The translations under genes and the position numbers were made by a program. A stretch of 64,000 nucleotides of DNA from Xestospongia bergquistia. Its lineage: Eukaryota > Porifera > Demospongiae > Haplosclerida > Petrosiidae. The stretch lies in NCBI GenBank assembly GCA_963965975.1, contig OZ014425.1, positions 4,105,501 through 4,169,500 on the forward strand. Direction: 5' to 3'. Shown one piece after another: positions 1-64,000 of this stretch. The stretch's first letter is position 1. Each line of letters starts with the position of its first letter. The notes under the pieces were generated by a model. The model saw only the letters and a program-made list of their open reading frames with translations, searched no databases and was not told the DNA's origin.

Positions 1-123
1 GTTCAAAATTGCTAAAAAAGAAATTGAGTTTATCATTTCCTGCTTTCTTGAAGCCACAAAACATAAATTGATATTCAAATTTCCTTAGAACAAGGAAATC
101 AAATGATAGTTAATTCTTAAGAA

Positions 124-156
124 TGTGGTTTCAACCACAGACAAGAGAATATAAAA
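124..156 (+). promoter_or_regulatory. Promoter of array copy 1: RUNX-like dyad plus TATA box
   Basis: TGTGGTTTCAACCACA (124-139) is a near-perfect palindrome with two inverted TGTGGT half sites, the RUNX core. A TATAAAA box follows at 150-156. The same block recurs before copies 3 and 4, so it is shared promoter sequence rather than chance. RUNX binding is inference from the consensus. Confidence 0.55.
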
Positions 157-243
157 ACAATGCAAGGACTAGTTTGCAAATTAGTTGTACTGCAGACTAA
201 TACAACTGATATCCCAAACAATTCTGTCACGAGTTATAACAAG

Positions 244-1224
244 ATGTCTCTACTCCTGTGTGTAGTAGTAGCTCTGTTCTACTCTATCAATCTTGTCAAT
301 GCTGCTAATGAAAATGACTGTGCTCAAGGTGAGACACTTAACTAAAACTATGTCACTATTATCATTGTTTTCTTATAGACTGTTTACCTCGAAGCTGTAG
401 GGATTGGTATGATTTGGGAGTAAGGAAAAATTGTTATTATCCAATTTATCCTGATGGCAAGACTCAAACATTGGTAAGACAATGAGTATCCTTATCACTA
501 CATGTGTACATCACATTGACTTTAGGTTTACTGTGAGATGAAGGGTACCATGTGTGATGGTAGAGGTGGTTGGACTAGAGTGGGATATCTTAATATGACA
601 CACCCTGGTGCTGAATGTCCTCCAGGACTGACAGAGCACAAATATAACAATCTTAAACATGAAGTGTGTGCTCGACCTCATCGATCTGGGGGTGGTTGTG
701 CTTCAACTACATTTCCCACTCTTGGTCTTAGCTATTACAAAGTGTGTGGACAAGTTAGAGGATATCAATTTCATAGCCCTGACTCATTTTATTCTCTGGG
801 AAGAGGTATAGACAGTTTTTACGTTGATGGTATTTCAATCACTCATGGAAAAAATCCTCGTAAACATCTCTGGACATATGCTGGTGGACTGCAAGAAAAT
901 AGAAGAGATGTAAATGGATGTCCATGTAATAAGGGTTACACTGGTGGAAGAAATGTTGCTACATCATTTATTCGCAACCACTACTATTGTGAATCTGGTC
1001 TCAGTACAAGCTGGAAAGCTGTTCTCTATGCTAGTGATCCTCTTTGGGACGGTAAGAACTGCGATAGTCTTGAAAGTACCTGTTGTACTAATCGTAAGAT
1101 GCCTTGGTTCTATCGACTACTTGAAGATACAATTAAAGATGATATCGAGCTGAGAGTGTGTACAGATCAAGGTTATTCTAATGAAGGCGTTCCTTTGGAT
1201 ATCATTGAAATATATGTTCAATGA
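244..1224 (+). CDS. Secreted Cys-rich fibrinogen-like protein, array copy 1
   Basis: Three exons: 244-328, 379-473, 526-1224, with GT-AG introns of about 50 bp, giving 292 residues. Exon 1 encodes a signal peptide (MSLLLCVVVALFYSINLVNA). Exon 2 has the DC...C..W...G...YPIYPDG pattern and exon 3 opens VYCEM...GGWTRVGYLNMT, both typical of the start of fibrinogen-related domains. Later residues do not follow a standard fibrinogen domain. They carry DGISITHG (161-168), CPC (192-194), NHYYCES (211-217), DPLWDGKNC (231-239), STCC (244-247), DDIELRVC (265-272) and a terminal IEIYVQ. This C-terminal half resembles an uncharacterised family of secreted proteins in sponges and cnidarians (from memory, not searched). 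Probable function is extracellular recognition or matrix, by inference only. Copies 2-5 are close paralogues. Confidence 0.85.
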
Positions 1225-1680
1225 GGACTGAACAGACAAGTTCACTGCTATAACTTTACCTTTGAAATGACATTGTATTAGTTTAGTTTTATCTCAACAT
1301 TTAGCTGAGATATTTTTTGTGTTTTTTTAAAACAGATTTTGTTTTGAACCTTTTGATCATTATAGAAGAAAATACAAACTCGACATACATCATCACTAAA
1401 GTATAATCAGTGAACTGTTCATTGATCCAGTTCCTTGATTTGAATTTAAGATTACATAAAGAATTGAGCCAATCACTGATAAGTGGAAGAAGTCATTTGC
1501 TGATTTATTTTGCAAAATTTTATTTTATATAGATTTGCCTTACTCTAAAATTACCTACTATATGTAGATAATTTTCATGACATTACTATTGTTGTTGTTT
1601 TTGTAGACATAGTTAGGTAAATACTAGTAAGTTTAACAACTAATAAGTTATAGAGGCAGCTAGCTGGTTATATTATGTTG

Positions 1681-1726
<46 letters not shown>

Positions 1727-2937
1727 GATTATTATATATTAAGTTTATAGTAACAATATAGAATATTTTTAGCAGAGAGTAGATACATCATCTAAAAATC
1801 ATAACTCTCTATCTAAAACAATCTTTAAAAGCTTTCTAGTTTTGGAGTTATCGTTGTTTAAACAGAACAAGAAAGATAAAGAAAGAAAAAGAAAGAGCAT
1901 CATGTCATCCTATGTAAGTGACAATGCTATCACTTACCTGATGAATTATTGTGAACTTGATATATGAAAGTTATAGCAGTTTAATCTGATAAGATACTAT
2001 GAATTGATATTACATTATTACATGTAGACGCTCTAGAAAAGAAGCGTTGTCAATTGATTGGTTGATTTAATCAATATATATTGTTATACAGTATGTATGT
2101 ATGTAGCAAATCATTTGATGTAATAAAGTAGACGTCATATATAGTTTCCATTACTAATGTAGTAAAATGTACAATGGAATTGACTGTTCATGTAGATAAT
2201 TGTTAGAACTGTTCATGTAGATAATTGTTAGAACTGTTATGATAATAATATGCTGGGCCATTGCTTTTACTATGGAACTCATGGAATTTCGTACTTTACA
2301 TAGATGGATTACTATGGAAAACTCATATGAATAGTTAGCATGTTAAATATGAGCAACAAATGAGACAATAAGCCACATAATATTAATATGGAACTTCATA
2401 TAATAAGGAAACTGCATCAATCTTAATCACTTCAAATGATATTGACTCTATAGTGTCTACATGAAATGACAATTCTATTGTATATTATTGTCATTCCAAC
2501 CTTACTAGACAGAGTAACTTTACACTAAATTACTCTAACTTCAATTAGAAATGGAATTCTAGAAGTATTTCATGCCTAACCACACCATTAACATTATAAT
2601 TACTTATCCTAGATCTACATGTACATTAATGAATGTATATCTTTATACACATAACTATGTATGTATCTATTGTAAAAGTTTAATTTACTTTACCAACCAA
2701 TTTGTACTTCGCATAGATGGATTACTACTATGTAATCCAAAACTCATATGAATAAGTCAATATGTTAAATATGAAGCAACAGATGAGACAATAATTCTAT
2801 GTATTATTACTATGCAATTTTATACAATAAGGAAACCACACCCTTAAACATTCCTAACCCTAAAGTGTAAGTAGTTAATACACTGAAAGTGTTATAGATG
2901 GTTTATTGACTCATTGGTGCCTCATAGTTAAACTAAT
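1225..2937. other. Array spacer between copy 1 and its downstream relic
   Basis: No gene is seen. It holds 3' flank sequence repeated after the other copies, an (AT)n run at about 1687-1722, and a 25-bp tandem duplication (2183-2207 and 2208-2232). The 2490-2805 segment reappears at about 23370-23835. Confidence 0.6.
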
Positions 2938-3120
2938 TGCAAAGCAGATTATAAAAATTGTGAAGGTGGTGAAACTTCTTGCTGTAATAGTACTATGATG
3001 TCTTAGTTCTATTGCCTACTTGATATGACTCAAGATGATATTGAGTTGAGGATGTATGATAATGAAGATGCTCCTGGTGAAGGCACGCCAATAGATATCA
3101 TTGAACTATATGTTCACTGA
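2938..3120 (+). pseudogene. Relic of the array family (C-terminal end)
   Basis: Reading through gives degraded versions of the family's end: a Cys-Cys pair in the STCC position, DDIELRM, then GTPIDIIELYVH and a stop at 3118-3120. An in-frame stop interrupts the stretch at about 3005. Upstream exons are not recognisable. It diverges more from the intact copies than they do from each other, so it is an older relic. Confidence 0.65.
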
Positions 3121-4500
3121 AGAGCAAATGGTGAAGTTGATAGCAAACAATGCTATAACCTGGAAACAAAACCAATTACATATCTTTTTTAGTTTGTAGT
3201 TTTATTCCTTTTAAAATTTCCCCCTCCTTTTTATAAGTTTTGATCTTTTTTGCTTAAACCATTTGAACATTTCATTCAAAAAATATATCAGTTACGATAA
3301 GTTGAAACTCAAGAACAGAAATTTACAAGATCAATTTGGTTGTCTAAATGCAACAATGTGGTATAGACTCAATACTTGTGGACAAAGGACAAAATACTAG
3401 AGAGTAGTATTGTTGTCCTTAGACTCTAATGATAAGGAAAAGGCCATATTATATCAGGTCTCTATTAACATAATATACTGTTACAATAATAATTACTGAA
3501 AACTAGAGTACAATTAATTAATGAGATATCCATTACTTATGGATACTTTTATATATAAATTCTCAAAAATAGAAGGATCATATCAATATGGATAGACCTT
3601 TGATAAGATCCAAATTTATTAAGAATACTGTTGATTTCATACTAAAAGAGAATTCACAATTGTAATGGACTGATAAGAGATACCTAGCCTCACAAGATAA
3701 TCATTTCCTGTTTGGTCACAAATCACAAATTGATATTCATATTTCCTTTAAAAAAGAAAGTCAAATGAAAGTTAATTTTACAGTGAGAGGTTGAATTTAA
3801 CAACTTCACACAATCACCCATGTGACCAAGAATTTGCTTAACCCCAATAATTTATTCTATTATTATTTATTATAGTGTAGAGATATAACTAGGTTTTGAA
3901 GTGAGAGGAGGAGTTAGACTGCATAATATGTGGTAATTAATTATTCATAAGGATGTGACAAAATTATTACATAGTAGCAAACAACAAAAAAATATCTGGG
4001 TCATCCTCTGTTATTGTGTGCCTGATAAAAATATTTGAGTGGATCTTAATATCATCATTAGTATCTCAGTTATATTTCATACATTTTGTTTAGTTAGTTA
4101 TAGAACCATCATTACAATACACATATTTTGAACTAAATACTTACATGTGCAATGTGAATATCTTAGCATAAGACAAACACTGGATAGGGAACAGGATGAG
4201 AGATCCATTGTCAAATGCATGGGTTCATTAGAGAAATGTCCAGAAACATCAATAAATTTCTCACTTAAATGTTAGTAAATGACCATATCACTAGTTAATT
4301 AGTACACTGTAAAACTTAATTAGTCATTATTAACAAAAACTTCATAGATTATGTGGGTAGACTTTAGAACTCATGTGAATTATTCATTATATAATTTGTT
4401 GGCATGTTATAGTATTACAAACAATATACACTTCACATGTGTCCATAGTAATCGACTAATGCAAGCTACAAATATGTTAATTTTTATAGTCATATATGGT
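3121..4500. other. Array spacer upstream of copy 2
   Basis: No gene is supported. From about 3700 the sequence closely matches 7850-8640 upstream of copy 3, so the duplicated unit includes nearly 0.8 kb of 5' flank as well as the gene. Confidence 0.6.
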
Positions 4501-4520
4501 CTTATTCATAGCCAGGAGAC

Positions 4521-4527
4521 TATAAAA
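4521..4527 (+). promoter_or_regulatory. TATA box of array copy 2
   Basis: TATAAAA lies about 90 bp before the start codon, at the same position as in the other copies. The palindromic RUNX-like dyad seen in copies 1, 3 and 4 is missing here; the sequence reads ATTCATAGCCAGGAGAC instead. Confidence 0.5.
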
Positions 4528-4615
4528 GCAATGCAAGGACTAGTTTGCAAATTAGTTGTACTGCAGACTAATACAACTGATATCCCAAACAATTGCTGTC
4601 ACGAGTTATAACAAG

Positions 4616-5596
4616 ATGTCCATCATCCTGTGTGTAGTAGTAGCTCTGTTCTACTCTATCAATCTTGTCAATGCTGCTAATGAAAATGACTGTGCTCAAG
4701 GTATGACACTTAACTAAAACTATGTCACTATCATCATTGTTTTCTTATAGACTGTCTACCTCGAAGCTGTAGGGATTGGTATGATTTGGGAGTAAGGAAA
4801 AATTGTTATTATCCAATCTATCCTGATGGCAAGACTCAAACAATGGTAAGACAATGAGTATCCTTATCACTATATATGTATATCACATTGACTTTAGGTT
4901 TACTGTGAGATGAAGGGTACCATGTGTGATGGTAGAGGTGGTTGGACTAGAGTGGGCTATCTTAATATGACACACCCTGGTGCTGATTGTCCTACTGGAC
5001 TGGCAGAGCACAAATATAACAACCTTAAACACAAAGTGTGTGCTCGACCTCATCGTGGTGGGGGTGGTTGTGCTTCAACTACATTTTCCACTCTTGGTCT
5101 TAGCTATTACAAAGTGTGTGGACAAGTTAGAGGATATCAATTTAATAGCCCTGATTCAATTATTAATCTGGGAAGAGGTATAGACAGTTTTTACGTTGAT
5201 GGTATTTCAATCACTCATGGAAAAAATCCTCGTAAACATCTCTGGACATATGTTTGTGGACTCCAAGAAAATAGAATAGATGCATATGGATGTCCATGTA
5301 ATAAGGGTTACCGTGGTGGAAGAAATGTTGCTACATCATTTATTCGCAACCATTACTATTGTGAATCTGCTCTCAGTACAAGCTGGAAGCGTGTTCTCTA
5401 TGCTAGTGATCCTCTTTGGGACCGTAAGAATTGTGATGGTCGTGAAAGTACCTGTTGTACTAACCGTAAGATGCCTTGGTTCTATCGACTACTTGAAGAT
5501 ATAATTAAAGATGATATCGAGCTGAGGATATGTAGTGATCAAGGTTATAATGACGAAGGCATTCCTTTGGATATCATTGAAATATATGTTCAGTGA
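4616..5596 (+). CDS. Secreted Cys-rich fibrinogen-like protein, array copy 2
   Basis: Exons 4616-4700, 4751-4845 and 4898-5596 encode 292 residues with exactly the exon lengths of copy 1. The signal peptide starts MSIILCVVVALFYS. All family landmarks are present: VYCEM, GGWTRV, DGISITHG, CPC, NHYYCES, DPLWD, STCC, DDIELRIC and IEIYVQ. Against copy 1, differences cluster in short patches (for example SIINL for SFYSL, and DRKNCDGRE for DGKNCDSLE). The reading frame is intact and splice sites are canonical, so it is probably functional. The upstream ORF reaching back to 4351 is just open sequence and was not used, because the spliced signal-peptide start matches the other copies. Confidence 0.85.
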
Positions 5597-7629
5597 AGAC
5601 CGGACCGAGAAAGTCATTACTATAACTTTACCTTTGAAAATAACATTTGTATTAGTTAAGTTTTATTCAACCTTTATTTGAGATATTGTTTGAGTTTTTG
5701 TTTAACAGATTTTTAGTTTTGAACCTTTTTAATCAATATGTAAGAAAAAATAGAAATTCAAAATACATCAACACTAAAGTACAATCATTGAACTGTTTAC
5801 TGATCCAGTTCTTTGATTTGAATTTAAGAATACATAAAAAAATTTAGCCAATTACTAGATGGTGGTGGCAAAGTTGGCGGAAGGAGTCATTTGCTAATTT
5901 TTGCCAAATTGTATTTTAATAGATTTGCCAATATTTGCTCCCTCCAAAATTACCTGATATATGTAGGCAATTTTCATGACTTTATTATTGTTGTTGTTGT
6001 TGTAGACATAGTTTGGTAGATACTAGTAAGTTTTAACAGCTAATACGTTGAACTGTATGGCTTATAGAAGCAGCTAGCTGGTTATAACAATCTTTAAAAG
6101 CTTTCCAGTTTTGGAGTTATCATTGTTTAAACAGAATAAGAAAGATGAAGAAAGAAAAACATGTCATCCTATGTAAGTGATGATGCTATCACCTACCTGA
6201 TGAAATGACTAAATTATTGTGAACTTAACATATAAAAGTTTTACCTGTGATAAGATATTATCAATTGATATTACATTATTACATAAAGACTCTCTAGAAG
6301 GAAAGCATTGTAATTGGTTGATTTAATCAATATATATTGTTATACAGTATGAACGTATGTAGCCAATTATTTAATGTAATAAAATAAACATTATGTACAG
6401 TTTTCATTACTAATGTAATAAATGTAGACGCTCTAGAAGGAAAGCATAGTAATTGATTGGTGATTAAATCAATATATATATATTGTTATACAGTATGAAT
6501 GTATTTAGCATATCATTAGTATAATAAAGTAAACATTACGTACAGTTTTCATTACTAATGTAATAAATGTACTATGGAATTGACTATTCATGTAGTTAAT
6601 TGTTAAAATTATGATAATAAGATACTGGCCATTGCTTTTACTATGAAACTCATACATATTTAATGTATTATGTAAGGATCCATGCAACCAAAATGTACAT
6701 GAATTGATTAAAACATCCAATTCATTTTAACAGTGAGGGGCCTTAAAGCCTGGTATTTTGTTCTGTCATACTTCCCCTCTCATCATAGTCCTGCCAAGAT
6801 AACAAAATATACTTGGTTTATTAATTTTTTTGTTTTAACATGGCAGCAACAAATATACTATGGAATTATCATTCCAAGTAGAAAGTTAGAGTGAGTTATC
6901 ATGAGGTTAAAGGTCAAGGGTTTAGGGATACTCTTTGCCTGCTAGCAGCTAACCTACATTCCAACCAACATTAAGTATGCCACTGATGAGAATATTTTTG
7001 CGAAATAATTTTTATCAGTTGATCATGTTAGTACTATTACAACTGGACAGTACAGACAACATGATTATATGCTGGATGGACTGATGATAAAATTGTCAGT
7101 TAATTGTGTATGTATATTAGTTTCTTACTTTCCTAAGAAAAATACAACATATTTAATTTACTATGTTGTAAACATTTGTTGCTCTAGTGAAATAAACTCT
7201 ATATCTTTAATAAAAGTATCGTTTTCTTAATTCTAAATAAACAGGAAATGTTGACATAATTAAACAAGTTGTGGTGATTCATTATTCTCATGTACTACTG
7301 TTGACTTTAGTATCTTACATTCTTAAATAATTTATTCCATTATTATTATAGTGTAGAGATTGTTTTGAAGAGAGAGGAGGGTTAGACTGAATATGTCAAA
7401 CATTTGTGGTAATTAATTATTCATAAGCTATCAAATTATTACATGTTAGCAAACACAAAGAACAATCTGGGTTATACCCTGCCTGTAACTAATTTGGTGA
7501 CACTAGTACCAACATTACTATCTTGGTTATATTCTATGAGTCTGCTTAGTTAATATGAAGCCACTGGGGGTACCTTATATTACACACATTTTAAATCAAG
7601 CACTTACAATTATATGTCCCAAAAATCTT
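5597..7629. other. Array spacer after copy 2
   Basis: No gene is seen. The 3' flank repeats that of copies 1 and 3. Segments near 6300-6560 are internally repeated (CTCTAGAAGGAAAGCAT... units), and 6840-7500 matches 10590-12250 apart from the transposon inserted there. Confidence 0.55.
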
Positions 7630-7848
7630 GAAAAATCCCCTCATAAACATATCTGTGCATATACCAGTGGAGTGTAAGAAGATACATAGGGATGTCAATA
7701 TAAAAACAGGTGCCAGAAATTGGCAACCATTACTATTATGTATCTGGTCTTGATCAGTTGTTCTCTATACTAACAATTTTTATTTGGGATCATATAAAGT
7801 GCAATAGTCTTGAAGGTCTCTACTATACTAAAATACCTTAGTGTTATT
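7630..7848 (+). pseudogene. Relic of the array family (middle of exon 3)
   Basis: A decayed stretch still recalls PLHKHICIYTSGV, a NHYYYVSG-like motif and a DPLWD-like segment, with stops and frameshifts. It is nearly identical to the relic at 12363-12600, so it was copied with the spacer after it had already decayed. Confidence 0.6.
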
Positions 7849-8640
7849 TGTTTGGTCACAAACCACAAGTTGATATTCATATTTCCTTTAAAAAAAGGAA
7901 ATCAAATAGTTAATTGTACAGTGGGTGGTTGAATTTAACAACTTCACATGATCACTCATGTAACTATGAATTTGGCTAACCCCAATAACTTATTCCATTA
8001 TTATTTATTATAGTGTAGAGATATAACTAGGTTTTGAAGAGAGAGGAGGGGTTAGACTGCATGTGTCAAAAATATCTGGTAATTAATTATTCATATAGAT
8101 GTGACAAATTATTACATAATAACAAACACAATCAATATCTGGGTCATCCTCTGTTATTGTGTGCCTGATAAAAATATTTGAATGGATCTTAATATCATCA
8201 TTAGTATCTCAGTTATGTTCCATACATTTTGATTAGTTAATTATAGAACCATTATTTACAATACACATATTTTGGACTAAATACTTACATGTGCAATGTG
8301 AATATCTTAGTATAAGACAAACATTGGATAGGGAACAGGAGAGAGATCTATAGTTGAGTGTATAGGTTCATTAGAGAAATGTCCAGAAATATCAATAAAT
8401 TTCTCAGTTAAATGTTAGTAAATGACTGTATCACTAGTTAATTAATACACTGTAAACTTAATTAATTTTTTAACAAAAAAACTTCATAGATTATGTGGGT
8501 GGATTCTAAAACTTATGTGAATTAATCACTATATAATTTGTTGATTTGTTGTAGTATTACAAACAATATACACTTCACATGTGTCTGTAGTAATCCACTA
8601 ACATAAGCTACAAATATGTTTATTTTTTATAGTCATATAA
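7849..8640. other. Array spacer upstream of copy 3
   Basis: Near copy of 3700-4510. No gene is seen. Confidence 0.55.
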
Positions 8641-8673
8641 TGTGGTTTCAACCACAGACAAGAGACTATAAAA
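8641..8673 (+). promoter_or_regulatory. Promoter of array copy 3: RUNX-like dyad plus TATA box
   Basis: TGTGGTTTCAACCACA at 8641-8656 and TATAAAA at 8667-8673, with the same spacing as in copy 1. Confidence 0.55.
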
Positions 8674-8761
8674 ACAGTGCAAGGACTAGTTTGTACATTA
8701 GTTGTACTGCAGACTTATACAACTGATATCCCAAACAATTGCTGTCATCAGTTATAACAAG

Positions 8762-9748
8762 ATGTCCCTACTCCTGTATGTAGTAGTAGCTCTGTTCTAC
8801 TCTATCACTCTTGTCAATGCTGCTAATGAAAATGACTGTGCTCAAGGTATGACACTTAACTTAAACTATGTCACTATCATCATTATTTTCTTATAGACTG
8901 TCTACCTCGAAGCTGTAAGGATTGGTATGATTTGGGAGTAAGGAAAAATTGTTATTATCCAATTTATCCTGATGGCAAGACTCAAACAATGGTAAGACAA
9001 TGAATATCCTTATCACTATATATGTATATCACATTGACTTTAGGTTTACTGTGAGATGAAGGGTACCATGTGTGATGGTAAAGGTGGTTGGACTAGAGTG
9101 GGCTATCTTAATATGACACAGCCTGGTGCTGAATGTCCTCCTGGACTGACAGAGCACAAATATAGGAACCTTAAAAATGAAGTGTGTGGTCGACCTCATC
9201 GATCTGGGGGTGGTTGTGCTTGTACTACATTTTCCACTCTTGGTCTTAGCTATTACAAAGTGTGTGGACAAGTTAGAGGATATCAATTTAATAGCCCTGA
9301 TGCATTTGTTCCTCTGGGAAGAGGTATAGACAGTTTTTATGTTGATGGTATTTCAATCACTCATGGAAAAAACCCTCGTAAACACATCTGGACGTATGCT
9401 TGTGGACTGCAAGAAGATAGAAGAGACGCTGTAGGATGTCCATGTAATAAAGGTTACCGTGGTGGCAGAAATGTTGTTTCATCATTTATTCGCAACCATT
9501 ACTATTGTGAATCTGCTCTAAATCCTAGAACAAGCTGGAAACGTGTTCTCTATGCTAATGATATTCTTTGGGACCGTAAGAACTGTGATAGTCTTGAAAG
9601 TACCTGTTGTACTAACCGTAAGATGCCTTGGTTCTATCGACTACTTGAAGATACAATTAAAGATGATATTGAGCTGAGGGTGTGTAGTGATCAAGGTTAT
9701 AGTGATGAAGGCACTCCTTTGGATATCATTGAAATATATGTTCAATGA
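8762..9748 (+). CDS. Secreted Cys-rich fibrinogen-like protein, array copy 3
   Basis: Exons 8762-8846, 8897-8991 and 9044-9748 give 294 residues. The signal peptide is MSLLLYVVVALFYSITLVNA. Exon 3 is 6 bp longer than in copies 1 and 2, because the segment after NHYYCESAL reads NPRTSW rather than STSW; copy 5 shares this longer form. An extra cysteine appears in GGGCACTTF, where copies 1 and 2 have Ala-Ser. The frame and splice sites are intact. The role is unknown beyond being secreted and disulphide-rich. Confidence 0.85.
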
Positions 9749-10819
9749 AGACTGAACAGACAAGCTCACTGCTATAACTTTACCTTTGAAATGGCATTGT
9801 ATTAGTTTAGTTTTATCTCAACCTTTAGTTCAGATATTGTTAGAGTTTTTGATTAATAGATTTTTTTAGTTTTGAACCTTTTGATCATTATAGAAGAAAA
9901 ATATAAATTCATTATACATCATCACTAAAGTACAATCATTGAACTGCTCACTGATCCAGTTCCTTGATTTAAATTTAAGAATACATAATGATCACTGGAT
10001 GGTGGTGGTAAAAATACATGTAAGAAGTCATTTGCTAATTTATTTTATCATATGCAGACTTGCCAATAAAAACCTGTTCAATCCTGTACTGGTTGCTGTT
10101 TCTCAAAACAAGTCTTTTTAAAATAAAAGTAAATCAAACCAATCTTTATCACAGCTCAACTTTATGAACTGCTAACATATGAAAGCTATAGCAGTTTAAT
10201 CTGATAAGATACTATGAATTGTATTACATTATTACATGTAGACACTCTAGAAGGAAAGCATTGTAATTTGATTGGTTGATTTAATCAATATATATTGTTA
10301 TACAGTATGTATGTATGTACCCAATTATTTAATGTAAACATCATGTACAGTTTTCATTACTAATGTAGTAAATGTACTATGGAATTGATTGTTCATGTAG
10401 ATAATTACAATAAGGTGCTCGGCCATCACTTTTACTACAGAACTTACACACATTTAATGTATTGTATAGGGATATATGCAACCAAAGTGTACATGAATTG
10501 GTTAAAACATCCATACTGTCATACTTCCCCTCTCATCATAGACCTGCCAAGAATACAAATATATAGTTGGCTTAGTAAAATTTTTTGTTTTAACATGGCA
10601 GTAATATATATACTATGGAATTATCATTTCAAGGAGAAGGTTAGATTGAGTTATCATAAGGTTGAAGGTCAAGGGTTAGGGATACTCTTCGTCTGCTAAC
10701 AACTAACCTACACTCCAACCAACAGTAAGTATGCCATTGAAAACAAATAATTTTGTGAAAAATTTTTTTTTATCAGTTGATCATACCAGTACTATTACAA
10801 CCAGAATAAAAGATGATAC
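9749..10819. other. Array spacer after copy 3, left of the transposon
   Basis: Shares its 3' flank and the 10590-10790 segment with the other spacers. A 106-codon ORF (10379-10699) lies within duplicated spacer and is not conserved as a frame in the sister spacer. No gene is supported. Confidence 0.5.
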
Positions 10820-11787
10820 CAGGAGTGCATGAGCGTCAAACTGCCATTATATTTGTATTCTAACCCTTGTCGAAACACAGTCATGGATTATTCCATATAA
10901 GGAAAATACACTTAAGTAGCATAAGTACTGTTAAGTACGTGACGAAGCAATGAATATTATTACAACTATCATGGTGAAAAAAACTAAAAAAGAAAGAAGT
11001 TATGTTACTTATGTACATCGAGAAACGTTTAAAAGAATTAGACTGGTAGGTTATGGAGGCTTTTGTCATTAAAGAGGTGGAAACAGTTGAACAATATATA
11101 TCTTTATTTACCTGTGTTATTAAAACCTCCTTTTTGCTATGATGGATAATATTATCTGATATTATAACATTATTAATAGAATGAACATTTACTACTTGTA
11201 TGGTTTGTGTTTCAAATCATGTTTTTATATAAAGAGTGGTGCCTTTCTATAGTCTCCACGGTGATGCCTCAGCTTGTCATGAACACTCCCTCTAGTTATT
11301 ACTGCACCTCTGGCAATAGCATAGTTCAGTGATAATAATTGGCCTGAGGTGGCATGCTTGACCTGGCTAAAGAAAGTCTCAACTGCAATACCATTGAGAT
11401 GTACTGGATATATTGTGTACCCAGGGTGAGCAGAAGTGAAATCAGCACGAGTTCTTAAAGCCATAATACATGAGCCTGAGTAAGTCCCAGGTTTGCCAAC
11501 AGTAAGCCTGAAATGTCCCATTTGTTCAGCCATTCTTGGGTCCATTGACAGAGTAAGCCGCTGTTTTCATGTAGCAGGGACTTCCATGTCTTCAGAAAGT
11601 CGCTCTCTTAAATTTTATCTATTTAAGCACACCTACTAAGAGGTTACAGCCCAGGAGCTATTAAAATGCAAAACACTTTGCAGTTATGTCCATATATGGA
11701 CATATGTTCTAAGCCTTGATTCAACAACAGTTGGTTAAGGGAGTTTGACGCTCCTTCTCGTTGCTTTGTGACGCTCATGCGCTCCTG
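10820..11787. mobile_element. DNA transposon with about 19-bp terminal inverted repeats, decayed
   Basis: The left end CAGGAGTGCATGAGCGTCA is repeated inverted at the right end with one mismatch. ATGATAC flanks both sides (10813-10819 and 11788-11794), a 7-bp target duplication, or 8 bp if GATGATAC is counted. The sister spacer near 7040-7060 lacks the insert and has the flanking sequence continuous. The 968-bp size and duplication suit a hAT-like element, but the family is not certain. It landed after the spacer was duplicated. Confidence 0.75.
11225..11545 (-). pseudogene. Transposase-like fragment inside the transposon
   Basis: A 106-codon open frame lies within the element. Its last half (LNGIAVETFFSQVKHATSG...LNYAIARG) recalls the C-terminal end of animal DNA-transposon transposases, where an E-x-x-F segment precedes Gly-rich loops. 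No catalytic domain is present, and the rest of the element has no long ORF. It is best read as the tail of a truncated transposase. Assignment is from memory and weak. Confidence 0.4.
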
Positions 11788-11794
11788 ATGATAC

Positions 11795-12362
11795 AGACAA
11801 CATGATTGTATGCTGGATGGACCAATGATAAAAATTGCCACTTGATTATGTATGTATGTCAGTTTCTTACTTTCCTAAGAAAAATACAACATATTTAATT
11901 TACTATGTTGCAAACATTTGTTGCTCTAGTAAAATAAACTCTGTATCTTTAATGAAAAGAATCATTTTCTTAATTCTAAATAAACAGGAAATGTTGACAT
12001 AATTAAACAAGTTGTGGTGATTCATTATTTTCATGTACTACTGTTGACTTAGTACTGTACATTCTAAAATAATTTATTCCATTATTATTATAGTGTAGAG
12101 ATGGTTTTGAAGAGAGAGGAGGGTTAGACTGAATATGTCAAACAGTTGTGGTAATTAATTATTCATAAGCTATCAAATTATTACATGTTAGCAAACACAA
12201 AGAACAATTTGCATCATACCCTGCCTGTAACTAATTTGGTAACACTATAGTACCACTGTTACTATCTCAGTTTTGTTCTATGGGTCTGTTTGGTTAATAT
12301 GGAGCCACCTTACATTACACACATTCTAAATCAAGCACTTACAATTATATGTTCCCAAAATC
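11795..12362. other. Array spacer right of the transposon
   Basis: Near copy of 7055-7630. No gene is seen. Confidence 0.5.
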
Positions 12363-12600
12363 TTGATAAAACCACTCATAAACACATCTGTACATATACC
12401 AGTGGAGTGCGAGAAGATAGAAAAGATACATAGAGATGTCAATGTAAAACAGGTGCCAGAAATTGGCAACCATTACTATTATGTATCTGGTCTTGATCAT
12501 AGTAAAAGCTGGACAGTTGTTCTCTGTACTAACAATTTTTATTTGGGATCATATAAAGTGTGATGGTCTTGAAGGTCTCTGCTATACTAAAATGCCTTAG
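12363..12600 (+). pseudogene. Relic of the array family (middle of exon 3)
   Basis: Sister of the 7630-7848 relic. It retains NHYYYVSGLDHSKSW and a degraded YLGSYKV where intact copies have DPLWD-KNC, but frame and stops are broken. Confidence 0.6.
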
Positions 12601-13619
12601 TGTTACTAAATATACATTTTAAAAAAATTGGAATAGACTAACTGGCTATATTGTGTATCTCAAGTTATGTTGCTTAACTTATATCACCTAACATTACTAA
12701 ACAGTCATTTTTATTGTAAATGTTGTTAGCTATTAATACTAAGCTTGATTAACTAACTGAGCAAGACAAACAATTAATTTTAATAATCTACAAGTATTTG
12801 TGAGTTAGAACATACATTAGATCATCAATCTGTTAATAGTGAAGCCAATGTAGGCATGTCCAGATGTTGCAGGTGTCTAATACATGATTATTGTATGTAC
12901 AACTACTAAACCACTCATGCTAATCCTACACATCTGATGATAATTGATGTTTTTCTCATCAGTTACCAATAGACCAACTGTGTAATTTAATCATACGATA
13001 TCTTCAATAATCACAATATCTGGCTTAAGAGTTGCAGAGTATATTCAAACAAAACATAGTTTAAACAAGATTATATGATCATTTGATAGTATTATTGATT
13101 TGATGTAAGAGATAGCATAATATTCAAAAACAAAAACAATAGGAAGTTATAAAGAGGAGCAAGACCTATCAGTGTGTGAAAGGCAATTACATTGAAATAT
13201 TGTCTTGAATGCACTTTTAGTCTTTTTATAGCTCATTTCAACAATAAAATAATTATGACATATATAATATTGTGTTTCTCCTTGTGTTTTGTAGTAGCTA
13301 CCTACTACTGTCATCATTACTGCTAATGTTATGTGTAGTGAAGGTACATATGAGGTCCTATTTTGTGGAGTGTGTGTTGTTAGTAGTGGTATGGTTCACT
13401 TAAAGCCCTTCAACATCTAACATTATAATAACTTATTCTAGTGAAAGTCAATTCCATAGTATCTGTAAAAAACTTACTATGGTATGTTAAGCCTGTGTGA
13501 GCAAATTACTCAGTGTTAAATAATCTTATTTTATATTGTCAGGGCTGTGGTTAGGGAGAGGAGAAAGTACAAAGTACTAGAGCCACAAGACTCCCACCTC
13601 CCTTCAAGAACATTCTTCC
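12601..13619. other. Array spacer with older duplications
   Basis: 12650-12960 matches 19180-19520, another duplicated spacer block. 13265-13342 resembles 17265-17333 and may be a decayed signal-peptide exon of a more divergent family member. No intact gene. Confidence 0.45.
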
Positions 13620-13843
13620 TTTGTGGGCAATGATTACTACTGTGAAGCAAGTAGTGATGTTCTCTGGGATGGAAAAGGTTGCCAGGTCCCAAAGCTCCCT
13701 GTTGTAAGAACACAAAACAGCCTTGGTTCTATTAAGGACTTGGTAGTACATTTCAAGATAACATTGACCTGGGGGTGTGTGACAATCAAGGTTATAATGA
13801 CGAAGCAGTACCAATAGATTTCATTAAAATATACATTTGCTGA
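13620..13843 (+). pseudogene. Relic of the array family (end of exon 3)
   Basis: GNDYYCEASSDVLWDGKGC is clearly the NHYYCES...LWDGKNC segment of the intact copies. It continues, out of frame, to DFIKIYIC and a stop at 13841-13843 in the position of DIIEIYVQ. The residues differ considerably from copies 1-5, so this belongs to an older branch. Confidence 0.65.
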
Positions 13844-15295
13844 AGAGCAAACACTGAATTCCATTGAAACATAAAACATTGCTATAACTTTAACTTTGAA
13901 AATGACATTTGTATTTGTTTAGTTTCAATCAAAATTTTTAGTTGAGATGTTATTTGGACTTTTTGTTCAATAGATTGTTTAATTGTGACCCTATTTAGAT
14001 TTGTAGTGAATTATTTAAAGAAATAAATTTTGCATACTCATACGACCATTATAACTCATGTCAAATTTGACTATTAAAAACACTTCTTATAAAGACCATT
14101 TTTCATTTGATCAATCAGAAAGAAGTCAAATGTTATCAAATTATTGAATGCAGTGATATGTTCCATTGTTTACAGATGTGCCTTCATATCATAAGTACTT
14201 ATAGAATTAAAGTATCATAAAAGTTAGTAAAGAGGATCAAACATTTACTAGTGTCTATGTATCAAACTTAAGATAAAAACAATCAGTAAAAAGTAATGAT
14301 TATACATATAAAGCAATTTACTATGGACTTATCATATGAAAGCTATAGCAGGTTAATCAGTTATAAGACACTGTGAATTGATACTATATGTAGAAGCTCT
14401 AGAGTTCCATTCAGTATAAGAAGCTTTAGAGACCTGATAGCTGTTGTTCTATCCTTTAACCCAGACAAATTAGATTATACTATAGACTTACATTCTATGT
14501 AGGTTCTCTTTGGTTTGATGATTTATTATAATTAACTTGTGATAAACATTTCCTACAAAAAGTTAGAGTAAGTTATTAAAAGGTGTTAAAAGTCAAAGGG
14601 TTTCAGGTATTAGGGCTACTGCTTGTCTGATAACAACTAATGTACACTCCAACCAACCAACATTACGTATGCCACTGATAACAATAACTTTGTGAAATAT
14701 TTTTTTGATTGGCTGCGAACACTTTAAAGCAGGTCACCCTGGCAACTATCAAAATGTAGATGGAGGAATTGTTTGTAGAATTACACAGGCCACTTCCCTA
14801 GGCCAATGACTAAGTACATGAGGTTGACTGCATACTGACCAAACCTACCAGAGGAGGCTGACTACCCCACAACTACAAAAGAGGCTAATCACCTCCAGAC
14901 CATGTTTTATTTTGGGTACCCCTCAGCTGCTTGTGTGTGTAATGTAATAACGATCTTGAGGGATACCTTAAGGAGCAGTAAATAACTTTAGTTCAAGTCA
15001 AGAACCTGCCATGTGCTAATAAAAACCACACCCCAGGGAGTGGTCCCTGGAAACATTAACTTACAGGAAATGCTAAAAAAGAGTTGTAGGGATTCATCAT
15101 TGTCATAAATCAACAAATACTATAGTACACACTTTAGTATCTTTTATTCCATTATTATTATAGTATTGAGATATAATTAGGTTTTTGAAAAGAGAAGAGG
15201 AATTTTTGAAAAGAGAAGAGGAATTAGAAAGCAGGTCACTAATTAATTATTCATGAGATGTGACAAATTATAACATCCCCAGTTACTGTGATCAT
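13844..15295. other. Array spacer upstream of copy 4
   Basis: No gene. About 14705-15055 is richer in GC than its surroundings and is absent from the matching places in the other spacers, so it looks like an insertion of unknown type. 15180-15226 contains a short tandem duplication (TTTTTGAAAAGAGAAGAGGAA). Confidence 0.4.
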
Positions 15296-15328
15296 TATGG
15301 TTTCAACCACAGACAAGAGACTATAAAA
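15296..15328 (+). promoter_or_regulatory. Promoter of array copy 4: imperfect RUNX-like dyad plus TATA box
   Basis: TATGGTTTCAACCACA (15296-15311) keeps one perfect ACCACA half site. TATAAAA is at 15322-15328. Confidence 0.5.
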
Positions 15329-15417
15329 ACAATTCAAGGACTAGTTTATAAATTAGTTGTACTGCAGGCTTATACAACTGATATCCTTAAACAATTGCTG
15401 TCATCAGTTATAACAAG

Positions 15418-16395
15418 ATGTCCCTACTCCTGTGTGTAGTAGTAGCTCTGTTCTACTCTATCAATCTTGTCAATGCTGCTAATGAAAATGACTGTCCTCA
15501 AGGTATGATACTTAACTAAAACTATGTCACTATCATCATTGTTTTCTTATAGACTGTCTACCTCGAAGCTGTAAGGATTGGTATGATTTGGGAGTAAGGA
15601 AAAATTGTTATTATCCAATTTATCCTGATGGCAAGACTAAAAAATTGGTAAGACAATGAATATCCTTATCACTATATATGTATATCACATTGACTTTAGG
15701 TTTACTGTGAGATGAAGGGTACCATGTGTGATGGTAAAGGTGGTTGGACTAGAGTGGGCTATCTTAATATGACACACCCTGGTGCTGAATGTCCTCCAGG
15801 ACTCACAGAGCACAAATATAGGAACCTTAAAAATGAAGTTTGTGGTCGACCTCATCGTGGTGGGGGTGGTTGCTCTTCAACTACATTTTCCACTCTTGGT
15901 CTTAGCTATTACAAAGTGTGTGGACAAGTTAGAGGATATCAATTTAATAGCCCTGATTCATTTATTGGTCTGTCAAGAGGTATAAACAGTTTTTACGTTG
16001 ATGGTATTTCAATCACTCATGGACGTCCTCGTAAACATCTCTGGACATATGCTTGTGGACTGCAAGAAACTAGAAAAGATGCATATGCATGTCCATGTAA
16101 TAGGGGTTACACTGGTGGAAGAAATGTTGCCACATCCTTTATTCGCAACCATTACTATTGTGAATCTGCTCTCAGTACAAGCTGGAAAGCTGTTCTCTAT
16201 GCTAATGATCCTCTTTGGGACCGTAAGAACTGCGACGGTATTGAAAGTACCTGTTGTACTAACCGTAAGATGCCTTGGTTCTATCGACTACTTGACGATA
16301 CAAGTAAAGATGATATTGAGTTGAGGGTGTGTAGTGATCAAGGTTATGCTGATGAAGGCATTCCTTTGGATATCATTGAAATATATATTCAATGA
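15418..16395 (+). CDS. Secreted Cys-rich fibrinogen-like protein, array copy 4
   Basis: Exons 15418-15502, 15553-15647 and 15700-16395 encode 291 residues. Exon 3 is one codon shorter than in copy 1: SITHGRPRKH lacks the KN pair seen as SITHGKNPRKH, partly offset by a substitution. The signal peptide is identical to that of copy 1, and the mature start reads ANENDCPQ. Family cysteines are conserved, except that GGGCSSTTF replaces GGGCASTTF. The frame and splice sites are intact. Confidence 0.85.
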
Positions 16396-17197
16396 AGACT
16401 GAACAGACAAGTTCACTGCTATAACTTTACCTTTGAAATGACATTGTAGTAGTTTAGTTTTATCTCAACCTTTAGTTCAGATATTGTTTTTTGTTTAATA
16501 TATTTTTTAGTTTTGAACCTTTTTGATTTGCAGTGAACCATTTTGAGAAAATTAACAAATTCAGAATCAGCCTGTCAGTAGAGTAACTTAACTTTACATA
16601 TTTAATAACACAAATTACTCGGAAGTAGAGCATTTCCTAACATAGATAGGACAATCTTTACAAATCCCTTCAATATAAAACATGGGCAGTACCATTGATT
16701 TACTTATGCATATTGTAATAAGTGTAGCTATGCCACAAATAGTGTGATAATCCTGCTTGTTGCACAAATTCATAAACAAATGTCAATTCAACAGATCTAA
16801 TCTAATTAATAAGTGATACTGAGTCTGCATGCCATAATTTTGGCAATAAATGTATAAATTAAAACAAAACCACATATCATTTACCTAGTAACTTACATTT
16901 TAGAATTGATAAATTTGATATAAGAGATAGTACAACATTAAAAAAAGATATACTGGTCTTGTTAAGAAACATACAACTATAAAGTGGATCATGTAACTTG
17001 AATGACCACAGATTACATTGTTAATCAACCAATCTATTGAATTAAGCAAATTACCTAATATAATATAATATATTCTAGATTTTCAGGGCTGTGGTGAGGG
17101 GAAGGAGAGGAGAGTCAAGCTGCTTTCCTTTCAAGGACATTTTAAAGCTTCCATGTGTATAGTTTACATCCATACTATAAGACACATCACTATGAAA
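16396..17197. other. Array spacer after copy 4
   Basis: The 3' flank resembles the other copies up to about 16500, then unrelated AT-rich sequence. No gene is seen. Confidence 0.5.
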
Positions 17198-18572
17198 GAC
17201 AATTACACTTGCAATATTTTGGATACATTTTTAGTCTTTAGTTAATATAGCTTTAATTAATACAGTATTCTTCTTGCATGCACCAGTAACTACTACTCTC
17301 ATCAATATTGTTAATGGTAAGTGTGGCGAAAGTATGGGATTAATAAAACATTTTAATCCTGTATTAAATACTATGTAGAGTGTGCGTCATATGTGTCCAT
17401 GTAATATAAGGTTACTCTGACAGAAATGCTGGCATTGCTACTATAAGAATATATTTGATCCAGCTGGTAAAAGCTGGTCAGCACTTAATGGCCCTCTTTG
17501 GCCACAAATAATGTGAGATATTCTTGAAGCTTTCCATAATACTATTGAAAGCCCTATAATAGACTGCTTTCCTATAGAAAGTATTTTCTATGTAGGTTCT
17601 CTTTGGTTTAATGATATTACTATAATTAACTTGTAGTGAACATTTCCTGTAAAATGTTAGAGCAAGTTGACCACCTCTGGACCATGTTGAAGAGCTAATT
17701 GCTAGTGTTAATTTACCTTAAATTGTTAACTATTCATGTAGTCACTATTATATGAAGCTCAAATGTTGATACAAGTCATATTTTATCTGACACTGGATGG
17801 ACATTTGTGTATTTCTTATTAACATCAAAAAGAATTATACAGAGTTTGTTCAGTACTGTGTATTGGTTGTGTAATTGCCTTGTGTGGCTCAAAACTGTTA
17901 TGTCTGTTTCCTCAAGAAGCTTCCAGTACTCTGGCTTCATCCTGGACTAGGGCTTCTAGTATTCTGGCTTCATCCTAGACTAGGGCTTCCATAATCTTCA
18001 AAACCACAAATATATATACCACAAACAATCAAGACATAACAATTTAAGGTAAATTAACACTAGCAATTAGCTCTTCAACATGGTCCAGAAGTGGTCAATT
18101 TGCTCTAACCTTTTACAGGAAATGTTTACTACAAGTTAATTATAGTAATATTATTAAACCAAAGAGAACCTACATAGAAAATACTTTCTATAGGAAAGCA
18201 GTCTAATGTTATAATGTTATAGGGCTTTCAATAGTATTATGGAAAGCTTCAAGAATATCTTGTGATCAAAGAGGGCCATTAAGTGCTGACCAGCTTTTAC
18301 CAGCTGGATCAAATATATTCTTATAGTAGCAATGCTAGCATTTCTGTCAGAGTAACCTTATATTACATGGACACATATGGCGCACACTCTACATAGTAAT
18401 TAATACAGGATTAAAATGTTTTATTAATCCCATACTTTCGCCATACTTACCATTAACAATACTGATGAGAGTAGTAGTTACTGGTGCATGCAGGAAGAAT
18501 GCTGTATTAATTAAAGCTATATTAACTAAAGACTAAAAATGTATCCAAAAAAATATTGCAAGTGTAATTGTC
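17198..18572. repeat. Inverted duplication, arms about 530 bp
   Basis: The left arm 17198-17728 is the reverse complement of the right arm 18037-18572 with few differences, including a short AATGTTAT insertion in the right arm. The 308-bp spacer holds a 33-bp direct tandem repeat (17919-17951 and 17952-17984). Both arms carry a relic of the array family: about 17375-17560 on the + strand (CPCN-like, PLWPQI-like) and its mirror in the right arm. A transcript across it would fold into a long hairpin. Confidence 0.85.
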
Positions 18573-21500
18573 ACTTATAGTTTTCCAAGTCCTTGTTTTT
18601 AGGGTTTGTTAAATATATAAAATATAAAATTAATAAGCTAATATTGTAGTTATTTTGTGCACTATGATTCCATACAACTCAACATTTCCTTTGTTTATCT
18701 AGAAATAGAGAATGATAGGAATTTGTTTTACTAGTGTAGCAAATGTTAGCACTGAGTGTTAAATAGCAAAAAAGCTTGAGTCTCCTTTCCCTCATTACAG
18801 CCCTGAAAATCTAGATGTGACATTAAGACTGATTATACATTGGACTGTTTTCCTAGAAAGATGTACTGAATAATGAGTTCATATAGTGAGGATAATGCAA
18901 GGTTTAATTCAGACAAAGAAAAAAAAATATTTCTACAACAAGGCCTTTTTACTTGAAAGTTGGTTTTACTTAACTTTGTGAAGAACTCTCTTCTGTAAAA
19001 TTTAACTATACAATTATAACAATACATAATTAAATTATTATAGTAGCAATTTAACAATTGCAATCTAAAGATTGTGAATACTTTCTTCTGCATAAAAGAT
19101 TCAACTATTTGGTAAGTATATAAAATGTCAAAAACATCATTGGCAATAAAACATTATGTTCATGCATAACAAACTTTCTAGCTGACTATACTGTGTCTCA
19201 AAGTCATGTCACTTTATCACTTACTTAACATGACCAAGCAGTCATTTTTATTGTATAAAAATAGTACCATAACAAATGTTGTTAGCTTTGAATACTAACC
19301 TTGATTTACTAACTGAGTAAGACAAACAATTAATTTAATAATCTACAAGTATTTATGAGTTAGAACATACATTAGATCATCAATCTGTTACTGGTGAAGC
19401 CAATGTAGGCATGTCCAGTGATGTTGCAGGTGTCTAATAGTCTAATACATAATTATTGTATATACAACTACCAAACCACACATACCAATACTACACATCT
19501 GATGATAATATCAGTGATGCTTTTATCACCAGTTAGCAATGTAACTATACTGGTGTTAGAGATGCCCCATACAAAGTTACAAACATTGTCATTGACCTTT
19601 TAGGACCTAGCATCATTTGACCAGTAATCTAGATGATATATTGAAGCCACATACAAAGATACTGTGAGGAATTAATGATTTATCATAAAATGAGAATTTA
19701 TTTTCTCGTACAATCAAGTTATTCTTTCTTCATTAGTTGAGATATTTTATTATAACTCACTGCAAGACATTACTTAATAAATATATGCACATGTAAGCTG
19801 TAGAGCTGTTTGTTAAAAGAAATTATAAATACTATGTTTGTGATAATATAAGTGTTGTGTTCAATGATGATTATTGCATGTCATCTTGTTTTTTTAATAA
19901 TAATGTCAACTCATCCCTTACCACACTCTTATCATACTTATAGGGATTCCTCATAAATCAATAATAATTCAATATTAGCACATCAGCATTGATATTAATT
20001 TCAACATAGGCATATATTCAACATCACAAACATAGTATTTATAATATCTTTTAACATACAGCTCTGAATAGCAAATGGTTTAGTTCAGTACAAATTTAGT
20101 TATATTAGGTTTTTTATAGGTCTGTTCTTAAGTGGAGTTATTATTTAAGTTTTTGATTATTGAAATTTCCGTAAATTTAATCTTGACATTTTGTTTTTAG
20201 ACCATTTCAATTTTAAAATCAATTTAAGAACATTTTGAATAGATAAAAAAAAAAACATTGGTATCAAGCTATGCAGAAACTCAGTGACTTTTTGTTGCTT
20301 CATTACTGTCCCAAGCTATATGAATTCAATGAAATTATAATAAAACAATTAGATCATTATTTATAGCTTATTTGTTGTAAATATTAAAAAAAACTGAAAA
20401 AAATTATCAACAAACAAGACCTTTTATATATTATGTAATGTTAATAAAAATATTTTCTTAGGAAAAGAAATAAGAATGGCTAATGCCAGTCCAATGTAAC
20501 TAGATCATTCTTATAGAAATAGCACTGAAAGGTTCTGGTTAGCTATTGATGATATTTTAATTTTCTGCTAATGCATTTCAACGCACGAAATTCAGTATAG
20601 GCAGGTTGTTACCTGCCTGATAGGTTGACCTAGTACTTTATAAATGTGAAACCAACCAACCACATAGCTTGAGTGAAGCAATATATAATCCATGGTTAAT
20701 GTAAGAGTTAGCACAGCATTATTGTTACACAAAGAGTAAACAATTAAATCTAAATACAACAAATATTGATTTATATTTATTGTTTATTGTTTATTTTATG
20801 TAAAGATAAACAATAATTTAAAGATATAGTACAAATAATACTACTACTCATCAGCGTGTGATATCAAAACATTCATAATTTGTGATATGAGTCGATTGAT
20901 CTTTCTGTATCCTACATTCTACAGTTGATTTAAAAGGGATAATTTGTCATTGCAAAGAATTAAAACAAACATTTAGAGCACCATATTGAAACAAACTCTT
21001 GACACAAAATAATCAATTTTCATTTTCAATACAAACAGAAAACAGCGACTGGTACATGAAAATACACAGAATCTTATAAAAGATAATGTAAGGACTTCTT
21101 AGTGTACTATCAAGAAAAATATGGCACTAAATCTTTTATATAGCTGACTTCAAAATAATACAGCTGAGTTATAGCTCAGTATTCCTCTTGCATAGAATGA
21201 GTTAATATAAGCCTAAATGTCAAAGGGTTTCAGGATTTAGGGTTACTGCTTTTCTGATAACAACTAATCTACACTCCAACCAGCATTACATATGCCACTG
21301 ACAACAATAATTTTTAGATCAGTTGTTCATGCCAGCACTATTATAATTGGCATAAAAGACAGCATAGCAACATGATATAAATAGTAGCTTTTCATGACAG
21401 TTTCTTACATTCAAAGAGATAATATAATAGCTGATTTGCTATTAAAATACTTGTTGCAAACATTCGTAACATCAGTGAAAAAAGTTTGTGTCTTCAATAA

Positions 21501-21740
21501 TATTATTAATATCTCTTTCTAAACGAACAGGAATAAATAAGTTATAGGGATTCATCATTGTCATAATAAAACAATATATAGCACATGCATAGTATCTTGC
21601 ATTCTGAAATAATTTATATTATTATTAAATATAGTATAGACATATAACTAGGTTTTGAAGAGAGGGATTAGACTGCATGTAAACAGGTCAAATTGTCACT
21701 AATTAATTATTGATAAGATGTGACAAATTATGACATCCCT
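18573..21740. other. Array spacer upstream of copy 5
   Basis: No gene is supported. 19180-19520 repeats 12650-12960. 21180-21740 repeats the block found upstream of copies 3 and 4. The small ORFs at 18833-19093 (-) and 19418-19603 (+) are low-complexity AT-rich frames with no recognised motif. Confidence 0.5.
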
Positions 21741-21757
21741 AGTTACAGACAGGAGAC

Positions 21758-21764
21758 TATAAAC
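21758..21764 (+). promoter_or_regulatory. TATA-like box of array copy 5
   Basis: TATAAAC stands in the conserved place, mutated from TATAAAA. The RUNX-like dyad is reduced to AGTTACAGACAGG, so this promoter looks weakened along with the gene it serves. Confidence 0.4.
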
Positions 21765-21852
21765 ACAATGCAAGGACTAGTTTATAAATTACTTGTACTG
21801 CAGATATATACAACTGATATCTCAAACAATTGCTGTCATCAGTTACAACAAG

Positions 21853-22828
21853 ATGTCCCTACTCCTGTATGTAGTAGTAGCTCTGTTCTACTCTATCACT
21901 CTTGTCAATGCTGCTAATGAAAATGAATGTACTGAATGTATGACACTTAACTAAAACTATGTCACTATTATCATTGTTTTTGTATAGACTGTCTACCTCG
22001 AAGCTGTAAGGATTGGTATAATTTGGGAGTAAGGAAAAATTGTTATTACCCAATCTATCCTGATGGCAAGACTCAAAAATTGGTAAGACAATGAGTATCC
22101 TTATCACTACATGTGAATATCACATTGACTTTAGGTTTACTGTGAGATGAAGGGTACCATGTGTGATGGTAGAGGTGGTTGGACTAGAGTGGGCTATCTT
22201 AATATGACACACTCTGGTGCTGAATGTCCTCCAGGACTGACAGAGCACAAATATAGGAACCTTAAAAATGAAGTTTGTGGTCGACCTCATCGATCTGGGG
22301 GTGGTTATGCTTCAACTACATTTTCCACTCTTGGTCTTAGCTATTACAAAGTGTGTGGACAAGTTAGAGGATATCAATTTCATAGCGCTGATGCATTTAT
22401 TCCTCTGGGAAGAGGTATAGACAGTTTTTATGTTGATGGTATTTCAATCACTCATGGAAAAAACCCTCTGGACATATGCGTGTGGAATCCAAGAAAATAG
22501 AAGAGATGCATATTCATGTCCATGTAATAAGGGTTACACTGGTGGAAGAAATGTTGTTACATCCTTTATTCGCAACCATTACTATTGTGAATCTGCTCGC
22601 AATCCTGGTGCAAGCCTGAGACCTGTTCTCTATGCTAGCGATCCTCTTTGGGATGGTAAGAACTGTGATAGTCTTGAAAGTACCTGTTGTACTAACCGTA
22701 AGATGCCTTGGTTCTATCGACTACTTCAAGATACAAGTAAAGATGATATTGAGCTGAGGGTGTGTAGTGACAGCGGTTATAACAATGAAGGCGTTCCTTT
22801 GGATATCATTGAAATATATGTTCAATGA
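21853..22828 (+). pseudogene. Array copy 5, frameshifted
   Basis: Exons 21853-21937, 21988-22082 and 22135-22828 follow the family plan and splice sites. Exon 3 is 694 bp, 11 bp short of the 705 bp of copy 3. The missing bases fall at about 22468, where intact copies read PRKHLWTYA and this one jumps from NP to LDICVWNPRK and a stop at 22498-22500. The rest of the reading frame resumes in another phase and runs undisturbed to IEIYVQ. Exon 1 ends in T instead of G before the intron, changing Asp to Tyr, and one family cysteine is Tyr (GGGYASTTF). This is probably a recent pseudogene; an assembly error is possible. Confidence 0.75.
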
Positions 22829-23064
22829 AGACTGAACAGACAAGTTTACTGCTATAATTTTACCTTTGAAATAACATTGTATTAGTTTAGTTTTATCTCA
22901 ACATTTAGTTGAGACATTGTTTGAGTTTTTTAAAATAGATTTTATAGTTTTTAACCTTTTGATCAATATAGTAGAAAAATTCAACATACATCATCACTAA
23001 AGTACAATCAGTGAACTGTTCACTGATCCAGTTGCTTCATTTGAATTTAAGAATACATAAAGAA

Positions 23065-23914
23065 TCTGGGGGTGGTTGTCCTTCAACTACATTTTCCACT
23101 CTTGGTTTTAGCTATTATAAAGTATGTGGACAAGTTAGAGGATATCAATTTTTTCATACTGTTGATGCGCTTATTCCTCTGGGAAGAGGTATAGACAGTT
23201 TTTATTTTGATGATATTTCAATCACTCATGGAAAAAGTCCTCATAAACACACTTGGAAGTACGTTGGTGGACTGCAAGAAAATAGAAGAAACAGTTTAGG
23301 ATGTCCGTGTAATAAGGGTTACACTGGTGGCAGAAATGTTGCTACATTTCTTTATTTGCAACCATTACTCCAACCTTACTAGACAGAGTAACTTTACACT
23401 AAATTACTCTAACTTCAATTAGAAATGTAATTCTAGAAGTATTTTATGCCAAACCACACCATTAACATTATAATCACTTATCCTAGATCTTCTATGTCAA
23501 ATTATTATAGTTTCTATCCATAGTAAATTACTCATCTTGTAAAAATGTTATATTCTATAATATCATTATAAATATACTCAACCTATGAACAATGATCATG
23601 TAATGATTACATCAAATAGCAGAGACTGTCATCCTGTTGACAATGTTTCATTGTACATTAATAAATGTATATATTTATACACATAATTATGTATGTATCT
23701 ATTGTAAAATTTTAATTTACTTTACCAACCAATTTGTACTTCACATAGATGGATTACTACTATGTAATCCAAAACTCATATGAATAAGTCAATATTTTAA
23801 ATATGAAGCAACAGATGAGACAATAATTCTATGTATGAACTAAGGGTGTGTAGTGATGGCGGTTATAACAATGAAGGCATTCCTTTGGATATCATTGAAA
23901 TATATGTTCAGTGA
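23065..23914 (+). pseudogene. Chimeric relic of the array family (copy 6)
   Basis: From 23065 the sequence joins 3' flank directly to the middle of exon 3 (SGGGCPSTTFSTLGFSYYKV onward) and follows the family to about 23369. It then switches to spacer sequence matching 2490-2805, with about 150 bp extra, until about 23836. There it resumes with ELRVCSDGGYNNEG...IEIYVQ and a stop at 23912-23914. About 170 bp of coding sequence is missing across the break, so this was replacement rather than clean insertion. No start exons exist. Confidence 0.7.
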
Positions 23915-24408
23915 AGACTGAACAGACAAGCTCACTGCTATAACTTTACCTTTGAAATAACATTCTTTTAGTTTAGTTTTATCTCAACATTTAGTTGATA
24001 TTGTTGAATTCTTGTTTAATAGATTTTTTTAGTTTTGAACCTTTTTAATCAATACAGAAGAAAAAATACAAATTCAACATACATCATCAGTAAAGTATAA
24101 TCAGTGAACTGTATAACATTGACACTGAAAGAACTGGCAAAAAAGTAGTTAACACAATCATAAAATACATTACACAAATTAACACCAATGAACAAGTCAA
24201 TATAGCTAGTATACCACATCATTGATCCAGTACCTTGATTATAATTTTTAGAATACAAAAACCAATTACTAGATAGTGGTGATATTGTCACTCCCTATAT
24301 ACGGAATAATCCGATGTTTTGCTATGAAGCTTTTTATAAAAAGCCTTACAATATGATATTGTCTACATTTATAAGGTTTTGAGAGTACCATATAGTAGGT
24401 AACTTTAG

Positions 24409-24546
24409 GTCTACTGTAACATGAAGGGTACCATGTGTGGTGGTAAAGGTTGCTGGACTAGAGTATGCTATCTTAATATGACATATCCTGGTGCTGGCTG
24501 TCCTTCTGGACTGACAGAGCACCAATATAACAACAGAACAATATAA
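24409..24546 (+). pseudogene. Relic of the array family (start of exon 3)
   Basis: After a TTTAG acceptor the frame reads VYCNMKGTMCGGKGCWTRV...CPSGLTEHQYNN and stops at 24544-24546. Family Gly and Gly-Trp positions are altered (GGW to GCW). Exons 1 and 2 and the rest of exon 3 are absent. It lies immediately upstream of the fibrinogen-domain gene. Confidence 0.65.
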
Positions 24547-24623
24547 CTTACATATTGGTATAAAAAGCATGAGGCTCAAACATGATTATACAAGACAAAG
24601 TTTTGTAACCACTACTCTTCATC

Positions 24624-25515
24624 ATGAGTACAATGTCCCTTCTCCTGTGTGTAGCAGTAGCTCTATTCTACTCAACTACTTTTGTTAATGGAAACTGTCA
24701 TCATCAATCCTCTTCACCTTTCTACAAAAGTGTCAATGTTAGCGCTGCTATTGGTCAGTTAATTTATTGCATTCAAGTATTACTACTAACAGCTATTTTT
24801 GCAGAATGTCCTATAGCTCATGATTGTAAAGCATGGCTTGAAGCTGGTGTTAAAAAGAGTGGTATCTATCCTATCAAACCTGATGGAGACAGTGCCTTTC
24901 AAGTAAAAAGACCACTGATATATCCTTAAATATTTTTCTATAGGTCTACTGTGATATGGAGACTGATGGTGGTGATGGACTGTCTTTCAGAGGAGACAAG
25001 ATGGATCTATTGACTTTTATCGAAACTGGCTTGAATATGAGGAAGGGTTTGGTAACCTTAATGGAGAATTTTGGCTAGGCTTAAGTAAATTACATCGTCT
25101 TACATCAGATGGAACAAACACTTTACGAGTGGATCTTGGAGACTTTGAAAGTAACACAGCTTATGCTCAGTACTCTACATTCAGTATCGGAGATGATCTT
25201 ACTAAGTACACACTTAATGTAGGAGGATACAATGGTACTGCTGGAGATGCACTTATTACTGGTGGTAATGCAGACAATCACAATGGTATGAAGTTTTCTA
25301 CTAAAGATAATGACAATGATAACTGGGTTGGTGGGTCGGATGCTGTATATTATAAAGGAGCTTGGTGGTATAAGTACAATGCACAATCCAACCTCAATGG
25401 ACACTACTATCTTAAAGGACAATCTGTTGGTTCAGATCTTGGAATAATGTGGTATGATTGGAAAGGTAGCAGCTACTCCCTCAAATTTACAGAGATGAAA
25501 CTTCGTCACAACTAA
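24624..25515 (+). pseudogene. Fibrinogen C-terminal domain protein with one-base frameshift
   Basis: Exons 24624-24753, 24805-24902 and 24944-25515. Exon 1 encodes MSTMSLLLCVAVALFYSTTFVNG, very like the array signal peptide. Exon 2 gives ECPIAHDCKAWLEAGVKKSG and YPIKPDGD, and exon 3 opens VYCDMETDGG. The frame then shifts by one base near 24975 (GGTGGTGATGG where GGTGGTGGATGG is expected). In the shifted frame a full fibrinogen domain follows: WTVFQRRQDG, GEFWLGLSKLHRLT, LRVDLGDFE, NHNGMKFSTKDNDNDN (calcium-site-like), YKGAWWY and YSLKFTEMKLR. The two cysteines usually flanking the AWWY segment are Asp and Asn here. It could be a sequencing error in a real gene or a young pseudogene. Confidence 0.75.
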
Positions 25516-26034
25516 CATGCATCAAGTTCCTTGATTGCATTATATCAACCAGAACATTGATAATTATACTTTATGTTAAATAGATTTTGAATGATTGATA
25601 TGTTAATTTCATTTGTACTAGTTTTGCTGATTAAGATTACATGATGTTCTTGTTGTCATTTAAATTCAAATTAATTAAGCCACTGTTTGATAACCTGACG
25701 GAGACAGTTGATTTCAAAAGTACCATTATAGACATTGACATATCTCTTTAGAAGTCTCTCTCTAAAGAATTATTAATTGGTAATGGTGAGTGTATTGTCT
25801 TTCAAAGACAATTCTCAGAAACTGAAGGTTGATATTCAATGGTGATAACTATTATGTCATCTACATTTGATATTCATGATATCAAGAAACTTTAGTGTGC
25901 CAAATAAGTAAATGATACAAATAAATTTCCCTTAAAAAGTCAGCAATGCAAACTTTAAAGAATGCTTGCAAAGGCCGCATATATTATTTTGAAAAAACCT
26001 TTGTGGCCAAACAGAGACAACATTTAAATTTCTT
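25516..26034. other. Intergenic, AT-rich
   Basis: No gene or repeat recognised. Confidence 0.4.
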
Positions 26035-26319
26035 AAAATATTTACTAGCCAATAATTAACTATTTGGTATCTTGATCAGAGAAAAATAGTACATGGAACA
26101 AGTGACAGACTTAAATAGGAACAAGTAAGGAAATATAAAGTTAAAATATACAAACAATAATATTTCTAATTTGCTATTATTGTTTATTTTACCCTTATCT
26201 TTCCTTACTTGCTCCTATTTAAGTTTGTTACTTGTTCCATGTACATGATTAAGACACCTAATAGGTGTTGAAACATTGGGTACTTTCTTCCAATAAATAT
26301 TGGCTAGTGAATATTTCAA
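26035..26319. repeat. Fold-back (MITE-like) element
   Basis: GTACATGGAACAAGTGACAG (26089 on) runs into a 44-bp arm whose reverse complement is 26201-26244. Inner arms (AAACAATAATA / ATTATTGTTT) and outer arms (AAATATT-ACTAGCCAAT at about 26036 / ATTGGCTAGTGAATATTT at about 26300) extend the pairing to nearly 285 bp with a small loop. It carries no coding sequence. No target duplication could be fixed by eye. Confidence 0.6.
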
Positions 26320-26730
26320 ATGCCATACAGATACACGTAAACATCTTCCTGCAATGTCAGTATATTGCAAATGATAGCATTGGGCAGTTGACAATGTATA
26401 GTTATACAGTTATACACGTGATACATTGGTGGTTGATACATGATATAATACATTGTTATGACTCACCCACACTTTCTTATGTTACTGGGACGTTCCAAAA
26501 AGGACGTGATACGAAGTTTAGCGCAGGTAGTTCCATCATTGCGTTGTAAATCGACGACATCATTAACTTCAGTACTCGTTGGTATCACAGTATAAATTTT
26601 CTATACAACACAAAGTAAAACAATGAAGCTATAACAGCAATGTTTTAGTACATATTATAAACAACTCTTTAAGGAGACAGTTACCACAATCAAACTCAAT
26701 GATTTATTGTTATTATACTAAATCATACAT
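26320..26730. other. Intergenic between fold-back element and CAPS-like gene
   Basis: No gene. The + strand ORF across 26265-26549 runs through the fold-back element and is not supported. TTTATT at 26703 is a probable AATAAA poly(A) signal for the minus-strand gene. Confidence 0.5.
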
Positions 26731-28084
26731 TCAATTAATCCATCGTTCAAAATTAACTGGATTGACCTTAGCTATTAACTTGTCATCTTTAAACATGCTT
26801 TGAGCCACCATTCGCAGTGTGAACTTCAATTGAGGAAGAGGGCTATTAGTAGAAAACTCACCAGATTCATCAAATCTGTGGCAAAAACATAACTTGCTTA
26901 CAATTCAGTAAAGAGTTACTAATAGTTGGTAATACTCATGAATATAAAAAATAGCTTAGTTGTTAAAAATTAGCGTTAACTTACACAGCAATATGTTTAT
27001 TAGTCATTTCAACATTTCTTGTAACCAAAGGAGTATTCCCATCAACTAGCTATTGTAATAAAGTAATAAAATTATATTTATACAGAATATCCATTTGAAA
27101 AATAAATGTCATGTAAGATCATTCTATCTATCCTCTTTGACATGGATATTGGCCATAGCTATCATTGCTGTACTTAATGTTGAGTTGTAGCCTGTCTCAT
27201 TAATTTCATTTATTTAATAGTGTAATATAAAGTTACATGTCCTTTTATGGAAATAATTTATTTATATAGCAAATAATACAGCTAATAAGTGATGGATATG
27301 AATTGTAACTATTACTTTAGCATAATTATATGACTGAGATAACAAAAGTCAAAGCAAACTATTTAATTTATAATTATTCTAACTCAACAGTGTTCTAACC
27401 TCAAAGACAATGAAGATATTTTTTCCTTCAGGAACTCCAATAATTTGAGTAACATCTCTGATTGTCACCTAAAGTAAAGATAAAGCAATATTGTTGCTAT
27501 GACAACATATTAATTTAGTCCAATAGTACTAGCCTTGACTTTGTGGTGAAAGGAGATCTCATTTTTACTGAGGGTATCAATGCTACCGGAATCAGAAGTT
27601 GGTGATGCTTTCCTACACAAGTAGAGAATAATAAGTTCTTACAGTAAATGTTAGACTATATACATGAATTTTAAAATGACACTTTCAAGTAAAACATTCG
27701 AGTTTTGAAATACAAAATATTAAAAGGGAGAGAGCACGCTTCACATGGTAGACAATAAAGTTGCATTAAGACATTTTTAATAATACCCATAATGTAGTAG
27801 TAAGTACTATATTAAATAATATTATAAGCTTTGTTAAGTGTTAAATAATTGTTATTTTCTAATTAAAATAATGATTGTGACATAGCCATTCCTCTCTAGC
27901 TTACTTTTTCTTATTACTGAGACCAAATTCTGCAGCAATCAGATTCTGTCTCTCTAAATTTTCAGTAAGAATGATCAAATTTCGTTGTAGTTCATCAAGA
28001 TAACGAGCACGGACAATTCGACTCTGACCAACCAAAAGTCCACAACATTCACCCTAAATAAACAATGTCATAATATGATGCAGA

Positions 28085-28120
<36 letters not shown>

Positions 28121-30361
28121 GCATGAGAGGAAGCAAAACACAAACTTGTTTTTATGCTACATGATATAGCAATATACATATACATGTACATGTACATATT
28201 GAAGCCTTTATCTCATACAAATATGCACGAGTATACAAATACTATCTACATAAAAATAATTAAATTAGAGGCATCCTTTCTAGCATTCCTCTCCTTAAGA
28301 AGTCTATAGTAGTCTATAGTCTATTATTGTAATATTATTACTAAAATCTAATGTATAGTTTACATATTAACACATGAAGCCTTTCATGTACTTAACCACA
28401 ATTCAATATCATTATAAGAATACCAGCAAGAACCATTAGAAACAATATCAAATTATAATTATTAAATTGTTCATGCTATTATTTATTTTCAATATATTAC
28501 CTTTTTCACAAGATCTCTCCGTTTGTTTAGTTCTCTTCGTACTACATCTTCTTGTTCTTCTGGATTGTTTAACTATATAATAATAAAATTATACATTGGT
28601 TTAAAATTACAATGCTATATTGTCAGTAAAATTTCAATTAGTGTACACAAGGAGATGATATAAATTATACAGTGTATTAAAATGCTTATTTAACACTAAA
28701 AAAACATAACATTAGAATATAAAAAGTCTATTGTGAACATGAAAAACAAAAGGAAGAGTAAGTCAAAAGACAATAACTCCTGATGATATCAAATAACTTT
28801 TTATTAAAAATACACTCAATCTTAATACCCTGATGAGTCATGTTTAAGTATATAACAAAATGTACAATCAGAGCTACTTGTATTTGGGAGATGAAAGTGA
28901 TAAACTATTTAGCACATAATGTATTTTTTGATACTATCAGGAGTTGTCTTATTATTTGTTCTTCCTATTTGTCCTTGACACAATGAAACTATGACAAGAA
29001 AGGGTGCTTGATGCTTTGGAACTCATCTATATTATCTTTGAACATGAAAGAGAGAGACAGAGACAGAGAAATAGACAAATAAAAACAGACACAAGCTCTT
29101 ACATGGCAAGCTCGAAACAGTGCTTGATGTTCACTTCGAGAGATCCCCAAAATCGTTTGGAACATTGAATACAGCTCATCTTTATCAGCAGTCCCAGACT
29201 GTTTGGTCAACTTCTTTTTTTCTTTCTCAGACATTGTCATCTGACGTCCTAGCTCAACCAGCTTCACAAAAGTGCTTACCCAAACTTGAAATTTGGGGTC
29301 TCCTTCAATGCGTTTAGTCAAACGCTCACCAGGAACAATTTCATTGACAGTGAATATATCTCTAAACTGTCGTGCAATAGCAACTCGAAAGGTGTGCTCA
29401 ATCTCTTTCGTGGAAAAACCACCTCTAAAGCATACCACCTTGACATCATCCCTCAAGAGAATATTACTAAGATACCACTCAACTGTTGTGCAAAATTCAG
29501 AACTCTTGATACATTTCTGTTCATTGCCTGAGAGAATCAGCTCTTGAAATAGGCTCTTCTCTTGATCCACACAAGATTGCAAGACACCGCAAATTTTAAA
29601 ATAGCTTTCTTCATTCAATTTTGGCTTAGGAGGAGTTGTCTCCATTTGGAATCTGGCGTTGAATGGATATGCAATACAGCGAGCAACAAGAAGATAGAGC
29701 TGTTTCATTTGTAAAGGTGTATCTTCATAATTGATTTCATCTTCAGACAAAGAATCGACACTGTCCCAGCGAAAATTATGCTTCTGCCATTGAGCAACTG
29801 CTTCACTCGTCCTACGAGGACCAGCACCCTGAAAATAATAGGTTTTCTAATATCACAGTAACTATAGTGATAATAGGTTTTCTAATATCACAGTAACTAT
29901 AGTGATATCAAATGATGAGCAGAAATTATGACTATTTATGTATATGAAAAATGAACACACTTATTATAGGTATGGCAGCAATAATTAGCAAAAAATACTA
30001 TAATCACCACAATATTAAATCCTTCCCAGTGATTTATGCTACAATATAATCAATTTTAACACCAATGTTGGTGCTGTAACTCGATATATATACACAACAA
30101 CTATTGATCCGATTTCTCCAAAGTCTATAAATTTACTATCAACTCCTTCATTCAGTTTATTATAACACTCACAGGATGTGGTATTTTCAGGACATCACTA
30201 CTAACACCATCTTCATTGTCACTAATATCAACAGGTGACCAATGTTTAAAACGAACAGCACGTTGACCAGCAGGATCAGATGAGGGTTGATTAGAGGGGC
30301 TCAGACGAGATGCCAAATACTCTTCTATTTCTGAATCACTACTCGCATCGTCGACAATCAT
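26731..30361 (-). CDS. CADPS: CAPS/CADPS-like secretion activator, short form ending after the C2-like region
   Basis: Eight exons, 5' to 3': 30361-30173, 29828-29103, 28572-28501, 28053-27905, 27612-27534, 27468-27400, 27049-26985, 26875-26731, giving 497 residues with all phases consistent. After an acidic start (DDASSDSEIEEYLASRL), the CAPS signature QLYLLVARCIAYPFNA appears, then LYSMFQTILGISRSEHQALF, as in the N-terminal region of CAPS proteins. The last exons form a C2-like segment (VTIRDV...RFDESGEF...KDDKLIAKVNPVNF) and stop at 26731. CAPS primes dense-core vesicles for exocytosis, and animal CAPS is about 1300 residues, with PH and MUN domains after C2. Both are missing here, with a poly(A) signal just after the stop. 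The intron after 27534 starts GC instead of GT. TTTTCTAG directly before the ATG suggests an upstream untranslated exon. Confidence 0.75.
28088..28119. repeat. (CT)n microsatellite in the CAPS-like gene
   Basis: A pure CT run of about 30 bases lies in the intron upstream of exon 4. Confidence 0.9.
29837..29906. repeat. 35-bp tandem duplication in CAPS-like intron 1
   Basis: Two identical 35-bp units (29837-29871, 29872-29906), each containing an ATCAC...GTGAT inverted repeat, next to the acceptor of exon 2. Confidence 0.85.
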
Positions 30362-30655
30362 ACTAGAAAAAGAATAGAAACACATTAATGTTAATTTAAT
30401 GAAAACAATTTTAATTACTACTTTTAGGGTTAAATCATATGATCAAAGCTACATTATTTATTGGTAAAGTATGTGCTTATCATAGTTCCTTTCTCACTTT
30501 GGTTCCTTGTAGAACAGACGATCTTTTGCCCTAACTTCCTATAATAACTCTATGGTGTAAACATTAATACGTTTAATTAAAATAGTTTCATGAGGAAAAG
30601 GGTTAAAAAAAATTTTTAGGCGTACACACAGGGTTAATATAACAAAAACTCCACT
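30362..30655. promoter_or_regulatory. Shared upstream region of divergent CAPS-like and charged-protein genes
   Basis: 294 bp separates two head-to-head start codons, so at least part of it must serve both. No TATA box or recognised element is seen. Confidence 0.4.
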
Positions 30656-33600
30656 ATGAAGGACACGATTGTATTACGATCGTCTACGCTGCTATCTGAG
30701 GTATCTCCACATTTCAATTATCCTGATCAAGTGAGGTAAGCTGAGAAGGAGCTTAATTAAAGACCTCATGCATGCTTAAAGGCAATATGAGGGGCGTGGC
30801 CAGTAATAGTTAAGGCTACCCCAAGTACCCAATGTAGAAAATGTTATGTAGTATTTTTTGTATCTTTACAGTCAGTATTTTTCGGATACGTATGGAGAAA
30901 ATCACATTGTATTTAAAACAACTGAAACACTAGGTAACTATGAGAAGCATGTTGTTGTTCTGAAATTTGATCAATGTGGTGTAGCTAACAGAGTAAAGCA
31001 AAGGTCAGTACTAATGGGTAGATAAAATGGATGGATAGATAGATTAATGGATGGATGGATATGTGGGTGGATAAATGAATGAAGAAACAGCTAATGGATA
31101 GATAGATAGAATATCAATGAATTGATGGACAGACTGACAGAAAAAGGATGGACAAAGAAATTAACTGTTTTGGTGAGCGAACAGTTTTGCTCTTTCAAAG
31201 GTATAATGGTCGAGTTCTATTCAATTCTCGTATCACTACAACATTTCTTGATGCTCGACAAGTTGATGAATTAGGTCTTGACAAAGATAAAGTTGCTACT
31301 TCGTTAAGCACAAGTAAAAAAAAGAAGAAATTGCAACCAGTTCAAAAGGAACAAGAAGAATGGATGTATAGACATGGTTTATTAGAAGAAGAAGAGGAGG
31401 AAGAAGAAAAAGTTAAACGTAATTATGAACTGCTCTTTTTTTCAGAAGGAAATGATGAATCAGCTCACTTTGATCAAAGTTATGAATCTTATGACACTGT
31501 TTTACCACCTGCTATGCTGCCAGGAGACAGCACTTACACTAGGGACCATTATTCTAGAAACACTGCTGACTTGGACAATGACGATCAAGATAGTTGGACT
31601 TACTATCGCACAAAAAAAGAAAGAGACAGAAGAAGGAAAGATAGAAGTTATGAGAAAGAAAGAGACAGGTCTTATGAAAGACACAGACGCCATCGTAGTT
31701 CATCATCAACATCTTCTAGTCACACTACCAAAAAAGATACTAGCTCACGAAGTTCCAGGAAGAGATATAGAGAAGATAGGACTGAGTCCTATAATAGCAG
31801 CCGTTCACAGTCCCAGTCTCTGAGTGATGATATGACTCAAGATTCAATGCTACAAAGGGACACCTCTTATCCTAATTATACATACGATTACAATGAACAA
31901 TATTACTACAGTGAGTCACAGGACTATGTTGAGACAGACAGTACAGGTATTCTTTCACAAGACAACACAGAATGGGTAGAGTATTATGGCTCTAATCCCA
32001 TTGTTAAGGAGGAACCAACAAATGATGATTCCGAAAATGAGGAAGATGATTCTGATAACAATGGCCAAATTAAACAAGTTAGTTTTGTTTTGGGTGACTG
32101 TCTGGCAATGTTGAGGCAAGACACTAATGCTCCAACTGATACTGATAAAGCTAGTAAAGAATCTGTTGATAAAAAGGATAAAACAAGGCATAGCAACGAT
32201 TCTAAGAAACATAAGAAGTCTCGAGAGAGTCGTCGCACTTCTTCAGAGAGAGACCATCACAAGAGAAAGAGGAGTCACAGCGAACAAGACTTGGAGTCAG
32301 ACGAAGGCAGTAAGGAACTTCAGCCTCCAAAGAAGTTGCCCAAAAGTAGGAAAGATGACAGTCAACACAGTAAGGATCATCATCAAAAATCAAATGAGTC
32401 AAGTACACCAGAAAAGGAAGAATCTGTAAAATCAAAACATGAATCTAGTCCACTTAAAAATGATGATTCCACAAGATCATCACAAAGTAAAGAAACTATT
32501 TCTAAAATAGACAGTTCAGGTCAAGAAAAATCCACACAAAAGAAGGAAGAGCATGTCAAAAGACATTCTACTAGCAAGGCATCTAGGGAAGATTCTAGCC
32601 GATCCTCGAAAGAATATGGTACCCAATCAGGTAAGACAGAAGAGACAAAGAAAGAGCATACAAGTAAGTCAACTTCTAATCAGCCAGTAAAACATTCATC
32701 TACACAATCACAAACAAAAGAGCCTAAAAAGGACAGTGCATCAGGCAAATCTAAAAAGACTGAAAAGTCTCTTCCAACAAGAGATGATTCCACCCAAGAA
32801 ACCAACATATCAAGTAAAGAAAATTCTAAGCAAGAATTGTCATTCACTCAAAAGAAAAATGAGTCCAAAGAAGGCACTGATAATAGTAAGAATGATGCAA
32901 TGTCTCAAGCATCCACGGTAACCACACCTACGAACACCACGGCTACTACAACACAACCCATACTTGCTGGTCCTCCTTCTAATATTGGGCCTGCCTTGAC
33001 TTCAACTCCTCTAGTTATACCAGGCAGCATAACCACACCCTCCGTTATGCCTGGCCCTCTTGCTACTATGGTACCTACCTTGGCCTCTACACCTCTAGTT
33101 ACATCAACTAGTGTAGCCACACCTTCTAGTGCACCTACTCCCACTGTACCAATAATGGTTCCTATATATTTACCCTGTACTCCTGAATATCAACAAATGT
33201 TACTAACGCATTATCAACAACTAGCGTTGACAAATCCATCAGCCAGTCTATGGCCATATCCAGTAGAAGATAGTCAACAATTCACACGATCTCGATCAGG
33301 CACTCCTGTTATGGATGAAACAGAGGAGGTTCATCCTGCTACAACTACTACACCTATAGTGGAGAACAAAGTACCATCTAATACTTCAGATCTTCCTATT
33401 GCTACTACATGTACTGATGAATTACAACAAACTCAATCTACTACATGTACATCTACTAATTTTAACAATAAATTGCAATCTGCTCCAATTTCTCAAATTC
33501 CAGTTACACAGTCAATTGATACTGCCCACTTCACTCTGACAAATAGTACTATTACCTCCTCTGTTGTTACTACACCTCCTATTGCTCTAATACCAATGCC

Positions 33601-34897
33601 AGTTGCACAAAGCAACAACAAAGTTGGCTCTGTGGAACCATCAAATAAACCATTTTGTTCAGAACCAAATCACACAACTTTAGAGACTCAGTTTGACTCC
33701 GTTGATAGTTATACTATACCCGTTACTAATATCCCATCTGTCTCATATGAGCCTGCAATATCAGACAGTTTTATCGCAGACGTTAGTCCTCATACACAAC
33801 TTCTGGACCCTAATGTCATCCCACAACCTCTGGACCCTAATGTCATCCAGATCCCTAATGTAATGCAGAAAGATGAAGAAGAAACTATGATAGAAAACCC
33901 TCCATCTCCTTTGTCATTAAAGGTACAAAGTACACTATATATATATATATATATACATATATATATAACCGTATTGAGGTCATACTGATTATCTTTATAT
34001 AGAGAATTGATCCTGATGTTAATTTTAAGAAATACAAATCTGAAACTATGAAGGTATTACTTGCATATACTCACTGTACATAACATTCTTTTGATTTTAT
34101 TATAGGAGTATTGGGAACAAGCAAAAATCATGTTAGCATCAACTAAAGTCTTAGCTAGGTAAGTATCATCATTGTCTTATTTGCTGTATTAGACAATGCA
34201 ACAATAAATAAATACTTTTAATTTCAAGATTTGTGCTACATTGTAAATGGTTTAAGAAATGTGCTTGAATCAAATATATATACAAACGGATATATCATAG
34301 ATTTCCAGCTTTTAAAGTCTATTTAAGCCTAGCATTGTTACAGTAAAAATTTTAGTTTAAAACAATAAACATTTTTCACATTAATTACTCAACTGTGTAA
34401 TGTTATTAATTAGCTAATTAATATGTTTGTTATACTCTCACAACCAACTATTAAACACACTGTTTAATTACAAAGCAACAAATTGTTGAATTAGTAATTC
34501 ACATAAACTCTAGATTCCATAATGATTTATCCACGTAAGCTACAAATTAGTTGTTAAAAATAATTGATTAACTTATACAGTGTGCAGTGAGTAATTTTGA
34601 CAGCTTGACATTAACTTTGGATTCTATATTAAGATACAAATTGACGTTATTTTTATGGTATGGAGAAAAGAACATTTTATGTAAATACCATCTAGTAAAT
34701 GAGTAATACTAAAAGTTTATTAAAACTTAATTAATATTGTTATTACATGTTTTTTTGTTTTATCTTTTAGTGTTAGTGATCCTAATCAGTTAATAGATAT
34801 AACTGCTTCACTTGAAAAGTCTCTACAATTAGTCGCTCGTAATTTGTTAACTAACTTTAGGAAAAGAACTGGTATAATAGAGGATAGAATCATTTGA
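30656..34897 (+). CDS. Unrecognised large charged/Ser-rich protein (1074 residues)
   Basis: Six exons: 30656-30735, 30872-31003, 31141-33922, 34003-34053, 34106-34158, 34771-34897; every junction keeps phase. The first 110 residues look globular (QYFSDTYGENHIVFKTTETL, MDKEINCFGERTVLLFQRYN, VLFNSRITTTF). Next come an acidic run (EEEEEEEE), alternating charged RS-like sequence (KDRSYEKERDRSYERHRRH), a long Ser/Lys/Glu-rich stretch and a Pro/Thr-rich stretch. The C-terminus is short and helical (DPNQLIDITASLEKSLQLVA). Such composition is common in nuclear RNA-processing or chromatin proteins, but I do not recognise the family. An ORF restricted to exon 3 would read into the (AT)n intron after 33922, so the spliced end is preferred. 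Confidence 0.7.
31010..31110. repeat. GGAT/GATA simple repeat in intron 2 of the charged-protein gene
   Basis: Irregular tandem TGGATGGATAGATAGAT-type units occupy most of the intron before exon 3. Confidence 0.8.
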
Positions 34898-35024
34898 TAA
34901 TTTGGTGGCCATACTTTGCCATTGTTGTATTATATGCACATTTCTTGTCAAAGGTCAAAGTGCAATGTATAATACTTAATAAATAAATAATATGGTTAAT
35001 AAAATCCACAACAACTATTTATTA

Positions 35025-36343
35025 TTATTTTTGATAAATTGCACGTAACTTGTCAACTAGTGACTTTGGTTTTTCTTCAACCACAAGTATATCTTCTACA
35101 TTTGTGGCAGAAATAAATCCATCTTCCAAAGCTTTCTTTAACTATATGAAAACAAGGAAACATAGTCTCAAATATACATTAATTACCCATTCAAGAAAAT
35201 GATCATAATAACCACATGTGTTCAAGAGAGCCACAGGTCGAGAATGGAGTCTCATTTTACTCCTGGAATGTAGAATGACATAATCATATGAATCATTAAT
35301 ACCAGACTATGAGGGTAATGTTATATTTCAAATATTAGTATATTACGGGTCAATAGACAGAACAAATGTCCAGAAGAACATTCTGAATTCGGGTCCAAGT
35401 TACGATTATAGTTCCAATTTTTAACCCTTTAAATACCAAGTGTTACATGTGGGTGTCCACTGGACCAGGTCTGAACCTGGAATGAATTTGGAGTATCCTT
35501 CTGGACTTCCATAGAATGTACATATCATGAGTTTACCATGTAAGCATTTCAGTCAACTCCTCCATGGTTCCTAATCCACCAGGCAAAGCAATAAAAGCAT
35601 CTGACTACCAGTTAAAATGAAATTATTAAGTAAACAAAATGATCAGAGAGTACTTTATCAAATATCATTTTCTTGCGTGAGTGCATATCTTGTACTACAA
35701 ACTCCTCTCCAATTGTCTGGTGTTCAGGCATTACTAAAGCATTTAGTAGTACAACATGCAATTAAGGAAATGTATTACCTGCAAAGATGTTAGGTATTAT
35801 GGCAGTCAATCTCCCACCATTTTTAATTGTAGTATCAGCTACAGCACCCATTAGTCCACATCGACCACCACCATAAACTATACCAATGTTGCACAATGCC
35901 AAATACTGGGCTAATTCTGAAATAGGTTGAAATGATTTTAACATAAATATGCACTTTTATTATCATTATTATTATTCAGACTAACATTTTATTTATACTC
36001 CATCTATATATGGTTATTGTATATATTGGGAGAATTTTTTGAGGTAATTCATGAAGCCAAAAATATTTCATTCCTACTATTCAGTACTGACTAGTGACAT
36101 AAAAAGGAGAAAACACTATACAATCTGAATATATTGTAACTATACAACAATCACAATCAATCACTCAAAGGAATAATGACACAGTGTGAATTGAAGTACA
36201 TTGGGGTTTTTAATAGTTCAATGTGACATCATATCATACCATTCATATTGACCTATTGCGTGTTGTTCATACTCTGGTCTTTTGCCCTTCTGAGAACCAC
36301 AGTAAACAGCAACAGCAGATAACTTGCTACAGTCATGTGCCAT
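35025..36343 (-). CDS. LOG-family cytokinin-type nucleoside 5'-monophosphate phosphoribohydrolase
   Basis: Six exons, 5' to 3': 36343-36253, 35916-35779, 35733-35654, 35604-35537, 35262-35187, 35141-35025, giving 189 residues, the usual length for the family. Landmarks are clear: VAVYCGSQKG near the N-terminus, IVYGGGRCGLMGAVAD (nucleotide-binding Gly-rich loop), IIPN, MHSRKKMIFDKSDAFIALPG, and the signature PGGLGTMEEL with its catalytic Glu. It ends RPVALLNTCGYYDHFLEW then a short tail. Characterised members release free bases from nucleoside monophosphates; in plants they activate cytokinins. The animal substrate is unknown. Spliceosomal introns rule out bacterial contamination. It converges on the charged-protein gene, with stops 127 bp apart. 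Confidence 0.9.
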
Positions 36344-36441
36344 TATGATGATGAAAGGGTTAAATATTTGATTAATGTTGCCATAATTAGGTGATTATAT
36401 GATATCATTTTTACACATTCGTTAGTAACAATACAACCCAA

Positions 36442-36931
36442 GATTATAGTGTTGTCATACATCATTTAATTAGACACTATCACACGTTCTTTAGTAACAA
36501 TACAACCCAAAGTAATTATGATCTGTTGTTAATAAATATCAACTGAGACAATACAAGTAGACTAAAGGGACTCTCCTGGTTGACACTTATGGAGCTAATA
36601 ATAAGAGTGAGATACTAATACAATAACTCAAACAATATAATGACAGGAATTGGTGTTAGTAATAACTAGTTGTGCTTATCCTAATTAATATGATTATAGT
36701 GTTGCCATACATCATTTAATTAGACACTATCACACGTTCTTTAGTAACAATACAACCCAAAGTAATTATGATCTGTTGTTAATAAATATCAACTGAGACA
36801 ATACAAGTAGACTAAAGGGACTCTCCTGGTTGACACTTATGGGCTAATAATAAGAGTGAGATACTAATACAATAACTCAAACAATATAATGACAGGAATT
36901 GGTGTTAGTAATAACTAGCTGTGCTTGTCCT
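36442..36931. repeat. Direct duplication, 2 x about 240 bp (period 250 bp)
   Basis: 36442-36681 and 36692-36931 are almost identical. Differences include one base in GTTG(T/C)CATAC, a 2-bp deletion in TATGG(AG)CTAAT and two changes near the end. It lies upstream of the LOG gene and carries no ORF. Confidence 0.9.
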
Positions 36932-39355
36932 ACTTTGGCAAATAATATTAAAAGATTAAAAGGAAGACAGATTAATATTAGAATATAATTATATTTCTAT
37001 TAATATATACAAAGCATCAATATTTGCACACCTTTCCATTGATAATACATATTTCTTTATACTAGTAGATGGTCCTGTTAAACACTGATAAAATGCTAAA
37101 AATATAAATATTATTGAAAACATTTGCATGAGAGGAGATATTATTATTTATAATCATGTACAAATGGCAACAAAATAAACAACTGTCCGATGACAAAACA
37201 AGTCCATATTTTGCTGTTCATATTAATTCTTTTGGATTTGAGATCTGATTAAGTCTGTATAGTTAGTTTATAGTTATACAATTGTACTTGTCCTGAATAT
37301 AGGTTTGCAGGAGCACCCTATAACAATAATGTTAGGATCAGTGACACACAGATCAGCAAATAGAAAAACAAGAGAATAAAGAGAAAACATTTTCTATAAT
37401 TGCTGTTGATGTGATTTGGTTGTACTAGATTGGATGAACTTACAAATTTATAATTGGACAGAAAGACATTATAATTACTATATCATATGATCTTGTAACA
37501 GCAATTCAAAGAATGTGCACCAAACTGCCTCCAAAAAACAACATTATATATTGTATAATATTATTGCACTATAGCATCATCATCCACCATCACAGACTAT
37601 ACCAGTATAATTTGTGATTTTTCATAGTTGCATATAGACTAAAATCAGATATACTATATATATAACACAATAAAATGCTTATTTATTAGGTTTTAAGTGC
37701 TGAGAGGCCAGAAACAACTGCAGATATGTTGTAAGTTGCTTATCATATAGCCTCATATCCTTTGTCAAAAAGCCTGAATGTGTTCATGGCTAGATCAGTG
37801 CCATCAAAAACTCTTTTCCATTATAATCATTTCCAATGTAAATTACAAAGATCTTAATAAAATCTGTGTAGTACTTTTTGACAATATTCATTTTCATTCA
37901 TCCAAGATCAGTCACTGTCTGTCTGTCTTGACAATAACAACTTTAAGACAACTTACAATAATGATAAATAACACAACATTGAAGTATGACTTGCTTTTAT
38001 TTAATGTCAATTTAGTAACATTTTATCAGTACATATTTAACAAAAAACATTAATTTTACATCAAATTGATAATATTGACAATGAATTTAAATATATATAT
38101 ATATATCTATCTAATAGCAAGTTTCTTGCAGATGTAAGGTTTGTGATCAGTATTATCACAAACAATCCAAAAGTCCAATGTAGTCTGTTGATGTTTGTAA
38201 TGTACTTTTTCTTTGAGTCAACTTTTCTTGTTTCCAAGTAGCTGTAACCAATATGGTAGTACGTAGTAGACTATGACAAAAAAGTCTTAACTAGTAATGT
38301 ACAGATCAGAAAGTATATGAACAGGAGCACTAGAAGAAGTAAGAACTTGACAGAATTTTCCATACTAACTCTCCACTTTTAAGTAGCTGCTATGATTTAC
38401 AGAAGAGAATCTGTTTATATAGACTTCCAAGATTTCTATATCCTATTAAACAGGAAGTAGCACTAACATGTGATAAGCACGTCACAATTTTTACAAGTGA
38501 GCAATTACATAATTTCCTGCACTTACTTAATTTTAACCTTCTTGTTAGGAATGAAGCCATAATATCGTATAAAATATTTGGCATAAGGTAACGAGAGCCG
38601 ATTATACAAAAGTAAGATGATGTTATCATATTACTCTCTGGATTTAAAGGATATGAACTAATTATACGATATCCTGACCACTAAGCGGTCATGTATCACG
38701 ACACAACACTATCTATCTTATGATATTCCTATATATGGTCAACTATTAACCACATTGTGTCGTTTTAACATTCCAGTCCATGTCACTAGATCACCTTTCA
38801 GAACCATTACTGACATCTCATCTACTTAGTCTTCATAATATTTGAACTGGAGTATTGTTAGGACTGGAAGATGGAAATTGTATTGAGTACTGGAACTGAC
38901 CTTGCCTGTGCCAATTGTCTTGTTACTAAGCAACCAATCAGCTGTTAACAACATTTAAACAGTATCTAATATAACTGTTCTTGCATCAATTGAATGGTGT
39001 GAAAATTTGAATTAACATTATTTGTTATAATGACAATACTGGATATCAGAGTGCTGGAGGACAGCTCAAATATCTAAGCATGGCATTAGAAATGTTAAGC
39101 AACAACAGAATTCTTGGAAGTATTCCATATTCATCGTGTCTAGACAAGCATGTCAATATACAACGAGTCACTTGACATTAAACAGTAGTCAGAGCACTAA
39201 AATTTTAACATTACTTATTTTTAACATTAGTAAGTTATTTTATCATTGGTAATCTATTATCAACAAACCAACCGTCCCTTGTCCTGATGCTGTACAACAA
39301 ATTGAGAAATACTCTAAAAATTAAACAAGTAGAAACATCTAAAAAAAGTTCAATA
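36932..39355. other. Intergenic between LOG and GRP94 genes
   Basis: 2.4 kb without a supported gene. Open frames at 37778-38053 (+) and 38390-38629 (-) show no domain, no codon pattern and no splice partners I can recognise. A short (AT)n run is at about 38091-38106. Confidence 0.45.
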
Positions 39356-42300
39356 TCAAAGCTCATCTTTTGGGTTTTCTTCAGCCTAAAATAACAACAA
39401 AATTAGATGACTGCATCTCATAATTTTGTACTTACTTCAGTCTTTTCTTCCTCCCTTTTCTCTTCCACATCCTCCTTTTTCTCTTCTACATCAGGTTCTT
39501 CTTCCTTCTTATCATCATCTGTTACTTCCTCTTCCCCTTCCTCTTCATCTGGAGTCTCAAAAACTTCTTCCTCAGTCTGAAAGATAAAGTTATTGATTAA
39601 AAAACAAAATTAAACCAAAAAATATGAGGATACAGACACAATTACAATTGGACACAAAAAACTGACAAGTGAAGACTTTATTAGATATGCTTCAGTACTT
39701 ACTGGAGCATTGACGTCTACTCCTATACTCAGTCGCAACATACGCTCTATACGACCTGCAAATTCACTAGATTCATCAAGGAAATAGCCTCCTCGTAGTT
39801 TTGCTGTATCCAGAAGTATCTGAGCCAAATCAATTGTCACTTCATCTTTAGGATTAAGCTCGACTCTTTGCTGAAGTTCTTTTATAAGTGGATGACGAGG
39901 ATTAATCTCTAGAGTCTTCTTTTGATTCAAATAAAATCTATCATAGTGGGGACATTAAATTAAATTGAAATGAGCAGGTTTCACTTACTCAGTGTTGGGG
40001 TCTTTGCTTTGAGCATAGGCCTGTGCTCTCATAACTCTTTCCATATTACCAGACCAGGCATATTGGTTAGCAACAAGTGCACAAGGAGAAGTGGTCAGTC
40101 GATTGCTCACTACAGCTTTCTCAATCTGGTAAAAGAAAACAAAAGATAAACCAAATCGTATCATTTATTACTAATTGCTATATTTGGTTTAATGTATCAC
40201 CCGACAGGTTCCAGAACCACAGTATGAAATACTGACAGTCTGGGTTTTGAAGGTGTTCTAATTTTGGCCAGGGCGAAGATGAATTACCCATTACAATAAA
40301 GACAATTCATAGAAGTAACTGGCCAAAGTGTCTTTGATTTCTAATACTTACTACAAAAGTACAGTGGGACAGTCTGAGATCAGCATATTTTACTACTGAC
40401 TGATCCCTACTCTAAACATAAGTATTAAAGTATGTAGTTTTGAGTTTCAGACTATCCCACTGGGCCATGGACCAAAGGTCAGACTGTCTTATTGTAACTT
40501 ACTGATCCAGAAAGAGCAGTTTCTGTGAGCCATGTAGTTAAAGGTTTAAATATTTCCACTAATTTCTCAAATTGTTGCTGATGTGCTTCACTTTCATCTG
40601 CAAACTTAAGACCTTCTTTAGCAGCACTGTGGAACTTCTTGCCTAAAAAGATAAAAGAGGCAACAAACTACGCTCAAAGTGTTTCATTTGTACAAGGCCT
40701 TGCCTTCATATTCTGGTAAAGCTTCCATACAGTATTCATCAACTGGATCACTAAGATAAAGGACTTCATAACCTTTCTTTAACAATCGCTCCACAAATGG
40801 CGACTCTTCAGCCTATACAGAAAAATGTAGTAAAATAGAGAAAATAGCCAGTACAGGCTTATAGGCAAATTGGTAAATACAATAGCATGTAAAACAAACT
40901 CTATTGTATTGGTATTATATACTGAGTACATTAATAAAAATACTACTGAATGTTTACTAAACCACACCTCATTATACATAGTAGCTCACCTCTTTCCTAG
41001 TGTTAGCAGCCATAAAATAGATGTGTTCTTGTTTGTCCTTCATCCTTTCAATGTACTGATCTAAGCTAGTCAACTTCGATGGATCATTGGATGACTCAAA
41101 ACGTAGTAACTTAGCAACACGACTCTTGTTTGGGAAATCTTCAACTACACCTAGTTTAATGCTAGTACTATATTGTGCCCAGAACTTTTCATAGGTTTCT
41201 TCGTCTAACTTCTTGAGCATATCAAGTGCTTTACGGACAAGTTTCTTCTTGATAACTTTGAGAAGTTTGTGTTGTTGAAGTGTTTCACGTGAGACATTCA
41301 GAGGCAGATCATCAGAGTCAACCTTAGAAGGGAAAGAATTGAAACAAGTTATTATGTCAATGTATTACTTACCACTCCATGCACAAATCCCAAGTAACGT
41401 GGCATCATATCTTCAAAGTTATCAGTTATAAACACTCTTCTTACATAGACTTTGATTTTATCAGTGGGTTTTGCATACTTTGTGAACAAGTCATTAGGAG
41501 CAGTCTGAGAGAGGCAGAGAACATAAAAACCAAGTGAACACAAGGTCCTACAACTTACAGCTGGAACATATAAGATAGCTTTAAAAGTGACTTCACCTTC
41601 AGCAGTAAAATGAATTTTAGCTAGAGGGCTTTCAGAGTTCTACGAGACACAATAACAATGTTACAACCTGTTACCATCTAATATCTTTGTACCTTTGTAA
41701 ATGCTTTATAAAAAGCTTCATAATCTTCATCATCAATTTCTTTAGGACTAGCCATTTATTTTTTAAATTTTATGTCATTACAAATTATGGTCTTACTTTC
41801 TTAGCCAGATAGGTTTAGTATCATTGACAAGAATCCAATCCCAAACTGTTTTTTCAACCTAATTAAGATGACATGAACAATGTGTGTGTGATATTATGAA
41901 ATATTGATCCCTACCTTCTTAGTTTTTGGTTTATCTCCTTCTTCTTCAACTGTTGCTTCATCATCATCTGTTCCTTCCTCTTTCTTTGTCTCAGACTCTT
42001 CCTCTTCATCAACTGGTTCCTCAACAGTTTCAGTCTAAAGACAGAAAGATACAATAAGCATATCAAGTTGTAACTAATTAAACACTATTGTGACTCTGTT
42101 TAGCTTTTGTGTACCACCTGACGGTTCCAGAACAACAGTATTTTCAAGAACTGAGTCTGGGTATTAAAGGTGTTCTCATCTTGGCCAAGGCAAAGATGAG
42201 TCATCCATCTTATTAAAGAATGACACAAGAGTACACACTCATTGGCCGAGTCATGTATCATTACATGACTACTTTATACTCTTACATGTACACATTACAT

Positions 42301-43912
42301 CACGTTACATCATGTTCTACACTACAAACATAAATTTTTAAAAATCTTACAATATAATATGCGTTTATATATGTGTGTGAATCTTCTTACCCTACTGCCC
42401 CACAGGTAAATAGGAAAGTTAATGAATTGACTGTATTTTCCCACAAGTGTCTTTAGTTTTTCATCTCCTAAAAATTCTTGTGCCTCCTCTTTTAGAAACA
42501 ATGAAACTGTCGTTCCTCTCTTCAGTGTATCGCCACGAGGATCCTCAACAACAGTGAAAGACGAGGAATCAGATTCCCAAATATACTGCTTGTCATCGTT
42601 GTGTTTTGAAGTTACGACCACACGATCAGCAACTAAAGAGATAAGTTAATAAAGTTGGAGTGTATCAGATAATATGTACCCAAGAAAGATGAATAGAACC
42701 CTACACCAAATTGACCAATTAAATCATTAGCAGTGCCTGCAGAGTCCGCCAAAGAAAGTTTATCCAAAAACTCTGTTGTCCCTGACTTGGCAATGGTACC
42801 AAGATTAGTCTCAAGATCTTTCTTTGTCATGCCTAGAAATAAACAAAATGGAGTCAATTTGAAATGTAAACGAGAGGGACTGACCTATCCCTGTATCTGT
42901 TATGTGCAAGGCGTTATTTTCTTTATCGGCCTTAAGAGGTAAAAGTCAAAATTCAAATACAATAAAATTTGACAGAATATCCCTACTTTAATTTTAACAG
43001 AGAGTTCTTCAGTGGCTCTCAAAGCTGTTTTGTCAGTTAACGACATGAAACGAATCTTGTCAAGAGCATCAGATGCGTTTGAAATAAGTTCTCGTAGGAA
43101 GATCTACAAAACAAAATTACTATTGTCCAAACAAGTCATGACAAAGTGAAAACTACTTAACCACAAACAAAAAGAAGTAGAAATCAATAACTTTATTTAG
43201 TCTGTTTTATAAACAACATTACTTTCACTTTCACAATTTAACACCCATGATTAACTACTTTCATAACAACAGACTACTAATTCATGACACTACAATTTAC
43301 CATATAAAATCAAAGCCTCTTGCCTCCTATAACATACCTATGGTGTCATATGTAATCATTGTGCCATGTCTCTTAAATCATCATCACATAAATACTACCC
43401 TATATTATCTTTCATCAGCTGAAATAATTAACTCACCTCTTTGTTTCTATAGAGAGAATTAATAATCAGCTGCATCATTCTGTTGACCTCAGCTTGAAAT
43501 GTGAACTTTTCTGCTTTCTCTCTTAATGCTTTCATTTCCGCTACACTAAGTCCATCGAGTTTAATGGCTTCTTCCTCCCTAAAATAAATACCATAATTAA
43601 ACATACAAGAGTTTCTTAAAAAATTTTAAATGTTAATAATATTCAACTCACTTTTGTATTGTTTCGTCATCAGTTCGAAGCGCATCTCTACTAGCACCAA
43701 TATCAGGGTCAACAGTTGGAGGTGTTTCATTGACTACATCATCATCACCATCATCTTCTGCTCGACAACCTGTAGACAATATACACAAATATAATTATAT
43801 ATAACAATATTATTATTAGCATATACATGTACATTGATATGGCAGTGTTTTTGTTACCTGCAAAACAGGCTAAGCTAAGCAACCCTACAAATAAAACGAA
43901 CTTCCACTTCAT
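39356..43912 (-). CDS. HSP90B1: Endoplasmin / GRP94, ER HSP90 chaperone
   Basis: Nineteen exons encode 815 residues (human protein about 800). They are 43912-43858, 43769-43652, 43578-43437, 43103-42987, 42930-42885, 42832-42680, 42632-42391, 42034-41915, 41858-41797, 41747-41693, 41639-41559, 41504-41373, 41322-40990, 40812-40704, 40642-40503, 40125-39989, 39937-39703, 39576-39436 and 39385-39356. A signal peptide ([18 protein letters not shown]) leads to the HSP90 ATPase ([36 protein letters not shown]), an acidic charged linker, the middle domain ([19 protein letters not shown]) and dimerisation domain. It ends with a long acidic tail and KDEL for ER retention. It folds secreted and membrane proteins with ATP. 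Introns can be as short as 49 bp. The intron after 40704 begins GC (GCAAGG). Confidence 0.97.
40195..40310. repeat. Dispersed repeat copy in GRP94 intron
   Basis: GACAGGTTCCAGAACCACAG...GAAGGTGTTCTAATTTTGGC matches a second copy at 42113-42215 in another intron of the same gene. It is non-coding. Confidence 0.6.
42113..42215. repeat. Dispersed repeat copy in GRP94 intron
   Basis: Second copy: GACGGTTCCAGAACAACAG...AAAGGTGTTCTCATCTTGGC, followed in both by a GC(G/A)AAGATGA segment. Confidence 0.6.
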
Positions 43913-44004
43913 CTCTGTAATAAATAATGCCTTCGTAAGATCTGAATATCAAAAATAGGTGGGTTAGCAAATTTATCTTGCCTTCAGTCCCTCGCTAATG
44001 CGAG

Positions 44005-44023
44005 CGTGGTCTATTCTGATTGG
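44005..44023 (-). promoter_or_regulatory. ER stress response element 1 (ERSE)
   Basis: On the minus strand CCAATCAGAATAGACCACG matches the ERSE consensus CCAAT-N9-CCACG exactly. In vertebrates NF-Y binds CCAAT and ATF6/XBP1 bind CCACG to induce ER chaperones in the unfolded protein response. Confidence 0.85.
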
Positions 44024-44045
44024 TCGAGTTGAACATGTGCTCGCT

Positions 44046-44064
44046 CGTGGATGAATTTGATTGG
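44046..44064 (-). promoter_or_regulatory. ER stress response element 2 (ERSE)
   Basis: CCAATCAAATTCATCCACG on the minus strand is a second exact CCAAT-N9-CCACG match. It lies 41 bp from the first, in the same orientation, between the GRP94 and CRELD start codons. Confidence 0.85.
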
Positions 44065-44151
44065 TTAGAGTAAACCGGGAACCTCGCGGTTTGTATTTTA
44101 ACAAATCAGCTGTGGGACCTGGCCCTGTATATGACAGAGTACACATCTAAG

Positions 44152-46318
44152 ATGAAGTTCTGGTTTACTCTCTTACTGCTTGCCTTGATATGGAGCCATG
44201 GGGTAGCCAAAAAGAAACGGAAATCTAGTAACAAAGGAATATGTGAACTCTGTCATGATTTTGCCTCGGCATTTCAAAAAGTGAGATTATTTTTTTTTAA
44301 ATTCATCATGGTACATTGGATAATGGTAATTGCTTGACAGGGTTTAAAGAAAACTGAAAAGTCCACGTACACTGGAGGGGATGCCCATTGGGAAGAAAAA
44401 AACAATAAAGTATTTGCTAACAGGTAACATGTTTATAAAATAAACATTGATGATGTTAGTAATCATATTTAACTCCCTTTTAGTGAAATTAGATTGGTTG
44501 AAATTTTGGATTCAATGTGTTCCAGCAAAGATTTTGAAGTAAGTTGTTATGCAAACTACTTGTTGCCATGGTAACACATGTCATCTTAACAGTGTATTAA
44601 GTTGTTAGAGAGGTACGAGGAGGACATTGAAAAATGGTGGTTAAAATTGTAAGTTTTACATTACATTAAAGAATGATCAACTTGCTCTCTCACTCAAATA
44701 GGAGAAACAATGGTCATTCTGATTTCCGTCAGTGGTTATGTTACACTCATGCTGATGGTATGTACATTAAATAATTATTGAATGTTCTATTCTCATTTTA
44801 TTTTATTTAGTTTGTTGTCCTAAAGGCACTTATGGACAAGATTGTAAAGGTACTAACTAACAGACATTGCCAATTTTATCCTGTTCTTTTTAGAATGTCC
44901 TGGTGGTAAAGACAATCCTTGTAGCAGCCATGGTACTTGTAAGGTAACAAGAGAACCATAGAGGAAGTACTTATCTTTTGCCATTAGGGAGAAGGAAACA
45001 AGGATGATAAAAAAGGAGCTGGGACATGTGTTTGTAATAAAGCATATAAAGGTGAACTTTGTGACACTTGTAATGACAGATACTATCTTGATGAAAACAA
45101 ACGCTGTAAAAGTGAGTTGTTTAACCTAAATTTCTCCAGTCCTGTTGTAAAGTTAATATATCTTGTGAGTTTCCATATTTTACTTTTAGAATGTGATGAT
45201 GCATGTAAGGAATGTACAGGTCCTACTCCTTTTAACTGCACTGAATGTGCAAAGGGATTTAAAGAGGATGATGACAATGAATGCAAAGGTAAAATGAAAC
45301 AGGAATTGAAAATGGTATGGCTTATCTTCTCAGATATTGATGAGTGTGTGGAATTGGAAAAGACTGACTGCCTCAAGACAGAGTTTTGTAATAATATTCG
45401 AGGGGCCTATGAATGTGCTGGTTAGTGGGAAGGAAATCCATATTGGTATTTACTCTCTCTCTCTCTCTTTAGAATGCCATTATGCTTGCAAAGGTCCTTG
45501 CACAGGAGGTACTGTTGATGATTGTGTAGAATGTAGTGAAGGATACCAAAATGTGTCAGGACGTTGTACAGGTAGATGAATAAAGATACACAAAATCAAG
45601 TAATAATTTGTCTTAAAGATATTGATGAATGTGAGGAAGGTTTATCTGATTGTAAAGAAGGTACTTACTGTGAAAACCGTGAGAGTACTTTCTTTTGTCG
45701 AGGTATAGTGTAGTTGTCACCAATATTTCTAGTGTCGTTATCTCTTGTAGATTGTGATTATGCATGTACCAAGTGTACATCAGGTGGGCCTGAAGGCTGT
45801 ACTGAATGTGCTGATGGTTTTGCTATGAAAAATGACACATGTGAAGGTCAGTTTAGCAGATAAGCAACAAACTATTCCTTTAACATTGATGGCAATGTCC
45901 ACTATCCTATTTGTGTCAGTAGTACTTACTGTTGTATTAATATTTTCCTTTAGACATTGATGAATGTGAAGGTAGTCCAAATCTCTGTAATACAACATCG
46001 GAATTGTGTATCAATGATTATGGCTCCTACAGTTGTAAATGTAAAGCAGGCTATACTCGAGTACGTAACCAATGTATCACATGGGAAGAGGCGGAGGAAC
46101 GTCAACGCCAACAAGAATTGAAAAGAGGCAAGAAGAAGAAGAAAGCTAAAGCAACAGGTAAAAGGGATGAACGGGTCGTTTTTCCTTGGTACCACCTCCT
46201 CCTACCAGTGACAATATTTTATTTGAGTTATAAGTATGTCAAACCTACGATAGGAACATCAATTGGACTATTGTTTGGGTTTGTTGCAATGGGACTAATA
46301 GCTCACAAAATGGTATAA
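44152..46318 (+). CDS. CRELD1: CRELD (Cys-rich with EGF-like domains), membrane-anchored form
   Basis: Fourteen exons: 44152-44280, 44341-44423, 44484-44538, 44593-44648, 44702-44757, 44811-44849, 44894-44943, 44988-45111, 45190-45288, 45334-45420, 45473-45571, 45619-45702, 45751-45846, 45954-46318; 473 residues. The second ATG is preferred, because MKFWFTLLLLALIWSHGVA is a clean signal peptide; an upstream in-frame ATG is at 44131. After a CELC/W-rich N-terminal domain (DFRQWLCYTHADVCCPKGTYG) come laminin/furin-type repeats and calcium-binding EGF units (DIDEC at several exon starts). The end has a Lys-rich linker and two hydrophobic passes (LLLPVTIFYLSY; IGLLFGFVAMGLIA). CRELD proteins act in the ER and secretory pathway, in disulphide folding and receptor trafficking. 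Nearly all EGF-type exons share phase 1. Confidence 0.95.
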
Positions 46319-46539
46319 TGTATCTATGGTACCATTACTGAACTATATGTATAAATGATGGAATTAATATTGGCCCAGGAGTGTTCAATTTTAGTTTTCA
46401 AATTTTTTTACATTTTTGTAATCAAATTTCACTTCATCTAATATTGCATAAATTCAAATGTTCACTCCTTGTTAATTGATAATGTGTAATGATACCTCTT
46501 GCCCTTGTTTCAGCTGTTTCTGGTCTTTTCTCCCCACAG

Positions 46540-46844
46540 ATGATGACAATGACAGTGATGATGATGATGATGATGATGATGATGACGATGACAGTGATGA
46601 TGATGATGAAGAAGAGAATGAACCAGAAACAGCTGAGACAGAGTTAGAGGTCAATGCTCAGCCTTCTAACACACCTACTGATATAAATAATAATAATGAT
46701 AAAGAAACAAATGTTGTTTTGACCTCTTCTACCAACGACACACCTACCAGTGACTCCATACAACCAGACCAATCAACATCTCCAACTGAAGCATCAGAAC
46801 CATCTCCAACACCTGTCTCCGATAAAAAACATGAAGAGCTGTAA
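46540..46844 (+). CDS. CRELD1: Alternative last exon of CRELD, soluble HEEL form
   Basis: TCTCCCCACAG precedes an exon reading DDDNDSDDDDDD..., then a Ser/Thr/Pro-rich stretch and KKHEEL before the stop. An internal donor in CRELD exon 14 (GCAACAG|GTAAAA, exon end 46157) leaves phase 1, exactly what this exon needs. Splicing 46157 to 46540 would replace both membrane passes and give a 521-residue soluble protein ending HEEL, a plausible KDEL-type retrieval signal. Vertebrates use a separate soluble gene (CRELD2) for such a form. Use of this splice is inference; reading it as a separate small gene from ATG 46476 is less likely. Confidence 0.65.
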
Positions 46845-47519
46845 TTTTAGCACATGTTTACTTTTCTTTCACTTTTATAATAGTTTTATCACAAGTCTCA
46901 ATCTTTAGGTTATATTTCAATAGATTAAAGACACGTGAAGCTTATTAATAGCAGTGTTGTTGCTAGCAAGCAATTCATTTAAAATGGCAGCTTTCACTTC
47001 ACATGAATGTAATAAAATATAACCACTCTGCTTCCTATGATTTTATTTGAAAGTTTTTGATGAATCAATGTCAATAAAATATGGTTAGTGTTTTGTGTAT
47101 TGGTACCAACTGTAGTGACTTGGAATGAGATTTTGCATATCTCCAAAAGTAATAATCAAGTTCACAAGCAAGTACATCAGATTGCATTTCTTGTGGTAAC
47201 AAAAACAACAGTCCTTTACGAATTAACTAATATGTACATAGAACAGAAAAGTAGATGTATTACTAAATAGTTTTAGCTTAATAGAGTATATAAATGTGTC
47301 TTAAAATAATAAGTGTGAACATGAGTTGTCAATGACCTATATCGACCTATTTACATTGGGCCACTAACTCCATATATGAGTATTAAACATAACAAAGTGT
47401 AGTATCTCCAATGTGAGGTCTACATTGTTACCTTATTCCTAAATGAATGACCTTTACTATGGGGCAATGCTGAACTTAACATGTGGTTTGTTTGATCCAA
47501 GATAAATGCTATTAGGTTT
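46845..47519. other. 3' intergenic between CRELD and QNG1
   Basis: Convergent 3' ends. AATAAAA-type poly(A) signals occur at about 47012 and 47074. I searched the minus strand for a missing last exon of QNG1 (family ending ...HRIRxIYY) and found none. The 60-codon + ORF at 47088 is not supported. Confidence 0.5.
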
Positions 47520-48915
47520 CTAATCAATACCTACTTCAATTGCCCAAATTGAACATCCTCTAATTTCCATTTCTTCTTCGCTGCCTGCCTCTAAATGTGT
47601 TCCTGGACAAGACACATTTGTCATAAAGAACAAACTCCACATATTTAGAGTGTAACCTTTTTTTAGAGCAGTCATGAGGTCTTCTCTGTATTCTAATGCA
47701 CCAATATGAAGGAGAGCTTGTGGTACTCTAAATGATATAAAAATGTACAAGAATGTTTAGGTAAGGCCTACCTATAGTCTGCAAACATTGTTAATTTACC
47801 GATATCAGTAAATTCTCCATACCCTTTACCACCAAATCGAGACCAGACATCGGCTACAAATATTTGAGCTCTTTTTAAAAATGCAACTATAACGATAGGC
47901 AATTCATAATAATACTATTGTCTTGGTTACTAACCTGGTCTTTCTTTATAAGTACCAATGTCTCTGTAACTGGCAAATTTCTCTGCCATTAAATGAACTA
48001 ACTTGTAAGCACTTTTGTTACATTGTCTCACTAGTTCACGCACATCTCCATGAAACTCCTATATCAACAATATAATTTTATCAGAACTAAAATTATGATA
48101 CAAATCTTAATTTTAACAAACTAAACAACCTTGCATTAATTATTGAATACCTTATCTAGTACTCTAGCTGCCTCGCGAAGGTTTTCCAACCTCTGAGAAA
48201 GGAGAGGAATTTCAGTACCATTACTTGAACGGAATATGTGATTTAACTGTGACTGAGTAATATGACCATAAACTGAAGGCTTGTAAATAAGTATACCTTC
48301 CTAAATAAAATATAAAATATTTCTCTATAATTATTAAGTGACCTACTTCTACAGCTCTTTGCAAACAAGTAGAGAGAGAATAAGAACCATTCCATTGTTG
48401 ACCATTGTATTCCATTGTGAATAAAGTGTCATCAGAGTCTGACCAAAAACAAAAGTTTAATGTGTCCACAAGAAACAACCTAGAGTAAATTGGTTCTTTA
48501 TAATTAATAGATTCCATTCCATTATAATTACTAAGTACATGTACAATAGAAACTCATTTCTTACTACATACAGAGTCTAGTGGAGTCACGCTAAACTGAT
48601 ATAGTACTATCAAAAGTGAATAATAAATGCTTAATTGATGTAAAATTGTAATGATTGTAACATTAATTACCTACCATTCAAGAACTTCTTTATCACTCAG
48701 ATTTGGAGGCTCAAGATTATGTGCATGATTGCTTCTTCTCAAGGGCCACTCCTTCAAGATCTAACATTAATCCTCATTATTAAAATAATATTGATATGAT
48801 GTTTGAAACAACTGACCAAATTGACGCCTTTTTTAACTCCTTTTTCGTTTACCTTCACATATTTGGAATGGGAAGCGATAAATTTAGCAGAAGAAAGAAC
48901 ATCAAGAGTCTCCAT
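47520..48915 (-). CDS. QNG1: Queuosine 5'-phosphate N-glycosylase/hydrolase (queuosine salvage), short C-terminus
   Basis: Eight exons, 5' to 3': 48915-48817, 48760-48675, 48479-48347, 48300-48151, 48058-47935, 47886-47772, 47727-47657, 47602-47520; 286 residues, phases consistent. Family landmarks: [13 protein letters not shown] near the start, [57 protein letters not shown] and [12 protein letters not shown]. The enzyme frees queuine from queuosine monophosphate for tRNA modification. Human QNG1 is about 340 residues. Here the frame stops right after WAIEVGID, and the last codons overlap a perfect splice donor (GAAG|GTAGGT). A further exon was not found. Head to head with the kelch gene, 75 bp between starts. 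Confidence 0.9.
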
Positions 48916-48990
48916 ACCTTCGCTATGACTAATTTAATTAACTAAATAGGTGAGTCATATCCAGCCACACCTTTCAATTTAATAAGCAAC
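48916..48990. promoter_or_regulatory. 75-bp bidirectional promoter region with AP-1-like site
   Basis: TGAGTCA, the AP-1/CNC-bZIP core, is at 48951-48957. It forms half of an inverted repeat TATGACT ... AGTCATA (48924-48930 and 48953-48959). The region between two start codons is too short to hold separate promoters. Factor binding is inferred. Confidence 0.45.
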
Positions 48991-50632
48991 ATGGCACAAC
49001 CATCAAAGCCAGAGCTACGCTCCTATCGCTGGGAAAGACTTCCAGACATGCCTACCGGCAGAGTCTATTGTGTAGGAGGCTATAATGAAGGAAAGCTCTA
49101 TGTTTTAGGTCAGAATAGCACTTTAAATTGGAGCCAATTGTTACGCCCACATTTTCATGTATTCTATATTATTCTATATTATATGGATTTCCTTATAATG
49201 TATTATATTGCAACTTGAAGGCTGTTATGTTATATCTACTTCAACATTTTATTGTGTATTGTAATTTGTAAAGGTAGAGTAAAATCCTTTAATGTTTGCA
49301 TCATCTACAAATAAGACGTACGTTCTGTAAATGTTAGAAAGGTGGAGCCTGTGGTAATGCACATGACTAAGTTACGGTAGTGTTTTTTTTATTGATTACT
49401 AATGAAACAAAACAAGAAATTATTGGTAAGATGGTGATAATGCTTACATGGAACTGTTTATACAAGCTGTACACTACAACCTACATTGTGGTTAAAGCTC
49501 TATTCATAATGTATTTTTGGTTTCGATTTCAGTAAAGTGAAAGTTGAGGATACAGAGAAAGTCTTACCTCAGCATCGTCAATATGATATGGCTTTAAGTA
49601 CTTGCTTCATCACCTTTCTTCATTTTTGTAACTTTTAGTTTAACATTTCTACACAATGTGTGTAATAATTATTAATTTATCTTTCTCGAAGGTGGGTGTG
49701 ACGAGTTGGGGAAGGCCCTCAATGTAGCTGAAGTATATGATTTCTCCACCAAAACTTGGCATCAACTTCCAAACATGCCGTCATATCGAGCAGCCTGTAA
49801 TCAGTTGGTTTTCCATGAGAATAAAATGATTGTTATTGGAGGTGTTGATGAAAACCAAACTCCTTTAGCATCTGTAGATTGTTTTGATATTGAACGTGAG
49901 ACGTGGGAACAACTTCCTCCTCTACCTGTGGGTGTGACTGGACCTTATATTACAAAAGTTGATGAGAAAATCTATTGTATTGGCGGAACAGATAAAAAGG
50001 AAATCAATCAGTCAGTCGTGTTTGATTTTGATCGTAATGAGTGGAAAGAATTACCACCAATGAAGACCAGACGATATGCCTGCGGTGGATACGTCTATGA
50101 GAATAAGATCTACATAGTTGGAGGTAGAGAAGTGAAAGACCCTATTTTATCTACTGAGGTTTTTGACTTGGAGACTAAAGAATGGACAGAGTTAAAACCT
50201 ATGACATCATTACGTGTCTTCTATAACGTTATTGGTCATAAAGATTGTATTTACGTTGTAGGTGGTCTTGTGCCAATGGTGGGCTTAAGTAAGATTGTAG
50301 AAAGGTATGATATTAAAACAAATCAATGGACTAGAATACAAGATCTTCGAGCAGCACAGTCCGATGGATCTATTGGTGTTGTTGGTGATCGAGTAGTGTA
50401 TGCTGCCGGATTAGGTATGCCATCTGGTCCTGGAGAAATGCCTAATTGTATGCACTATGCTTATGCTCTTACCCACGGCAAGGATGCCTTTGAACGTCTC
50501 CCTAATATGAGGACAAAACGTGCTTCAACTTCTACTGCTCTCTTTGATGGCAAAATGGCTGTTATCTGTGGAGTGGGAGATGGCCGACCACAGAAAGTAG
50601 TGGAGATATTAAGTTACACTGGGGACAATTAA
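48991..50632 (+). CDS. Kelch-repeat protein, KLHDC8-like
   Basis: Two exons, 48991-49108 and 49692-50632, give 352 residues, a length typical of KLHDC8A/B. The first exon contains WERLPDMPTGRVYCVGGYN, and after the 583-bp intron the G|GT codon joins to GCDELGKALN. Repeats with the kelch pattern (hydrophobic run, GG, then Y and W about 11 residues apart) recur: VIGGVDENQ, YCIGGTDKK, YIVGGREVK, YVVGGLVP, VYAAGLGMP, VICGVGDG, making a six- to seven-bladed propeller. There is no BTB or BACK domain. The start MPTxRVY and end GV-DG-PQKVVEIL are the closest match to KLHDC8. Probably a cytoplasmic protein-binding scaffold. Confidence 0.85.
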
Positions 50633-51045
50633 TAATTAATTTGATAGTCTTTATAATGTTTTGAGTTATTTCTTGATAATAAATATTGAAACACACTAAA
50701 TTTGACTTCCAATTTTGTACTTGCTACTGCATTCATAATTAAAGGTACCAGTATAAAAGTAAATAATGAAACTCTTTAAGATAGAAACTGTAGTATTTGT
50801 TTAAGTTGAAATAACTTTAATGAATAGAATGAAACTCTAGTACAAGTAAAAACTAAATCCTATTTATACAAAATCAAAAACAATAAAGAAAAGAGCTAAG
50901 TGACATAACTATTAACACAATTAGCACCAATTTACAGTAAAGATACTAACATAATTACAAACAAAACTTAAGTGTTAGAGTTTAAAAGAGTTGAAAGGAT
51001 ATCACAGAAACTACTTAAGGTGTTCTTTATCCTTCACTATACATA
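50633..51045. other. 3' intergenic, convergent
   Basis: AATAAATATTG at about 50680 is a probable poly(A) signal for the kelch gene. No gene is seen. Confidence 0.5.
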
Positions 51046-52979
51046 TTATGTCTGTATTGTTGTATTGAGTGTTCCATAAATAAATGGACAACGAGTTACA
51101 AATAACTGACAACGTGCTTGGACTGTACCAAAATTAAAACAATAACAACGAAATTTAGATTTTTTAAATACTTCCATTATGTCATCAGGATTAGATATTG
51201 TTTCACCTGAATTAACATGTCTATCAATTGATGTACTAGTATTTATAGAAATGTTGGCACTATTTTGAAGAGGACTTGTTTGACAAATAAAATCAACAAC
51301 TATACCTTCCTGTATAATGTAAAGAGAGACAAGTATAGATATATTAAATATTATAAAACAATTGTTATCAATTTGTTATATTATAACTTACATCATTAAT
51401 AATTGGTGCATCTCCACCAATACATGATGCAATTTCAGCAAACTCAGGAACATTAACAACACAAGGATTTTCTCCAGTAATAGTACATCTATCAATGATA
51501 TTAATAGAAACACTTGATAGTAAATTTATTCCAGTAATATGAGGTGATCGAGGTTGATTAGAAAGTGGTCTGATTTGTTCAATGGAGTTATTAATAGCTT
51601 TGATCTGAGACAATAAGTTATGTAGTTGTTGACGAGTACCAATTACTGATGTATTCTGTAAGACAAATATACATAACAATATTAATAATACCTATTGGTC
51701 CAGCAGGAACTATATACTTTAATTTATGTATGTTGTTTATTAGTTTAATATATAATAAAGTATGACCTAATAAATAACTACACATAATGTAGACACTCTA
51801 CCCAAAATTATTTTCATTGTACAAGCCTTTTTGAGTGCCAATAAAATTTACATTTTAACAGACAAAATACAACTATATTACATACTATATACTAACTTGA
51901 TTAAACTTCAATTGTTCTAGTTCTTGTGAAATGAGTAATAATTCAACAAGTTGCTAATAGAAAGTATTAAAGATAATAAACATTAACATGACACTACTTA
52001 CTGATGAGAACCTATTTATTGGAAACGAGGGAACTAGAGAAAATGTAAGACTAATAATATATTAAATCATTAAAGACAAACCTGAACAATTACACACATT
52101 TATTAAATTTTCCTTCCTTTCTTCTTGAACAGTTGCATTTCCTGGAATAAAAATCTGCTTTGTTGGCATTGTAATTCCCATACCAATTGTTATAGAAGAT
52201 AGAATAATTGATATGATAGCCACAGCACCAATAACATATTCTTTAGTAGTAAGATCTTGATGTAAACAAGATTTTATTCCTTTCTTTTTGACAAGGTGTT
52301 GATTTTGTGGCAAAACTTGGACATATGACTGGTTTGGGGAGACAATGGCGTCAACTTCTTTGTCTAACACATTATTTTCAACTGGAAGATCCAATTGCTT
52401 TGTATTGACTGTAGCATGATGAGCAATGTTAGTTACTGCTGAGACCTTACTGGTAGAAGGACTGTCTCCACTTTCATCAATAATAATTCCAAGTGGATTG
52501 TCAGTACTCTTAGTTGAAACACTTTCCATAATCTCATAAGAGGATACTGGCATTTCATAGTCAGCAGGTAATCTTACTGTTGAAATCCTTTTAGTAGTAG
52601 AACCATTGTCACTCAAAACACTTTCCATTGTCTCATAAGAGGACACTGGTATTTCGTAGTCAGCAGGTAATCTTACTGTTGAGATCCTTTTAGTAGTAGA
52701 ACCATTGTCACCTTCATCAATAACTTTGAGGTATTCAAGGAGATCACCAGATAATTTGGTTTGTTCTTTCTCCTGATATGAGGACACTGGTATTTCATAG
52801 TCAGCAGGAGGGCAAAGTGACTCAATATATACTTCATCACTAGATGGTCTTGTCTTTTGTATAACAGAATGATTTACTTCATAAGCTTCATTGTCTGTGA
52901 TAGTTATCATCACATCAGTCTGTTCATAACAAGGATTAGAAGAAACAGAGATGTCATAGTCAGCAGATCTCTTGGCCAT
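51046..52979 (-). CDS. Type II membrane protein, family member A (YEIP-repeat tail)
   Basis: Five exons, 5' to 3': 52979-52082, 52033-52002, 51953-51897, 51655-51392, 51309-51046; 504 residues. There is no signal peptide. One membrane span (about 249-270) separates a 248-residue cytoplasmic tail from an extracellular C-terminal part. The tail has an NPCY (15-18) and ADYDIS (6-11), then ADYE(I/M)PVSSY three times (59-68, 106-115, 139-148). The last two lie in a 33-residue tandem repeat. Outside the cell come a short helical exon (QLVELLLISQELEQLKF), the shared domain (LLSQIKAINNSIEQIRPL, RSPHITGIN) and a Cys-rich last exon (CYCFNFGTVQARC...TRCPF). Homologous to members B and D in everything outside the tail. 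I know no named family; signalling through the tyrosine motifs is inferred. Confidence 0.75.
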
Positions 52980-53367
52980 TTTTATCTCCTATCAATACTA
53001 CTACTACACACACCAAATGAACAACAAGTAGCTAAAACATATGACAACTGAGAATAGAGTACTATTATATTATTATTATCTAATTGACATGTTCCCACAA
53101 GTATGTTAATTTGATGTAACAGTTAAAGTTATGGAGTTGGAGATATATTATCTTCAGTGAAGATCTAAATGTCATAATATTATAGCAAACAGTAATAGAG
53201 TTACTCACTGCTGGTAATAAATGGATTGTGTCATTGTACCCTTGTTCTCTGAAAAAATCGGTTTATAGCCATTTCGTCTAATCCCATTTTGTCTAACAAA
53301 ATGCACAATTGTCCCATTTCGTCTAAAAAGTTTTAATTGATTTAAATAATGATTTAAATAACAGTAA

Positions 53368-54294
53368 TTACAAAGATACCCAGCGGCTATACGCCCTAAG
53401 AAGTTCTTGTAATGTATAATCTCCTGCTTCATGCTTTTCTTTAATAATTTTCAGTCTATTCTCATGGTTTCTGTACTTTCTTCTCTTTCTTCTTGGAAGT
53501 CCTCCTGCAGCCAGCTGCGTTAAAGTCACTTCTGTCACAGCTTGTTCAGACTTGAAAAGGGTGACTGCCTCAAAAATGTTTGGGTGTGATTTCCCAGCAA
53601 GTTTCTTCATTTTACTGTGCCATCCTTCAGCGCTGTTATTAGTGCGAGGACCCTCTTGTGCATAAACATTCCATGATCGAATAGGAAAGTTGCCATCTAT
53701 CCATGTACTTTCAAAGTATTGAACAAAACTCTCCTTGTTGTCAAATTCTGGAGAATTTTCTTGTAGTCCACTCCAAGCTAACCTAACAAAAGCTGGAGGA
53801 ACAAAGGCAAGTGCTATCACTTGATGGATGTATAATTTGAAGTCAGCATCTTCCCTGTAAATTGGTTGGAGCCCGAGAGTCTGCACTTTCCTCCAAATGG
53901 CTTGAGTATAATGGAAGTAGCATCCTTTTCTCTCTGCTTGTGGAAAGCAAATGGTAACAGACTGTTGTAATGCTACTTCAAAGTCAGTAAGTACATTCTG
54001 GGGTTCAACTTGTAGACCTAAGTTCTGTGCTGTTTCTTTAAGTAGCATGAAGCTGGTGTTGTAGGCTGCTCGAGTTTTACCCGGAAGGAGAAAGTAGACG
54101 AGAGGGAACTGTTGTCCATGCTTAAAAACATGCAAGGTGAAGACCTGATAAAACAAACGAGGACAAATCTGGAAAGTTCCATCCATATAGAGAGTGGGAG
54201 CCTCTGCTATGAGAGCAAGGTTATTGTGGGTTGAAAACATGAAAACACCATCCCTAGAGCCTAGCATGAACTCCACACCATTTAACGTTCTCAT
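53368..54294 (-). CDS. MULE transposase catalytic region
   Basis: 308 codons matching the MULE domain. LYMDGTFQICPRLFYQVFTL holds the first Asp (residue 38), LTDFEVAL the second (104), and RTNNSAEGWHSKMKK the Glu (223). GCYFHYTQAIWRKV is the usual CxFH segment. All three acidic residues of the DDE site are present. The N-terminus begins abruptly (RTLNGVEFMLGSRDG). The linker that normally joins the FLYWCH finger to this domain is missing, and the finger is in another frame, so the element probably cannot make a full transposase. Whether the nested start is used is unknown. Confidence 0.8.
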   Translation of the reverse strand: MRTLNGVEFMLGSRDGVFMFSTHNNLALIAEAPTLYMDGTFQICPRLFYQVFTLHVFKHGQQFPLVYFLLPGKTRAAYNTSFMLLKETAQNLGLQVEPQNVLTDFEVALQQSVTICFPQAERKGCYFHYTQAIWRKVQTLGLQPIYREDADFKLYIHQVIALAFVPPAFVRLAWSGLQENSPEFDNKESFVQYFESTWIDGNFPIRSWNVYAQEGPRTNNSAEGWHSKMKKLAGKSHPNIFEAVTLFKSEQAVTEVTLTQLAAGGLPRRKRRKYRNHENRLKIIKEKHEAGDYTLQELLRAYSRWVSL

Positions 54295-54511
54295 TGCAGG
54301 AGACTAGCAGATCATGAACATCTGTGACTGCTCTTCCAGGACAACTTCTGTCTGCACATCTCCAATATATCTGCCCATCTGCTGTTCTTCGATTGAGTGT
54401 GTACCTATAACCCCGGTGTATAAGTGATCTAGCTCCTCTTGTTGTTGTAACAAACTCCATTGATTCAATATGTTGTATGTATGAAATAGCTCCTCTTAAG
54501 TACTCTACCAA
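54254..54511 (-). pseudogene. FLYWCH zinc-finger part of the MULE transposase, frameshifted
   Basis: MEFVTTTRGARSLIHRGYRY, then IYWRCADRSCPGRAVTD, is a FLYWCH-type finger: hydrophobic Gly-Tyr-xY, WxC, and CxxxAxT-like segments. The frame ends at 54254, overlapping the transposase frame by about 40 bp in a different phase. An internal deletion with frameshift between finger and catalytic domain is the simplest explanation. Confidence 0.7.
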
Positions 54512-54692
54512 TCAAGACATCAAAGCCTTTACACTATTAGTTCTTTGGAATTAGAATTCCATCACCTTTACTGACCTTTATTCAGTTATCTTAGACCTTT
54601 TACACTATTAGACATTAATAGACGAAATGGGACAATTATACACTTTGTTAGACGAAATGGGATTAGACGAAATGGCATGACACCAAAAAATC

Positions 54693-55233
54693 ATGAGGGC
54701 ATTAATAAGAAGAAAGACTAATAGCTCAATTATTCAATGACCAATCATCAATATAATGTGATCCACTTATATAACAGTTACTACTACATGTAGGTCTTTA
54801 AAAAAGAAGTATCACATCATTGATTAGACTTTTTTCTTCATGATTCAATGGCACATAATTTTTATAAGTTATACGCGTTTGTAGTACAGTTGACAAAAAA
54901 TGTTGACAAACAAACAGTTACAACAAATAGTATAAAATAAATCATATATTTATAAACACAATAATGTCTACTCCAATAATAATTATTGAAGAAATAAAAG
55001 TTAATTTGTTATATTATCATAAAATACTGTCACAGACAGTAGTTAAATGAAGATCTCTATAATATAATCATGATCATATTGAAATTGAAAATACCTATTA
55101 AACTAGGTAAGTGTGACTATGTTCCTGTTATAAGGACATTGTCTAACACAATTGTTACAAATAAGTGACTTATTGTAACTAAAAATATAGAAATAAAATT
55201 CCAAGAATGAGTTAAGCAAAATTGTGGTCAATG
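54693..55233. other. Intergenic, AT-rich
   Basis: No gene. Probable 3' flank of membrane gene B. Confidence 0.4.
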
Positions 55234-58200
55234 TTATGTGTGTAATGTTGTATTAACTGATCCATATTGAAATGGACAACGAGTAGCAAAATAACGACAT
55301 TTTACTGGTGATGAACCAAAATTAAAACATTGACAAATAAAGTTAGACTTCTTGAATACTTCTATTATGTTATTAGGATTGGATATTGTTTGACCTGATA
55401 GAGTACGTGTTAGTATTGAAGTACTGGTATTGATTGGAAGATTGGATGCATGAAATGTTTGACACACATAGTCAACAACAATGCCCTCCTATAATGAATG
55501 ATATATTATAATTATTGTAAGAATTTTTTGTTTTGCTAAAATATGACTTACGCTATTAATAATTGTTAATGGTCCTGGTGCAAAACCTGAATAAGAATTA
55601 AAATTTCCAGGAGGGTCAACATTAGTATTACCACTCTTAGTGATAGTACATCTGTCAATGATATTAATAGAGAAACTAGATGGTAAGTTTATTCCAGTAA
55701 GATGAGGTGATCGAGGTTGATTAGCGAGTGGCTTTACTTTCTCTATGGAGTTATTGATAGCCTTAATCTGAGACAATAAGTTATGGAGTAAATCTCGAGA
55801 TTTATTCAAGATATCTGGTTTCTATATATAGAGAGAGAGAGATAACACAATGCTAACATCACTGATAAACCAACTAAATAAACTAAAGTTACAATACACA
55901 ATATACATAAAGTAGCTACACATACTCACCCTCCATTGCATCTGCAATGCATGAGGGTTTTGTTACATAAACTTGAGAATATAACAAAGCATTGCCACCA
56001 ACATGTCAGTAATATTATTATTACAGATAATAACATGAAATTAGTATCCTATTGTAACAGTTCATCAATTAACCAATAGAATTAAAACAACACACTAATT
56101 TAGAATATTTGTGTATTGCCCATTCATGTATTGTCATATTGCAATACATTGACTACAAGACCTACATAAACATTACTGATCAATCAACAACATGAGTAGT
56201 GTCAGGTACAACATTATAAACATGCCATTGATCCTAATATCATCAACAACTAACTGCTCTCTGCCATCAAATGGCATAAATATTGCTATACAATACATCA
56301 GTACTTAGGACAAAGTATATTGCAGTGTTTTGTAGAATTATGCATTGCAATAATTATAGGTACATAATGATATATTGTCTATGTACTACTAAGTCAATTG
56401 ACTTATAACATATGTACATTAATGGTACAGTCTACTACAATAGTAGCATTAGGGAAGTCATACTAGACATCAAAAAGAGAGAGAGAGAGATGGCATCACT
56501 CAACCAAACATAGAATCTGTATAAGTTGTTTTATCATTAAGGTGTACACAATTACCATGACAACCACTATGTTACTAGTAAAAGGATAAATTAGATTTGT
56601 ACAGTATCAATTAATTTAATGGTACTATGTGCAAGACACAGATCATTTACAGGGCAAACAAGCAAACAATGATATTGGGAGCAACTGTCACACCTTCTAA
56701 GTTACAACATTAACAACTACTCACTTGTGATTTTAAACGAGCAAGCTCTAATTTAATTTGTTTCAACTTTTGCAAGAGCGAATTTGGAAGCTGTAGAGAT
56801 ACAAAAGGATGACATGATAAACACCAGCTGTACATGTAAACATACAACATGTCATGTTAACATTGTATTGTTTGAAAACACATGTATGCATACTAGTCTA
56901 CTAGTCTACTCCTCCTATTCACATCATAATACTACATCTATTATAATATAGTATTAATATTATGAGTATCTTATCAAGGCTTTAAGTAAACTAATGGAAG
57001 AAAGAACTCAGTTATGACTAGACTTCTGGTCAAAGAGATGTGTCTCCAGTGTGCATTGTATACATTAATGGTAGTCATTGAAACAGCTTGCTATAGATAA
57101 GGTGTAAGGATACTTACTGTGAAGTTGTCATGAGGTCCAACTAAAAAAAAGATAGAAGTTAATTGTAGTTAATAAATAGTAGCAGATAAATTAATAATTT
57201 AGATATGGTTGATTGACTGTCAATACTCATATATTTGTAAAAGATTACTCTAGTTTTATTATAACTAATTCAATTATAAGTACACACTATATGTTAGAGT
57301 TGTAGATGTATAGATATAAACTGTTGTCATTCCATTCAAAAGGTACTAGAAGAAAACTAATAACAATGAGGTACAATATTTTTACAATTGATTCAACAAG
57401 TTCAATCAGCAGTAACAAGTTTGGTGCTAAAATATAATGGGGTATTGAGGAAAGGACCACTAACAAACAGATGTTTCCTTTTGTTTATAAGCATATACCA
57501 GCTTGAGGATTGACATAACCACCTCAAACATCCTTTAATTGGAAGGCTTCTATTCTCCACAGACACACCTGTTACTCATGGTAAGTAGGTATATAACACA
57601 CCCATTAAGTTAGGTAACACACCCACTGGTCTATTGTTTATTGTACAAATAGCAGTTTAATGGCAATCCTGCTTATGATTCTAAAACAAAGTTTACAAAA
57701 CCTTTAATCATAAACAAAACATACCTAGACTAGGTATAATTGCAAAAACTAATATACTTACTTGTACAATTACAAGAGCTGTTCTTGTTTATAGGGCCAG
57801 TTGTTGGTGGAATGGTGCCTCCAATTATGACGATATTAGTTGGGCTTCCATCTGTATTAGTCACCTGGGTCCCTTTAATTTTAACGACAATGCACAAGGC
57901 AATGGCCACAATAGATATAATTATTGTAAGCACAGCAAACAAACATAAAATGATATCAAACTTTAATATATCATCTTCACAAGAATAAGATTTTTGATCG
58001 AGGCTGCTATTCGGAAGAGAATAAGATCCATTTTGTCGAGTTGTCGCAGGTGTCAAATAGTTCTTTGCTCTGTTTGAACCAATTGTACTTGTAGCTGAAC
58101 TACTGCCTTTTCCAGAATCTGTTTCTTCACATTCTTCGTCAATTTTACGACTAATAAAGTATGGCTGAGTTCGTTTCTCTGAGTGAGTAGATCCATTGCT

Positions 58201-58698
58201 TGTAGTACGGCCTCGTCCTGTACTGTGACGAGCATATGAATACGGTGAGTTTCCAGTTGTCTGTGGTGGTGACTGGCTCTGTTCTCCTCCATCACTGCTG
58301 ATACTTGATGATGATCTCTCTGATGGCATGTTTCTGTAAGACACTGGAGGTGCTGAACTACTTAAGAATGCGTTTGTGTTGCACAATAAATTGGGACTGT
58401 TTGGATTTGTAAAAACAGCGCGACTTCTCTTAGTACCTCCTGGAATGGAAATACCACCAGTATGTTCATCTACACTGGAATCAGATAATACTGTTTGGCT
58501 GCGCGAACGAGACTGATCGATAAATTGATATGTAGGATTGACAGAGACCGACAAGTAATCGTTGCTGCCACTTGTCTCAGAGGCTTTATCGGAGCCTTGA
58601 AACGAAACACCATATGTAGGATTGAGAGCTACCACAGTTCCTACTCTGTACGACTCGATTGATTCTTCTTCACCGATCATTTTCTGCCTCTTTTTCAA
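55234..58698 (-). CDS. Type II membrane protein, family member B (NPTY tail)
   Basis: Five clear exons, 5' to 3': 58698-57762, 57140-57118, 56790-56725, 55821-55552, 55488-55234; 516 residues. ATG 58680 (MIGEEES) is an alternative start. The cytoplasmic tail (about 246 residues) has two NPTY motifs (26-29, 54-57) and is otherwise Ser-rich and unlike that of member A. One span lies at about 248-271, then an extracellular SSCNCT, a short 23-bp exon (GPHDNFT), a helical exon (LLQKLKQIKLELARLKSQ) and the shared domain (LLSQIKAINNSIEKVKPL, RSPHLTGIN). The last exon is Cys-rich (CQCFNFGSSPVKC...TRCPF). Exon order, lengths and phases mirror member A. A 12-bp microexon may lie at 55930-55941. Function unknown. 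Confidence 0.75.
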
Positions 58699-58895
58699 AT
58701 GGAAGTCTTAGATATAAAGACAACTAGAACTGTAGATAGTAACCTCTCACACAAATTTCATCCTGAGAAGAATTGAGCAAGCAAGGGGGATCAACAACGC
58801 CCATATAAAATTAAAATAGAGAGTAAAAAAATTAATATTATTATTATGCAATAAAAATGGGGAAAGAATCTAGAACTATCAAACAGTTAGTGGCT
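58699..58895. other. Short gap between gene B 5' end and VWA5A 3' end
   Basis: Only 197 bp separates VWA5A's stop from gene B's start on the same strand, so gene B's promoter must overlap the VWA5A 3' flank. No motif is recognised. Confidence 0.4.
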
Positions 58896-61544
58896 TCAAT
58901 TCAAGCATTTCGTTGCAGCTTGTTTGAGCGAAGAGAGAGCTTCTAATCCAACAACAGTCAATAGCCATTGTTCAGCTTTTGCAGCAACTAATTCCCATTC
59001 ATCTTTCTGAGCTAAAAACTTTGTCTCAAGGCAACATAAACTCAGTATAGTTGCCCATACTTCAAAATTTTGACCACTTGGACAAACACTCTGTAAATGG
59101 GAAAGGGTTTGCTCAAGTAATGTAGCCAGAGAATCATTCAACTTCCAGTACCCCTCAGCAGTCTGTAGTCTCACAAGTTGTGATAAACGATCAAATATAC
59201 TAGTATCAATACTTGGTTGCGTCTTCTTTTTCTTAGATGGCAATTTATTGCTGCCAAAAACTTTACGATGGACAATTGAAGGGCCTGATTCTTCATCTTC
59301 TTCTTTGCACTCTTGATTAAAGCCCAGTAATTGATTTTCAAAGTTTTTTTCACACTGTACAGCTGCAGCCATATTATCATCATCTTCAGAATATTTCTCA
59401 TCATATTCAAATGATTCAAATGAGTTAAGACTGGAGTTAGAGCCACTAGAATCAGAGTATCTTCTCAGCCTCTCTTTAGCAGCAGTCACATCCCAGATTT
59501 TGAGTGCACCTTCAATGGGTTCCTTCTGATCTTCATTGACTACCACATATGCAGTATACGATGATAATACATTAGATTCTAGACTCAACTTCACAATGGA
59601 TGCTTTCTTCTCAGGCTCAGACCAATTCATAGCAGGTCCATTCCCAGACTGCCAATCTTTAATAAGACATTTTGCAGCCAATTGGTGCACTAACGATGAC
59701 AAAGATGGAGCAGAACCAATCTCAAAATTTAATTTATGTTCTATAACTTTACCAAGGACCTGTCCAGTAAGTGTTGCCGTACATTGCCCTTGTGCTATAC
59801 CTCCACCTTTCAAAACACAATACATTATGAGACGTTCTCCTTTAAATACAGCAGGGATTTTGGCAGGAGCCTGTAGCACTTCAATACCAGTAGGAACTGT
59901 GAACTGAAGTTGTACATTTGTCACTGAAGGTTGCAGTGCCTTTTTGAGGCTACTGATGACCTGTACATAAATAAAAAAGAACATGGAATAATCAAAATAG
60001 CATAATAAAATTTACTTTTGGTTGCATTCTTTCTCCTGCCTGAATAAACTCAGCACTTCCATTGCCAGCTCTAGCCAGTCCTCCCACTAGCTCAGTTGAT
60101 ACACCAGAACCAATTCCAAATGTAAACACTCTTGAAAACAATGTAGAGATTAAGTCTTAATTCATAGTTGATAACAATATATCTACATATAGTTATGATA
60201 CTACCTCCAGCTTATAGTAACTCACCTTGCTACATGAGCATTCTCCTTAGCAATGCTAATACATGCTTTAGTATTACTGACAGAACCATCAGTTAACACA
60301 AATACTTGTCGAGGCAAACCCAGAACCATTTCTTGATTGAATACGTAACGCAATGGTGGCAAGAGTTCTGTGCCCCCTAGATCAGCACTCAATGTCTCAG
60401 CATGTTTTAATGCTTTATCCAAATTGGATTGGTTATAGGGAACACTTTGAGGAAAAAGATGACGAAAGTCGCTACCAAACCCAATGATATTAAAGTAACA
60501 ACCGGGAGGAATACTTTTCAAGAAGAGAATCAGTGTCTCCTTAGCTTGCTTTATTGGAGTACCAGCCATGCTACCACTACGATCTATGAGGAAAACAAAC
60601 TCACAAGAAGCAGGTATGCTAGCAAAATCTGGGAAAAAATCAAGCATTACAACAGGAGATGACATAAAGTCATTCCCTCCTGTTTGCCCTCCTTCTACGA
60701 CACTTCGTGGTTGGTGAGGCTCTTTATATGTAATAAACAAAATGAAATCTTTGTCAAGAGAACTAGTACTTTTCAAAGATACTTCTTTGAGGTCAGTCTT
60801 ATCAATAACAACAATGTCATGAGTAGGTGAAGTAATATTCGATATACTATTAACTCCATCAACTTCAAGAATAAAGTCAGAGACAGTGGCATTTCCATGT
60901 GATACTTGAGAACCTCCCTCATATTTAACAGGAGCCAATGGATCAACAGAGCCAGCTGGTGTATAACGAAGTTTGAGGACAGTGGGAAGGGTAAAGCGTA
61001 CAGCTTCTGGTTCACTTTCTATTGGTAATTCATTGACCAGTTTCAAAGATATTGTAGCATCTCCTTTAGGAGGAAGGTTACCAAGTGCTAGGCTAAATAT
61101 ATCGCCAGTTTTCTCTTCACCTATAGCTGCTGTTAAGCCAGAGGCTATAGCATCATCATAAATTACTCTTGCCTTCTCCTTTTCTTGTATCTGTAAAAAA
61201 GAACAGCTAAGACTAATTGCATTCACTAGACAACTATTATTTTGAGGAGGGGCTAGCCTCATCTCTAGGAAATGGTCTGGAGACAAGAGATGTAATTATA
61301 TACTTACTTCTCCTCGAATTGTTATCCCTCCAATTACAGCTTCGAGACCTACAACAGCCATGGTCTCCTCGAGAGGAAATCGAAATAAAACTTCCACTGG
61401 ATCATTGGAATCATTATGATAACTGAGTCTAGCTTCCAAACCAACAGTATATCCAGTGAGATGACCCTTAACTCCAATATGCTTCAGAGGAATAGCCTGG
61501 TTAGTTTTCTTACTTAAGAGACCATATTCCAAATTGGCCATCAC
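58896..61544 (-). CDS. VWA5A: VWA5A-like protein (VIT + von Willebrand A domains)
   Basis: Four exons, 5' to 3': 61544-61308, 61190-60226, 60130-60016, 59960-58896; 793 residues against about 786 for human VWA5A. The VIT domain runs from the start (KGHLTGYTVGLEARLSYHND, VEVLFRFPLEE, EKEKARVIYDDAIASGLTAA, LGNLPPKGDATISLK). The VWA domain contains FVFLIDRSGSM (residues 282-287, a complete DxSxS metal-ion site), then TELLPPLRYVF and VFVLTDGSVSN. The C-terminal third includes YWKLNDSLATLLE and VWATILSLCCLETKF. There is no signal peptide, so it is cytoplasmic. Its biochemical role is poorly known in any animal; it has been described as a candidate tumour suppressor. It sits between membrane-family members B and D, on the same strand. 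Confidence 0.95.
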
Positions 61545-61750
61545 GACACCCCTGCTGTATGCTGAATTAAATAGGTGTGGTCTTTATGATCAAAGATAGA
61601 AATTTAATTCAAAAATAGATCACAACACAAATATAAGAGGTTTTAAGTAACATATAATAACAACAACAAGAAAACAACTACAATAGAATTATGATATTGT
61701 TAACTAATATAATTATTTATGATTGAAAATGTTTTACATGAGGGTATGTG

Positions 61751-62720
61751 TCATGGTGTCACTATAGATACATTTAGTGTGTTTATAATTGGACATCGTA
61801 AACGAAACAGACTACAAGTAATTATTTCATTTCTTGTTGCTGTATCAGTCAATGCTATTAACGAACACTCACATCTCATCTGTGATTTGGAGAAGACGAC
61901 ATTGGCAGGATCAGTATCACTGATGGTCTGTCCATTTTGAGGAGTGAAACGAAGATTAGAAAGTGGACCATATAAAACAGCTTGATTAACTCCTGTGTTA
62001 CTAACATGACAGGCTAAATCCAAATTGTAATAACCCTAAAGTATAACAAGACTATTCACTATTTGCTATAAAGTAACTAATTTAGCTAGTATGATATGGA
62101 TATCAAAAAGTCATTAACAACAGAACTTGTGTTTTCTTAAAGCTTACTAAGAATTGAAATACCATACAGCCATTTTGTTGGAGGCGAAAATATTAAACAG
62201 TTTGCCACTAAAACAGTTAAAATAAAAATTACATAATTACTTTAATTAACATTGGATGATACTAGCATGATAAAGGTAGCCAATTCTGAATGTGTCTATC
62301 AAAGCATTTGGATATATAATTGTCATTTTTTATACATTCATCTTCCATTTATTGCTTTTTAAAGCAATTTAACATTTTTGTTACTTCCACTTAGAGGTCA
62401 GTTTCCATGACAAACATACACAATATTATTAATATCTACACAACTTACATCTACTATGACATTATGGAACTCTGTGGTACAATTAAAGACATGTTGAGGC
62501 ATAGAACAATTATCCACATATTCATAAATACAACTGTTGAAGACAGCCACATTATGTAGTTCAGCATTAAAATTGAGCCCAGCTATAGAAGCATTTTGAG
62601 ATGTCACATTGACAAGTGTTTCATAACAAGTATCATTAACATTAGTGATAAATGTGCTGATAGAGTTTGCCTGTAATCTGAGACTGTTATCAGTGGTATT
62701 ACTCTGAATGTGTGAGTGTG

Positions 62721-62768
<48 letters not shown>

Positions 62769-63251
62769 AGATCTGAACAGATACTGTTTAATTTGTACCT
62801 GAGATACAAATGCATCGATATCACTGTCCAATAATTTTATGAGGTTAGTCAGATTTTCAGTCTCTTCCTGGATTGGGAATGAGACAGAATGGGAATGACG
62901 ATAAACATAAACATACATACCCCAAGAAACAATCTTACATAAAACAATTACCCAAGAAAAATGATATGTAAAACAATTACCCAAAGAAACAATATTATGT
63001 AAAACAATAACAGTATACGGTAAAACAAAAGACCAAAAACTGTGTTTACTAACACTAACACAAGCATCCTTCTCTGTAATCCATCCATCTAGTATCATGA
63101 ACATATTATCATATACTGTGACAGTTCCCATAGTTCATGATGATACTTGCTATCACCAATGAATACATCTACTATTATTCACACATACACAGGTAGAATT
63201 AACTTAAATATTTCACCTCAATACGTATTATTATAGAAGATAGATTTGGAG
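61751..63251 (-). CDS. Type II membrane protein, family member D, 5' end beyond window
   Basis: Four exons seen, 5' to 3': 63251-63217, 62867-62799, 62703-62449, 62035-61751, with phases matching genes A and B. The 35-bp exon (PNLSSIIIRIE) takes the place of A's 32-bp exon, then a helical exon (NLTNLIKLLDSDIDAFVSQ), a central exon (NSISTFITNVNDTCYETL...CSMPQHVFNC) and the last exon (QTISDTDPANVVFSKSQMRC...LFRLRCP). Identity with A and B is much lower, but the layout and the TIS-D/N...VF-KS--RC-C pattern are shared. It has more cysteines in the central exon. The tail and membrane exon should lie beyond 64000. Confidence 0.6.
62724..62766. repeat. (AG)n microsatellite forming a splice-site pyrimidine tract
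   Basis: On the coding (minus) strand this is a CT run just upstream of the acceptor CACATTCAG of member D's central exon. Confidence 0.85.
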
Positions 63252-64000
63252 CTAGAGAAGGAAGAGAATACATAAAAATCAAAGAATTAATACATCCTGT
63301 CTGGTTTTTACATTATGTGCTCATGTTGGTACACATTACAACACATGTCATATTTATCACACACTATTACTACAAGAGGGGTGGTTTTTGGTCAGCAATC
63401 AATACAATGTTCACAGCCCCAACAGTCAAGACTACAAGAAATCTATTGAAAATTGCCTCTGCATTCAGACTGGATAGTCCTTTATTAGATAAGGTTTGAG
63501 TATCAATAAATCTACCACCAACAGTAAGAGATATTGCACATGGCTTGGCTCTTGTATTAACACTAATTGAATAAGTACCAATATGTCAACACTACTCCAC
63601 ACTAGTTACAGTATAAATAACCTTAGTGTTAGATTACACCTGCTCTCAATATATGTATATATATAGACATGGAACCTTACAGCATTTACAATGCCATTGA
63701 TATAAGATGTGTCCATGAACAAGCTGCTCACTAATTAATAACAATTGACTAAATAAAATCCTGTCCACCTCAAACATAACAATATTATGTTGTATTATGT
63801 AGTTTAAAGGACCAAGTATGCTTGAAATGCTAGCTAATTTGAGATGCCCTTTTAAGGCATTTCTTTGCTATCTGCTTGTTAACATAATAAAGGTGTAAAA
63901 TAAACCCTCCTCCTTTTAGAATGGGGCTCCCTGTCAACAAAAGACTATTGACTATCAATGACTATGAAAACAATTAGCATGAAATCATAACTATATATAC
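63252..64000. other. Probable intron of member D, window end
   Basis: No coding sequence is recognised on either strand. It presumably belongs to the intron before 63251. Confidence 0.4.

Follow-up and report, generated by a model that had tools for sequence, protein, structure and literature searches.

Two exact ERSEs in the putative bidirectional promoter of GRP94 and CRELD in the sponge Xestospongia bergquistia

In the genome of Xestospongia bergquistia the genes for GRP94 and CRELD lie head to head, and two exact ERSEs were found between their start codons (239 bp, positions 43913..44151 of the window, by which we mean the whole 64-kb stretch of DNA analysed here). This CpG-rich interval, presumed to be a bidirectional promoter, probably serves two ER folding genes, with both ERSEs as its unfolded-protein-response switch. 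That this genome makes use of the ERSE cis code is very likely, as the placement of exact ERSEs elsewhere in the genome suggests, and the animal probably switches on its folding machinery as ours do. Protein binding, induction and co-induction at the interval are what we infer from these sequences.

The minus-strand gene (39356..43912, 19 exons, 815 aa, complete gene model) is, judged from its product, GRP94 (endoplasmin). The product matched the Pfam HSP90 family, and among PDB proteins it matched Endoplasmin best (1071 bits vs 646 bits for cytosolic HSP90-alpha), which places it nearer to the ER form than to the cytosolic one; it ends in KDEL, and by eye its N-terminus is hydrophobic and signal-like. 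The gene model contained AG acceptors, GT donors and one GC donor. The GC-AG intron has its donor at window 40703 and is located between exons 14 and 15. A search of the genome contigs for relatives of GRP94 gave just two bacterial matches, with 34% identity.

The plus-strand gene (44152..46318, 14 exons, 473 aa) is CRELD by its predicted domain layout, a WE domain followed by EGF domains. PF11938 (DUF3456), which represents the WE domain, scored 41.6 bits against a cut-off of 21.1, and EGF_CA came after it; the PDB matches were other EGF proteins, with no CRELD chain among them. Twelve CRELD matches were revealed genome-wide, ten of them in this gene and the other two spanning residues 348-392 only, in the EGF region; by these matches, a single CRELD gene was found in the genome. 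The first-pass annotation had named the two genes GRP94 and CRELD, and both names agree with the Endoplasmin match and KDEL end of the one and the DUF3456/WE and EGF domains of the other.

The interval is bounded by the GRP94 ATG at 43912 (minus strand) and the CRELD ATG at 44152 (plus strand), and an in-frame ATG at 44131 would make it 21 bp shorter. It contained 10 CpG, where 239 bp of the window have 1.8 on average, and its CpG observed/expected value was 0.93. Both ERSEs are on the minus strand, that of GRP94. The GRP94-proximal ERSE (CCAATCAGAATAGACCACG, 44005..44023, with GACCAATCA as NF-Y core) precedes the GRP94 ATG by 92 bp and that of CRELD by 128 bp; the GRP94-distal ERSE (CCAATCAAATTCATCCACG, 44046..44064, with AACCAATCA as NF-Y core) precedes them by 133 and 87 bp, respectively. 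The spacing of the pair is 41 bp start to start, about four helical turns. The strand, spacing and 239-bp distance between ATGs were as the first-pass annotation had described them, and these two are the only exact CCAAT-N9-CCACG sequences in the 64-kb window. The consensus of the NF-Y site is RRCCAATSR, and its wider core was present as RRCCAATCA in both sites, so that each combines an exact CCAAT-N9-CCACG with a good NF-Y CCAAT half, the sequence form of an ERSE (ERSE-I). We found no ERSE-II or UPRE in 43913-44151. A GCTCGC or GAGCGAGC stretch directly abuts each ERSE (window 43990-44005 and 44036-44046), and the stretch at 43990-44005 forms an inverted repeat, CTCGC-N4-GCGAG.

Chance does not explain the ERSE pair. 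Through 100 dinucleotide shuffles of the 64-kb window, a mean of 0.02 exact ERSE was obtained and two occurred in none; through shuffles of the CpG-rich interval alone, at least one match appeared in 14 of 40,000. One might still regard the two sites as ordinary NF-Y/CCAAT boxes in a CpG-rich promoter of housekeeping type, with CCACG halves present by coincidence, and the richness of the interval in CpG would fit such a promoter. We consider this explanation highly improbable. None of the 40,000 interval shuffles gave two exact N9 spacings, and the genome-wide distribution of the element bears on it in both directions.

In the 146.46-Mb genome, 79 exact ERSEs were counted vs 37 for the reversed pattern. 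The reversed pattern is an imperfect control, without the CpG of CCACG, and for this reason spacing controls were added. CCAATCA-Nx-CCACG with spacings from N2 to N18 gave 83 sites vs 52 in the reversed control; counted as distinct spacers, N9 had 12 and N13 had 13, and every other spacing had 0-5. Flanks were read at 35 of the 79 exact ERSEs and neighbouring reading frames at 29, the sites read including, besides others, all 16 CCAATSR ERSEs with a single-occurrence spacer and one copy of a CCAATGA repeat that occurs seven times. Among the 35, ten contained the full RRCCAATSR core, and seven of these ten were located 54-133 bp before the ATGs of ER folding genes, which argues against the housekeeping explanation. 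The remaining three comprised L011 and L017, within reading frames, and L009, beside no recognised gene.

A gene-first check, independent of any selection of genes by their ERSEs, gave 29 thioredoxin-domain matches forming 17 clusters, and at two of the 17 an exact ERSE lies no more than 1.5 kb away (P ~5e-4). Through the seven full-core sites, the N9 peak and this check, the proximal-promoter placement of exact ERSEs at ER chaperone genes is above chance. A Fisher test of six of 12 N9 sites vs none of 71 sites with other spacings near known ER genes (the zero judged by eye from positions) was set aside as biased, because it was their N9 sites that had led to some of these ER genes; binomial values were also set aside, resting on an assumed 50-200 ER genes with 300-bp promoters. 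We do not take all 79 ERSEs as functional, with L011, L016, L017 and L018 inside long reading frames, and the copy read of the C9 repeat (L060) inside a frame that by eye resembles a receptor-phosphatase gene.

CCAATCA-N13-CCACG was in excess too. Ten of its 14 sites were examined, and in five of them the second half continued as CACGTG. This excess is a point for the housekeeping explanation: in this genome NF-Y boxes also stand at a set distance from a second kind of motif. Against it, no ER folding gene was recognised by eye at the ten N13 sites. Through the same two observations we rejected the N13 peak as a variant of ERSE, and its sequences suggest a composite of NF-Y and E-box sites held at a fixed distance. 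The N13 loci included L029, L032, L033, L034 and L038, with CCACGTG in five of the ten, and L032 adjoins a gene that looks like PPAN.

Returning to the exact N9 element, we found it before GRP94, calreticulin, PDIA3, PDIA6, DNAJC3 and a DNAJB9-type gene. At GRP94/CRELD two full-core ERSEs are present, and all their distances to both ATGs are in the 54-133 bp range. The calreticulin gene (L010; PF00262, 1.8e-57), whose product carries KDEL, has a gap of 126 bp between ERSE and ATG. DNAJC3/P58IPK (L013; best PDB match DNAJC3, 3.9e-46) has a gap of 54 bp, and the DNAJB9-type ERdj (L014), a DnaJ protein whose N-terminus is signal-like and which was named by eye, one of 67 bp. For PDIA6 (L015; PF24541, 1.3e-7) the gap is 73 bp; its best PDB match was PDI-like 2-3 (3.9e-64), and chains of PDIA6 itself matched at 1e-35 or more weakly. 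For PDIA3 (L053, named by eye) the gap is 79 bp and the ERSE points the opposite way to the gene, as it does at CRELD. The arrangement is like that of the mammalian HSPA5, HSP90B1 and CALR promoters, in which an exact CCAAT-N9-CCACG is near the gene start (according to the available part of PMC8301375, which treats ERSE-I as established in mammals). At about 4903-5150 of L015, PDIA6 and a methionyl-tRNA synthetase gene apparently lie head to head, with the ERSE-bearing interval between them.

Other ER folding genes contained weaker elements or none. Six ER-type PDI genes were recognised by eye, with an exact ERSE at PDIA3 and PDIA6; no exact ERSE was found within the stretches read of the PDIA4-, PDIA5- and TXNDC5-like promoters. 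At ERSE spacing, imperfect elements were detected in MANF (AACCAATCAAATTTTGCCATC) and XBP1 (GACCAATCAGATTCAGCCAGA), and together with the element of P4HB their second halves are degenerate (CCACT in P4HB, CCATC in MANF and CCAGA in XBP1). The human XBP1 promoter contains an ERSE (PMC8301375, seen in part), in contrast to the imperfect element of the XBP1-like promoter here. A tRNA-Gln (CTG) gene was found just upstream of the MANF promoter (L052, 1111-1182, minus strand).

The trans factors expected for such elements have candidate genes in the genome. NF-YA is encoded by two exons with 55.1 and 34 bits. An ATF6-like gene showed 73% identity across 26 basic-region residues, a weak match (E 0.005) that ranked behind a CREB3-like match; the exon that follows holds its leucine zipper, the two exons joined gave bZIP_1 at 3e-14, and a membrane-type segment was seen by eye after the bZIP. 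ATF6 has been traced to unicellular holozoans (PMC4736632, available part). An XBP1-like bZIP gene, named by eye (L050, G000 C7:1567300-1570300, minus strand; bZIP_1 9.3e-12, best PDB match CREB), contains a predicted IRE1 intron of 20 nt bordered by two CNGCNGN loops with stems GGGU/ACCC and AUUUCU/AGAAAU. As in known XBP1, cutting each loop at its usual place would excise these 20 nt and fuse the bZIP frame with a second, long one, which here ends in DLDSFIDL. When the short stretch was folded alone, the double hairpin had -10.4 vs a minimum of -15.9 kcal/mol, with stem pairing probabilities of 0.04-0.07. Eleven matches to IRE1-type RNase domains were found in the genome. The best match is on C12, and a cluster of IRE1/RNase L-type Ribonuc_2-5A domains, some with stops, is located at C5:7736358-7834971.

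A vertebrate-type cis code in this sponge is strongly supported by the genome-wide placement of ERSEs and by the genes for NF-YA and the ATF6-, XBP1- and IRE1-like factors, which upholds the proposal of the first-pass annotation that the same code is used here as in vertebrates. In the mechanism we propose, NF-Y would occupy both CCAATCA boxes, and unfolded ER proteins would lead to binding of processed ATF6 and/or IRE1-spliced XBP1 on CCACG, nine bases from CCAAT; ATF6 requires NF-Y, and XBP1s binds independently (PMC8301375, in the part available). The occupied ERSEs would then increase GRP94 transcription, and the same ERSEs would also raise CRELD, because they are located mid-interval and are able to act in either orientation. 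In our judgement, induction of GRP94 by ER stress can be expected with high confidence, and co-induction of CRELD is moderately probable.

Alternatively, the ERSEs may serve GRP94 only, with CRELD transcribed constitutively from the shared open region and the adjacency of the two genes due to a compact genome, a possibility that we regard as rather unlikely. The sponge Amphimedon has 11,379 genes arranged head to head with TSSs less than 1 kb apart (PMC4773876; its main text contains neither CCAAT nor NF-Y), so that a head-to-head position by itself tells us little. The orientation of both ERSEs is towards GRP94, which would suit service to GRP94 only; yet the distances to the two start codons are alike (87 and 128 bp for CRELD, 92 and 133 bp for GRP94), and the ERSE at PDIA3 is reversed as well. 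The other half of the PDIA6 pair, the methionyl-tRNA synthetase gene, is an improbable ER-stress target, and in the mouse CRELD2-ALG12 pair the ALG12 side is less responsive, both of which again favour a one-sided response; CRELD itself, however, is of an ER protein family, and one mouse member is induced by ER stress (both mouse statements from the part of PMC3091781 that was available).

The mouse CRELD2-ALG12 pair, one of the nearest known parallels, is a precedent for a CRELD gene whose bidirectional promoter contains an ERSE, and speaks for the two-way reading that we prefer. As in mouse, CRELD here is head to head with an ER gene and the ERSE is inside a short interval (less than 400 bp in mouse, 239 bp between ATGs here). 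Both mouse mRNAs increase under ER stress. Direction and distance of the ERSE were without impact in mouse, and the whole interval was hardly responsive in reporters. The sponge arrangement differs in its partner gene, GRP94, and in having two ERSEs, both facing the partner (mouse statements as given in the accessible text of PMC3091781).

ERSE outside vertebrates is not unprecedented. In plants, ERSE-I is likewise a composite of an NF-Y site and a bZIP site in UPR genes, with a different bZIP factor, bZIP28, acting with NF-Y (PMC3935401, as far as its text was available). Because plants use ERSE-I with NF-Y, its occurrence in an early-branching animal is less surprising than the first-pass annotation had stated. 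In the worm hsp-4 promoter the elements deviate and are ERSE-II-like (PMC6448932, in part), whereas the exact ERSEs assigned here to ER genes stand before genes other than BiP, the textbook target; the exact elements would fit retention, because those of the worm deviate. Among the titles that searches of open-licence PMC listed, none dealt with an ERSE in a sponge, and as far as those titles reach, the GRP94-CRELD pairing and the occurrence of exact ERSEs upstream of several ER genes in a genome of this kind are new.

The broadest reading, which we hold to be evenly poised, is that the sponge has a whole ERSE-I regulon (GRP94-CRELD, calreticulin, PDIA3, PDIA6, DNAJC3 and the DNAJB9-type gene) worked by NF-Y with ATF6/XBP1. 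In it, one two-way switch, the GRP94-CRELD interval, would raise two ER folding proteins together. If this is true in a sponge, the vertebrate-type cis code would date to the animal ancestor and the deviating elements of C. elegans would represent a loss; if vertebrates, a distant animal and plants share the code with its nine-base spacing, it would be older than animals or have been reached repeatedly. The target genes can be named beforehand from sequence in this genome, and therefore the age of the code is a question testable in it. Placed beside the unrelated mouse CRELD2-ALG12 pair, GRP94-CRELD also raises the possibility that CRELD genes gained a stress promoter together with another ER gene more than once.

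The CRELD gene has two predicted ends. Its plain reading frame ends by eye in a hydrophobic, two-pass-like membrane segment of CRELD1 type. A predicted alternative last exon (46540..46844, plus strand), with its acceptor before 46540 and the donor after 46157, would replace this end by an acidic tail that terminates in HEEL, a KDEL-like ER retrieval signal, with 521 aa in all; CRELD2 has an end of this kind. The region 45954-46844 may yield two forms, a CRELD1-like membrane form and a soluble HEEL form from the 46157-to-46540 splice. The analogy with CRELD2 drawn in the first-pass annotation has to be corrected: one CRELD gene was found, with a CRELD1-like plain frame, and the predicted spliced end is the soluble one. 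The likeness is to C. elegans crld-1, a single CRELD gene in which alternative last exons give an isoform with two membrane segments and a KDEL isoform; the domain layout here is that of CRLD-1, and the predicted HEEL takes the position of KDEL in the worm CRLD-1B (PMC6245729, in its available part).
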